DNA of 43,770 nucleotides. Source: Bacteroidota bacterium (GTDB taxonomy: Bacteria > Bacteroidota > Bacteroidia > Bacteroidales > VadinHA17). Shown here piece by piece: positions 1 through 43,770 of the stretch. Both the position numbers and the translations under genes were made by a program. Within the stretch, counting starts at the first letter, position 1. The number at the start of each line of letters is the position of its first letter. Under the pieces are notes generated by a model. It had not been told where the DNA came from, did not search any database, and saw nothing but the letters and a program-made list of their open reading frames with translations. The stretch is from positions 1 through 43,770 of the forward strand of contig JAUZNW010000008.1 in assembly GCA_030706785.1 (NCBI GenBank), written 5' to 3'.

Positions 1-1025
1 ATCTTGCCGCTGGAAGCGTCTGCAAGATAGAGGTCAAGGGTAAAGATATTCTTCTCGGAAAAGAAAGCAATGTATTTACCGTCCGGGCTTATGGATGGAG
101 AGATATTCATTTCTCCCGCGTTCTTATCAGTTACAATCTTTTTCCCTGCAAGACTATCGGCTTTATTTTTGAGATACTTGCTGAAATGGACTTCAGAGGC
201 GCTTCTCCACATGCCCGAAAGAGTTTTCTCATTGTATTTCAGGTATGATTCTGCAGCTTTGTCAAATCCCTGAAATGCTGCTCTCTTTAGAAGCGGTACA
301 AAAATAGTGTCGCCCCATGTTTTACCTGCCATTGCCCAAAATGCCTCCCCAAACCTGTAAGGAAAATATTTCGGATCAGTTTCGATTTGCCTTAACGTCG
401 GGAAATCGTTATTCAGCAAGGCATCCCTTATCCACATAGAGGTATGAGGATCGATGCTTCCGATAGAAAGGTATTCCGCCATACCTTCGATCATCCAAAG
501 CGGGATGTTATTTATTGAGAAATTGGTCATTCCGTTCCGGTTCGTGAACAGTCGGTACTGAAAGGCATGTACCAGTTCATGTCCCAGAACATGGTCAGTC
601 TGAGCAAGTGAAGTTGCCACCGGAAGTATAACCCTGTCCTTCAGCTCTTCAGTTACTCCGCCGGTTCCGTTTCCTATCAGGTCACTGACAGCATTTGTCT
701 GCTGGAAATCAGGCACGTTATTATAAAACAAGATGGGATTCCTTACCTTGAAGGTATCCCTGAAAATCTTAAGGTGAACCTGATACCAGTTTTCTGACCA
801 TTGAGCCAGTTCATTTACCAATGAATCATTTTTAAGGTAGTGATAGATTTCAAAATGCGGCGTCTGTGTCACATCAAACCTGAATTTTCTGTAACCAGGC
901 TTATTCCTTCCAAAATATTGCGCGTCAGCATAATTGCTGAAAATGGAGACAGTTGCCAGTATTATTGTCACTGAAATTATCCGGAGTCTCTCATTTTTCC
1001 TGATATGTCGTATGATCGATTCCAT
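1..1025 (-). CDS. Exported HExxH metallopeptidase with TolB-like (PD40) repeats, N-terminal part
   Basis: The gene runs off the left edge, so only the first 341 residues are visible. The ATG at 1025 gives a basic start, a hydrophobic segment and a likely signal cleavage after ADA (residues about 29-31), so the protein is exported. Around residue 150 there is HELVHA, the zinc-binding HExxH of the gluzincin/peptidase-MA type, and about 30 residues on the sequence WMIEGMAEYL supplies the glutamate helix typical of these enzymes. The last visible part, MNISPSISPDGKYIAF, is a TolB/PD40 beta-propeller blade. This peptidase plus propeller layout is a known Bacteroidota protein type of unclear substrate. 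It is separated from the next gene by 280 bases in which I found no gene. Family call is firm; substrate unknown. Confidence 0.85.
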   Translation of the reverse strand, partial: MESIIRHIRKNERLRIISVTIILATVSIFSNYADAQYFGRNKPGYRKFRFDVTQTPHFEIYHYLKNDSLVNELAQWSENWYQVHLKIFRDTFKVRNPILFYNNVPDFQQTNAVSDLIGNGTGGVTEELKDRVILPVATSLAQTDHVLGHELVHAFQYRLFTNRNGMTNFSINNIPLWMIEGMAEYLSIGSIDPHTSMWIRDALLNNDFPTLRQIETDPKYFPYRFGEAFWAMAGKTWGDTIFVPLLKRAAFQGFDKAAESYLKYNEKTLSGMWRSASEVHFSKYLKNKADSLAGKKIVTDKNAGEMNISPSISPDGKYIAFFSEKNIFTLDLYLADASSGK

Positions 1026-1304
1026 AGATAATGTATTTAATTACCCGTTTTCCGGAGCTTTCCCGGACAGATTATACTATAAAAGAATATGTTCCGGAAT
1101 TTTAGCTCTCAAGAAATATGCCAGTTTTGCTTAATATCTTTTTAATTTCACTTAACAAAATATTAAACATTTCCTTATGGAATTTGTTTTGAGGGCCCGA
1201 TTCCGGGATACGAAGGTAGAGTGGCAGTAAAGGTCAGAAGCGCTTTATTATCCGAGCATTTATGCAGTTACATGTGTTGCACGGTCCAGACGCTTAAAAG
1301 CAGA

Positions 1305-2519
1305 TTAAGAAGCCTTCTTTATCGGAAGCAATGAGACAATTAGTGCCCCCGCGGCAGCCACGCATATCAGGATGGTAAATCCCAGGGTATAATTCCCGTG
1401 AATATCATGAAGTCTTCCAAGAAGCATTGGAAACATTGATTCAGCAACACCATCAGCGACCAGGATTATGCCCATTGTCCTCCCTAGCGCGCGTATTCCA
1501 AAAAGGTCGCCTGCCATAAGAGGGATGATCATATAGTCTCCGCCCAGTCCGATACCGAATATCAGTGCAAAAATATAGATGCGGCCCGGGAAATCAGTGA
1601 TCAGCAATAATGGGATAGTCGCTCCTACTATCGTGTAAATCAGGATCATCACGTACTTCCTGGGAAAGATATCGGCCAGCCATCCCATCAGCACCCTACC
1701 CACAAGACTTGAAAGGAGTACAAGCGAAATCACATGAGCTGCCTGAGTCTGGGAAAAATCAAGGTCTCTCAGGAAGAGCTTGAGGTGCTGATTCACGCCG
1801 CCAACTACACCAATGGCACACATGCTTCCTATGGCCAGGAGATAGAAGTTACGGTTTGTCAGTATATTCCTGACCGGAACAGCAGGTTCATGAGCTACCT
1901 GGCTGCTGACTGCCGGATTGGATCCCTTGATGAAAAAAACCATCGGGAAAGCAATCAGAATGACGAGTACACCCAGGGCTGCAAGCGAATAATGCCAGCC
2001 ATAGTTTTTCTCGAAAGATGCTGCGATCAGCGGCACTATCGCCCCGCCGGCTCCGATGCCAAGATATGCGATACCCATTGCTTTACCGCGGTTTTTATCG
2101 AACCACCTCGAGATCAGCACCTGGCAGGGCAGGGGCCCTCCGCATACATAGCCCAGAGCGTTGAAAATATAAAAAAGGTAAAATAATCCCGGTGACCTGG
2201 CAAATCCTAATCCGATAAGCGCTGCAGCCATCATCAGCACCCCCGCCATCATCAGTTTCCTTGGCCCGTATTTGTCAATAAGCCAGCCTGCAATAAATCC
2301 AAAGAGTGGCCCAACCAGGAGCTTCCCCAGCGCATTTCCTGAGGTGACAAAAGTGCGTGACCATCCATATTCTCTGGTCATAAAATCGAAAAAGAAGGGT
2401 AGCCCGTAGAACGCAAAGCCGACCAGGGCAAAGAGTGATAAAAATGCTGTTAAGACTATATATGTTTGTGAACTTCGTGACGAAGAATTTGTGCTGTCGT
2501 GCTTAATAAATTCGGGCAT
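1305..2519 (-). CDS. MFS transporter, oxalate/formate antiporter (OFA)-like
   Basis: This 404-residue protein has about 12 hydrophobic segments and the two MFS loop 2-3 motifs: GWLIDKYGPRK (about 79-88) in the N-half and GRVLMGWLADIFPRK in the C-half. The best family match by eye is the oxalate/formate antiporter and monocarboxylate-carrier branch, which moves small organic anions across the inner membrane. It is the last gene of the six-gene minus-strand operon, 12 bases after the DapA-like lyase, so it probably imports the acid or sugar acid that the operon handles. The start ATG at 2519 precedes a polar serine-rich N-terminus. A short palindrome (AAGAAG C CTTCTT) overlaps the stop codon. 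The transported substrate cannot be read from the sequence. Confidence 0.88.
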   Translation of the reverse strand: MPEFIKHDSTNSSSRSSQTYIVLTAFLSLFALVGFAFYGLPFFFDFMTREYGWSRTFVTSGNALGKLLVGPLFGFIAGWLIDKYGPRKLMMAGVLMMAAALIGLGFARSPGLFYLFYIFNALGYVCGGPLPCQVLISRWFDKNRGKAMGIAYLGIGAGGAIVPLIAASFEKNYGWHYSLAALGVLVILIAFPMVFFIKGSNPAVSSQVAHEPAVPVRNILTNRNFYLLAIGSMCAIGVVGGVNQHLKLFLRDLDFSQTQAAHVISLVLLSSLVGRVLMGWLADIFPRKYVMILIYTIVGATIPLLLITDFPGRIYIFALIFGIGLGGDYMIIPLMAGDLFGIRALGRTMGIILVADGVAESMFPMLLGRLHDIHGNYTLGFTILICVAAAGALIVSLLPIKKAS

Positions 2520-2531
2520 ATAAAATGTGTT

Positions 2532-3596
2532 TTATGAGAGCCATTTGTCAAGGTTATCAGCAACAAATGAATCATCGTTGAGCTCCGGATATGACTTATA
2601 GACCCTGTCTATTTCCTCTTTTTGTCCCCGTGAAAGCCTTTCTTTTCTGTCGAGGGTCCAGATCCCCTCAAGCAGTCCCTGCCTGCGAAGAACTTCATGC
2701 AATCCGGTAATGCAACCTTTAAAGTTATTAGCCGCATCAAAAAAAGCCGCATTGCAGTCTGTGATCCTGCCGGCTAGTGCCAGCGCACGCCCTGTATTAT
2801 TATCAAATTCACCATTTTGCACTGATTCCAGGAGCTTTACAGCCTTTTGAGTCCATACCGCCCAATGTCCAAGCAACCCGCCAACTATGCGCTTACTCAC
2901 TGTAATGTTTTCAAACGGGATCCTGTATTCAGTCAGAAGATCAATCAGAATGTTATCGTCGTTGCCTGTATAAAGGGCAATCTCATCTGCCCTGCCGGAA
3001 GCAACAACGCCCCTCACCACATCGAGCGTCTGATACCTGTTGAATGGTGCTATTTTTATCGCAATTACGTTTTGAATACCGGCAAATTCCGTCCAGAAAT
3101 CCAGATCAAGCTTTCTTCCTCCGACAGCCGGCTGGAGGTAAAAGCCAAATATTGGCATTATTTCCCCTACAGCTTTGCAATGCCTGATCAGAATGCTGTT
3201 TGAAGAATCCCTGAAGGCGCCAAGTGAAAGCAGAACAGCATGATATCCAAGTTTGCCAGCTATTTCAGTTTCCCTGACAGCCTGTCTGGTTTTTCCGAGC
3301 ACACCTGCAACGCGGACAACCGGTTTCCCGGTAGAGCGGACAAATCTGTCTGTTTCTTCCGAAGTAATCTTTAATATGGGAGCGTAAAGATTAAATTCTG
3401 GTAATCTTATTGCAAACTGGGTCGTATGAACGCCTGCTGCTATTCCTCCGGCACCGGCATCAAGATAATACCTGATAATAGCTCTCTGACGCCTTTCATC
3501 CAGTTTGCGTTCCCAGTTTAGGGCCAGAGGGAGTGCAGGTATGACAATACCCTTATTTATTGCCACCCTGATAGCTACAGGTACAGGATTGCCCAT
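2532..3596 (-). CDS. Dihydrodipicolinate synthase/N-acetylneuraminate lyase (DapA) family protein
   Basis: The 354-residue protein is a TIM-barrel class I aldolase of the DapA/NanA superfamily. The Schiff-base lysine is visible as K181 in IAIKIAPFNRY and the conserved tyrosine as Y153 in GFYLQP. The usual substrate-carboxylate motif GTTGE is replaced by GVHTTQF (about 55-61), so it is unlikely to be the biosynthetic DapA. It is longer than typical DapA (about 290) because of a C-terminal helical extension. Placed in an operon with a Gfo/Idh oxidoreductase, an enolase-superfamily enzyme and an epimerase, it most likely cleaves or dehydrates a 2-keto-3-deoxy sugar acid. That role is inference; the superfamily is clear. 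Confidence 0.85.
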   Translation of the reverse strand: MGNPVPVAIRVAINKGIVIPALPLALNWERKLDERRQRAIIRYYLDAGAGGIAAGVHTTQFAIRLPEFNLYAPILKITSEETDRFVRSTGKPVVRVAGVLGKTRQAVRETEIAGKLGYHAVLLSLGAFRDSSNSILIRHCKAVGEIMPIFGFYLQPAVGGRKLDLDFWTEFAGIQNVIAIKIAPFNRYQTLDVVRGVVASGRADEIALYTGNDDNILIDLLTEYRIPFENITVSKRIVGGLLGHWAVWTQKAVKLLESVQNGEFDNNTGRALALAGRITDCNAAFFDAANNFKGCITGLHEVLRRQGLLEGIWTLDRKERLSRGQKEEIDRVYKSYPELNDDSFVADNLDKWLS

Positions 3597-3606
3597 TACT
3601 TAATTC

Positions 3607-4644
3607 TTAGTATTTTCCGTTCCTTGTTTCAAAATGAGTTGGCTTCTCCAATAATCGGCCTCCATCCTTCAGCCATTCTGCTAACCATTCAATTACCTGG
3701 CTTGCCGGTACTTTTGGCTTGCCAAATAAGCTGAACGCTTTAGCAGCATCGCTCAGAAGAGCTGTTTCAGATTCAGTATTCACAAACTCGGGTGTTACTC
3801 CGAAATGTTTTCCAAAATCCAGTGCCACTTTACGAACAGAGAGTGTTTCAGGTCCGGTAAGATTAAGAATTTTTGCCGGGCATTTAGTATGTTCAAGTGA
3901 TCTCAGAACAAAATCATTCATGTCCCCCTGCCAGATCACATTGAAATATCCCATTGATAGATCTACGGGTAGTTTATTTTTAACCCTGACGCCAATATCT
4001 GTCAGAACACCGTAACGCATTTCAACGGAATAGTTTAAGCGAATCAATACTACCTCTGTTCCATATTTGCTGCTCCCGTACTGGAACATCCTTTCCCTGC
4101 CAAGACACGACTGGGCATACTCACCCAATGCATCTGGTGCATTTGTTTCGACTGAGCCCGTTGAATTAACAGGTACCAGCGGATAAATACATCCTGTTGA
4201 AAAGACTACGATCCTTGAGTTGCGGAATCTGGATGAGACCAGGGCAGGCAGATAAGAGTTAACAGCCCATGTCAGCGGGAGATTATCGCTTGAACCGAAT
4301 TTCATGCCAGCCAGATAAAAGATGTTCTTAAACTCCGGAAGATTGTTCAGGAATCCGTTGTCAAGAAGATCACCACTAATGGTTTCAACGCCGAAATCTT
4401 CGATCTTGCTTTGCTGTTCAGGTGAATCAAACATAGCAACTCCGATAATGCGCTTTCTGACGCCGGATTCATCACAGGCTCTTTTTGCCATTCGGGCAAG
4501 GTAAGGACCGATCTTACCTGAGACACCCAGGAACATTATATCCCCGTCAATGCGTGAAAGCGTTTCAACAACCTCAGGACCTGGTCTTGAGAGCAATTCA
4601 TCAAGTGCCTCCTCATCATGTATCTTATCAGCGAATTCTTTCAT
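3607..4644 (-). CDS. NAD-dependent epimerase/dehydratase (extended SDR)
   Basis: A Rossmann-fold extended short-chain dehydrogenase. The nucleotide loop is GVSGKIG near the N-terminus, the serine-type position is in VVFSTGCIYPLV, and the catalytic YxxxK appears as YGSSK. I start it at the ATG at 4644 (345 residues); a TTG two codons upstream is in frame but has nothing to favour it. It lies 10 bases upstream of the DapA-like gene and 21 bases downstream of the DoxX fusion, within the operon. Its N-terminal strand begins only after about 30 residues of helical sequence rather than at the very start as in most epimerases. It probably acts on a sugar or sugar acid in the cytoplasm, as no signal peptide is present. 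Confidence 0.85.
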   Translation of the reverse strand: MKEFADKIHDEEALDELLSRPGPEVVETLSRIDGDIMFLGVSGKIGPYLARMAKRACDESGVRKRIIGVAMFDSPEQQSKIEDFGVETISGDLLDNGFLNNLPEFKNIFYLAGMKFGSSDNLPLTWAVNSYLPALVSSRFRNSRIVVFSTGCIYPLVPVNSTGSVETNAPDALGEYAQSCLGRERMFQYGSSKYGTEVVLIRLNYSVEMRYGVLTDIGVRVKNKLPVDLSMGYFNVIWQGDMNDFVLRSLEHTKCPAKILNLTGPETLSVRKVALDFGKHFGVTPEFVNTESETALLSDAAKAFSLFGKPKVPASQVIEWLAEWLKDGGRLLEKPTHFETRNGKY

Positions 4645-4665
4645 GTGCAAATTCCCATCTGCGGC

Positions 4666-6177
4666 CTATCCTCTCCATGGCCTTGTCCGGTTCACAATCG
4701 CCAGTGAATCGAGGACTATGTTGCAATCCTCAACTACCTGGAAGTCGTACATGCCAACGCAGATGAAGTCAGCGCCATTGTTGAATGCATACTGAACGCC
4801 GTCTTTCGGTTGAATGGCCCCGGCGGCGAGGATCTTGAATCCGATCCAGGGTTCTTCAAGGGCATTCATGTAACTGATAGTTTCCTGAGGCGTGAAATCA
4901 AAAATATTGTCCTTGAACTCTTTATCGACAGTGGTTTGCCGTTCAAGGTCAACCTTTGCAGACCAGTAATTATGGTGATGAAGGGTTTTAACCCAGAAAT
5001 CTGGCTTGATGCCCCGCTCCACACAGCCTTTGATAGTCTCCAGCCTGTGGGCTCCGATACCTGCCGGCCTTCCTGACTTCCGGATCAATTCGAGGTATTT
5101 GATTATCTCATCATATTTACCGTCGTATGTCAGCCTGTCTGCCACTCCTCCCTGGACATAGATGGCACTGGCACCTCCTTCAACCGATCTCCCTATCAGT
5201 TCCTCGCTAACTCCGCCATCGGAGATAAATTTCATTTTCCCTCCCGTTTCGTGCCAGTACTTGTTTATGATCCTGCTGAGCATAGGGTGGGTCAGGATCG
5301 CATTGATCCCGCATTTTTCCGCCAACTGCATGGTCATCATCACCTTATTGTCAGTATGGTAGGCTTTTACCAGCTTGTCGGTATAAATAAGATCACGGGC
5401 ATGTGACCATCCCCCGATCAGATTGCCTCCCATGATGAGACGGCTGATTTCCAGTCCCGCAAGCTTACCCTTTGGTATCTGCCCTTTAAGCTCCCCCAGA
5501 GATGTAAAGGTGAAGGTCTTCATTGTTGCACCTGAAACTGCATCAACATTTCCCGTAAGGAACTTTTTTTCATAGCTGTCCCATCTCTTTTTCCTGTAGA
5601 TAGCGTAGGCAAAAGCACCAAGTAAAGGAAGAGAGATCAGATCTCGTATCAGTTCACGTCTCCCGGATGAAACATTATCTTTAGCCACTGAAGGGACAGG
5701 TGCATGAGGTTTCTCTTCCTTCCATCTCTTTATCAGCCGGTCAGCGCCATAAAAGAAATCTGAAGGAAGCGCGGCAAATACCAGAAGCACCGCAAGTTCG
5801 ATGAGGTTCTTGTCTACCCACATGTAGTTACCCTCGGCCACTCCCCCGAACGTATATCCCGGGATTGGCGGATATGCAATGAAGTAGAAAAAAAGCATAA
5901 CCGCTCCGGCAATGGAAGACCATCTTACCAGCAATCCTGTAAATAATGATAGTCCGATAAGGATCAAACCCCATTCATTCAGAAAATCAACAGCTTTGAT
6001 AACCATTGGGGAATCAGCCATACGGTGAAAGATGCCAGAAAAGATCCAGTTGGATCCGAGGAGGTACATCCTTGCGCTCCATCCCGATGTAAGTAGTTTG
6101 GATATGCCCTCATAAAGGAAATGCCAGCCCAACAGGATCCTTAATCCTGTTAACAGATAGATTAAATATTTCTTCAT
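4666..6177 (-). CDS. Fusion: DoxX membrane domain + twin-arginine-like anchor + TIM-barrel enzyme domain
   Basis: Three parts are visible in 503 residues. Residues 1-150 are a DoxX-type four-helix membrane domain with GWHFLYEG (17-24), VDFLNEW (63-69) and DKNLIELA (122-129). Residues 172-194 hold GRRELI, a hydrophobic stretch with PLLGAFAY, and a basic stop, which looks like a Tat-type or ordinary signal anchor. Residues about 220-503 are a soluble domain starting like an aldo/keto-type barrel (LEISRLIMGGNLIGGW), with DFICVGMYDF near the C-terminus, consistent with a TIM barrel of unknown activity. The second DoxX gene in this window (28444-28944) is clearly homologous to the first part, and the Gfo/Idh protein beside it carries the same GRRE anchor. 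DoxX proteins are related to the quinone-interacting subunit of thiosulfate:quinone oxidoreductase. I infer a membrane-tethered redox enzyme; the reaction is unknown. Confidence 0.82.
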   Translation of the reverse strand: MKKYLIYLLTGLRILLGWHFLYEGISKLLTSGWSARMYLLGSNWIFSGIFHRMADSPMVIKAVDFLNEWGLILIGLSLFTGLLVRWSSIAGAVMLFFYFIAYPPIPGYTFGGVAEGNYMWVDKNLIELAVLLVFAALPSDFFYGADRLIKRWKEEKPHAPVPSVAKDNVSSGRRELIRDLISLPLLGAFAYAIYRKKRWDSYEKKFLTGNVDAVSGATMKTFTFTSLGELKGQIPKGKLAGLEISRLIMGGNLIGGWSHARDLIYTDKLVKAYHTDNKVMMTMQLAEKCGINAILTHPMLSRIINKYWHETGGKMKFISDGGVSEELIGRSVEGGASAIYVQGGVADRLTYDGKYDEIIKYLELIRKSGRPAGIGAHRLETIKGCVERGIKPDFWVKTLHHHNYWSAKVDLERQTTVDKEFKDNIFDFTPQETISYMNALEEPWIGFKILAAGAIQPKDGVQYAFNNGADFICVGMYDFQVVEDCNIVLDSLAIVNRTRPWRG

Positions 6178-6203
6178 TTTGAGGATTATATTTTATTTAA
6201 AAT

Positions 6204-7592
6204 CTAAGAATTGAACATGTCAAGGTAGTGCCTTGAAGACTTCAGCACACCGCCGCTTTTCTCATAAAAATCCCTGTCAAGATGATATATTCCATTCCTG
6301 GACTCAATCCATGACCCGTCAGGGTACGGACAGTAACTTACAAGTTCCTTCCAGTTACTGTAGTTCTGATAGCCATTTGATTCCAGTAATCCCATTTCCT
6401 TCAGACCCGGGAACGGTGCAAGACGTGCTGCAACATTTTTATTCCAATCAACAAGTATAGGAGTACATGTCAGATCGGCAAGGAAGCAAGGCACATTGTT
6501 TTCATGAGCGACTTTTGCCATCTTCATTGTCATGCTCAACGTTTTAGCAGCTGCCTTTAAGGCTATTGCTTTATATCCCATCTGTATCCTTTTAACTACA
6601 TCCTCTGCAGTGTGGGCACTTTCATCCGCTGCTATCCTGACACCGAGTTCCCCTGCATTTATATCAGCTTCTTCCGGAAAGGGCTCTTCGATAATAGCTA
6701 TCTGATCGAACATCCCAATCTTTTTTGCATGATCAAGTAGCTTTTCCAGAGTCTCCTTTTTCTCGTACCTTCCGTTCGCATCGAAATAATAAGGTATTTT
6801 CCCGTTTAGTGTATGGGGCGTTTCCCTCATACCAATTGACTTATGTATACTTTCGATACGTGCCTTGTCTCCCTCCAGCATTTCTTCCTGAGTTCCCGGA
6901 CGGCCAATTTTTATTTTCATAAAAAAATACCCCTGGTCAATCGCCTGGGAAACCTCTTCAAGCGGAATGCCGTAAGCCATAAGTGGGACATGAGCTACAT
7001 ACTGATAGTGATTTCCAAGAGCTTCCCTGTATTCCAGCGGTATCATTTCGTCAAAATTCCTGAAACCATTTTCCTGGGCATACAGCATCCACAATGCGTT
7101 ATCCAGCGCCACCATTGAGCTTAGAGTAAAGGTCATTCTCAGGTTTGTCCTTCCGGTAAGTGACTGACCGTATTTGTGCACGTCAGTAAGAATTTCATCC
7201 TGGACCTCAATAGGGCTCCTGAAGGTTTTGCCCTTTATTCTTTGCAGAGCATAATCAAGTGTTTTAACCTGAAGAATATTCCCTTCAGCTTCTGAATGAG
7301 CCAGGAACACATCAAGATCACTCCAAGCGAGAGCCTGGGTCTGCAAGCCCACATGCCTGATGCCGGAAGCGCTTTCAAGCATCGCCAGGGCCATCCACAT
7401 TTCATTCATGTAGACACCTTTAAATCCAAAGGGCCGGATAAACGGCTCTTTCTCAAAGCTTACACCAACAGACTTTATCGTAATATTGGCTGTTCCCCAT
7501 TTGCAGGAGGAAATCAGTGGTGGTATTCCACTTCCGAGTGCTGCAACTCCGGCTATGGCTGTGGTCCTGACAAATTTTCTTCGGGATAGCAT
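6204..7592 (-). CDS. Enolase-superfamily enzyme (mandelate racemase/muconate lactonizing type), Tat lipoprotein
   Basis: The 462-residue protein begins SRRKFVRTT, a twin-arginine signal, followed by a lipobox-like LISSC with C30, so it is probably exported folded and lipid-anchored. The enolase-superfamily active site is readable: KIK at K226/K228, metal ligands D271 (YYFDANG), E302/E303 (IIEEPF) and D323/E324 (AADES), and a lysine K346 on a later strand (IALKAAAK). KxK plus a second lysine is the muconate-lactonizing/dipeptide-epimerase arrangement rather than the His-Asp of mandelate racemase, so epimerisation, cycloisomerisation or dehydration are all possible. It sits 9 bases after the Gfo/Idh gene and 26 before the DoxX fusion. 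An exported enolase-superfamily enzyme is uncommon, because most family members are cytoplasmic. Confidence 0.88.
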   Translation of the reverse strand: MLSRRKFVRTTAIAGVAALGSGIPPLISSCKWGTANITIKSVGVSFEKEPFIRPFGFKGVYMNEMWMALAMLESASGIRHVGLQTQALAWSDLDVFLAHSEAEGNILQVKTLDYALQRIKGKTFRSPIEVQDEILTDVHKYGQSLTGRTNLRMTFTLSSMVALDNALWMLYAQENGFRNFDEMIPLEYREALGNHYQYVAHVPLMAYGIPLEEVSQAIDQGYFFMKIKIGRPGTQEEMLEGDKARIESIHKSIGMRETPHTLNGKIPYYFDANGRYEKKETLEKLLDHAKKIGMFDQIAIIEEPFPEEADINAGELGVRIAADESAHTAEDVVKRIQMGYKAIALKAAAKTLSMTMKMAKVAHENNVPCFLADLTCTPILVDWNKNVAARLAPFPGLKEMGLLESNGYQNYSNWKELVSYCPYPDGSWIESRNGIYHLDRDFYEKSGGVLKSSRHYLDMFNS

Positions 7593-7601
7593 AATTTGTA
7601 A

Positions 7602-9023
7602 TTACAGTTTCCAGGGCTTCCTGTACTCGTAATGAAGGAACTTATTTGCCTCTTCAGAATTGGTAAAGACCTCATTCTCAGGATTCCATTCCAGACGCTG
7701 TTTTACCTTCATCGATATTGTTGCCAGATGTGCCATATTTGTTGAATAATGGCCGTCCTCAAGCGTACACATAGTTTTTTTCTCCCTCGATTTTATACAA
7801 TCAAGAAAATTCCGTACAAGATTGGCCGTAGGTTCAGCATAGGTCCCATCTGTAAGTTTCCCTTCACCTGCCGGCTCAGGCTTGAATTCTTCGGCATCCA
7901 TAAGCTTGTCCCATGTCTGGAATTGTCCTTTTTGAGTCGGAATGACCTTATAATCACCGTTTCCTCCTGCCCAAAGAGTTCCATTGGTACCACGGAACTC
8001 AAGAAGTCCATAAGGAAAGAATCCCCCTGAAGACGCTTCCAGAGTACTGTAAGTGAGGATAGTACCTGAAGAAAACTCAAAGATTGTACTCATGGTGTCA
8101 GGTATCGTACGGTCGTCATCCACTACTTTTTTCCCTCCAATAGTGGTAATGACTACCGGAGCCTTTTCGTTAAGGAACCAGCGGAAAAGATCGAGAAAAT
8201 GGACTCCCTGATTGGCGATCTGGTTATCGTACTCTTCCCACCAGCGGAACATATATGGGGCAATATTATACTGGTAGGGCCGGTATGGCTTTGGGCCAAG
8301 CCACATATCCCAGTTGAAGTCCTTCGGCGGTTCCTCTGGTTTAAGTTTTCCTATTCCGTTAGGGTACATATTTGAACAATAGCCTCCCGAGGCATATGTG
8401 ATCTTTCCTATCTTTCCTGCAGGTATTTCTCTGGCCAGCCTGTGAAATGAACTTGTACCACGACGACTCAGTCCGACCGTCACAACCTGCCTGCTGTTTT
8501 TCCAGGCATTGATCATTGCCCTTCCTTCGACTATCGTCTTGCTGAGCGGTTTTTCAACATAGACATCCTTTCCGGCCTTCAGAGCCTCAATTGTCTGGAT
8601 TGCATGCCAGTGGTCAGGCGTCGCTATGCATACAGCATCAATGCTCTTGTCTTCCAGCATTTTCCTGTAATCAGAATATCTTGCGACATTATTGGGAAAA
8701 ACCTCTCCCATTTTCGGTACAAGGCTGGCAAGCTGCTTTAAATACCTCGGATCGACTTTTGAGTAATCGCGGTTCAGATAAGGCTCATAAATATCGCACA
8801 GACCGGCGATTTCGCAATCGGGTTCATTCATGAACAGATTCAGGACCTGGGAACCACGGTTCCCAACACCTATGAATCCAATCCTTATTTTATCATTGGC
8901 TCCTGCTGCTCCAGACTTATTTGCAGTACTCAGTGCGGTTTTCCCGATCGTAAGCCCGGCAGCGGCGATACCGGTTTTTGTGATGAATTCACGGCGTGTT
9001 GAAAGATTGCTTCGTTTTTCCAT
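7602..9023 (-). CDS. Gfo/Idh/MocA family oxidoreductase with Tat signal
   Basis: First gene of the six-gene operon. From the ATG at 9023 (473 residues) the N-terminus carries STRREF, a twin-arginine signal with a hydrophobic core, so I prefer this over an in-frame TTG 9 codons upstream. The Rossmann loop GFIGVGNRG follows at about 49-57, then ATPDHWHA and VEKPLSK, whose lysine is the catalytic EKP residue of the family. The C-terminal part is the Gfo/Idh beta-sheet domain with WWEEYDNQIANQGVHFLD. Tat-exported members carry tightly bound NAD(P), as in Zymomonas glucose-fructose oxidoreductase. It probably oxidises a sugar or polyol outside the cytoplasm. Substrate is not determined by the sequence. 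Confidence 0.93.
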   Translation of the reverse strand: MEKRSNLSTRREFITKTGIAAAGLTIGKTALSTANKSGAAGANDKIRIGFIGVGNRGSQVLNLFMNEPDCEIAGLCDIYEPYLNRDYSKVDPRYLKQLASLVPKMGEVFPNNVARYSDYRKMLEDKSIDAVCIATPDHWHAIQTIEALKAGKDVYVEKPLSKTIVEGRAMINAWKNSRQVVTVGLSRRGTSSFHRLAREIPAGKIGKITYASGGYCSNMYPNGIGKLKPEEPPKDFNWDMWLGPKPYRPYQYNIAPYMFRWWEEYDNQIANQGVHFLDLFRWFLNEKAPVVITTIGGKKVVDDDRTIPDTMSTIFEFSSGTILTYSTLEASSGGFFPYGLLEFRGTNGTLWAGGNGDYKVIPTQKGQFQTWDKLMDAEEFKPEPAGEGKLTDGTYAEPTANLVRNFLDCIKSREKKTMCTLEDGHYSTNMAHLATISMKVKQRLEWNPENEVFTNSEEANKFLHYEYRKPWKL

Positions 9024-9096
9024 GATTATTTCGTTCTGGTTATCGGTCAAAGGATTTTGCTAAGGTAAGACATTACCATTTTCAGCAGTTACTAAC

Positions 9097-9104
9097 CAAA
9101 GATA
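9097..9104 (-). promoter_or_regulatory. Putative -7 promoter element for the 9023-1305 operon
   Basis: On the minus strand TATCTTTG matches the Bacteroidota -7 consensus TAnnTTTG, about 75 bases upstream of the ATG at 9023. No well-spaced -33 TTTG was found: the nearest TTTG is only 10 nt away. The gap to the divergent kinase gene (9024-9238) contains no other gene. Confidence 0.4.
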
Positions 9105-9238
9105 AATATTCCTGCAAAAAATCGCCACTCAATTCTTTCCTCCTTTTTGAAGTTTTTATCTTAAATTGCTCAAAGGATTCATGCCTGATCAGTCATCACA
9201 TGGCGATCTGAAATGAATCAAAACAGAATTCATCAGCC

Positions 9239-10453
9239 ATGAGCAATAATAAGCCCTTCAGAATATCGGGGACCGGATGTGCACTTGTGGATTATCTTTA
9301 CAAGCCCGTAAATTTCAGTGATCATGAATTTGCCAGGTATATTTCAAAACAAAGCGGGGACGGAGGTCTTGCACCTGGAAAGCTCGTCTTTACCAGCGAA
9401 TTCGAGAAATTCTGCGGAGAAAAGTACATAATCATCAGGGAGCTCGTAACAAGGAAGTTGGATCCTGTAGCGATAAACATTGGAGGCCCCTCAATCGTGT
9501 CCCTCATACATGCAGCCCAGCTACTGACGGGAATAGATGCTGAAGTCTTTTATTACGGTGCAGGAAGCAACGATGAGGCTGGGAACTTTATTCTGGATAA
9601 ACTCAGGGAAACACCGCTTAAAGTAGGGTGCTATAAAATAGTCAGCCAGAATACCCCATTTACTGAGGTACTGTCCGATCCTGATTATGACAATGGTAAC
9701 GGGGAGCGGGTCTTTATCAACAATATAGGCGCTGCATGGCAATTCCGGCCGGAGGACCTTGATGATGCCTTTTTCAAAAGCGAAATCGTTGTGTTTGGCG
9801 GGACTGCTCTTGTGCCGGAAATCCACAATAACCTGGGGGATCTGCTGAGAAAAGCGAAAAAGCATAAGGCACTTACCGTTGTAAATACAGTATATGATTT
9901 CATCAGTGAAAAGAATGATCCGTCAAAACCCTGGAAGCTGGGAAATTCTGACCGGACCTATCAATTTATTGATTTGCTGATAACCGATATGGAGGAAGCT
10001 TTGAGACTAAGTGGCTCTGAAAATGCGGATGATTCGGTTAAATTCTTCAGGGATGCAGGTGTTGGCGCCATGATCATCACTCATGGTGCGAATGACCTTC
10101 ATTATTTTGCAGATAATGAACCGTTTGGGATTGTACCACTGTCAATGCTTCCCGTATCTGAAAGAGTGAGGGATGAACTGAGACGGGGGAAAGGGGTCTT
10201 CGGAGATACAACAGGCTGCGGCGATAACCTTGCGGGAGGCGTACTTGCATCAATTGCAAGGCAGATGATCAATTACCAGGGACAGCCTGTCAATCTTAAT
10301 CTTGCTCTTGCACTGGGAATCGCGTCGGGGGGTTATGCTTGCTTTTACCATGGCGGAACATTTTATGAGGAATTTCCGGGCCAGAAACAAAAGATCATTG
10401 AATCCTATTACTGGGATTACCTAAGGCAGACAGGGATTATTGAGGAGGCATGA
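9239..10453 (+). CDS. PfkB-family carbohydrate kinase
   Basis: A 404-residue ribokinase-fold kinase. The C-terminal PfkB signature is GDTTGCGDNLAGG (322-334), where D329 is the expected catalytic base and the GCGD loop forms the anion hole. The N-terminal glycine-rich strand GTGCALVDYLY fits the family. It is longer than usual ribokinases (about 300-330) because of insertions near residues 20-70 and 225-245. It is divergent from the minus-strand catabolic operon, sharing a 215-base gap, so it may phosphorylate a sugar or keto-deoxy acid produced by that operon. The exact substrate is unknown. Its last codons merge directly into a heptad repeat. Confidence 0.88.
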   Translation: MSNNKPFRISGTGCALVDYLYKPVNFSDHEFARYISKQSGDGGLAPGKLVFTSEFEKFCGEKYIIIRELVTRKLDPVAINIGGPSIVSLIHAAQLLTGIDAEVFYYGAGSNDEAGNFILDKLRETPLKVGCYKIVSQNTPFTEVLSDPDYDNGNGERVFINNIGAAWQFRPEDLDDAFFKSEIVVFGGTALVPEIHNNLGDLLRKAKKHKALTVVNTVYDFISEKNDPSKPWKLGNSDRTYQFIDLLITDMEEALRLSGSENADDSVKFFRDAGVGAMIITHGANDLHYFADNEPFGIVPLSMLPVSERVRDELRRGKGVFGDTTGCGDNLAGGVLASIARQMINYQGQPVNLNLALALGIASGGYACFYHGGTFYEEFPGQKQKIIESYYWDYLRQTGIIEEA

Positions 10454-10502
10454 GGGGTGCGGCATGCGGTTTGGGGTATGAGGTGTGAGGTGTTGTGTAT
10501 GG
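10447..10502 (+). repeat. Heptad repeat, eight degenerate copies of GGNNTGN
   Basis: Starting inside the last codons of the kinase, eight 7-nt units follow without gaps: GGCATGA, GGGGTGC, GGCATGC, GGTTTGG, GGTATGA, GGTGTGA, GGTGTTG, TGTATGG. The stop codon TGA lies within the first unit. A short hairpin GGTTA/TAACC follows at 10501-10516. No opposite arm was seen at this site. Confidence 0.7.
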
Positions 10503-10543
10503 TTAGTGACTTAACCGTACAGACGGATTTCTGTTAAAATAAA

Positions 10544-10575
10544 ATTGATTTTAGGTTAAACAGAGCGTAACTTTG
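10544..10575 (+). promoter_or_regulatory. Putative promoter for the acyl-CoA synthetase gene
   Basis: ATTG at 10544-10547, a 20-nt spacer and TAACTTTG at 10568-10575 match the Bacteroidota TTTG/TAnnTTTG promoter. The predicted transcript would start about 25 bases before the ATG at 10608. Confidence 0.55.
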
Positions 10576-10607
10576 ATTATCATAGTTTTTCATTAATCAT
10601 CAACCTG

Positions 10608-12521
10608 ATGAGGACGATCATAGAGTTGCTCGAAAGTAGTGCCCAAAAGTATGGGGACAACCCATATCTCCTGGAGAAAAAAATAAACAAATATGAATCG
10701 ACCACTTATAGGGAAACAAAAGAACAGTCTTACAGAGTCGCTGCAGGATTTTTAGCTTTGGGCTTAAACAAGGGTGACAGGGTTGCATTATTATCAGAAG
10801 CCCGTACCGACTGGGTGATCAGTGAGCTCGGCATATTGCATACAGGTGCTGTAAACGTCCCCTTATCAATTATTCTAAAAGAGGGCGCAGACCTTAAATT
10901 CCGAATTGAGCATTCGGAATCCAGATGGATAATTGTCTCCAGAAGCCAGCTGTCAAAGATTAAACCTATAAGGGAAGACCTTAAAAGCCTTGAAAGAATT
11001 ATCCTTCTGGATCCTCAGGACACTTATGAAAAGGATGAGATCTATTTGGGTGATATAAAGACGCTTGGAGATGACTTTCTCACCAAAAATCAGGATAAAT
11101 TCCTTGAAACCATTAAAACGATTGGTCCTGATGATTATGCTAATATCTGTTACACATCAGGAACAACCGCCGATCCCAAAGGGATCATTCTGACCCATAG
11201 AAATTACATAGCCAATATTGAACAGACACTTACACTGATGGACGTTCCGGAATGGTGGACAACCTTGCTTGTCATTCCATGGGATCATTCATTTGGACAT
11301 ACTGTCGGCATATATATTATGATGTCTGTAGGAGCGAGCCTGGCAGCAGTCCAGTTTGGTAAATCATACATTGACAGTCTGAAAAATATCTTCGGTAACA
11401 TAAAGGAAATAAGACCTGTCTTTATGTTAAGTGCTCCTTCCCTGGCAAAAACTGTACGCAAGGGAATTGAGAGGGAAATAAAGGAAAAAGGTCCAACTGT
11501 TGAGAAACTGTTTAATCATGCGATGAAGATCGCTTACAGGTATAACGGCATCGGGTGGGATAGAGGTAAAGGATTCAGAATATTCCTTAAGCCTCTTTAT
11601 AAACTGTATGATCTGATCCTGTTCAGGAAAATCAAAGCAAGTTTCGGAGGTCGACTTCGGTTTTTCTTCGGGGGTGCTGCATTGCTTGATATAGAGCTTC
11701 AGAAATTTTTCTATGCAATCGGGATCCCGATGTATCAGGGTTATGGATTATCCGAAGCATCTCCGGTTATATCAGCAAATACTGAAAAGAAGCATAAGCT
11801 CGGTTCATCAGGTTTTCTGGTTAAGCCGCTTGAGTTGAAGATCTGCGATGAAGAAGGCAAGGAGTTGCCGGTCGGGACGAAAGGTGAGATAGTGGTTCGT
11901 GGTGAGAATGTTATGAAAGGATACTGGAAAAATGAGAAGACAACCACTGAAACTATACGCGACGGATGGCTGCATACAGGAGACCTGGGATATATGGACA
12001 ACGACGGATTTCTTTATGTGCTGGGCCGGTTCAAAAGCCTGCTTATTTCAGATGACGGAGAAAAATACAGCCCTGAGAGTATTGAAGAAATAATAAACGA
12101 CAGGTCACAATATATTGATCAGTTCATGCTTTACAACAATCAGTGTAAATACACGGCTGCTCTTCTGGTCCCGAATAAGGAATCATTAATAAAGTGGGCA
12201 AAAATCAAGAATATTAATATTTCTGATCAGAAGGGACAGGAATCTGTTCTTCTCGAAATTGAGTCGGTGATTAATCAATACAAGCCAGGTGGGATTTATG
12301 GAGATCTTTTCCCTTCCCGCTGGCTGCCGGCTGCAATTGCCATTGTTGATGAACCGTTCAGCATGGACAACAGACTTATTAATAGTCTTGGTAAGATGGT
12401 GAGAGCGAAAATTGTTGAGAGAGATAAGGACAAAATAGATTTTCTTTATACTCCTGAAGGGAAGAATATAATAAATGAAAGGAATCTTTTATCAATCAGA
12501 AAAGTATTAGGAGTGAATTAA
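10608..12521 (+). CDS. AMP-dependent synthetase, long-chain acyl-CoA synthetase-like
   Basis: The 637-residue protein is an ANL-superfamily enzyme activating a carboxylic acid with ATP to an acyl-adenylate and then an acyl-CoA. The P-loop-like A3 motif is YTSGTTADPKGIILTH (182-197), followed by YQGYGLSEASPV and the adenylate-binding DGWLHTGDLGY, then a hinge and the C-terminal motif GKMVRAKI with the likely catalytic lysine. The length and the YGLSEASP motif fit the FadD15-like long-chain fatty acid ligases. It is cytoplasmic or membrane-associated. The next gene starts 41 bases on and may be co-transcribed. Chain-length specificity is not readable. Confidence 0.92.
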   Translation: MRTIIELLESSAQKYGDNPYLLEKKINKYESTTYRETKEQSYRVAAGFLALGLNKGDRVALLSEARTDWVISELGILHTGAVNVPLSIILKEGADLKFRIEHSESRWIIVSRSQLSKIKPIREDLKSLERIILLDPQDTYEKDEIYLGDIKTLGDDFLTKNQDKFLETIKTIGPDDYANICYTSGTTADPKGIILTHRNYIANIEQTLTLMDVPEWWTTLLVIPWDHSFGHTVGIYIMMSVGASLAAVQFGKSYIDSLKNIFGNIKEIRPVFMLSAPSLAKTVRKGIEREIKEKGPTVEKLFNHAMKIAYRYNGIGWDRGKGFRIFLKPLYKLYDLILFRKIKASFGGRLRFFFGGAALLDIELQKFFYAIGIPMYQGYGLSEASPVISANTEKKHKLGSSGFLVKPLELKICDEEGKELPVGTKGEIVVRGENVMKGYWKNEKTTTETIRDGWLHTGDLGYMDNDGFLYVLGRFKSLLISDDGEKYSPESIEEIINDRSQYIDQFMLYNNQCKYTAALLVPNKESLIKWAKIKNINISDQKGQESVLLEIESVINQYKPGGIYGDLFPSRWLPAAIAIVDEPFSMDNRLINSLGKMVRAKIVERDKDKIDFLYTPEGKNIINERNLLSIRKVLGVN

Positions 12522-12562
12522 TAGGATCCGATATTTTAAATTAACTTTTTAAACAAGGCAGA

Positions 12563-13141
12563 ATGTGCAATCATTTCTTAAAATACCTGGTCTTTGTTTT
12601 GTTTATTTTATCCTGTTACAGAATAGATGGGCAAATCAAGGTTTTAGACACTCTTGTTGTGGCAAATTCCGATACTGCAAAAGTTAAATTTTGCAGGAAT
12701 GCAATATATCTGGAATTTTTTGGGAATGGAGGCTTATATTCAGTTAATTATGATTATCGGCTTAGTGAAAAATTCTCACTCAGAGCAGGCTTTTCAATAG
12801 TGAATATAAAATCTTTCTCATTTATCTTTTTTACCATTGATAATCTGAAGATAAGAACGTTCCCAGTAATGCTGAACTATTTAATCGGGAAGGGCTCAAG
12901 TCATTTTGAGCTGGGAGCAGGGATCATGCCGACTTATGTTTCAGGGACCGGTGGCTCATTCTTTTATTCGGAATCATCGGGTGAAACTGAAAGCTCGTGG
13001 ATGTTGGCCGGAACCGCCACGATTGGTTACAGATATCAGCCGCGGGAAAAGGGTTTGATCTTTCGGATTGGCATAACTCCGGGATTTACTACCACTGATT
13101 TCATTTTTAGTTTCGGTATATCCGTTGGTGCAACATTTTAG
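12563..13141 (+). CDS. Exported protein, probable small outer-membrane beta-barrel
   Basis: Not recognised as a named family. The 192-residue protein has a clear signal peptide (KYLVFVLFILSCY, then about residue 24 IDGQ). The mature part consists of alternating polar/hydrophobic strands rich in aromatic and glycine residues, and it ends in an aromatic, FSFGISVGATF, as outer-membrane barrels often do. At this size an 8-stranded barrel is plausible. It is 9 bases upstream of another small exported protein, so the two form a pair, possibly read through from the acyl-CoA synthetase gene. A TAACTTTTTAAAC element lies just upstream and recurs before the exported protein at 30111. Confidence 0.65.
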   Translation: MCNHFLKYLVFVLFILSCYRIDGQIKVLDTLVVANSDTAKVKFCRNAIYLEFFGNGGLYSVNYDYRLSEKFSLRAGFSIVNIKSFSFIFFTIDNLKIRTFPVMLNYLIGKGSSHFELGAGIMPTYVSGTGGSFFYSESSGETESSWMLAGTATIGYRYQPREKGLIFRIGITPGFTTTDFIFSFGISVGATF

Positions 13142-13150
13142 ATTTAAGAT

Positions 13151-13690
13151 ATGAAAAATCTTCTTTTAGTTGTCGTATTGCTGTCCATAATAACTCCTTC
13201 TTGGGCTCAGAATAATTCTGAACAGCACAGGAGTAAGTACAGAGCATGGATCTCAACAATGCAGGTCCCGGAACCTCTGAAGGGTGAGATTTATCAAATA
13301 AAGGATTCTTCCATCATTATACACAGCACTCTGGAGACGAAGAACGAGATTCCTTTAAAAATCATATCGACTGAGATTAACTATAATGTGATCAATCAGG
13401 TAAAAGTGAGGAGAAAGAATTCCATATTGATTGATGCGGCATTTGGCGTAGTGGCAGGAGCGATTGCGGGTGGAATAGTTGGATTTGCACAGGGAGACGA
13501 TGAACCCAGTTTGATCTTTAGTTTTACTGCAGGCGAAAAAGCAATGATTTTTGGCTCAATGGGAGCAGTTGTCGGAGGAGTATTCGGCACAGTCTCAGGT
13601 TTGATTAAAATTGAGATCCCGATAAACCGTGATAAAAAGACTTTTAATTCAAGCAGGACAAAACTGCTGAAATACTCATACCTTAAATGA
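13151..13690 (+). CDS. Exported hypothetical protein with glycine-zipper segments
   Basis: No family recognised. The 179-residue protein has a signal peptide (LLLVVVLLSIITPSWA, cleavage before QNN). In the middle are two glycine-rich hydrophobic stretches, GVVAGAIAGGIVGFAQG (about 98-114) and GSMGAVVGGVFGTVSGLI (about 135-152), which look like glycine-zipper membrane segments found in envelope proteins. The N-terminal part, with KGEIYQIKDSSIIIHS, has short strands resembling an SH3-like fold. It is 9 bases after the barrel-like gene and ends convergent with the aldo/keto reductase, 51 bases apart, with no clear terminator. Confidence 0.65.
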   Translation: MKNLLLVVVLLSIITPSWAQNNSEQHRSKYRAWISTMQVPEPLKGEIYQIKDSSIIIHSTLETKNEIPLKIISTEINYNVINQVKVRRKNSILIDAAFGVVAGAIAGGIVGFAQGDDEPSLIFSFTAGEKAMIFGSMGAVVGGVFGTVSGLIKIEIPINRDKKTFNSSRTKLLKYSYLK

Positions 13691-13741
13691 CAGGTTGTTA
13701 ATACTCGCTTTTACGAACAGGGTCTCCTGGAAGAAATACTT

Positions 13742-14722
13742 TTATGAATGCCCCAGTACCGGATGAGGCTGATAAAGCTCTTCAAGTTTATTGATCTCCT
13801 CCTCAGAGAGTTTGATATTCAGTGCGGCTACGGCATCCTCAAGGTGTTCCAGCCTGGTGGCACCGATAATTGGTGCTGTTATTGCAGGCTTGCTTAAAAG
13901 CCAGGCAAGAGCGACCTGAGCATCCGGAAGTTTTCTTTTTTTCGCGACCTCACCTAACCTCCTGACAATTTCGAAATCTGATTCTGCGTAGTACAGGAGT
14001 TTTCCAAACTGATCAGTCCTGGCACGAAGCGTTTCATTTCTTTCCTTTGTCCTGCTCCCGGTTAACAATCCTCTTGCAAGTGGTGACCATGGGATCACGG
14101 CTATCTTCTCGTCGAGGCACAATGGGATCATTTCCCTTTCCTCCTCGCGGTAGAGCAGGTTATAATGGGGCTGCATCGATACAAACCGGGTCCAGCCATG
14201 CAGATCCGACGTGTACAGTGCCTTGGAAAACTGCCAGCTGAACATTGAGGAACCGCCTATATAACGGGCTTTTCCTGCTTTAACCACATCATGAAGCGCT
14301 TCCATCGTTTCATCGATCGGTGTATTATAATCCCATCTGTGTGCCTGATAAATATCAACATAATCGGTCTTAAGCCGCCTCAGGCTTGAATCGATTGAAC
14401 TCATTATATGCTTCCGGGAAAGTCCCTGGTCATTAGGATCACTGCTCATCGCATTGAAAACCTTGGTCGCGATCACCACTTCATCACGTCTGGCAAAATC
14501 CTTCAAAGCATTGCCGAGGATTTCCTCACTTCTTCCGAGTGAGTAGACATCGGCTGTGTCAAAGAAGTTGATCCCCAGTTCAAGGGCTTTCCTGATGAAC
14601 GGCCGGCTCTCTTCTTCACTCAGAGCCCACTGCCATCTTTCATTCGGACCACCGTAGGTCATAGTTCCAAGGCAAATCCTCGATACTTTTAATCCAGTAT
14701 TGCCGAATCTTACGTATTCCAT
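13742..14722 (-). CDS. Aldo/keto reductase
   Basis: A 326-residue (alpha/beta)8 NADPH-dependent reductase. The catalytic tetrad is complete: D55 and Y60 (FFDTADVYSLG), K87 (VIATKVF) and H128 (YQAHRWD). The C-terminal cofactor segment PIIGATRLEHLEDAVAAL is also typical. The sequence fits the branch containing YajO/Gpr-like and voltage-channel beta-subunit-like reductases, which act on a wide range of aldehydes and ketones. It is 15 bases downstream of the class V aminotransferase gene and is likely in the same transcript. It is cytoplasmic, and the substrate is not predictable. Confidence 0.92.
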   Translation of the reverse strand: MEYVRFGNTGLKVSRICLGTMTYGGPNERWQWALSEEESRPFIRKALELGINFFDTADVYSLGRSEEILGNALKDFARRDEVVIATKVFNAMSSDPNDQGLSRKHIMSSIDSSLRRLKTDYVDIYQAHRWDYNTPIDETMEALHDVVKAGKARYIGGSSMFSWQFSKALYTSDLHGWTRFVSMQPHYNLLYREEEREMIPLCLDEKIAVIPWSPLARGLLTGSRTKERNETLRARTDQFGKLLYYAESDFEIVRRLGEVAKKRKLPDAQVALAWLLSKPAITAPIIGATRLEHLEDAVAALNIKLSEEEINKLEELYQPHPVLGHS

Positions 14723-14737
14723 GGATTCAATATTTTA

Positions 14738-16702
14738 CTATTTTTTCAACTGATTTTTATATACATTCTCAGACGCTGCCCTGACAAAATTGTTCATCTC
14801 ACGCCGGAAAGATTTCAGCGAATGATCTGGTTGTTTTTTCGCAGCTATTTTACTCAGGACAGATAAAAATGTGTCGATATCTTCTTTAGTATTCTCAATC
14901 CCCAGGCTTATCCTCACTATCCCCGGGAAGCTTATTACCGGGATCATAGTCGCCATAAATTTCTGGAATTTTTCCAGGAATGGCCCTACGCCAACGAGAT
15001 GCTTGACAAGGATATGGGCGCAATGGCAGCCGGACCGTACCCCGATCCCGCCGCGTTCAGCCAGTTCCCTTGCCACTCTGGGCGACAGCATGCCTTTCAC
15101 AATAAACACTATTACTCCACCCTTCCGTGCAAACCCGGGAGAATCAGGATCCTTTATTCCGTAGAGCCTTAAGCCATCTATTTTTGACAATCCATCCAGT
15201 GCACGCCTGGTCAGAACCTGTTCTTCCTCACGGATCAGATCCAATCCAATGCGCTTAAGGAGGGCCAGCATTTTTCCAAGCGCGGCAATGCCTCCAACGT
15301 TTTCCTCTCCTGACGACCGGATTTGTGCATATTCTGCAGCGCTGAAGCTGAGAAATCCTTTTCCGGCCACAAGCACACCAGTACCGAATGGTGCATAAGC
15401 TTTATGAGCTGAAAATGCAAGGTAATCTATTCCCCATTGTGCGATTTCAACTTTCCTGTGAGCAACCATCTGTGCTCCGTCAATAAACAGACGAGCCCCA
15501 TATTTATGAACGATTTTACTGATCTCAGCCAGATCGTTAAATACACCCAGCACATTGGAAGCACCGGTCATGGCCAACAGCTTTATCCTCTTTTTCCCGT
15601 GCTTATTCTCCAGGTTGTATTCAGCCAATAAAGATTCGAGTTCCATCAGATCCACAATACCTTCATTGTCTGCGTTGAGACGAATTAATGAACAGCCGGG
15701 AATATTCCTCCAGGGGAGGTCGTTCGAAGTGTGTTCAAGTATGGTGTTAATAACAACTGGTTCTGAATCTGCCCGAAATTCGTTGCCCAGGCTCAGGGCA
15801 GCCATATTTATAGCTTCGGTGGTATTTGAGGTAAAGATCACATCATAGTCAGTGGGAGGTGCGCCTAAATATTCTGAGCAGAGAGACCTTACTTCCTGGA
15901 TTATGCTTTGCCGTACCTGGGAAGGCTGGCACCATGTCTGCCAGACAGTATTCCATACTGGTGTGAAAGTGGGAGTACTGGCACCATTGTCCAGGTTAAT
16001 ATAAGGCCTGCTTCCGTCCACCGCCGGTACAAGAAATCCTCTGCCTAAAAGAGTCCGCCTGAGCTCATCCAGCAGCGTTTGTCCTGAATACCCTTCAAGT
16101 TCGTCATTATAAAGGATCATGTCGGCATTGAGATTTCCTGGTTCCGGGTCCCTGAAAATGTCGTTTCCGTACTGCATGGTCAGCGATAAAGCCCTGGCAA
16201 AAGCTATAACGTTTATTATTGCAGGGGTGCCTGCTTCAAACCTTTCAGGCGGACCGGCCCAGATTACCCATCCGGGCGAAACCAGCCTGGTTGTCCCTCC
16301 TCCCGTCTGGAACGGTATTCCACGCGGGAGTGCCTTCCTTGCAACGGCTAAAGCTCTGATACCAAGAGGCAGGTTGATATCATTGCTGGATATACTTAAA
16401 AAACTCCCCGGTCTTAGCTGAGCCTTAAGTATTTCTGCTCTCCACGGAGTACAAAAAATGACTGTATATTTTTTTTTGTCCAGGTTGAAGAAGTCGATAA
16501 CAATTTCCCTTGCCTGCTCATATAGGTGGGTGGTCACCATGGAATAGTGACCGGTTCCCCTATGGACATTCGAATAAGTTACGAGTGATTCATAAACAGC
16601 TCGCTTCAGCTCCTCAAGTGCTTCTTTCTTCAGGAGATTGATGGCAGTGGATTTATCAGCTTCATGAACAACAGATTCTTTGCCGGATTCAGATTTCTGC
16701 AT
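14738..16702 (-). CDS. Class V aminotransferase (cysteine desulfurase-like) with N-terminal partial duplicate
   Basis: Residues about 233-650 form a complete PLP-dependent class V enzyme. They contain FTSNTTEAINMAAL, the PLP aspartate D408 (LFIDGAQ), the Schiff-base lysine K434 (SAHKAYAPFGTG), SSGEENVGG and RSGCHCAH (557-563), a cysteine in the place used by cysteine desulfurases. At 654 residues it is about 200 longer than the family. The extra N-terminus resembles the same fold with its middle missing: YTVIFCTPWRAEILKAQL (79-96) aligns with YDVIFTSNTTEAINMAAL of the main domain, followed by GGGTTRLV and RFEAGTPAI (154-162), which is the late SufS-type motif. This segment lacks the PLP lysine and aspartate and so cannot be catalytic. 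Likely desulfurase or lyase; substrate unknown. Confidence 0.85.
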   Translation of the reverse strand: MQKSESGKESVVHEADKSTAINLLKKEALEELKRAVYESLVTYSNVHRGTGHYSMVTTHLYEQAREIVIDFFNLDKKKYTVIFCTPWRAEILKAQLRPGSFLSISSNDINLPLGIRALAVARKALPRGIPFQTGGGTTRLVSPGWVIWAGPPERFEAGTPAIINVIAFARALSLTMQYGNDIFRDPEPGNLNADMILYNDELEGYSGQTLLDELRRTLLGRGFLVPAVDGSRPYINLDNGASTPTFTPVWNTVWQTWCQPSQVRQSIIQEVRSLCSEYLGAPPTDYDVIFTSNTTEAINMAALSLGNEFRADSEPVVINTILEHTSNDLPWRNIPGCSLIRLNADNEGIVDLMELESLLAEYNLENKHGKKRIKLLAMTGASNVLGVFNDLAEISKIVHKYGARLFIDGAQMVAHRKVEIAQWGIDYLAFSAHKAYAPFGTGVLVAGKGFLSFSAAEYAQIRSSGEENVGGIAALGKMLALLKRIGLDLIREEEQVLTRRALDGLSKIDGLRLYGIKDPDSPGFARKGGVIVFIVKGMLSPRVARELAERGGIGVRSGCHCAHILVKHLVGVGPFLEKFQKFMATMIPVISFPGIVRISLGIENTKEDIDTFLSVLSKIAAKKQPDHSLKSFRREMNNFVRAASENVYKNQLKK

Positions 16703-16708
16703 AAAAAT

Positions 16709-16756
16709 ACTTTCGTTGATTAATTACCAGGGTCTTGTAAATTAATTAACGAAAGT
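16709..16756 (-). promoter_or_regulatory. Long inverted repeat directly upstream of the class V aminotransferase start
   Basis: Arms at 16709-16726 and 16739-16756 match at 16 of 18 positions around a 12-nt loop, with outer parts ACTTTCGTT / AACGAAAGT perfect. The inner arm ends 6 bases from the ATG at 16702. The outer arm overlaps TAACTTTC (minus strand, 16758-16751), a near match to the -7 promoter element. An operator or 5'-leader hairpin are both possible. Confidence 0.6.
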
Positions 16757-16816
16757 TAGATAAATTCTGAAAGAAGGTGGATCTTTTATCCCAGATTAAG
16801 TAAAAAGCCAAACCAG

Positions 16817-18205
16817 TTATTTTTCAATGACCGGGTTTGTTTTCCCAAATATTAGGCCTTCCTTCCTTCTCATTTCAACCGGAACTATCTGCCTGAAATA
16901 TTTCAGACCGGCAGCAGGCGCTTTTCTGGCTTCAAATGATTTTCCGGTTGCAACCTGTAATACCTTTGCCAGCATCGGATCAGTTATGTCGCCAAACGGG
17001 ACAGCCGAAGTCACATCGTCTTCAATTTCATAATCAGGTGTAAGTCCGTTCACAAAGTCGGTAAATCCGTTTGCGTTTGAGAATTTCATAACTATTGGCA
17101 TCATTGCCCATTTTTCATTGTCATCGGGGATTACCCATGATCCGCAGTACTTTCCATAGGTCGGTTCTCCTACCTGCACGACTGTCATGTAAGGTTTGAG
17201 TCCTATTATCAAAAGTTCACTTGCGGATGCCGAACGCGATGTTGTGAGGAAATAGACATGGCTCATGTTGATGTTGGCGGCTGCGGATTCAAACTTGTAA
17301 TACAGGTAGTTCTGAAGATTATTTTGAATGAAGTACTGGCGCAGATCGTTGTTATACTGAAGGTTTATCAGGGTACTCGTGTTCGCGCCAACTGAAGCAG
17401 GAGCGATTATGGAAGCGAGATGAACCGCCGCATCTATTTCGCCGCCCGGATTATACCGCAGATCCACAACCAGATCCGAAATACCCTCATCCTTGAATGC
17501 GCCGAAAATGCTGTCCAGTCTGGCAAGGTAGGCATCATTAGAACCCGAAATGAATTCGACGTAAACCAGGTAGCCTATTTTATGCCCATCAATATCAATT
17601 ACCTTGTGATAAATGGAAGGATCAGTGGCCGTGGTCTTTGCGGTAAGGGAAAGTGATTTCCCGTTGAAATCTACTGTATGTCCTGTAATTGAAGCCAGCT
17701 GAACCGTATAACTTTTACCTGTGTATTTTGTATAATAGTTGGTTGTATCAAGCATTGTGTTGTCGATCGAAAGGATTATGTCTCCACGCTTCAATCCGGC
17801 CTGATCTGCTGCTGATCCGGGATAAACGTAACAGACAACGATCATAACTGTATTTGGACCTATAAGGTAAAATGCCGGATGATATCCCATGGTCACCGGA
17901 TCACCATTAAGCTCGGATTTAAGCGAGGCATAGTCAGAAGTTATGTATGACCATTTGTCTAAGTCCGCGTAGATCAGCTTATAAAAATATGCTTCCGGAT
18001 CTTTTTCTTTGGTATTGTCAATCGTGGTCGGGATCTTATCGTTCCACAGGTAATAGAGATTCATTTGTTCGAAGATCCATTTGTTTGTAGCGATAGTTTC
18101 AGCCGGAATCTGTTCCTCCTTTGTTGTCTCATGTTTTTTGCAGCCGCTAATAAGGGATAAAATCAAAACTCCGGACAAAAGATAGTATAGCAGTGATTTT
18201 TTCAT
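16817..18205 (-). CDS. S41 family C-terminal-processing-type peptidase, lipoprotein
   Basis: The 462-residue protein has a lipoprotein signal with C22 in LISGC. A helical N-terminal region (about 35-100, NKWIFEQMNLYYLW) precedes a PDZ domain (about 110-190, with GSAADQAGLKRGD) and the S41 serine peptidase core. Catalytic residues are visible as the serine in SRSASASE (323-330) and the lysine K352 in TYGKYCG, the Ser-Lys dyad of CtpA-type enzymes. VVDLRYNPGG (247-255) is the conserved core strand. It probably cleaves peptides at the outer-membrane or periplasmic side. It is 114 bases upstream of the aminotransferase and separated from it by a palindrome, so it may be a separate transcript. On the minus strand TATCTTTC (18253-18246) is a weak -7 candidate. 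Confidence 0.9.
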   Translation of the reverse strand: MKKSLLYYLLSGVLILSLISGCKKHETTKEEQIPAETIATNKWIFEQMNLYYLWNDKIPTTIDNTKEKDPEAYFYKLIYADLDKWSYITSDYASLKSELNGDPVTMGYHPAFYLIGPNTVMIVVCYVYPGSAADQAGLKRGDIILSIDNTMLDTTNYYTKYTGKSYTVQLASITGHTVDFNGKSLSLTAKTTATDPSIYHKVIDIDGHKIGYLVYVEFISGSNDAYLARLDSIFGAFKDEGISDLVVDLRYNPGGEIDAAVHLASIIAPASVGANTSTLINLQYNNDLRQYFIQNNLQNYLYYKFESAAANINMSHVYFLTTSRSASASELLIIGLKPYMTVVQVGEPTYGKYCGSWVIPDDNEKWAMMPIVMKFSNANGFTDFVNGLTPDYEIEDDVTSAVPFGDITDPMLAKVLQVATGKSFEARKAPAAGLKYFRQIVPVEMRRKEGLIFGKTNPVIEK

Positions 18206-18690
18206 ATTTCTAATAATTATAACCGAAGGTAAAACAGACCTGACCGAAAGATAGTTAAAAAAGACACATCCGGTCAGAGAATTTTGACCATCTGCCTATT
18301 TTCATATATATACAGCATAAAGACAATTATACCCTAACTTTGGATCAAATCCGGAGTGAAAAATTTTGCATGTGTACCCTGCCCCGGACATTTGACTCAT
18401 GATCATAAAGAAATATTTTTTCAATCCATGCAAAAATCAGGCCACATAATTCGTATCGAATGTGGACAAACTAGTTAATTCTTTGATCAACAAATTCTTA
18501 AGAAAATAAACAAATTATTAGTAATCATTGTTTTAATAACGTGATCTGACAGGCATAAAACTGTTTGCTCTGCTTCAGGCGGTTTCAGGATGATCTTTTA
18601 TTTATGAATATCCTCCAATGCCGGGAATTCAAACCTTAATAATTACGTGTATTAAATGTATTTACATTTGGTAACTCCATTGATTATCAG
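18206..18690 (+). other. 485-base intergenic region, possible structured leader
   Basis: No gene found. A TAACTTTG box lies at 18335-18342 but has no -33 partner. Beyond it are TTTTGCATG/CATGCAAAA arms (18364-18372 and 18427-18435) and a bulged hairpin between CCACAT (18442-18447) and ATGTGG (18459-18464). I do not recognise a riboswitch class here. Confidence 0.4.
18654..18670 (+). promoter_or_regulatory. Palindrome overlapping a -7 element before the pyrophosphatase
   Basis: AAATGTA-TT-TACATTT (18654-18669) is a perfect inverted repeat, and its right arm plus the next base gives TACATTTG (18663-18670), a TAnnTTTG match. The ATG is at 18691, so transcription would start about 15 bases before the gene. 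The overlap suggests an operator blocking the promoter. No clear -33 element is present. Confidence 0.45.
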
Positions 18691-21150
18691 ATGAAGAAAA
18701 AGCTCCTGTTCATAACAACCGGAATTCTGTTTCCGGTAATTGCATCAGCAACCGAAACAGATCTGAATGTCCCTGTTCTGAATCAGAATCAGAACTACAT
18801 GCTCAGCTTTGGCCTTCTTATATGTTTGCTTGGATTCGGATTTGGCATCTATCAATTCCTGATGATAAGAAAGATAAAAGCTCATTCCTCAATGCTCAAT
18901 GTAGCCAGAACAATTTTCGAAACATGCAAGACATACCTGCTGCAGCAGGGCAAATTGCTCATAATCCTTTTCCTGATCATTGCCGTATGCATTGCTTTCT
19001 ATTTTGGCTACCTGCAGCACAATTCACCTGGCAGCGTGCTAATGATCGTGCTGTGGTCAGTCATCGGGATATTGGGTTCATACAGTGTGGCCTGGTTTGG
19101 CATCAGAATGAACACTCTTGCAAACAGCAGGATGGCTTTTGCTTCACTTAAGAGGAAACCGATAAAGCTGCTGAACATTCCGCTGGATGCCGGAATGTCA
19201 ATTGGCGTTCTGCTGATATCGGTTGAGCTGATAATGATGCTCATCATTCTGTTATTCGCACCAAGGGAGTATGCCGGAGCAAGCTTTATCGGCTTCGCCA
19301 TTGGTGAATCCCTGGGCGCAAGCGTTCTCAGGATCGCAGGCGGCATCTTTACGAAAATAGCCGATATCGGTTCTGACCTGATGAAAATTGTTTTCAATAT
19401 CAAGGAGGATGACCCAAGGAATCCCGGAGTTATAGCTGATTGCACCGGTGATAATGCAGGAGACAGTGTCGGCCCTACAGCTGACGGTTTTGAAACCTAT
19501 GGAGTGACAGGTGTTGCGTTAATCTCGTTTATTGTACTCTCGGTGAAAAATGTCGAGTATCAGAAAGAACTTCTTACCTGGATATTCCTTATGCGCATCC
19601 TGATGATCATCACATCGTTGCTTGCCTACCTTGCAAACAGGATCCGCAGCAGATTTCTCTATTCCAATAAGGACGAAATAGATTTTGAGGAACCATTGAC
19701 AAGACTGGTCTGGATATCTTCAATACTTTCGATAGTTGGTACATTCTGCTCCAGTTATTTCCTGATCGGCCCGGGAACCCGGCTCGGTTCAGATCATCCC
19801 GGCCTGTGGCTGACTCTTTCTGCAATTATAAGCTGCGGGACACTTGGTGCGGCCATAATACCTGAATTCACCAAGGTATTTACCAGTCCGAAATCGAAGC
19901 ATGTAAAGGAAATAGTGCAGGTTTCACGCGAGGGCAATTCATCGCTGACGATCCTTTCGGGATTTGTTTCAGGCAGTTTCAGTGCCCTGTGGATGGGAAT
20001 TGTATTTATAGGATTGATGTTCATTGCCTATGTAATCAGCAGGCAGCACCTGTACGAGATAATGACCTATGAAACAATATTTGCGTTCGGGCTTGTAGCA
20101 TTCGGATTTTTAGGTATGGGTCCGGTCACAATCGCCGTTGACAGCTACGGTCCCGTTACTGATAATGCCCAGTCTATCTATGAACTTTCCCTTATTGAAC
20201 AGCAACCCGATATAGTCAGGGACATTGAAACCAATTTTGGTTTTGTACCTGATTTTGAAAAGGCAAAACACTACCTTGAAGCAAATGATGGTGCAGGAAA
20301 TACCTTTAAAGCAACTGCAAAGCCTGTACTGATAGGGACAGCAGTTGTGGGTGCGACCACAATGATTTTTTCACTCATCCTTCTGGTCAAAAACAAACTG
20401 GGAATAGATCCGGATGTGACCTTAAACCTAATAAATCCCTGGACAATCATTGGTTTTGTCGCGGGTGGTGCAGTAATATTCTGGTTTACAGGGGCATCCA
20501 CACAGGCTGTTACAACCGGTGCCCACAGGGCGGTTGAATATATCAAGGCCCATATTAAGCTTGGAGAGGATGCGGATCAGCAAGCAAGCATTGAGAATTC
20601 GATTGAAGTGGTAAGGATCTGCACGGTTTATGCCCAGAAGGGGATGCTTAATATTTTCACATCAGTATTTTCCTTTGCACTGGCATTTGCCTTCCTGTCA
20701 GCTCCAGGGCAGATCGGGAACGACGCCAGGGTAGAGTCTGTATCATTATTTATCAGCTACCTGTTATCGATTGCGGTTTTCGGGCTGTTCCAGGCTATTT
20801 TCATGGCGAATGCAGGCGGGGCATGGGATAACGCAAAAAAAGTGGTGGAAGTGGATCTGATGCAGAAGGGAACGCCACTGCATGCAGCAACAGTGATCGG
20901 CGATACAGTCGGCGATCCGTTCAAGGACACCGCTTCAGTTACCCTGAACCCGATCATTAAGTTCACCACCCTTTTCGGATTGCTTGCAATGGAGATGTCG
21001 ATTTCAAAGTCTTTCAGCTCCCTGGCTCCCTATGCAGGTGTGGTTTTCTTTATAGTTGCACTGGTCTTTGTATGGCGGTCCTTCTATAAAATGCGGATTC
21101 CGCCTATTATCAGTGAATCCCAGATGCAGTTAAGTGATGCGGGAATATAG
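18691..21150 (+). CDS. hppA: Membrane-bound ion-translocating pyrophosphatase, K+-independent type
   Basis: The protein hydrolyses pyrophosphate and pumps H+ (or Na+) across the inner membrane. It has about 16 hydrophobic helices and the PPi site EDDPRNPG (239-246), then GDNAGDSVG (253-261) and ADGFETYG (264-271), with a second metal-binding segment GDTVGDPFKDT near the C-terminus. At 536-544 the sequence GNTFKATAK has K540 where K+-dependent enzymes carry alanine (GNTTAA), which predicts K+ independence; position 543 is alanine, whereas many K+-independent enzymes have threonine. At 819 residues it is longer than most (660-770), and GPTAD replaces the common GMAAD, so it belongs to a divergent branch. 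Ion specificity is not settled by sequence alone. The gene stands alone and ends convergent with the next gene. Confidence 0.93.
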   Translation: MKKKLLFITTGILFPVIASATETDLNVPVLNQNQNYMLSFGLLICLLGFGFGIYQFLMIRKIKAHSSMLNVARTIFETCKTYLLQQGKLLIILFLIIAVCIAFYFGYLQHNSPGSVLMIVLWSVIGILGSYSVAWFGIRMNTLANSRMAFASLKRKPIKLLNIPLDAGMSIGVLLISVELIMMLIILLFAPREYAGASFIGFAIGESLGASVLRIAGGIFTKIADIGSDLMKIVFNIKEDDPRNPGVIADCTGDNAGDSVGPTADGFETYGVTGVALISFIVLSVKNVEYQKELLTWIFLMRILMIITSLLAYLANRIRSRFLYSNKDEIDFEEPLTRLVWISSILSIVGTFCSSYFLIGPGTRLGSDHPGLWLTLSAIISCGTLGAAIIPEFTKVFTSPKSKHVKEIVQVSREGNSSLTILSGFVSGSFSALWMGIVFIGLMFIAYVISRQHLYEIMTYETIFAFGLVAFGFLGMGPVTIAVDSYGPVTDNAQSIYELSLIEQQPDIVRDIETNFGFVPDFEKAKHYLEANDGAGNTFKATAKPVLIGTAVVGATTMIFSLILLVKNKLGIDPDVTLNLINPWTIIGFVAGGAVIFWFTGASTQAVTTGAHRAVEYIKAHIKLGEDADQQASIENSIEVVRICTVYAQKGMLNIFTSVFSFALAFAFLSAPGQIGNDARVESVSLFISYLLSIAVFGLFQAIFMANAGGAWDNAKKVVEVDLMQKGTPLHAATVIGDTVGDPFKDTASVTLNPIIKFTTLFGLLAMEMSISKSFSSLAPYAGVVFFIVALVFVWRSFYKMRIPPIISESQMQLSDAGI

Positions 21151-21167
21151 GATCCGGCACAGAAAAT

Positions 21168-23159
21168 TCATTTACTTATTGTGACTTCGAAGGGGGAAGC
21201 CGGCAACCCTTCCATGTTATAAAGATTTGCACCTTCGGGATTATCGGCCCAGGCATATCTTACATAAACCGGATCCGGAACCTCATCGGTCTTTATGACG
21301 ACATGATTGCCCTCTATTGTGGCAGAGGCCCATACAAATTTTTTATCTGATCCGGCAACTGCAAAATAGTTCAATTCGCCTCCTCCTTTAATCATAAGAC
21401 CGCTGCCGGTGTGATCAAACTCAACTATGATCCTGTCACCGGTTTTTATTGCAGATCTAAATATTGGACCGGAGTACTCTATCTTTTCATCTCCGTAAGC
21501 CAGGACGCGTGCGGCCAGCGCCAGTCGTTCACCAACAACCCTTTTTTCAAGAGGATGAACGTCGTTCCATTCCCCGGCATCGATCGTCACAGTCATGGCA
21601 GTATTAGGCACGGATAACGATTTTAGCTGGCCGTATCTCAGCTCGGCCCATTCGCTTTCGGATGGCAGGTATCGGACCTCCATAAAATTGGGTAACTGCA
21701 CAAAAAGGAACGGCAGGGTCCCCTGCTGCCAATTTGTTCTCCAGTCAGAAATCAGGGCAGGGAGCAAGTACTGGTATTCCTGTGGTTTCCCGGTGTTCGT
21801 TTCACCCTGATACCACAGGAATCCCTTAATCCTGTAATTTACCAGGGGAGCGACCATTGTATTGTAGAGACCTGTCGGCTCATCCTGCATTACAAGTGGA
21901 GGCTCAACTTCAGGAGAAGGTCTGAAGACCTGTCCCACTTTATAAAGCCATTCACCCCTGAGGTCAATGCTGTCGGTGCCTGCTACCAGGAAGTAGGGTT
22001 TATCGGGGACAAATCCTCCCTTCCCCGAGTAGTTAGTCACCCTTACTACAATAATATTTTTACCCGTCTTCATTAATCCCGAAGGAAGATTATACCTCCT
22101 CGGGGGATACTGATAAGTAACAGAGCCGGTAAGTACCCCGTTGACATAAGTATTGTCGGCATCGACAATCCGGCCCATGTATAACCTGGCAGGTTTACCT
22201 GTCATTGATGCAGGTACATTGATCACCTTCCTGAACCAGACAATGCCATCCAGATCCTTTATTCCCTGGTCGTCCCAGTATCCGGGAAGCCAGAACCTAT
22301 GCCAGCCCGCGGGACTATATGAAACATCATACCACTTTATCGGCTCACTCAGACCTTTATCGGCTTCATCCCGGTTTGCCTGATTATTCCGGCCGGATAC
22401 TGCTCTTAATCCTGCAGCTTTCCTGAGTATTGGATTCATAAAAGCCGTATCCCTGAATTTCTCTGCCCTCTCTGCATATTGTGAAATCTCCTTCAATCCG
22501 GCCTCGCTTATCCAGGCCTGTATGGGAGTTCCCCCGACGCTCGAGTTGATTATTCCTACCGGGATCTTATATTCCATATAAATGCTTCTGGCGAAGAAAA
22601 ATGTCACAGCACCAAAGCCCAGCACATTTTCAGGTGATGCAGAAACCCATTTACCGGAGGTCAGATCTTTATGAACAGAGGTGACATCTGAAACAGACGG
22701 GATGAAAAAATTCCTTATTTCAGGGAAATTTGCAGTCGCGATATCATCAGGATATTTTTCCTTCACTCTTTCCATGGGCAGAACCATATTTGACTGTCCC
22801 GAGCAGAACCAGACATCACCAATCAGGATATTGTTGATTACGATTGAATTATTGCCCCTGACCTCCATAGTGTACGGTCCTCCTGCTTTCATCGCGGGCA
22901 GTGAAACTTTCCAGTTCCCCTCCTTATCAGTTACTGTGCTGATATACTTATTATTGAGCTTTACCCTGACCTTTTCCCCGGGCTTTGCCCAACCCCAGAT
23001 GTTGATCCTGATATCCCTCTGCAAAACCATCCCGTCACTGATAAGTGACGGTAGTTTTACATTTCCGCATAAGTGCGCTGACGCCAGCAATAAGATTGTG
23101 ATGATCAATAGCTTATGAATGTCATGTTTTATCATTTCAAATTTCTGATTATTCTGCAT
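21168..23159 (-). CDS. Sialate O-acetylesterase-type SGNH hydrolase
   Basis: A 663-residue exported esterase. The N-terminus has a signal peptide (LLIITILLLASAHL); the ATG at 23159 or the one at codon 9 could be the start. A beta domain precedes the SGNH core, with nucleophile S123 in FCSGQSNM, YQGETNTG in the middle and the catalytic Asp/His in WNDVHPLEKR. A jelly-roll-like insert (about 290-400) with YVNGVLTGSV and VRVTNYSGKGGF splits the core, as is usual for this family. These enzymes remove acetyl groups from sialic acid or from plant and algal glycans. No glycosidase lies next to it, so the natural glycan cannot be inferred. It is convergent with the pyrophosphatase gene, 17 bases apart. 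Confidence 0.92.
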   Translation of the reverse strand: MQNNQKFEMIKHDIHKLLIITILLLASAHLCGNVKLPSLISDGMVLQRDIRINIWGWAKPGEKVRVKLNNKYISTVTDKEGNWKVSLPAMKAGGPYTMEVRGNNSIVINNILIGDVWFCSGQSNMVLPMERVKEKYPDDIATANFPEIRNFFIPSVSDVTSVHKDLTSGKWVSASPENVLGFGAVTFFFARSIYMEYKIPVGIINSSVGGTPIQAWISEAGLKEISQYAERAEKFRDTAFMNPILRKAAGLRAVSGRNNQANRDEADKGLSEPIKWYDVSYSPAGWHRFWLPGYWDDQGIKDLDGIVWFRKVINVPASMTGKPARLYMGRIVDADNTYVNGVLTGSVTYQYPPRRYNLPSGLMKTGKNIIVVRVTNYSGKGGFVPDKPYFLVAGTDSIDLRGEWLYKVGQVFRPSPEVEPPLVMQDEPTGLYNTMVAPLVNYRIKGFLWYQGETNTGKPQEYQYLLPALISDWRTNWQQGTLPFLFVQLPNFMEVRYLPSESEWAELRYGQLKSLSVPNTAMTVTIDAGEWNDVHPLEKRVVGERLALAARVLAYGDEKIEYSGPIFRSAIKTGDRIIVEFDHTGSGLMIKGGGELNYFAVAGSDKKFVWASATIEGNHVVIKTDEVPDPVYVRYAWADNPEGANLYNMEGLPASPFEVTISK

Positions 23160-23191
23160 TTACGGCTGAGGGATCCAATTAGCTTTAAATA

Positions 23192-23199
23192 ACAAAAAT
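23192..23199 (-). promoter_or_regulatory. Putative -7 element of the esterase gene
   Basis: On the minus strand TATTTTTG matches TAnnTTTG, with about 33 bases to the ATG at 23159. No -33 TTTG at the right spacing was found. Confidence 0.4.
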
Positions 23200-23256
23200 A
23201 AATAAAAAATACTCTACAGGCCGGATTGGTCAGTAACCTCTGATTTGGTTAAACTA

Positions 23257-23305
23257 CAGCCTGGAAGGCTGGACTACCGGAATCTGACACCTCAGTTGTC
23301 AGATT
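23257..23305. repeat. Two adjacent hairpin-forming palindromes
   Basis: CAGCC-TGGAA-GGCTG (23257-23271) is followed by perfect 9-bp arms AATCTGACA (23281-23289) and TGTCAGATT (23297-23305) around a 7-nt loop. It lies in the long gap upstream of the esterase and of the small membrane peptide. It looks like a REP-type element and has no T-run, so a simple terminator role is less likely. Confidence 0.55.
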
Positions 23306-23383
23306 AAAGAGCTCCGGCCGCATCTTTATAAAATCTTAATACTCCACCGCTTTTTTTTTATAAATCCTTTATTCATCCGGCGA

Positions 23384-23391
23384 TAATTTTG
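23384..23391 (+). promoter_or_regulatory. Putative -7 element for the 42-residue membrane peptide
   Basis: TAATTTTG matches TAnnTTTG and stands 28 bases before the ATG at 23420. Upstream there is only a T-run (23351-23359), not a canonical TTTG. Confidence 0.45.
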
Positions 23392-23419
23392 AACCGGTAA
23401 AATTTCTAAAATCATTGCC

Positions 23420-23548
23420 ATGATGCTTTGGTACATCATAAAATTCATCATCTTTCTGATCCTAATCTTTGCTATTGGTCAGCTTATCGGGCATATTTTC
23501 AGATTCGACGACTATCTGAAATATGGATCTGCCAGGTCCCCTAAATAA
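23420..23548 (+). CDS. Small single-span membrane peptide, 42 residues
   Basis: The reading frame starts ATGATG and encodes MMLWYIIKFIIFLILIFAIG, then a polar tail HIFRFDDYLKYGSARSPK, ending TAA at 23546. One helix of about 18 hydrophobic residues followed by a basic, tyrosine-containing tail is a typical small membrane protein layout. A TAATTTTG promoter box lies 28 bases upstream, which supports a real gene. It is 300 bases before a KdpD-like kinase, so it could be a sensor accessory in the manner of small regulators of histidine kinases, but a heptad repeat with long inverted arms lies between them. No family recognised; KdpF resemblance is only in size and hydrophobicity. Confidence 0.5.
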   Translation: MMLWYIIKFIIFLILIFAIGQLIGHIFRFDDYLKYGSARSPK

Positions 23549-23625
23549 GACGTATGATATTGTTCTAAATTAAAAGATTCCATTCTGAATTTCTAAATCT
23601 TTCCGATCAAGCCTACCTGATTTAC

Positions 23626-23779
23626 TTAAGTTGCTGGTTTCTTGTTACTAGTTGCTAGTTGATTGAAATTGAATGTTATAAGATTTCGTCAGCTAACAGG
23701 TAGATAAGAAACAATGTAACATAATCATCTGATAATCAGAATTTAACCAGCAACCAGTAACCAGCAACCAGTAACTTAA
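23626..23779. repeat. Heptad repeat in two inverted 35-nt arms
   Basis: The left arm (23626-23660) reads in GTTNCTN-like 7-nt steps; the right arm (23745-23779) is AACCAGC AACCAGT AACCAGC AACCAGT plus AACTTAA. The reverse complement of the right arm matches the left at 30 of 35 positions, with an 84-nt spacer between the arms. The unit AACCAGC recurs at 33500-33520. Nothing else was recognised in the remaining gap up to the kinase gene at 23850. Confidence 0.75.
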
Positions 23780-23849
23780 TATCAGACAGTAGTAAATCAT
23801 GGCTTTTAGTATCAATGTTTTCATTTAATTTTAGATCTGATTAGGATGA

Positions 23850-24935
23850 ATGAAGAATTACCACTATATAAGGATGCTAAGACACGATATTACGCTTCCA
23901 CGGGTAAGCTCTGGCATATGGCAATATATTCTGGCGGTCTTAATTGTCATAGCCAGTTCAGGAATATGTTCTTTTATAGCTCCCTACATAGGGTATCGGT
24001 CAGTATCGTTTATTTTATTCTTTGTCCTTTCCATCATGTCCATCTTCATGGGTATCGGGCCGATTGCGTTGTCAGCCGCACTCAGCGCCCTGATCTGGAA
24101 TTTCTTCTTCATACCTCCCAGGTTCACAATTAACATTTACAATACCGAGGATGTGCTCATGTTCATGATGTTCTTCATCATAGCTCTGGTCAATGGTATT
24201 CTGACCTCCAGGCTGAGAAGACAGGAGAAGATCGCACGTGACCGGGAAGAGCGGGACAAATTGTACAAGACGCTTTTTAACTCAATATCCCATGAACTCA
24301 GGATCCCGATCGCGACAATAATGAGCGCCTCGGAGTCGCTGCTTAACACACAGCATTCTGAGGAAATCAGGATAGAGCTCTCCCATGAGATACTTAACGG
24401 ATCAACAAGGCTGAACCGTCTTATCGAGAACCTCCTTAACATGTCACGCCTGGAAAGCGGCCATATAACACCAAAGCTTGACTGGTGCGATATCCATGAC
24501 CTGATAAATAAGGTGACCGGCAGCTTGCAGGAAGAGCTAAAACCTTTTAATCTTGAGGTGGATATTGATAATGATATGCCCTTTGTGAAGGTAGATTTCG
24601 GATTGATGGAACAGGTGCTATACAACCTTCTTTACAATGCAACACTTTATGCTTCATCCTCGCCGGAATTAAAGCTAAAGGCATTTTATAATGACGGGAT
24701 TATGAACATCGAAGTCGTAGATGGTGGTCCGGGATTGCCTGCGAGGGATATTCCTCTTATTTTTAACAAGTTTTACAGAGTGGAAGGATCGAAGACCGGC
24801 GGCACCGGACTCGGATTGTCTATTGCAAAGGGTTTTGCCGAAGCCCATAAAGGAACGATAACGGCAGAGAATATAAGGGGCGGAGGAGCAAAATTTACAA
24901 TCAGGATCCCGTCGGAGCAGCCACGGTGGAAATAA
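23850..24935 (+). CDS. Sensor histidine kinase, KdpD C-terminal type
   Basis: The 361-residue protein corresponds to the C-terminal half of KdpD. It has the four-helix DUF4118 membrane domain (about 25-120, with FIAPYIGYRSVSF and WNFFFIPP), then a short coiled linker, the H-box SISHELRIP with H148, an N-box YNLLYNATLYA, and G boxes VDGGPGLP and GGTGLGLSIAKG. The N-terminal KdpD/USP sensor region of classical KdpD (about 400 residues) is absent. KdpD kinases sense K+ limitation or turgor and phosphorylate KdpE; here the regulator follows 17 bases on. No kdpFABC gene is in view. I start at the ATG at 23850; an out-of-frame ATG 4 bases earlier is not used. Confidence 0.88.
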   Translation: MKNYHYIRMLRHDITLPRVSSGIWQYILAVLIVIASSGICSFIAPYIGYRSVSFILFFVLSIMSIFMGIGPIALSAALSALIWNFFFIPPRFTINIYNTEDVLMFMMFFIIALVNGILTSRLRRQEKIARDREERDKLYKTLFNSISHELRIPIATIMSASESLLNTQHSEEIRIELSHEILNGSTRLNRLIENLLNMSRLESGHITPKLDWCDIHDLINKVTGSLQEELKPFNLEVDIDNDMPFVKVDFGLMEQVLYNLLYNATLYASSSPELKLKAFYNDGIMNIEVVDGGPGLPARDIPLIFNKFYRVEGSKTGGTGLGLSIAKGFAEAHKGTITAENIRGGGAKFTIRIPSEQPRWK

Positions 24936-24952
24936 AATAATTAGCTAGCCAG

Positions 24953-25636
24953 ATGAATATTTCAGAAACAATTTTGATTGTTGATGACGAAGTCCAGATA
25001 AGGCGCCTTCTTGAAATAACTCTGTCATCGAATGGATTTAAGGTCTTTGAAGCTACAACTGGCAAGGAGGGAATAGTCGGAGCAGCGACACACCGTCCCG
25101 ACCTGGTAATACTGGATCTGGGATTACCGGACACTGACGGTATTGAAATTCTGAAAAAATTGCGGGAATGGTATTTGAAGCCAGTCATCGTACTCTCGGT
25201 AAGGAATTCTGAGGAGGATATTGTAACAGCCCTTGATAACGGGGCTAATGACTACCTTGCAAAACCTTTCAGGACAGGGGAACTCCTGGCTCGCATCAGG
25301 GTCGCTTTGCGTCATTCTAAGCCGGGGGAGGAAACCCCTGTAATGGTTTTTGATGATCTTGCCATTGATCTGCCAAATCATATAGCCCGCAAAAAAGGTG
25401 AGATCCTGAAGCTTACCACGACTGAATTCTCACTTCTTGCCCTGCTGGCAAAAAACTCTGGAAGAGTACTGACCCACCAGGCAATACTAAAGGAAATCTG
25501 GGGATTCGGATATATCGGGCAGACCCAGTATCTGAGGGTTTTTGTCGCTCAGCTAAGAAAAAAGATCGAAGATGATCCTTCAAAGCCGAAATTCCTGATC
25601 ACTGAATCGGGAATAGGATACAGATTTTATGAATAA
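24953..25636 (+). CDS. KdpE-like OmpR-family response regulator
   Basis: A 227-residue two-domain regulator. The receiver domain has the acidic pair D11/D12 (LIVDDE), phospho-acceptor D55 (VILDLGLPDTDG), and the conserved lysine in DYLAKPF. The C-terminal winged helix (about 128-225) ends with the recognition-helix region TQYLRVFVAQLRKKIE and the wing GIGYRFYE. The LRVFVAQLRKKIE stretch is very close to KdpE. It is the partner of the kinase directly upstream and would bind DNA as a phosphorylated dimer. The next gene, an aminotransferase, starts 9 bases later and is probably co-transcribed. Target genes cannot be identified here. Confidence 0.93.
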   Translation: MNISETILIVDDEVQIRRLLEITLSSNGFKVFEATTGKEGIVGAATHRPDLVILDLGLPDTDGIEILKKLREWYLKPVIVLSVRNSEEDIVTALDNGANDYLAKPFRTGELLARIRVALRHSKPGEETPVMVFDDLAIDLPNHIARKKGEILKLTTTEFSLLALLAKNSGRVLTHQAILKEIWGFGYIGQTQYLRVFVAQLRKKIEDDPSKPKFLITESGIGYRFYE

Positions 25637-25645
25637 CAGCCATAT

Positions 25646-26770
25646 ATGAGAATCAATGACTTCAGGCTTGAATGCTATTTTGCGAAGTATGAATTCAGTG
25701 CGAAGTACCTTCTGAGCTCATCAGATTGTGAAAGCCTGAAGTTAGGCGACCTGCTTCAGATGGCTGATCAGGAATGCATGGCTTTATGGGATGATCTGAA
25801 ATTAGGCTATACCGATTCAAAAGGACATCCGCTACTGAGGAATGAAATATCAAAGCTCTACAGGAAAATAAAACCTGAGGACATTATAGTGCTTGCCCCG
25901 GAGGAGGGGATCTTTGTTGCAATGAATTCAATTCTGGACCGGGGAGATCACGTCATTTCCATCGAACCTGCTTATCAATCGCTTGCTGAAATACCGGAGT
26001 CGCTTGGATGCGCGGTAACCAGGTGGCCTGTCAGCCTTAATGACAATAAATGGAGTATCGATACCAGCTACTTACAAAACGCCATAAGAAGTAATACAAA
26101 GCTCATCATAATCAATTTCCCGCACAATCCAACCGGATTTATTCCTGACCCAGGCGAATTCAAAACCATAGCCGGGCTTGCTGTGAATAATGATATTTTT
26201 CTCTTCTCTGATGAGATGTACAGGTATCTTGAATTCTCAGAATCCCGACGGTACGAATCAGCTGCCGATATTTTTTCTAACGGTATTTCCCTTTCGGGCC
26301 TCTCAAAATCTTTCGGATTACCTGGACTAAGGACCGGATGGCTCGCCACAAGGAATAAAACAGTTATGGAGAAGATCCGGAGATTCCGGTATTACACTAC
26401 AATATGCGGCAGTGCACCCGGAGAAATTCTGAGCATAATAGCTTTAAGGAATAAAGACCGGATAATCAGCAGGAACCTGGATCTCGTAAGAAAAAATGTT
26501 CAGATTGCAAAAATGTTATTCAATAAGCATAACGGCCTCCTGAATTGGATAGAACCCCAGGGCGGTTCTATAGCATTCCCGCATCTGAATGAGAAAATAC
26601 ATGCGGATGAATTCTGCAGGAAATTAATTGATCTTAAAAGCGTATTGCTGTTACCAGCCTCAATATTCAACTTTCCTGGTAATCACTTCAGGATCGGCCT
26701 GGGCAGAATAAATTTTCCTCAGGCACTCAATGTATTTGAGTCCTTTATTGATGAGCATTACGCTCCCTGA
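25646..26770 (+). CDS. Class I/II aminotransferase (PLP-dependent)
   Basis: A 374-residue fold-type I aminotransferase. The PLP contacts are visible: NFPHNPTGFIP with its asparagine, the aspartate in FLFSDEMYRYLEF, the Schiff-base lysine in SGLSKSFGLPGLRTGW, and the C-terminal arginine in NHFRIGLGR that binds the substrate carboxylate. It is slightly shorter than AspC-type enzymes (about 400). It is 9 bases after the KdpE-like gene, so it appears to belong to the two-component operon, which is unusual. The amino-acid substrate is not predictable; a biosynthetic or side-product enzyme such as those for unusual amino acids is possible. It ends convergent with the second Gfo/Idh gene, 10 bases away. 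Confidence 0.9.
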   Translation: MRINDFRLECYFAKYEFSAKYLLSSSDCESLKLGDLLQMADQECMALWDDLKLGYTDSKGHPLLRNEISKLYRKIKPEDIIVLAPEEGIFVAMNSILDRGDHVISIEPAYQSLAEIPESLGCAVTRWPVSLNDNKWSIDTSYLQNAIRSNTKLIIINFPHNPTGFIPDPGEFKTIAGLAVNNDIFLFSDEMYRYLEFSESRRYESAADIFSNGISLSGLSKSFGLPGLRTGWLATRNKTVMEKIRRFRYYTTICGSAPGEILSIIALRNKDRIISRNLDLVRKNVQIAKMLFNKHNGLLNWIEPQGGSIAFPHLNEKIHADEFCRKLIDLKSVLLLPASIFNFPGNHFRIGLGRINFPQALNVFESFIDEHYAP

Positions 26771-26780
26771 CATATATATC

Positions 26781-28439
26781 CTAGCCTCTTACAATCTCCT
26801 CTTTGTCTTTATCCCAGTACATCGTGCGCCCTTCCAGGTATGCCCTTGTGCCCATATGTGCAGTTATTGCTTCCATGAAAGCCTGATCGATATTGCACGA
26901 AGGTGCCTGCCCCTGACGTATGCATTCCAGCCATTCCCTCAGGTGAAGATGGGTTGTATCGTACCTCTTGCCGTTGACATAAGTATACAGCAGCCCTCTT
27001 TGTGCAAAATAGAGCTCAGTTGCAGAAGTAACAGCATCAACCTTGCTTTGTCCGGGTACATAAGTAAAGAATGGCTTGTCGGTCGGTATGATCCCCTTCC
27101 TGATCTTATCAGCATATCTTTCGGATTCCGGATCGGCAGTGATCATAAGAACGTCCGAAACCTCCATTGATGCGTCGTGTCCCATGAAAACCTTGCCCCT
27201 GTTGCGTGCGCTTGCGAGTGTCGCGCTATAGAGCATTGTCATGTTCCTGTCGGGCCATTCAAAGGTGGTCTGAAGAACATCCGGAACCGTCCTTCCGTCC
27301 TTGAAGAAGTAAATCCCTCCTGATGATGCTGCGGAATGAGGTATTCCAACGTGCAGGATCTGATTCACAGCATCATATTCATGTGTCAGAAGGTCACCGG
27401 AGAGACCTGTACTGTAATCCCACCAGCAGCGCCAGCGGAAAAAGCGTTCAAGGCTGAACTTGCTTCGTTCGTCCGGACCCATATAACGCTCAAGTTTCTG
27501 AGATTTCATATACTCTTCATACTCTCCGATGCGTCTGGGATCACCCTCGAACTGCTTCCAGTCGATCGTCTGGGGGTTCGATCCCTCGATGATAGGATAA
27601 ACCCAGGCTCCGTTGGGGTCATTACGGTTTGTACAAACCTCGATAAGTGAAATATGGCCAAGAAGGTCGTTCTTTATAATCTCAGCAGCTTTCTGGTACG
27701 ATGCAGTCTGGCGCCCCTGGTGACCCAGCTGAAAAACTATTCCTGCCTGCTTTACTGTATCCCTGACAATATATGTTTCCGGAACTGTCCACGTGGCAGG
27801 TTTTTCACAATAAACATGCTTGCCTGCTTTTGCAGCAGCCATTGTGATTGTACCGTGCCAGTGGTCGGGAGCGGCGATGATCACCGCATCAATATCATCG
27901 GCTGCCAGCAATTCCTGGTATGTCCCATAACGTTTAGGAGAAGGTCCGAATTTCCCGTTTGAACCTTCCCTGTTTATGTTTGAACCTGTCAGCCTTGCAG
28001 CATCCGAGTATTTGTCAAAAATATCGCACACTCCGCTAACCACAACATTAAGATCATCCTGCTCCCTGAACTGATCATACCGCGTATCATCAGGATTCTT
28101 CTTTTTAGCTTCGATCAGTGTGTCGATATATGAAGGCTCTGCATAGCCTAACCCTCTCATTAGCTGCCTTCCGCGGATGCCGAATCCGATAATTCCGATC
28201 CGGATCTGCTTTCCGCCTTTCTGTGGCTGAAGGTAAACAGCATTGGCATTGCTCAGATTAAAGACATCTGAAATATCTCGATTGACGAACTTTGTTTTTC
28301 TCGTTTTAACAACCCCGTAAGCCATAGCTCCCAGAAGCGGAACCGTAGCCAGGGTTTTAATCACCTCACGTCTCCCTACCTTCTTTGGTTTAGCTTTTTC
28401 CTGGTTACCTGATGTATTATTTATATTTTCTTTTTCCAT
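26781..28439 (-). CDS. Gfo/Idh/MocA oxidoreductase with GRRE-type signal anchor
   Basis: A 552-residue oxidoreductase, longer than most family members (330-450). Residues 22-43 hold GRREVIKTL then PLLGAMAYGVV, a Tat-like or uncleaved signal anchor almost the same as that inside the DoxX fusion at 4666-6177 (GRRELI, PLLGAFAY). The Rossmann loop is GIIGFGIRG (about 82-90), followed by APDHWHGT and CEKPATW with the EKP lysine. The C-terminal domain contains WWDYSTGLSGDLLTHEYDAV. It lies 4 bases downstream of a DoxX gene in the same direction. I infer an enzyme held at the outer face of the inner membrane and linked to DoxX. Substrate unknown. Confidence 0.92.
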   Translation of the reverse strand: MEKENINNTSGNQEKAKPKKVGRREVIKTLATVPLLGAMAYGVVKTRKTKFVNRDISDVFNLSNANAVYLQPQKGGKQIRIGIIGFGIRGRQLMRGLGYAEPSYIDTLIEAKKKNPDDTRYDQFREQDDLNVVVSGVCDIFDKYSDAARLTGSNINREGSNGKFGPSPKRYGTYQELLAADDIDAVIIAAPDHWHGTITMAAAKAGKHVYCEKPATWTVPETYIVRDTVKQAGIVFQLGHQGRQTASYQKAAEIIKNDLLGHISLIEVCTNRNDPNGAWVYPIIEGSNPQTIDWKQFEGDPRRIGEYEEYMKSQKLERYMGPDERSKFSLERFFRWRCWWDYSTGLSGDLLTHEYDAVNQILHVGIPHSAASSGGIYFFKDGRTVPDVLQTTFEWPDRNMTMLYSATLASARNRGKVFMGHDASMEVSDVLMITADPESERYADKIRKGIIPTDKPFFTYVPGQSKVDAVTSATELYFAQRGLLYTYVNGKRYDTTHLHLREWLECIRQGQAPSCNIDQAFMEAITAHMGTRAYLEGRTMYWDKDKEEIVRG

Positions 28440-28443
28440 AGTT

Positions 28444-28944
28444 TCAGATTAAAAATTTACGAAAACCGGCAGGCAGCACTTTGCAAAGGAATCTGTCAAA
28501 CCCGATAACCCGTGCTGACGGGAATACAAATAAAACGCCCAGGGCTGCAAGCTCAACGAGATTTTTGTCGATCAGGAAATATGACCCTTCAAAGGGGAGT
28601 TTATATTCGACTCCAATGAGTGCCGGGTGCGACATAGTGTAAAGCAACAGCAGAAGGATGCCGCCTATGCATGAGAGGCGCGAAAAAAAACCGAGCAGTA
28701 ATCCAAGTCCTATTACCACCAGTGCCCATTCGTTGAGAAAATCGACAGACTTCATCACGAGGGGATTACCGGCCATATTTACGAACATGTGGCTAAACCA
28801 GCCTTTTGAGTCTATAAGGTAAGCCGATGCGGTCCAGTTCGGGTTAAGTACTTTTACCAGTCCTTCATAAAGGAAATGCCATCCGATAAAGATACGCAAT
28901 ACCACCAGCCAGGTGAGCTGGCCCTTTGATAGGTTGTTTTCCAT
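28444..28944 (-). CDS. DoxX family membrane protein
   Basis: A 166-residue four-helix membrane protein. It shares with the DoxX part of 4666-6177 the motifs IGWHFLYEG (about 20-28), KSVDFLNEWALVVIGLG and DKNLVELA, so the two are paralogues. DoxX/DoxD proteins include the quinone-reducing subunit of archaeal thiosulfate:quinone oxidoreductase and otherwise poorly characterised membrane redox partners. It is 4 bases upstream of a Gfo/Idh gene, the split form of the arrangement seen as a fusion in the first locus. No clear promoter was found in the 167 bases upstream. Confidence 0.88.
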   Translation of the reverse strand: MENNLSKGQLTWLVVLRIFIGWHFLYEGLVKVLNPNWTASAYLIDSKGWFSHMFVNMAGNPLVMKSVDFLNEWALVVIGLGLLLGFFSRLSCIGGILLLLLYTMSHPALIGVEYKLPFEGSYFLIDKNLVELAALGVLFVFPSARVIGFDRFLCKVLPAGFRKFLI

Positions 28945-29111
28945 GTAATAACTGATTGTGTTTTAATCCCAACTTGCAGGTTCAAAGACCTGCAACAAAT
29001 TATTTCTTGAAAAAATTATGTAAAAATAGTGTTCTGCCTGAAATAACAAATATTATTTGAAAATAGATTCAGGAATATTTTATAAGGTAAATGCTGCCTT
29101 CAAACCTTTGG

Positions 29112-29855
29112 CTAAACGTCGCACTCAATACCATTATCCGGGCAGAAGGAGTGTAAAATGCTGACCTGGCGGCTATAGAATCCGGTGTAATCCGGATATT
29201 GTCTGACAAGGTTATTGTAGTTCCATCTGCCAAACCAGATCCTGTCTGCAAATCCGATAGCTTCCAGTATCTCCCTTAGGTTCTGTTGAAGGATGTTTGG
29301 GGTAGGGTAGGGCTCCATGTGAACATATGTGCGGCAGCCCTTATTATGAAGCTCCCTTAGTGCACGGATCCTTTCTGAGTAGGAGACTGACCCGGGCTCC
29401 CATGTCTTTCTGAAATTCTCATCCAGGGAGATGAGACTGATGCCATATTGGTTATTAAGCGGAAACCGTGACCTGTCTGCCATCTCTGGAGGCAGACAGC
29501 CTTTTGTAAGGATTGTGCAGGAGATACCGAATGAGTTAATAATGGAGATAAGCCTGAGGCTCATGGCTGTCACTTCGGGAAATCCGTTCATGAACGGATC
29601 CGTTGAAAGGCACAGATGGATATTACCGGGCCTGACCCTCCTGCGGTTGAGTTCATGTTTTATCAGTTCAGCAGCATTTGCCACAATCTTCGGCTGGCAC
29701 CAGTCAGAGTATGATCTGATCCTGCCATGAGATTGAGCTATCATGTACGCATAGCATGGGTAAAGGCAGCCATGCCTGCAGCCCTGGACGTGATTTACGC
29801 AGTAGAAGCCAAGCCCGCTCCTGTAAAGCAACGATTTCCGCAGGATCGATTCCAT
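29112..29855 (-). CDS. Small radical SAM-like protein (spore photoproduct lyase-like)
   Basis: A 247-residue protein. The cysteine cluster VQGCRHGCLYPCYAY holds C26, C30 and C34 as CX3CX3C, plus C19 upstream; canonical radical SAM proteins use CX3CX2C. The surrounding sequence (GCxHGCLYPCYAY, then ILTKG, LSTDPFMNG and SLISLDE) resembles the SPL-like radical SAM branch. The fold would be a partial TIM barrel with a 4Fe-4S cluster that cleaves S-adenosylmethionine. It is shorter than most SPL-type proteins (about 300-340). It is divergent from the exported protein at 30111 and 167 bases upstream of the DoxX gene. Function unknown, since SPL-like proteins outside spore formers lack an established role. 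Confidence 0.8.
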   Translation of the reverse strand: MESILRKSLLYRSGLGFYCVNHVQGCRHGCLYPCYAYMIAQSHGRIRSYSDWCQPKIVANAAELIKHELNRRRVRPGNIHLCLSTDPFMNGFPEVTAMSLRLISIINSFGISCTILTKGCLPPEMADRSRFPLNNQYGISLISLDENFRKTWEPGSVSYSERIRALRELHNKGCRTYVHMEPYPTPNILQQNLREILEAIGFADRIWFGRWNYNNLVRQYPDYTGFYSRQVSILHSFCPDNGIECDV

Positions 29856-29892
29856 CTTTGAGATGGTAATAATTCAGGCCATTAAATTAAAT

Positions 29893-29900
29893 CAAATTTA
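29893..29900 (-). promoter_or_regulatory. Putative -7 element for the radical SAM gene
   Basis: TAAATTTG on the minus strand matches TAnnTTTG about 38 bases before the ATG at 29855. A -33 TTTG at the right spacing was not found. Confidence 0.35.
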
Positions 29901-29936
29901 CTTTCCGGACGACACGATCATAAGATAGGCAGGACC

Positions 29937-29992
29937 TAAGACGCAAGGCACAAGGTTGCCCATACGTCGTGCTTCCCGCATCTTGCACCTTA
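29937..29992. repeat. Heptad repeat in two inverted arms
   Basis: The left arm reads AAGACGC AAGGCAC AAGGTTG. The right arm, read on the reverse strand, gives AAGGTGC AAGATGC GGGAAGC, the same 7-nt rhythm and a related word. The rest of the 255-base divergent gap holds no gene. Confidence 0.65.
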
Positions 29993-30110
29993 TCCCGAAC
30001 CGATGCTTCAAACTAAACTTCACCGGCAAAATTCCTGCATTCGCCGAATAATTTTTTGATAAATCATTAACACTGTTGTAATTTTACATTAACTTTTTAA
30101 ACCTGAAGCC

Positions 30111-31058
30111 ATGAAGAAGAATTTCTTGACAGGAATCACATTCCTATTGTGTATTTCGGTTATGGCACAAAACAGTGCCACACTTAAACTGAATCTCGAG
30201 AAGAACAAAGTCTACCGTTTGAAATCTGTTTCTGAACAGACTATTAGCCAAACTGTAAACGGGAACCAGCAAACAGTGGAATCCAGTGTTGATTACACGC
30301 TTTCACTTAAAATGATTGATCTGACCCCTGATTTTATGATAGCTGAGGTACATTTTGATACACTGACCACAAATACCAACACCATGGGCAAAACAGTCAG
30401 CTTCAGCTCTACTTCTGAAGGTAATATCAAATCATCGGAGATGGGTGATGTCATGTCATGCATAATGAACCGTTTAAGCAAGAATGCGGTTTATGTAAAG
30501 ATGGATTTTACAGGCAAGCCAATTGAAATTGTGAATGCTAATATGCTGTCTGACATGATCCTGAAAGATACCAGTTCCATTGCCCTGACCGGTCCCACGG
30601 CTGCTGCAGTAAAAAAGCAGGTAGCAAATACAGTGGGTCCCGATAACCTGAAAACGATGATAGGATCGTTTACCTGGTGCCTTCCCGGTAAACAGGTTTC
30701 CACGGGCGATAACTGGAATGTGACAGAGCAGGTGAACTCTGGCGGTATGATACTGGATATAAAAACAGCATATCATCTTAATGGTATAAACGGCAATAAT
30801 GCAAATATCAGTGCCGAAGCAACTATCAAGGCTGCAGAGAATGCGGTCCCGATCCAATCGGGCGGCGCCACTGTAACATATGACAATCTCCAGGGATTGA
30901 GCAGATCAACCCTCGTGATTGATATCCGTACCGGTCTGACAGCTGAAAACAAGGGTGAAACACATATTTCAGGGACGCTTGGTGTAAGCGCTCCAGGATT
31001 CAGCATGCAGATGCCTATGGATATCAAAGGGGAATCGAAAGTCAGAACGATACAGTAA
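30111..31058 (+). CDS. Exported hypothetical protein, DUF6263-like
   Basis: A 315-residue protein with a clear signal peptide (TGITFLLCISVMAQ). The mature part has many short strands (LKLNLEKNKVYRLKSVSEQ, VDYTLSLKMIDLTPDFMIAEVHF) and lacks helices. The composition and the KGxxY-like start resemble the DUF6263 family of Bacteroidota envelope proteins, but I cannot confirm that without a profile search. It is 17 bases upstream of a TonB-type receptor, so it could be a periplasmic or surface partner of that receptor. A TAACTTTTTAAAC element precedes it, identical over 15 bases to the one before the exported protein at 12563. Confidence 0.7.
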   Translation: MKKNFLTGITFLLCISVMAQNSATLKLNLEKNKVYRLKSVSEQTISQTVNGNQQTVESSVDYTLSLKMIDLTPDFMIAEVHFDTLTTNTNTMGKTVSFSSTSEGNIKSSEMGDVMSCIMNRLSKNAVYVKMDFTGKPIEIVNANMLSDMILKDTSSIALTGPTAAAVKKQVANTVGPDNLKTMIGSFTWCLPGKQVSTGDNWNVTEQVNSGGMILDIKTAYHLNGINGNNANISAEATIKAAENAVPIQSGGATVTYDNLQGLSRSTLVIDIRTGLTAENKGETHISGTLGVSAPGFSMQMPMDIKGESKVRTIQ

Positions 31059-31075
31059 ATTGAAACATTACTGAC

Positions 31076-33445
31076 ATGAGGAAGTATATTACAATCTTGC
31101 TCCTGCTGGCTTCAGTTGCTGTACAGGGTCAGAACATAAAGGGGAAAGTTTGTTTTGAAAAGGACAAAACACCGGTACAGTTTGCTACAGTCGCCCTTCT
31201 CCAGCTACCCGATTCAGCAATGATCACAGGAGTCATAACCCTGACTGACGGCGGATACCTGCTGGAAAAGATAAAACAGGGCAACTATTTTGTCAGGGTA
31301 AGCTTTGTCGGCTACAGAACAAACGGGAAAGCAGTTACCATTGGTGAAGGTCAGGGTGAAATTGCTGTTGATACTATTTTCCTAGCTGAAACAACAGCGT
31401 CCCTCAATGAAGTGACGATTGTAGGTGAACGTTTGAAAGGCAAAGAAATGGTCGACCGTACTGTTTATAACATTCCCGATGTTGTATCAAAGACTTCCAA
31501 CAACGGTTATGATATCCTTAAGAAAATACCACAGGTCAATGTCGATTTCCAGAACAATATAACCCTTAACGGAAGCAGCAATTTTATAATTCAGGTGGAT
31601 GGGAGGCAACGCGACCGGGAGTACCTTGCAAGGCTTCTTCCATCGGATATACAGAGTATTGAGATCATCAGCAATCCTTCTGGCAAATATGAAGGCAATA
31701 TCGATGGTGTAATAAATATTATCCTGAAAAAAGAGGCCAGGTACGGGATGAATGGCAATATTGCCGGAAGCCTCAAACCTTTCAGCAAGGTGACAAGCGC
31801 CCTCACCGGAAGCCTGGATTATTCCTTAGGTAAAATAACATTTTATGCGACTGCCATGAACATTGGACAGGCTCTCAATATCAGTTCAACTGATGAAAGC
31901 CGCTTCGCAAGTATCGATTCCGTAACCAGGATGACGGGACCAGGAAAAATAAAGGTGGGCCTGTCATCAGTCAACAGCGGGTTCGATTACTACATGAACG
32001 ACAAAAACAACATGAGCTTCAATGTCAGTTATAAACCGATTCATCAGGATGTGGATTTGTCAGGAAACACAATACTGTACAAAAACAATATCCCTTTGAA
32101 TACTGTTGCATCCCTGACAACCAGTAACCTGAAAAGCGGTGAAACTTCATTATCACTTTTTTATAAGAAGACGTTCATGAAACCTGTCGAAGAATTCACT
32201 GCAGAAGCCAGTTACTACATTTTCAGGTCAGATGAGGGGACTGATTTCACGAACACACGACACCCTTATAACAGCGATCAGGTGCTAAGTACCTACTCAA
32301 GAGTCGAAGACAATCTAAATAAACGGAACTATTTCTCTACAAAACTTGATTATGTCTATCCGATAGGGATGTATTCAAAAATTGAAACAGGGTATCAGCT
32401 ATATTACCAGCAGATGGCATACGATTTCAATATAGATTACCAGGAGGAAAGTAATCTGTTTAAATATGCGGAGCTCAGGAATTCGGTCTATGGTGGAATT
32501 ACATTTAACCTGAAGAAAATCGGTTTTCAGGCCATGCTCAGGGTTGAAAACAGCCATATCATGGCTGATTCTGTTACCAGCCCGAATTATTCCTGTTACC
32601 TGCCGTCAGCAAATATCCAGTATAAATTTTCAGCTTCACATAATCTGAAATTTACCTATAACCGGAGGATCAACCGGCCCGGGATCTATGATATGAATCC
32701 ATACTGGAGAATAGGCCAGAATTATGCCATAACACAGGGAAACCCTGATCTGAGGCCTGATTACCGCGACAGGCTGCAGCTTACCTATACCTGGAATTTC
32801 GGCAGCAATTATTTCTCCCCTTATGTTTATGATGAATTCTTTTCTGATAGGATCGGATACCGGTACAGTATTATTCAATCCCCTATCACCGGATCGCTGA
32901 CAACAATTTCCGAGCCATTCAACCTTCTCAATGGATATGAACTTGGCGGCGGGGTCAATGCAATGCTATGGTATATAAATATCAATGCCAGGATTTACAA
33001 AGGCCATTATGCCGGATACACGGAACCGACATTCTCGATTCCGGCAAGAGATTATTTCTCATATACAATTACCAGCTATGCCTATGTGAATCTCGATAAA
33101 AAGAAGAAAACAACTGCGTTTGTCTACCTGGCCTATAACGGAGTGAACATCAATGCACAGTCAAAGACATACAGTATCCCTCTTTACGGACTTGGTGCCC
33201 AGAGACAGTTTAAGAATCACAGCGTCGGGATATTCTGGCTCCTTCCATTTACAAAGAATATAAATTTCAATCGGACTGAAACAGAAACAGGAGCTTTTTC
33301 CTCAACGAATATTACAGGGATTGATCTATCGAATTTTATACAGTTCTCCTATTCCTATAAATTCAACAAGGGGAAGAATGTCAAGAAGCTCAACCGGAAG
33401 GTTGAAGTGGAGAGCGACAGTAAAAGCAATGCAATAATGCAGTAG
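31076..33445 (+). CDS. TonB-dependent receptor-like outer-membrane beta-barrel protein
   Basis: A 789-residue outer-membrane protein. After the signal peptide (TILLLLASVAVQGQ) comes a CarboxypepD_reg-like domain (about 20-100, KGKVCFEKDKTPVQFATV), then a plug domain (about 115-215, with IEIISNPSGKYEGNIDGV) and a long barrel (PF14905-type OMP_b-brl_3) with aromatic-rich strands. The TonB-plug core VDGRQRDREYLARLLPSDI is present. It is smaller than SusC (about 1000) and has no SusD beside it. It probably transports or binds a ligand at the outer membrane, but the ligand is not predictable. It is co-oriented with the exported protein upstream; no typical siderophore or cobalamin marker was seen. 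Confidence 0.88.
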   Translation: MRKYITILLLLASVAVQGQNIKGKVCFEKDKTPVQFATVALLQLPDSAMITGVITLTDGGYLLEKIKQGNYFVRVSFVGYRTNGKAVTIGEGQGEIAVDTIFLAETTASLNEVTIVGERLKGKEMVDRTVYNIPDVVSKTSNNGYDILKKIPQVNVDFQNNITLNGSSNFIIQVDGRQRDREYLARLLPSDIQSIEIISNPSGKYEGNIDGVINIILKKEARYGMNGNIAGSLKPFSKVTSALTGSLDYSLGKITFYATAMNIGQALNISSTDESRFASIDSVTRMTGPGKIKVGLSSVNSGFDYYMNDKNNMSFNVSYKPIHQDVDLSGNTILYKNNIPLNTVASLTTSNLKSGETSLSLFYKKTFMKPVEEFTAEASYYIFRSDEGTDFTNTRHPYNSDQVLSTYSRVEDNLNKRNYFSTKLDYVYPIGMYSKIETGYQLYYQQMAYDFNIDYQEESNLFKYAELRNSVYGGITFNLKKIGFQAMLRVENSHIMADSVTSPNYSCYLPSANIQYKFSASHNLKFTYNRRINRPGIYDMNPYWRIGQNYAITQGNPDLRPDYRDRLQLTYTWNFGSNYFSPYVYDEFFSDRIGYRYSIIQSPITGSLTTISEPFNLLNGYELGGGVNAMLWYININARIYKGHYAGYTEPTFSIPARDYFSYTITSYAYVNLDKKKKTTAFVYLAYNGVNINAQSKTYSIPLYGLGAQRQFKNHSVGIFWLLPFTKNINFNRTETETGAFSSTNITGIDLSNFIQFSYSYKFNKGKNVKKLNRKVEVESDSKSNAIMQ

Positions 33446-33499
33446 CTGTTTTATTGTTGGTCGTTTAGGTTATGCAAGTTGTGCAGGTCAGTTAATCAC

Positions 33500-33551
33500 A
33501 ACCAGCACCCGGTACCCAGCATCTGTTAATTACTTAACAGACACTTGTCTG
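33500..33551. repeat. Heptad copies plus two small palindromes
   Basis: AACCAGC ACCCGGT ACCCAGC (33500-33520) repeats the 7-nt unit of the 23745-23779 arm with three substitutions. It is followed by CTGTTAA/TTAACAG arms (33523-33540) and CAGAC/GTCTG (33538-33551). No convincing opposite heptad arm was seen. Confidence 0.55.
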
Positions 33552-33600
33552 ATAGTGAAAAATCGTAACTTAACTAGGAATTAATCAATTTAAGTACAGG

Positions 33601-34266
33601 ATGGAAGGTAAAACCGCTACTGTTATAGGAGCAACAGGACTGATCGGCAGCTGCCTGGTGAAACTGTTGCAGACTGATGACGATTTCGTGACAATTAAAG
33701 CACTTGTAAGAAGACCTTTTGAATTCGAATCCCCTAAAATACAGGTGAAAGTAATAGATTTTACTGATGGAACAGCTTTCCGGACAGCCATAGCCGGCAG
33801 TGATGCTATTTTCTGTGCGGTAGGTACGACGCAGAAGAAAGTTAAAGGAGATAAGGCTGAGTACCGAAAGGTGGATTATGACATTCCGGTCCATGCGGCA
33901 CAGTTTTGCTCCGAAACAGGCTGCCCTCATTTCCTTCTTGTCTCTTCATTAGGTGCAAGCAGGGTAAGCGGTAATTTTTACCTGAAACTGAAAGGCGAAG
34001 TGGAAGACACTATAAGAAATATGAACATTCCTTCGGTATCTGTGTTCCGTCCCTCCATGTTACTGGGTAAAAGGGAAGAATTCCGTTTTGGTGAGATAAT
34101 AGCAAAGGCTCTTTCTGTACCTTTTTCATTTTTGTTCACTTCAAAATACAAGCCCATTAAGGCAGATCAGGTAGCAAGGGCAATGATTGCCGCATCCAAA
34201 AAAGATAAACCAGGTTTTCACGTCTATCACTACCGGGAAATGATTGAGTTGAAATTTATCGGATAA
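33601..34266 (+). CDS. NAD(P)H-binding protein, HTATIP2-like
   Basis: A 221-residue Rossmann-fold protein with GATGLIG at 10-16, the nucleotide loop of atypical SDRs. The VSSLGASRVSGNFYLKLKGEVE stretch carries a serine and a YxxxK-like YLKLK, as in the HTATIP2 (TIP30/CC3) group of oxidoreductase-like proteins. Length and motif order fit that group, whose bacterial members have no settled substrate. No signal peptide, so it is cytoplasmic. It starts 155 bases after the receptor gene, across the repeat at 33500-33551, and is unlikely to be in the same operon. The next gene starts 108 bases on. Confidence 0.85.
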   Translation: MEGKTATVIGATGLIGSCLVKLLQTDDDFVTIKALVRRPFEFESPKIQVKVIDFTDGTAFRTAIAGSDAIFCAVGTTQKKVKGDKAEYRKVDYDIPVHAAQFCSETGCPHFLLVSSLGASRVSGNFYLKLKGEVEDTIRNMNIPSVSVFRPSMLLGKREEFRFGEIIAKALSVPFSFLFTSKYKPIKADQVARAMIAASKKDKPGFHVYHYREMIELKFIG

Positions 34267-34374
34267 TCAGCAGATCAAAGGCATAAACAGATCTGCCCCA
34301 ATTGCCCCTGATAAATTTTTATTTTTTGTGCAGCAATTAATTCCGGGCACTGTCTATGTTAATAAAACAGACAG

Positions 34375-35442
34375 ATGATGAATTGCGCACATTTTTTTAT
34401 AAGACGATTTTCTTTTTTAATAACGGCATTTTTTATAAGTATCTGCAGTTCAGGTCAGAGTAATGATCCTCTGATGAACTTCAACTATTTTGTTAAATTC
34501 CTTAATGATAATTATGGCCTGTTCCCATACAAGAGTTTAAACTGGGATTCCTTATGCACCAGTCATTCCCGGCTCATTACAAGCAGGACTTCCCCTGATT
34601 CATTGTTCATTATCATCAGTAACCTGGCAGGCAAATTAAGAGACAAACATTTATGGATCGATAATGATAAATATGCTTTTAATTTCTCCCTGGGGAAAGT
34701 TGTTCTGACTTCACAGCTGGATTCAATTTTTGCCTCAAGGCGGAAATATAAAAACATTGACCTGATAAAATCGAAGTACCTTAATAATAAGGTTTATTCA
34801 TCTGAAATAAATAATTCTGTTGCCGGTTTGAGTGGTGACGATACAGGATATCTCTCGATAGGCTGGTTCGACCGGAATATTCATCGCGTGGATTCCGTAA
34901 CCACCGAAATCGTAAGATTTCTTTCAAACTGCCGGTATCTTATTATAGATATACGTAATAATACTGGGGGAACGGATTCTTCAGCTCTCACGGTCGCCAA
35001 CCATTTTGTAAAAACCGGAAAATGTTATCAGATTTCGAGGATAAGAAAAGGAAACCGAATCGATTCGTATACAGATCCTGTCTATTGGAGTAACAATCCC
35101 ATGAATAGTTCGTTTACGAGGCCGATCTTAATTTTAATCAACAGATATTCCATGAGTGCTGCAGAAGCTTTCTCACTGGCTCTAAAGGGGCAGCCGCACA
35201 TAAAATTCATGGGCGAACCATCAGCCGGGGCATTTTCTGATGCGGAAGATGCCTATTTGCCTAATGGCTGGCATTTTACATATTCAGTAGGAGTCTGGAC
35301 AGATTGCAACGGAGTCTTATGGGAAGAGAAGGGTATCCAGCCGGATTTTTTTATAAAACAATCAAACGAAGCAAACAGCAACAATGACCTGTTATTGGAA
35401 CAGGCCCTGAAAGAGTTGAAAAAACTGACTCCGTCGGACTAA
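34375..35442 (+). CDS. S41 family peptidase, Tricorn-like type without the dyad lysine
   Basis: A 355-residue exported peptidase with a signal peptide (FSFLITAFFISICSSGQ). The S41 core has the conserved histidine H92 in LRDKHLWID and a serine S261 in YSMSAAEAF, followed by GEPSAGAFSD. In CtpA-type enzymes this last segment holds TxGK with the catalytic lysine; here no lysine is present, as in the Tricorn/IRBP branch, which uses Ser and His. The LPNGW and KGIQPDFF features are also common in that branch. No PDZ domain is evident. It is unrelated in subtype to the S41 lipoprotein at 16817-18205. Starts at the first of two tandem ATGs. Confidence 0.85.
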   Translation: MMNCAHFFIRRFSFLITAFFISICSSGQSNDPLMNFNYFVKFLNDNYGLFPYKSLNWDSLCTSHSRLITSRTSPDSLFIIISNLAGKLRDKHLWIDNDKYAFNFSLGKVVLTSQLDSIFASRRKYKNIDLIKSKYLNNKVYSSEINNSVAGLSGDDTGYLSIGWFDRNIHRVDSVTTEIVRFLSNCRYLIIDIRNNTGGTDSSALTVANHFVKTGKCYQISRIRKGNRIDSYTDPVYWSNNPMNSSFTRPILILINRYSMSAAEAFSLALKGQPHIKFMGEPSAGAFSDAEDAYLPNGWHFTYSVGVWTDCNGVLWEEKGIQPDFFIKQSNEANSNNDLLLEQALKELKKLTPSD

Positions 35443-35528
35443 CAGGTTATCAGCAAAAGATTTGCAAAGAAATGACCATGCCAAAATTGTAACATTTGTT
35501 ACAAAATTGATATTGTCATTCAGGGTCT

Positions 35529-35627
35529 GGAGGCTGGATTAATTGCCAGCTTTTACCTCCAACTTCCCAAAGGGAACTTGTTAAAATCACTGTAAATCAA
35601 TAAGTCCTCCTTGGGGGATTTAGAGGT
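35529..35627. repeat. Inverted repeats in the gap between convergent genes
   Basis: GGAGG-CTGG (35529-35537) pairs with CCAGC (35546-35550) and CCTCC (35556-35560). A second pair is the imperfect hairpin 35555-35579 and its inverted relative 35602-35627, both around a CCC/GGG core. Earlier, TTGTAAC-ATTT-GTTACAA (35487-35504) is a perfect 7-bp palindrome. A bidirectional terminator is plausible but unproven. Confidence 0.5.
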
Positions 35628-35698
35628 GAGTGAGCAGGGATGAGCTTTTAATAAGCCTCAACCCATCGGCAATTCAACACCTGAAGCAGGATGTCTTA

Positions 35699-36184
35699 TT
35701 ATGGTTCATGGAATTTTAAAATCAATCCTGACCATTTTTCAAACAAATCCTTTTCAGTTTTAGTCATCCTTCCGAAACCGGCGATATAGAAACTAATATT
35801 TATCTCTGATTTTGCCGGATCCTTAAAGCTGAAAATCAGGCTCATATTATTGGCATTTTCAAGGTTTGGTTTCTGCCCATTGTTATTCTTCATATCGGGA
35901 GTTGTTCTGAATGACTTTAATTCGCTGAGGCTGAAAATACTTGCCTTTTTGTCGGAACCCTTTTCAATGATATAAACGATCTTCTTGTTTTGGGTATCCA
36001 GTCCCAGGGCTGAATCATCCCAGCTGTCACTTTCTGTAATCGATGCACTATTCTTTAAAGCCTCTGACATTAAATCATTTAACATCCTTTTCTTTTTGGC
36101 TTTACCTGATCGGGCCATTACTACGACAGGCAATATGAACAAAAACAATAATGCAAGACCTATGATTGTACTTGAAGTGCTCAT
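35699..36184 (-). CDS. Membrane-anchored hypothetical protein
   Basis: Not recognised. The 161-residue protein begins with a single transmembrane segment (TIIGLALLFLFILPVVVMA, about residues 6-24), then a basic turn (RSGKAKKKR) and a soluble domain of about 130 residues. The soluble part has strands such as KKIVYIIEKGS and MSLIFSFKDP and an FGRMTKTEKDLFEKW helix. The basic residues after the helix place the C-terminal domain in the cytoplasm by the positive-inside rule. It is the downstream gene of a loose minus-strand pair; the other member is 231 bases away. No motif suggests an enzyme. Confidence 0.65.
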   Translation of the reverse strand: MSTSSTIIGLALLFLFILPVVVMARSGKAKKKRMLNDLMSEALKNSASITESDSWDDSALGLDTQNKKIVYIIEKGSDKKASIFSLSELKSFRTTPDMKNNNGQKPNLENANNMSLIFSFKDPAKSEINISFYIAGFGRMTKTEKDLFEKWSGLILKFHEP

Positions 36185-36414
36185 GATATAGTATTCTTAT
36201 AAGTTAACAAATTGATAATCATTGACTTTACTTTATCTGATATTGTTTCAACCTCGCAACAGGTTCACCCTGCTTGATACATGGATTATGTTGTTGCCTG
36301 TTGTCTTTAGATAAAAATCCTGCAAAAATCCATGAGATCTGTTAAGACCACCGGAGAATCATCCGTTGAATCTAAAAATGGAAAATTAAAATGGTTGAAA
36401 CTGCTGAGGCTTTA

Positions 36415-36786
36415 TCACCAGAAGTAGTTGAACGGGAAGATGATATCCGGCGGACTGAAAATCGGTAAAATGATCGCCTCCTGCCGGAGTGTTTTAAAAC
36501 TGAAGCCGAAATATCTGTTAATCAGTACTTCTCTGAGAAGATTCTGCAGGAAATTTATTTTCTGAAGATACTTATCAAAATTGACCGGACTGATTTTAAT
36601 CCTTGATCCGGAATAATTATTTATTAAAAGGAAATAATCAACATTTACGAATTGGCTGGAGTGAGGTAATGTATTATCAGATAATATGTTATCAGACTTG
36701 GGACGCTGCATTCTGAGTATTCCCGTATTAATATATGCTATTAATACGCTCAGGACAAGCACTACTATTCTGAAGATATTTAACAT
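36415..36786 (-). CDS. Small hypothetical protein with N-terminal membrane segment
   Basis: Not recognised. The 123-residue protein starts LNIFRIVVLVLSVLIAYINTG, one hydrophobic helix of about 17 residues, followed by a polar region with basic and aromatic residues. Support for a real gene comes from a textbook promoter directly upstream, which leaves almost no leader before the ATG at 36786. It is between a hypothetical membrane protein and the end of the SusC operon. The C-terminal part (about 70-123) lacks a recognisable domain. It could instead be a membrane-bound signalling peptide; the sequence cannot decide. Confidence 0.5.
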   Translation of the reverse strand: MLNIFRIVVLVLSVLIAYINTGILRMQRPKSDNILSDNTLPHSSQFVNVDYFLLINNYSGSRIKISPVNFDKYLQKINFLQNLLREVLINRYFGFSFKTLRQEAIILPIFSPPDIIFPFNYFW

Positions 36787-36790
36787 GTTG

Positions 36791-36821
36791 CAAAATTAAT
36801 CAGTTCATTTTATGAACCAAA
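36791..36821 (-). promoter_or_regulatory. Consensus Bacteroidota promoter, leaderless arrangement
   Basis: On the minus strand TTTG (36821-36818), 19 nt, TAATTTTG (36798-36791) is a perfect match to the consensus. The -7 box ends 5 bases before the ATG at 36786, so transcription would start at or near the A of the ATG and produce a leaderless transcript. Confidence 0.6.
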
Positions 36822-36869
36822 TTTCAATTCTCTTTTACACGCGTTTGAACTTAACTTTTTTTATCTTTC

Positions 36870-36931
36870 CCAGTCCAAAGGACTGGTTTACAAAATTCAA
36901 GAGGCTATCCGAAATGGATAGCCTCTTTTTT
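36870..36931 (-). terminator. Hairpin terminator region downstream of the SusC operon
   Basis: GAGGCTATCC/GGATAGCCTC (36901-36925) forms a 10-12 bp stem with a 5-nt loop. CCAGTCC/GGACTGG (36870-36886) is a second hairpin. The T-run (36926-36931) follows on the plus strand, where no gene ends, while the minus-strand operon ends at 36953 reading into the hairpin. It may act in both directions. Confidence 0.7.
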
Positions 36932-36952
36932 AACCAGTCATGGAATGAACAG

Positions 36953-37756
36953 CTATGGATTCCTGGTAAATGTAAATAGAAATTTACCCTGGTTGCCATA
37001 CTTGCTTAGAGAGATATCAAAATGCATCGTGTATGATCCGTCACAGGAACTATATGTGCCGCTGCCCGAATAAGATATTGATCCATAATCCCATGCTACT
37101 GATGATACCACCTTTTCAGGTACTGTGACATTATATGTAGCAGGATTTATATACATCACCAGCGGTCCCTGATCCTCTACAAGCCCTTCAATTTCTTCAA
37201 TACCCGTAACATATATCTTATACGGATCATCAGGATCTGCTGTCAGTGTTATATTTCCCTCCGAGTTCCAGTCAGGAGACACAGAATGATAACTGCCTTC
37301 CGCCAGATCCACATCATAAGCGCAGGCCACAGGAATGAATAATACAGCAGTTGAACGGGTTGCCAGTCCTTTGGCAAGCGTTATTAGCTCCAGTGTAAAA
37401 ACATCACCGTTTTTAATTACATCCAGTGCAATTCCGAGCTTTTGAGCGATATCTGATGAACGAACCCTTACTGTGGCAGGATAAGATGTTACCTCCGTAA
37501 TGGTCACTCTTTCGAAATGGTCCTGATAAGATCCCAGTACTGTGATTTTATCCGGATTGGTACCTTCAGGTACAGTTATCACAAATTCAACATATGAGTT
37601 TTCAAGGTCCTTGGAATCAAAGATCCCGGGATTTATATCACTTATCGCAGGTACAACTGCAACGCCCCTCAGTCCGGCAGGATCCGGAAGCTCTTCACAG
37701 CTGAAGATAATAATTATTAGAGCGAGCAGCGATCCTAGGTTTTTTATCTTTTTCAT
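36953..37756 (-). CDS. Surface lipoprotein, third gene of the SusC/SusD operon
   Basis: The ATG at 37756 gives a 267-residue lipoprotein; an in-frame TTG two codons upstream is not preferred. The lipobox is IIFSC followed by EELPDP, and the acidic residues after the cysteine are typical of the surface-exposure signal of Bacteroidota lipoproteins. The mature part is strand-rich with an Ig-like domain (about 40-130) and a C-terminal domain with WDYGSISYSGSGTYSS. It is 39 bases downstream of the SusD gene and the last gene of the operon. SusE/SusF-like proteins occupy this position and bind ligands at the surface. I do not recognise a specific family. Confidence 0.75.
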   Translation of the reverse strand: MKKIKNLGSLLALIIIIFSCEELPDPAGLRGVAVVPAISDINPGIFDSKDLENSYVEFVITVPEGTNPDKITVLGSYQDHFERVTITEVTSYPATVRVRSSDIAQKLGIALDVIKNGDVFTLELITLAKGLATRSTAVLFIPVACAYDVDLAEGSYHSVSPDWNSEGNITLTADPDDPYKIYVTGIEEIEGLVEDQGPLVMYINPATYNVTVPEKVVSSVAWDYGSISYSGSGTYSSCDGSYTMHFDISLSKYGNQGKFLFTFTRNP

Positions 37757-37795
37757 TATCAATTCATTTTAATATTATGATCAGAATACAAAGGT

Positions 37796-39241
37796 TTATC
37801 GTGTTCCGCCAGCCCACCATACTTTCTCGGAATAGACATATGACCCGTCACCGTAAGCATTCCTGACATTTACATTGGTTGTAACATCATCTGAACCATA
37901 GGAAAAACGAATCGGGAACCGATTGGAATTTAAAGGATTATCAAGAACGATCACATTATCGCCCATTGCTTTCAGCCGCCGGTAATCGTTATAAGCCTCA
38001 AAAGCTTCCTCCTCATAGAATGCAATATATTTCTGGTTCATCACCTCCGATAGCGGATTTGCATTGAATTTAGGTCTGACACTCGTGTTGAAGTAGCTAA
38101 CAGCCTGAGCAGCTGTAAGTCCGATATTTGATTTCTGAAAAGCAGCGGTAACCGCTTTCCGCAATGATGTGTCGGCCAGGATCAGGTTTCCGCTTCTGAC
38201 ATAAGCCTCAGCCTTCAGGAATTCAATTTCATGATAACTTAAGAGGTATGTCGGAGCAGTGACAGTGCTTATTGCGGAGACCGAATAAAAACCCTGCACC
38301 TGATTTGCGGTTCCGTTAGGAGCAAAGACAAGTCCGCCTCCCGCGTCGGGATGCGGTCTGAAGAAAACATTATCCCTGGGATCATTTCTTTCCGCCAGCT
38401 TATTATGCAGGCTCTGGCTTGCTCCATAATAATCCCGATCCTGGAAGAAGCAATAGAAAGGACTCTGGGAAGTATTTCCGTTATAATTGAACTGTGCCTG
38501 TTCATCCCGTGAAGCAAATGACTGATTTGCAAATGCTATAACACTGGCATAAGCAGGTGTTTTAAATGACAGCCGCATTGTATAACGGGCTTTCAGGCCA
38601 TAGGCGAATTTCTTCCAGAGTCCTGTATTGCCGCCATATATTAGGTCCTGAATTCCGAGGGCAGGATAAATGGTTTCTTTATCAAGATTGGCGATTGCGT
38701 CATCAAGCAGACTATAAATGTCATTGTAGATATCCTGCTGTTTATCGAGGACCGGAGTAAAGACTACTCCGGGCTGAAGTGCCTCTTTCCAGGGGACATC
38801 ACCCATCCCGTCTGTCAGTATTGCAAGGTTATACGCAGTGAGGATCTGTGCAATGCCCAGTGTGTGGTAATTACCCTCTTCTGAACCTCCTGCAGAGCAT
38901 TTATCCCGTACAACCTTGAGAGTGTACAGGTTCGCGTAAATAGCATCCCATGCGTTGCTGAAGGTTGTCGAGCTTGAAGGCTGCGACGATCTTATATCGG
39001 CGTTGTAGAACTGACCCCATATGCCGGCATTATGTTCAATGTAAACGGAAGCATAAAAAGTGAAATCGCCGCCGGTAACATTGAAGGCACTTGAAGTCAT
39101 TGCATCGGTTATTATCAAGCCTGACGCCATATCGCTTGGATCATTGACATCCTTATTTATATTATCCATAATGGATTCAGAGCATGAATCAAGCGAAAGG
39201 GCAAGGATTGAAGCGAACAATATATGAAGTACTTTTTTCAT
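37796..39241 (-). CDS. SusD/RagB-family nutrient-binding lipoprotein
   Basis: The 481-residue protein is an outer-membrane surface lipoprotein with the lipobox LSLDSC. NKDVNDPSDM near the N-terminus and the GMGDVPWKEAL motif are typical of the SusD-like_2 branch (PF12771). The helical TPR-like repeats follow. It forms the lid of the transporter with the SusC protein encoded directly upstream (11 bases). The YHEIEFLKAEAYVRSG motif near residue 340 is conserved. SusD-like_2 proteins bind various ligands, not only glycans, so the nutrient is not identified. Confidence 0.92.
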   Translation of the reverse strand: MKKVLHILFASILALSLDSCSESIMDNINKDVNDPSDMASGLIITDAMTSSAFNVTGGDFTFYASVYIEHNAGIWGQFYNADIRSSQPSSSTTFSNAWDAIYANLYTLKVVRDKCSAGGSEEGNYHTLGIAQILTAYNLAILTDGMGDVPWKEALQPGVVFTPVLDKQQDIYNDIYSLLDDAIANLDKETIYPALGIQDLIYGGNTGLWKKFAYGLKARYTMRLSFKTPAYASVIAFANQSFASRDEQAQFNYNGNTSQSPFYCFFQDRDYYGASQSLHNKLAERNDPRDNVFFRPHPDAGGGLVFAPNGTANQVQGFYSVSAISTVTAPTYLLSYHEIEFLKAEAYVRSGNLILADTSLRKAVTAAFQKSNIGLTAAQAVSYFNTSVRPKFNANPLSEVMNQKYIAFYEEEAFEAYNDYRRLKAMGDNVIVLDNPLNSNRFPIRFSYGSDDVTTNVNVRNAYGDGSYVYSEKVWWAGGTR

Positions 39242-39252
39242 GATTTTACTTG

Positions 39253-42200
39253 TTAAAAGGTTAGATCAAGATTAAAACCATAGCTGGTTGTCTGTGGGAC
39301 TGTAAATCTTTCAAATGCTCCTCCCATGTTGGTGTTTCCCTGGCTCGATTCAGGATCCAGATTTGGAAGCGCCGTCCAAATCAGTATGTTCCTCGCAAAG
39401 ACTGATATCCCCATATTAATCCTGCTGAACAGTTTTGCAGATGGCCTGTACCGAAGGGAGAGCTCGCGAAGCTTGACAAATGAATTGTCATAGATATAAT
39501 ATTCATCGATATTTGTCAGAACATTAGTGTGCAGGTACTGCAGAGCATAAGGATCGTTTGGTCCTCCCCTTGCGATGTCATTTTTCGATCCATCGCGTTT
39601 TACACCATCGAAAACAAAGGTCGAGGAACGGTCCTCGGTCTTTTTTGACAATCCGTAATAGTCCAGCAAACCGTTGCTGCCTGAATACATATGACCGCCC
39701 TGCTTCCACTCAAACAAAGCGCTCAGCGACCAGTTCCTGAAAGTAAAATTTGTGCCGCCTCCCAGGATGAATTTCGGCGAGACTTTCCCGATAACAGCGG
39801 GTTCACCGGTAAGAGGGAAGCCATAATTCGGAGAAGAGGGGTCATCTTCCACAACAATTTTTCCATTCTCGTTCCTGAGGAACGAGTCTCCATAAATGAC
39901 CGGATATGTGTCACCGATACCGGCACGTACCTGAGGAGTTGTGAATCCACCTATAAATATACTTTCGACACCCTGTGCAAGCTCATCAACCCAGTTATCA
40001 ATCTTCGAAAAGTTGAAATTGAAATCCCACTGAATCCTCTTCATTGCCAGCGGAGTTATATACAGCACGACTTCATGGCCGATAGTATGGACCTTACCCC
40101 CGTTCATGAGCATAGCAGCGATACCGGTGGAACCGGCAAGCGGAACTGAGAAAATCTGATCAATGACATTCTGCCGTGAGAAGGTATAGTCGATACCGAG
40201 ACGGTTGTTAAAGAATTTGAGTTCAGTGCCGATTTCATACGATTTTGTATTCTGAGGTACAAGAGTCGGATCATACTGAGTATTATTAGGAATGTATGAA
40301 CTTATGCCCCCGATAGGATACTGGATAGGATGTCCTGTCCACCATCCGCTTGAATAATTGGGAGTCGTATAATAATTCCTGACATATGTTCCGGCCTGTC
40401 CGACCTCAGCATATGAAAGACGAAGCTTGGCGAATGAGATCCAGTTATAGTTTTTGATGGCTTCCAGTTCAGATGCGACAAAACTGAAAGCAACGGAAGG
40501 ATAAAAGAATGACCTGTGATGTGTCGGCATTGAGGAAACAATATCATATCGTCCCGTTCCTGTCAGGAAGAAGATCGACTTCCACTGCAGCGACATGCTT
40601 CCGAAAGTTCCTACAGTCCGGTTCTGGTTCTTTGATTCATTCGCCGTGACTATGTTTGCATTTCTGATATGCGGCCATCCTCCGAAATTAAATTCCTCGC
40701 CATGTTCTGAATATGTTTTTGAATTATTGTGGTCGAATTCATTACCAACCATAGCTGTTAAGATCAGATTATGACTGATATCCCAGTCAATATTTGCTGT
40801 CAGAAGAGAGTTTACGGTAAATGATGTGATCCCGTAATTATCGATCATTCCGGTTGTCCCTGCATGTCCGTATTCGAAAATGTCATTGAAATTTGTTGTA
40901 TATGAATCAGTTCCCAGCTGATACCTGATCTTCAGATCTACCTTATCTCCAGGCTTTCCTGTGTAGCTAATGTATCCATTTCCGAAAAACCGGTTAGTCT
41001 TTTCATTAAAGACCGTATGTTCGGCAGACCAGTAAGGATTATCCCAGCTGCCTCCCCTGTAATAGATCTGAGTATAGGGATCTCCCGGAACATAATATGG
41101 ATAATCCCTTAGATTATAAGAGATCGGAGCTCCCAGAACACCTGCGAGAGCAGCATCATTAGCGGTTGGGAGCTTGTCGATATCGGTTTTTGAAAAGTTG
41201 GCGTTGAATCCGGTAATGAAGTTATTTGTCAGTTTTCTCTCGGCGGAAGCCTTCCCATTCCAGCGTTGCATCCCGGAGGCCAGGGCGACACCACTCTGCG
41301 ATGTTTGGCTGAAGCCCAGTGCATAGTTCCCGCTTTCAATTGCCTGGGTTATATTAATGTTGTTAGTCAGCGAATAACCGGTTCTGAAGTATCTTCTCCA
41401 GTTATCGAATATCTGCGGGGTCACCCATGGATCCTCAACCTGACCGAGTGCAAGCTGAGGAACATAAAATTTGCCCGGATGCCCGTTTTCATTACCACCA
41501 TATACGGGATCGCCTGGAAGATCGATGACTTTTGGTCCCCAGGATAGTGAAGAATTCGGGACATAACTGCCGTTAGATCCCTGGGCCCATGTTGTCTGAT
41601 AATCAGGGGTTCGTGAAACGCGAGAAAAGGCACTTGTATGCGACACTGAAATGACCGGTTTACCTAATGCATTGTTCCGGCCGCTTTTGGTTGTTATCAC
41701 TATTACTCCGTTTGATGCACGAATACCATAAAGGGCAGCAGCTGCCTGACCCTTCAGAATATTGACGCTTTCGATATCATCAGGATTCAGGTCAATCGCA
41801 CGGTTCGAAATATCTGATCCGGTCACTCCGTATCCGACCACCGAAAAATCGCCATTTGTACCTGACTGGATATCGGCAGTGGATGCGATCGGCATCCCGT
41901 CAACAACATAAAGGGGAGTATTGTTACCCGTAAAAGACCGGGCACCCCGGATAACGATTTGCGAAGAAGCGCCTGGCATCCCGCTTGAAGGTTTGATGTC
42001 GATTCCGGATATCTTACCCTGCATGGCACCTGCAAGGTCAGTATTGCCTGTCCGTTTTATAACATCACTTTTAACATCCTGAACCGAATATCCTACTGCT
42101 TTTTTCTCCCTGGATACGCCAAAAGCAGTGACGACCACTTCTTCCAGACCCAGAATATCAGGTTCCATTATTACATCGATCACGGAACGGTTTCCTATCT

Positions 42201-42453
42201 CAACCTCCTGTTTTTTCATGCCTATATAGGAAAATACAAGTGTTGTGGTATTATCAGGTACAGCCAGAGTGTATTTGCCATTCAAATCTGTGTTGATCCC
42301 AATGGTTGTACCTTTCACCGATACCGACACACCGATCATTGCCCCTTCACCGGGAACAGACGATGTTACGGTTCCGGAAATGATTTTTTGCTGGCCGAGG
42401 GCCGTTAACGCCGTGCCACAAAAAAATAAATAAATCAAGAGAATTTTTCTCAT
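39253..42453 (-). CDS. SusC/RagA-family TonB-linked outer-membrane transporter
   Basis: A 1066-residue protein. After a signal peptide (LLIYLFFCGTALTALGQ) comes the CarboxypepD_reg domain (about 22-95, ISGTVTSSVPGEGAMIGVSV), a TonB-dependent plug (about 115-245), and a 22-stranded barrel. The SusC signature GQAAAALYGIRASNGVIVITT is present near residue 240 and the C-terminus ends in F, as in outer-membrane proteins. It imports a ligand captured by SusD using TonB energy. The operon contains only SusC, SusD and a lipoprotein: no glycosidase, sigma/anti-sigma pair or hybrid two-component gene is adjacent, so a polysaccharide role cannot be assumed. Confidence 0.95.
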   Translation of the reverse strand: MRKILLIYLFFCGTALTALGQQKIISGTVTSSVPGEGAMIGVSVSVKGTTIGINTDLNGKYTLAVPDNTTTLVFSYIGMKKQEVEIGNRSVIDVIMEPDILGLEEVVVTAFGVSREKKAVGYSVQDVKSDVIKRTGNTDLAGAMQGKISGIDIKPSSGMPGASSQIVIRGARSFTGNNTPLYVVDGMPIASTADIQSGTNGDFSVVGYGVTGSDISNRAIDLNPDDIESVNILKGQAAAALYGIRASNGVIVITTKSGRNNALGKPVISVSHTSAFSRVSRTPDYQTTWAQGSNGSYVPNSSLSWGPKVIDLPGDPVYGGNENGHPGKFYVPQLALGQVEDPWVTPQIFDNWRRYFRTGYSLTNNINITQAIESGNYALGFSQTSQSGVALASGMQRWNGKASAERKLTNNFITGFNANFSKTDIDKLPTANDAALAGVLGAPISYNLRDYPYYVPGDPYTQIYYRGGSWDNPYWSAEHTVFNEKTNRFFGNGYISYTGKPGDKVDLKIRYQLGTDSYTTNFNDIFEYGHAGTTGMIDNYGITSFTVNSLLTANIDWDISHNLILTAMVGNEFDHNNSKTYSEHGEEFNFGGWPHIRNANIVTANESKNQNRTVGTFGSMSLQWKSIFFLTGTGRYDIVSSMPTHHRSFFYPSVAFSFVASELEAIKNYNWISFAKLRLSYAEVGQAGTYVRNYYTTPNYSSGWWTGHPIQYPIGGISSYIPNNTQYDPTLVPQNTKSYEIGTELKFFNNRLGIDYTFSRQNVIDQIFSVPLAGSTGIAAMLMNGGKVHTIGHEVVLYITPLAMKRIQWDFNFNFSKIDNWVDELAQGVESIFIGGFTTPQVRAGIGDTYPVIYGDSFLRNENGKIVVEDDPSSPNYGFPLTGEPAVIGKVSPKFILGGGTNFTFRNWSLSALFEWKQGGHMYSGSNGLLDYYGLSKKTEDRSSTFVFDGVKRDGSKNDIARGGPNDPYALQYLHTNVLTNIDEYYIYDNSFVKLRELSLRYRPSAKLFSRINMGISVFARNILIWTALPNLDPESSQGNTNMGGAFERFTVPQTTSYGFNLDLTF

Positions 42454-42479
42454 AGCGTCTGGTTTATTGAATAAATATT

Positions 42480-42532
42480 AAAGGAATGGCTGGTTCCTTT
42501 TTTACTGTCCAAAAAAGTGACCGTGTCACTTT
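42480..42532 (-). promoter_or_regulatory. Operator-like palindrome and hairpin upstream of the SusC operon
   Basis: AAAGTGAC-CGT-GTCACTTT (42514-42532) is a perfect palindrome with 8-bp arms, 61 bases upstream of the ATG. Closer to the gene AAAGGAA-TGGCTGG-TTCCTTT (42480-42500) forms a hairpin that would lie in the leader. GTGA-N5-TCAC resembles a CRP/FNR-type site but with 5 rather than 6 central bases. No good promoter consensus was found on this strand. Confidence 0.5.
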
Positions 42533-42676
42533 ATGGGTTTTAAATTAAACAAGATATTTTTTTATCGGTGTATGATTTAACGGATTGCCTGAACGGGTTA
42601 ATGAATGGTATAAAACAGAATACGGATTTTTAACATAAGACTGTCTGCAATGACAAATACGTCTATTTGAAAAATC

Positions 42677-42708
42677 TTTGATTATCAATATTTAAAATGT
42701 CTAAATTG
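42677..42708 (+). promoter_or_regulatory. Possible promoter for the cyclophilin gene
   Basis: TTTG at 42677-42680, a 21-nt spacer and TAAATTG at 42702-42708 approximate the Bacteroidota promoter, but the -7 box lacks one T. It lies directly before the ATG at 42716. The TTGAT-T-ATCAA palindrome (42678-42688) overlaps the -33 element. Confidence 0.35.
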
Positions 42709-42715
42709 CAATTAT

Positions 42716-43303
42716 ATGAGGATACCAATATGTATTTTGGCTTTTACCCTGATGTTTTATAATAACATATCCGGACATTCGGATAAAAGGAAAGAGAGAA
42801 TCATCATCAGGACAGAACTAGGGGAAATTCACGTAAGACTCGATCTGAAAAGAGCGCCAGTGACCTCGCTTAATTTTCTCCGGTACATCGATGCAGGGCT
42901 GTATGACAGCACCTGCTTCTACAGGGTTGTCAGGATGGACAACCAGCCGGATAATAAAATCCGTATAGAGGTCATTCAGGGTGGGAGATATGAAGATGAA
43001 GACAAAGGATTCCCTCCGATTATGCACGAGACGACCAGCATGACAGGCATCAGGCACAGAGACGGAACAATATCAATGGCAAGATCAGAGCCCGGAACCG
43101 CAACTTCTGAATTCTTTATTTGCATCGGTGATCAACCTGAACTTGATTACGGAGGAAAGAGGAATCCTGACGGGCAGGGTTTTGCAGCATTCGGGAAGGT
43201 TACAAAGGGAATGGACGTGGTAAAAAGAATACATTCAATCAGTGCTCCCGGACAGTATCTTGGGAAACCAGTTCTCATCCACTCAGTAGTGAGAGAGTTT
43301 TGA
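42716..43303 (+). CDS. Cyclophilin-type peptidyl-prolyl isomerase, exported
   Basis: A 195-residue protein with a signal peptide (ICILAFTLMFYNNISG, then HSDKRKE), so it acts in the periplasm or beyond. The mature part is the cyclophilin fold: TELGEIHVRLDLKRAPVTSLNF, the catalytic arginine in CFYRVV, the conserved glutamine in IQGG, SEFFICIGDQPELD and the C-terminal FGKVTKGMDVVKRIHS. It is close to the full length of the family. The position after a divergent SusC operon suggests a house-keeping folding function for outer-membrane proteins. Its stop codon runs straight into an inverted heptad repeat. Confidence 0.95.
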   Translation: MRIPICILAFTLMFYNNISGHSDKRKERIIIRTELGEIHVRLDLKRAPVTSLNFLRYIDAGLYDSTCFYRVVRMDNQPDNKIRIEVIQGGRYEDEDKGFPPIMHETTSMTGIRHRDGTISMARSEPGTATSEFFICIGDQPELDYGGKRNPDGQGFAAFGKVTKGMDVVKRIHSISAPGQYLGKPVLIHSVVREF

Positions 43304-43308
43304 TTTAA

Positions 43309-43409
43309 GAACAAGGAATGATGATTTATGATTTAAGAATAATTACTTATGGGACACTCATTATTATAAATATTTAACTTCTTAAATCTTAAATCTGCAA
43401 TCCTTGTTC
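43309..43409. repeat. Heptad repeat in two inverted 31-nt arms
   Basis: The right arm (43379-43409) reads TTC TTAAATC TTAAATC TGCAATC CTTGTTC. The left arm (43309-43339), reversed, is TTC TTAAATC ATAAATC ATCATTC CTTGTTC. They match at 27 of 31 positions around a 39-nt spacer. The arms begin 6 bases after the cyclophilin stop. Confidence 0.75.
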
Positions 43410-43435
43410 GATATTCGCGATATGCTTTAAATCTC

Positions 43436-43471
43436 TTCAACCCCTTCAACCTTTTCAACTCCTTCAACCAA
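43436..43471. repeat. Four tandem 9-nt units TTCAACNNN
   Basis: TTCAAC occurs at 43436, 43445, 43454 and 43463, exactly 9 nt apart, with CCC, CTT, TCC and CAA as the variable thirds. It lies directly after the heptad arms and before the SDR gene. It is not a CRISPR, as the spacers are only 3 nt. Confidence 0.7.
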
Positions 43472-43548
43472 TATTGATCCTGTGAAAATTGCTATCTTTA
43501 ACACTAATGAGGCGTTTACTTTATTAATATTCCTCAGGGATCCTGATA

Positions 43549-43770
43549 ATGACAAGTAAGAGCTTTTTTAACGGAAAGGATATACTTATTACCGGAGCTT
43601 CCAGCGGCATAGGTCGTGCCACAGCACTTATCCTTGCACAACTTGGATCAAAGGTAGTACTGGCGTCAAGAAATGAAGCCAGGCTGAATCAGTTAAGGGA
43701 CGAAATTGTGTCAAAGGGCGGAGAAGCCCTTGTTGTTAAGACCGATGTTTGCCAGTATTGTGATACCGAA
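43549..43770 (+). CDS. Short-chain dehydrogenase/reductase, N-terminal part
   Basis: The gene runs off the right edge; 74 codons are visible. From the ATG at 43549 the sequence TSKSFFNGKDILITGASSGIG contains the SDR nucleotide loop TGASSGIG, followed by the cofactor-binding strand VVLASRNEARL with R41, which favours NADP(H). The first 74 residues fit a classical SDR. Its catalytic YxxxK and any partner domain lie beyond the window. TATCTTTA (43493-43500) upstream is a near -7 match with a TTG only 16 nt before it, so a promoter is uncertain. Confidence 0.9.
   Translation, partial: MTSKSFFNGKDILITGASSGIGRATALILAQLGSKVVLASRNEARLNQLRDEIVSKGGEALVVKTDVCQYCDTE

Follow-up and report, generated by a model that had tools for sequence, protein, structure and literature searches.

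The window analysed here, a stretch of 43,770 nucleotides from a Bacteroidota bacterium, carries two loci in which a DoxX-family membrane protein is linked to a second protein or domain (Table 1). At the split locus, a DoxX gene precedes a gene for a Gfo/Idh/MocA oxidoreductase with the short spacing already described in a sequence-only reading of this DNA, and the gap makes translational coupling of the two genes likely; in relatives, the intergenic distance is usually −4 to +30. At the fused locus, the DoxX domain, an anchor helix and a different domain form a single protein.

Table 1. Features of the split and fused DoxX loci, with positions in the window.
Feature	Positions	Strand	Remarks
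DoxX-family membrane protein	28444..28944	-	166 aa; directly upstream of partner gene
Gap between DoxX stop and Gfo/Idh start	28440..28443	-	4 bases
Gfo/Idh/MocA oxidoreductase with twin-arginine anchor	26781..28439	-	552 aa
Twin-arginine signal anchor of Gfo/Idh (KVGRREVIKTLATVPLLGAMAYGVVKTRKTK)	28290..28382	-	uncleaved-looking; positive charges behind core
ApbE-type flavinylation-like motif DAVTSAT of Gfo/Idh	27018..27038	-	residues 468–474
Fusion: DoxX, twin-arginine fifth helix, flavinylation motif, unclassified domain	4666..6177	-	503 aa
DoxX domain of fusion	5725..6177	-	residues 1–151
Twin-arginine anchor (fifth membrane helix) of fusion	5575..5670	-	RR at residues 173–174
Flavinylation motif DAVSGAT of fusion	5524..5544	-	residues 212–218; close behind anchor
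Unclassified domain of fusion	4666..5499	-	residues 227–503

Proteins of the Two Loci

The separate DoxX protein matches the Pfam DoxX family (PF07681) with 25.3 bits, above the cut-off of 23.6, and has four membrane helices predicted from hydropathy; its C-terminus is probably cytoplasmic. Against the DoxD profile it scores 12.7 bits (cut-off 22.7), and among 23 members of its subfamily, matches at E ≤ 1 were obtained to DoxX in 23/23, to MauE in 19/23 and to DoxD in 15/23 (best 1.8e-5). DoxX proteins are common, and for most of them no assigned function is known. In the DoxX proteins examined here, neither a quinone site nor a conserved pair of histidines could be identified. Heme binding was considered and rejected: helix 1 carries a histidine that several members replace with Tyr, and H106 falls just short of invariance, so that there is no invariant histidine pair. 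The matches of the DoxX fold to gamma-carboxylase (9l20, E 4.9) and VKOR (6wv4, E 4.0) are not significant.

The Gfo/Idh protein matches Pfam GFO_IDH_MocA with 52.7 bits (cut-off 24) and contains the Rossmann glycine motif, the lysine of EKP, the D-x-x-x-H motif and the fold of this family. In an alignment of 96 partners, which are distinct ORFs longer than 450 aa (shorter edge fragments and loci L004, L015–L019 and L104–L155 being left out), G85, G87, K213 and H353 are invariant (96/96), G90 is found in 95/96 and D349 in 94/96; K213 is taken as the lysine of EKP, and D349 and H353 as those of D-x-x-x-H. The structural model agrees with Gfo/Idh structures (Foldseek E 5e-18), the matches including NAD-dependent glycoside hydrolases (8qc5, 8qc2) and glucose-fructose oxidoreductase (1h6d).

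In the fusion, residues 9–97 match Pfam DoxX with 24.0 bits (cut-off 23.6). Alignment of the two DoxX domains, as the sequence-only reading had proposed, gave 45% identity across 143 residues (E 2e-38), while the catalytic parts of the fusion and of Gfo/Idh have no detectable relation (hhalign probability 1.1%). In 99 genomes of the order, all 17 matches to the fused domain at E ≤ 1e-10 stand behind a DoxX domain; no relatives of the fusion were found in IMG/VR. When 21 fusions were searched against Pfam at E ≤ 1, no family outside the DoxX type matched more than three of them (HTTM in 3; single matches of 0.013 or worse). The PDB profile matches are weak (8ebc, 0.081; IMPDH 1pvn, 0.41), and the NCBIfam IMP dehydrogenase PRK07107 matches 5/14 members (best 0.0036). 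Judged by these weak IMPDH-type matches, the domain is perhaps TIM-barrel-like, and we leave it unclassified. An impression by eye that it is an aldo/keto reductase was rejected after comparison with the window's own aldo/keto reductase (hhalign probability 0.3%).

The Shared Twin-Arginine Anchor

The anchors GRREVIKTLATVPLLGAMAYG and GRRELIRDLISLPLLGAFAYA, on which the earlier reading had based the similarity between the Gfo/Idh N-terminus and the linker of the fusion, were confirmed in the two proteins. Both are of a Tat-like type, with RR, a weak hydrophobic core and K/R behind it. The twin arginine is present in 94/96 Gfo/Idh partners (the exceptions being one KR and one CR) and in 21/21 fusions, and P34 and G37 of the anchor are invariant in the partners (96/96).

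An HMM built from the anchors of 93 Gfo/Idh partners, and from no fusion, recovers 21/21 distinct fusions at 10.5–41.4 bits, whereas the best unrelated ORF (all ORFs of at least 50 aa in 196 fetched records) reaches 8.4 bits; the similarity is thus beyond chance. Of 71 Gfo/Idh paralogs, the best reaches 2.7 bits, which indicates that the anchor is no general feature of Gfo/Idh proteins; 55 of these paralogs come from the same clusters, where many represent a single syntenic second Gfo/Idh, and the window's genome contributes 9. We regard this HMM as the clean test; the genome-wide anchor profile (A6) contained three fusion anchors, and its matches to fusions are therefore partly by construction.

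A whole-genome search covered 23 genomes selected because they are carriers, and 42/44 strong anchor matches in them were DoxX-linked; at the other two (L244, L245), the Gfo/Idh partner has both anchor and motif but no adjoining DoxX, although the genomes have a DoxX elsewhere. It should be noted that the separation in this search was imperfect: two Tat-type proteins without DoxX (L246 4328–5266, 21.3 bits; L247 4791–5702, 18.2 bits) score in the range of the lowest-scoring true members (20.0 and 17.4 bits), and the 1.3e-5 line excludes one fusion (G670 C115) and one split pair (G622 C50).

In the 21 fusions, simple hydropathy gives the fifth helix a mean KD value of 1.42 versus 1.84 for the DoxX helices, with 1–5 K/R behind it. 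The available part of PMC5449189 describes a weakly hydrophobic last helix and following positive charges in proteins dually targeted by Sec and Tat; the fusion has the same features, with RR before the helix. Tat substrates are expected to have a twin arginine before a hydrophobic core and a TatC encoded in the genome; the window's genome encodes TatC, and the enzymes are predicted to be exported by Tat.

Distribution of the Module

All 69 DoxX-subfamily matches from three genome searches (12 + 29 + 28 further, at least one genome recurring under two handles, and the 29 coming from the 23 genomes chosen as carriers) are either fused to the unclassified domain or are same-strand neighbours of the Gfo/Idh subfamily. 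DoxX lies directly upstream in 76/80 close Gfo/Idh relatives, the best 80 of 93 confirmed, and the other 4 are cut by a contig end; among the 76, DoxX is in broken frames at L048 and L095, and at L060 and L081 the contig edge leaves only its end. Across a sample of the phylum the subfamily is rare, being found in 9/395 genomes with up to 9 candidates per genome scored. Close relatives dominate the 80 loci.

Overall, these data support one part of the sequence-only reading, namely that a single anchor stands before two unrelated catalytic parts, each co-occurring with DoxX, in a recurrent module; both module and anchor are well supported. Neither of the two outcomes that this reading had named as refuting was seen: DoxX adjoins the Gfo/Idh gene in the close relatives not cut by a contig end, and the anchor is not widespread among the paralogs. 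The other part, that these are fused and split forms of one arrangement and so evidence of interaction, did not hold. The two enzymes differ and no natural DoxX–Gfo/Idh fusion was found among the material searched, so the fusion argument is not directly applicable to Gfo/Idh. One candidate, a 720-aa frame (G622 C37), was rejected, as DoxX ends at a stop before Gfo/Idh.

A Flavinylation-Like Site in Both Partners

The available part of PMC12052999 defines the ApbE motif as D-x-x-[S/T]-G-A-[S/T]. The strict form D-x-x-[ST]-G-A-[TS] was found just behind the anchor in 18/21 fusions, including that of the window; by position, D is kept in 21/21, [ST] in 21/21, G in 19/21, A in 20/21 and the final T/S in 21/21, the deviating fusions being L103 and L186 (DAISSAS) and L178 (DAVSGST). 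Anywhere in the sequence, the strict motif occurs in 5/633 other ORFs of at least 250 aa, two of the five being copies of one protein.

The Gfo/Idh partners have a deviating form, D-x-x-[TSA]-[ST]-[AP]-[TS], which falls outside the strict definition and is present in 95/95 rows scored (the remaining one of the 96, L092, has a gap there). The D and the last T/S are kept in 95/95, Gly is replaced by Ser/Thr in 95/95, Ala by Pro in 31/95, mainly in Parabacteroides and kin, and the fourth position is Ala in 3/95. This wide pattern takes 95/96 partners and 1/71 paralogs, in the latter elsewhere in the sequence; an earlier, narrower pattern took 88/146 partner ORFs, in a set that still contained fragments and repeats, and 0/71 paralogs. 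In the window's protein, DAVTSAT lies in or beside a low-confidence loop of the model (residues 465–470 below pLDDT 50). The putative ApbE-type site in both unrelated partners is new here. By motif, flavinylation is likely for the fusions and plausible for the Gfo/Idh partners.

The apbE gene lies within the cluster in 14/80 relatives, mostly in one synteny (Dysgonomonas and kin), with three arrangements seen; at L055, where the order is DoxX, Gfo/Idh, apbE, a gap of 12 nt separates apbE from the Gfo/Idh gene, and Gfo/Idh is the only one of these proteins to contain the motif. At fusion loci no apbE was found, the linkage being seen at Gfo/Idh loci only. The tatC gene follows in 9/80 relatives. 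At the genome level, ApbE is present in 44/47 carriers and 29/30 non-carriers and TatC in 45/47 and 29/30; both are near-universal here, so that their presence is no evidence of association. Carriers G622 and G724 (the latter genome 93% complete) show neither, and G628 shows no ApbE.

These data bear on an alternative that we consider unlikely, in which flavinylation is confined to the DoxX fusions and the Gfo/Idh motif is a structural loop, the two systems having DoxX and anchor in common but differing in chemistry. The replacement of Gly throughout and of Ala in a third of the partners would fit such a loop, whose D and T might be conserved because the fold requires them, and in one model protein a change of G-to-A or A-to-V is reported to have cut flavinylation to ~50% (PMC12052999, available part). 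However, two fusions (L103, L186) also have S at the Gly position, the Pro variant occurs with apbE in its cluster at L060 and L048 (at L048 in broken frames), the final T/S of the motif is kept in every partner scored, and apbE is linked to the Gfo/Idh form and not to the fusions.

Proposed Mechanism

What was observed is a module that is specific within the searched material, its RR anchor and conserved site, and, in some relatives, local linkage to apbE and tatC. On this basis we propose that the partners are Tat-anchored, FMN-bearing periplasmic oxidoreductases that pass electrons to quinone via DoxX, a reading to which we give a probability of about 0.55. Tat export itself, covalent FMN, the direction of electron flow, quinone as the acceptor and the substrate are what we infer beyond these observations. 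As both enzymes share a twin-arginine anchor and an ApbE-like site, this reading is more specific than the exported NAD(P)-binding or redox enzymes suggested earlier.

DoxX is predicted to be a four-helix membrane protein with a cytoplasmic C-terminus. The partner enzyme would fold in the cytoplasm, where Gfo/Idh would take up NAD(P), and Tat would then export it, the uncleaved RR anchor of low hydrophobicity holding it in the membrane beside DoxX; in the fusion, the RR helix would be the fifth transmembrane segment of a dual Sec/Tat protein. Periplasmic ApbE would attach FMN to the conserved Thr/Ser of D-x-x-[S/T]-[G/S]-A-[T/S]. Gfo/Idh would oxidise a substrate, probably a glycoside or sugar, the fused enzyme would likewise act on a substrate, and the covalent FMN would receive the electrons from the enzyme. 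DoxX may supply the quinone-side docking or reduction site. More tentatively, DoxX may be an unrecognised partner of ApbE-flavinylated exported enzymes, with a Tat-exported Gfo/Idh that has bound NAD(P) and covalent FMN, and the flavinylated fused enzyme of a different fold, both feeding the menaquinone pool by way of this one DoxX subfamily.

Glucose-fructose oxidoreductase and NAD-dependent glycoside hydrolases recycle their bound NAD(P) internally, and the Gfo/Idh model resembles just such enzymes (8qc5, 8qc2, 1h6d), which have no need of an outside acceptor. DoxX could be an assembly or docking partner, a membrane receptor that carries no electrons, with Gfo/Idh keeping its NAD(P) bound and recycling it in the same internal way, and the co-conservation of the anchor with DoxX beyond the needs of Tat (P34 and G37, and specificity for DoxX partners in the fetched loci) fits this role. 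We nevertheless judge it improbable, since each enzyme has its own membrane anchor and DoxX is not needed for tethering, and since docking leaves the ApbE-type site in both unrelated partners and the clustered apbE unexplained. Ordinary operon inheritance in one Bacteroidota lineage, with no physical or functional interaction, would suit the dominance of close relatives and the rarity of the subfamily in the phylum sample but is very improbable, as the pair also occurs in further families within the class and the phylum (L100–L102, with DoxX 39–42% identical, and L192–L195), DoxX and its partner stay adjacent at L190 despite reversed gene order, and DoxX is fused to a second enzyme bearing the same anchor.

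If electron transfer through DoxX is true, it would explain the re-oxidation of periplasmic enzymes with a non-exchanging nicotinamide cofactor, and part of the DoxX family would gain a function. The module in certain gut-type bacteria suggests an undescribed electron route from extracytoplasmic enzymes into the membrane; one membrane component and two enzyme folds would be added to extracytoplasmic flavin-based electron transfer, and sugar oxidation of the 3-ketoglycoside type in gut Bacteroidota may connect to the quinone pool. Because DoxX stands beside or inside two unrelated RR-anchored enzymes sharing a site that resembles one for flavin attachment, its function is directly testable in cultured Parabacteroides and Dysgonomonas.

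Comparison with Known Systems

The DoxX subfamily of the window shares its Pfam neighbourhood with MauE and with DoxD, a subunit of the DoxDA thiosulfate:quinone oxidoreductase, which reduces quinone; unlike DoxDA, it is partnered by Gfo/Idh or by the fused domain. Among the open-licence PMC matches listed, no link of DoxX with Gfo/Idh, flavinylation or quinone was found; DoxX is named in the available part of PMC9331221, and that of PMC13104607 places two DoxX proteins among those of raised abundance, without a mechanism.

Some DoxX clusters resemble the Bacteroides 3-ketoglycoside pathway (BT_2158 family, PF06439) in containing a PF06439 hydrolase, a second Gfo/Idh and a xylose-isomerase-like protein; the DUF1080 (PF06439) protein BT2157 is described as a 3-ketotrehalose hydrolase in the available part of PMC9007349. 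The window's Gfo/Idh differs from the BT_2158 family in its special anchor, motif and DoxX, and it scores 111.6 bits against the glycoside 3-dehydrogenase profile NF058561, under the curated score of 750.

The dual Sec-Tat polytopic proteins in the available part of PMC5449189 are actinobacterial Rieske proteins, Sco3746, polyferredoxins and YkuE-like proteins; DoxX has 0 occurrences in its main text. The fusion shares with them the RR, the last helix of low hydrophobicity, the positive charges and the predicted exported C-terminal domain, and with Sco3746 the five helices, but its first four helices are those of DoxX and its exported part would consist of the flavinylation-like motif and the unclassified domain.

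The ApbE-flavinylated extracytosolic systems compared are Nqr, Rnf, NosR, PceC, fumarate reductase, DUF2271, DUF3570, Flavodoxin_4 and FMN_red. In the available parts of PMC12052999, PMC8238504, PMC11334425 and PMC5655446, the Gfo/Idh fold and the fused domain are not named as substrates, and DoxX is absent from those of PMC8238504 and PMC11334425. According to the same four sources, apbE can stand directly downstream, as behind the Nqr operon. Like these systems, the module of the window is predicted to combine an exported redox protein bearing a D-x-x-[S/T]-G-A-[S/T]-like site with a membrane partner.

Association of DoxX with Two Partners

A search with the Gfo/Idh protein gave 93 confirmed relatives, the best 80 of which share 60–83% identity with it and come mainly from Parabacteroides, Dysgonomonas, Proteiniphilum, and uncultured Bacteroidales. 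A same-strand DoxX gene lies immediately upstream in 76 of these 80, mostly at a gap of −4 to +30 nt; the remaining four (L029, L091, L094, L098) are cut short by a contig end, which falls 74 nt ahead of the Gfo/Idh gene or within it. The DoxX profile gave at least 12 matches in at least 9 of 395 genomes of a phylum sample, and 29 in 23 of 23 genomes picked for carrying the pair. Among 99 genomes of the order, 16 together yielded 32 matches, 4 of which belong to the window's own genome and had been counted earlier. Each of the 69 resulting matches is either fused with one of two partners or encoded beside it. With the fused domain alone as query, 8 of the 99 genomes gave 17 matches at E ≤ 1e-10, all within DoxX fusions. 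We put the probability that the module is real at about 0.97.

In the window, both genes of the pair, separated by 4 bases, lie where the sequence-only reading had placed them. The DoxX sequences of the pair and the fusion are of the same type (45% identity over 143 aa). The catalytic parts behind the common anchor differ, and profile comparison of the fusion part with Gfo/Idh gave no similarity. The draft genome (3.65 Mb, 299 contigs) contains two more such fusions outside the window and one other DoxX-family gene (C81). Searching it with the Gfo/Idh protein gave 16 matches, two within one gene. The pair itself lies between an aminotransferase and a radical SAM gene, and the PF06439-type neighbors of some relatives are absent here. 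The operon-like run around the fusion includes an MFS transporter and DHDPS-like, enolase-superfamily, and further Gfo/Idh genes, by inference a sugar-acid type cluster; one of its ORFs has no Pfam or NCBIfam match at E ≤ 0.001.

Coordinates of the module and associated features
Locus	Position	Strand	Feature	Remark
Window	26781–28439	−	Gfo/Idh gene of the pair
Window	28444–28944	−	DoxX gene of the pair
Window	4666–6177	−	DoxX fusion	DoxX, RR helix, catalytic part unlike Gfo/Idh
Window	1305–9050	−	Operon-like run
Window	3607–4650		ORF without family match
Window	6204–7592	−	RR-led enolase-superfamily protein near fusion
Window	7602–9050	−	RR-led Gfo/Idh protein near fusion
L103 (C144)	583–2142	+	Further DoxX fusion	DAISSAS in place of SGAT form
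L184 (C270)	5199–6572	−	Further DoxX fusion	Contig end cuts gene
L190	35–2105	−	Adjoining pair	Gfo/Idh before DoxX
L048	4379–5996		apbE and DoxX	Frames broken
L095	2321–4497		DoxX and Gfo/Idh	Frames broken
L249 (NZ_OY725768.1)	122176–137605		Pair	388 kb record
L100	7220–9499	+	Peroxidase-family protein	KatG-like by eye
L244	1312–2910		Gfo/Idh partner, anchor and motif	No neighboring DoxX
L245	5225–6790		Gfo/Idh partner, anchor and motif	No neighboring DoxX
L246	4328–5266	−	Tat-type protein, ~300 aa, not Gfo/Idh	Anchor 21.3 bits; no module-type DoxX beside
L247	4791–5702	+	Tat-type protein, ~300 aa, not Gfo/Idh	Anchor 18.2 bits; no module-type DoxX beside

Several loci are irregular. The Proteiniphilum genome with the reversed order (L190) also has a normal pair, the broken frames may reflect decay or assembly error, and a Bacteroidota-type pair binned as Desulfoplanes (L073, contig coverage 1.5) is probably a binning error. 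The Parabacteroides distasonis record L249 is labelled a plasmid; lpxB, surE, and cytochrome bd oxidase genes surround its pair, and the record resembles a chromosomal contig. The pairs of L026 and L036 likewise have neighboring genes that were judged by eye to be CydA-like.

Anchor and Flavinylation-Like Motif

R24, P34, and G37 are invariant across 96 distinct Gfo/Idh partners, and R23 is present in 94 (one Lys, one Cys). A profile built from 93 partner anchors and no fusions found 21 of 21 distinct fusions in the fetched loci (10.5–41.4 bits), with nothing else above 8.4 bits. In the 23 whole carrier genomes, a second anchor profile, which included three fusion anchors so that its fusion matches are partly built in, gave 44 matches at E ≤ 1.3e-5 (25 Gfo/Idh partners, 19 fusions), 42 of them DoxX-linked. 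The other two (L244, L245), behind a glucosamine-phosphate-deaminase-like gene (by eye), belong to the same Gfo/Idh subfamily and carry the motif, in genomes with a module DoxX elsewhere. Under this threshold, two DoxX-less Tat-type proteins (L246, L247) overlap in score with module members, a fusion at 20.0 bits and a split pair at 17.4 bits. On the strength of the fetched-loci test and the 42 linked matches, the anchor is largely specific rather than the generic Gfo/Idh signal that would have spoken against the sequence-only reading.

The pattern resembles a Tat signal: RR, [LI]-K, a weak core, and K/R behind it. In fusions, the predicted topology is four DoxX helices, a cytoplasmic linker, RR, and a fifth helix followed by 1–5 positive charges; this helix is less hydrophobic than the DoxX helices (mean KD hydropathy 1.42 vs. 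1.84). We consider it very likely that the module's anchor is a Tat anchor.

Behind the anchor, D-x-x-[ST]-[GS]-[AS]-[TS] occurs in 21 of 21 fusions, and 18 fit the ApbE motif D-x-x-[S/T]-G-A-[S/T] as given in the review PMC12052999. Of the 633 other ORFs at module loci that are 250 aa or longer, 5 contain that motif at any position, two of them being copies of one protein. Flavinylation of the fusions is probable. In all 95 aligned rows, the Gfo/Idh partners keep D468 and T/S474; they deviate in having S/T at the G position and, in 31, P for A. A pattern covering 95 of 96 partners matches 1 of 71 paralogs. Residues 465–470 score below 50 in the AlphaFold2 model (mean pLDDT 77) and form a flexible stretch. 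For these partners, flavinylation is an evenly balanced proposition. The L100 peroxidase, 283 nt behind a pair, carries VDAYTGATKKSS right after a signal-peptide-like start; the protein is probably secreted, and its motif resembles a flavinylation site.

apbE lies within the cluster in 14 of the 80 relatives; of the 48 whose flanking sequence covers at least 3 kb on the near side and 4.8 kb beyond, 10 have it. It is 12 nt behind the pair in L055 and precedes it in L048; the Dysgonomonas type runs Gfo/Idh, second Gfo/Idh, PF06439, xylose-isomerase-like gene, apbE. Most of these clusters are one synteny and were therefore counted as three arrangements. A wide motif search of the 14 matched the Gfo/Idh partner alone, save flanking ORFs in L055, L066, and L093. 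tatC follows in 9 of the 80. This neighborhood fits flavinylation. At fusion loci, no apbE was found. Nearly all genomes, with or without the module, encode ApbE and TatC, which permits this reading and gives it no support; three carrier assemblies searched lack ApbE, two of them also TatC.

Discussion

Gfo/Idh enzymes, GFOR among them, hold NAD(P), and the Tat route exports folded, cofactor-containing proteins. NADH trapped in a periplasmic enzyme would need an acceptor, which could be covalent FMN on a mobile loop together with a quinone site in DoxX. The quinone role is suggested by family neighborhood, the DoxD profile matching 15 of 23 subfamily members at E ≤ 1, and by conserved polar residues (R17, E27, and K31 invariant, E119 and K127 nearly so). 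DoxX fold matches to gamma-carboxylase and VKOR were not significant. We consider a quinone link about as plausible as its absence. The Gfo/Idh substrate is probably a glycoside or sugar, because PF06439 (3-keto-disaccharide hydrolase) adjoins Gfo/Idh in some relatives, and PMC9007349 describes DUF1080 (PF06439) of BT2157 as a 3-ketotrehalose hydrolase.

In one P. distasonis record, the two genes bear only the annotations DoxX family membrane protein and Gfo/Idh/MocA family oxidoreductase. A literature search showed no DoxX in the two surveys of flavinylation systems (PMC8238504, PMC11334425). We propose that the module is a variant of the known flavin-based electron transfer outside the cytoplasm, with DoxX as a membrane partner new to it. 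The layout of the fusions fits the features of dual Sec-Tat proteins described in PMC5449189.
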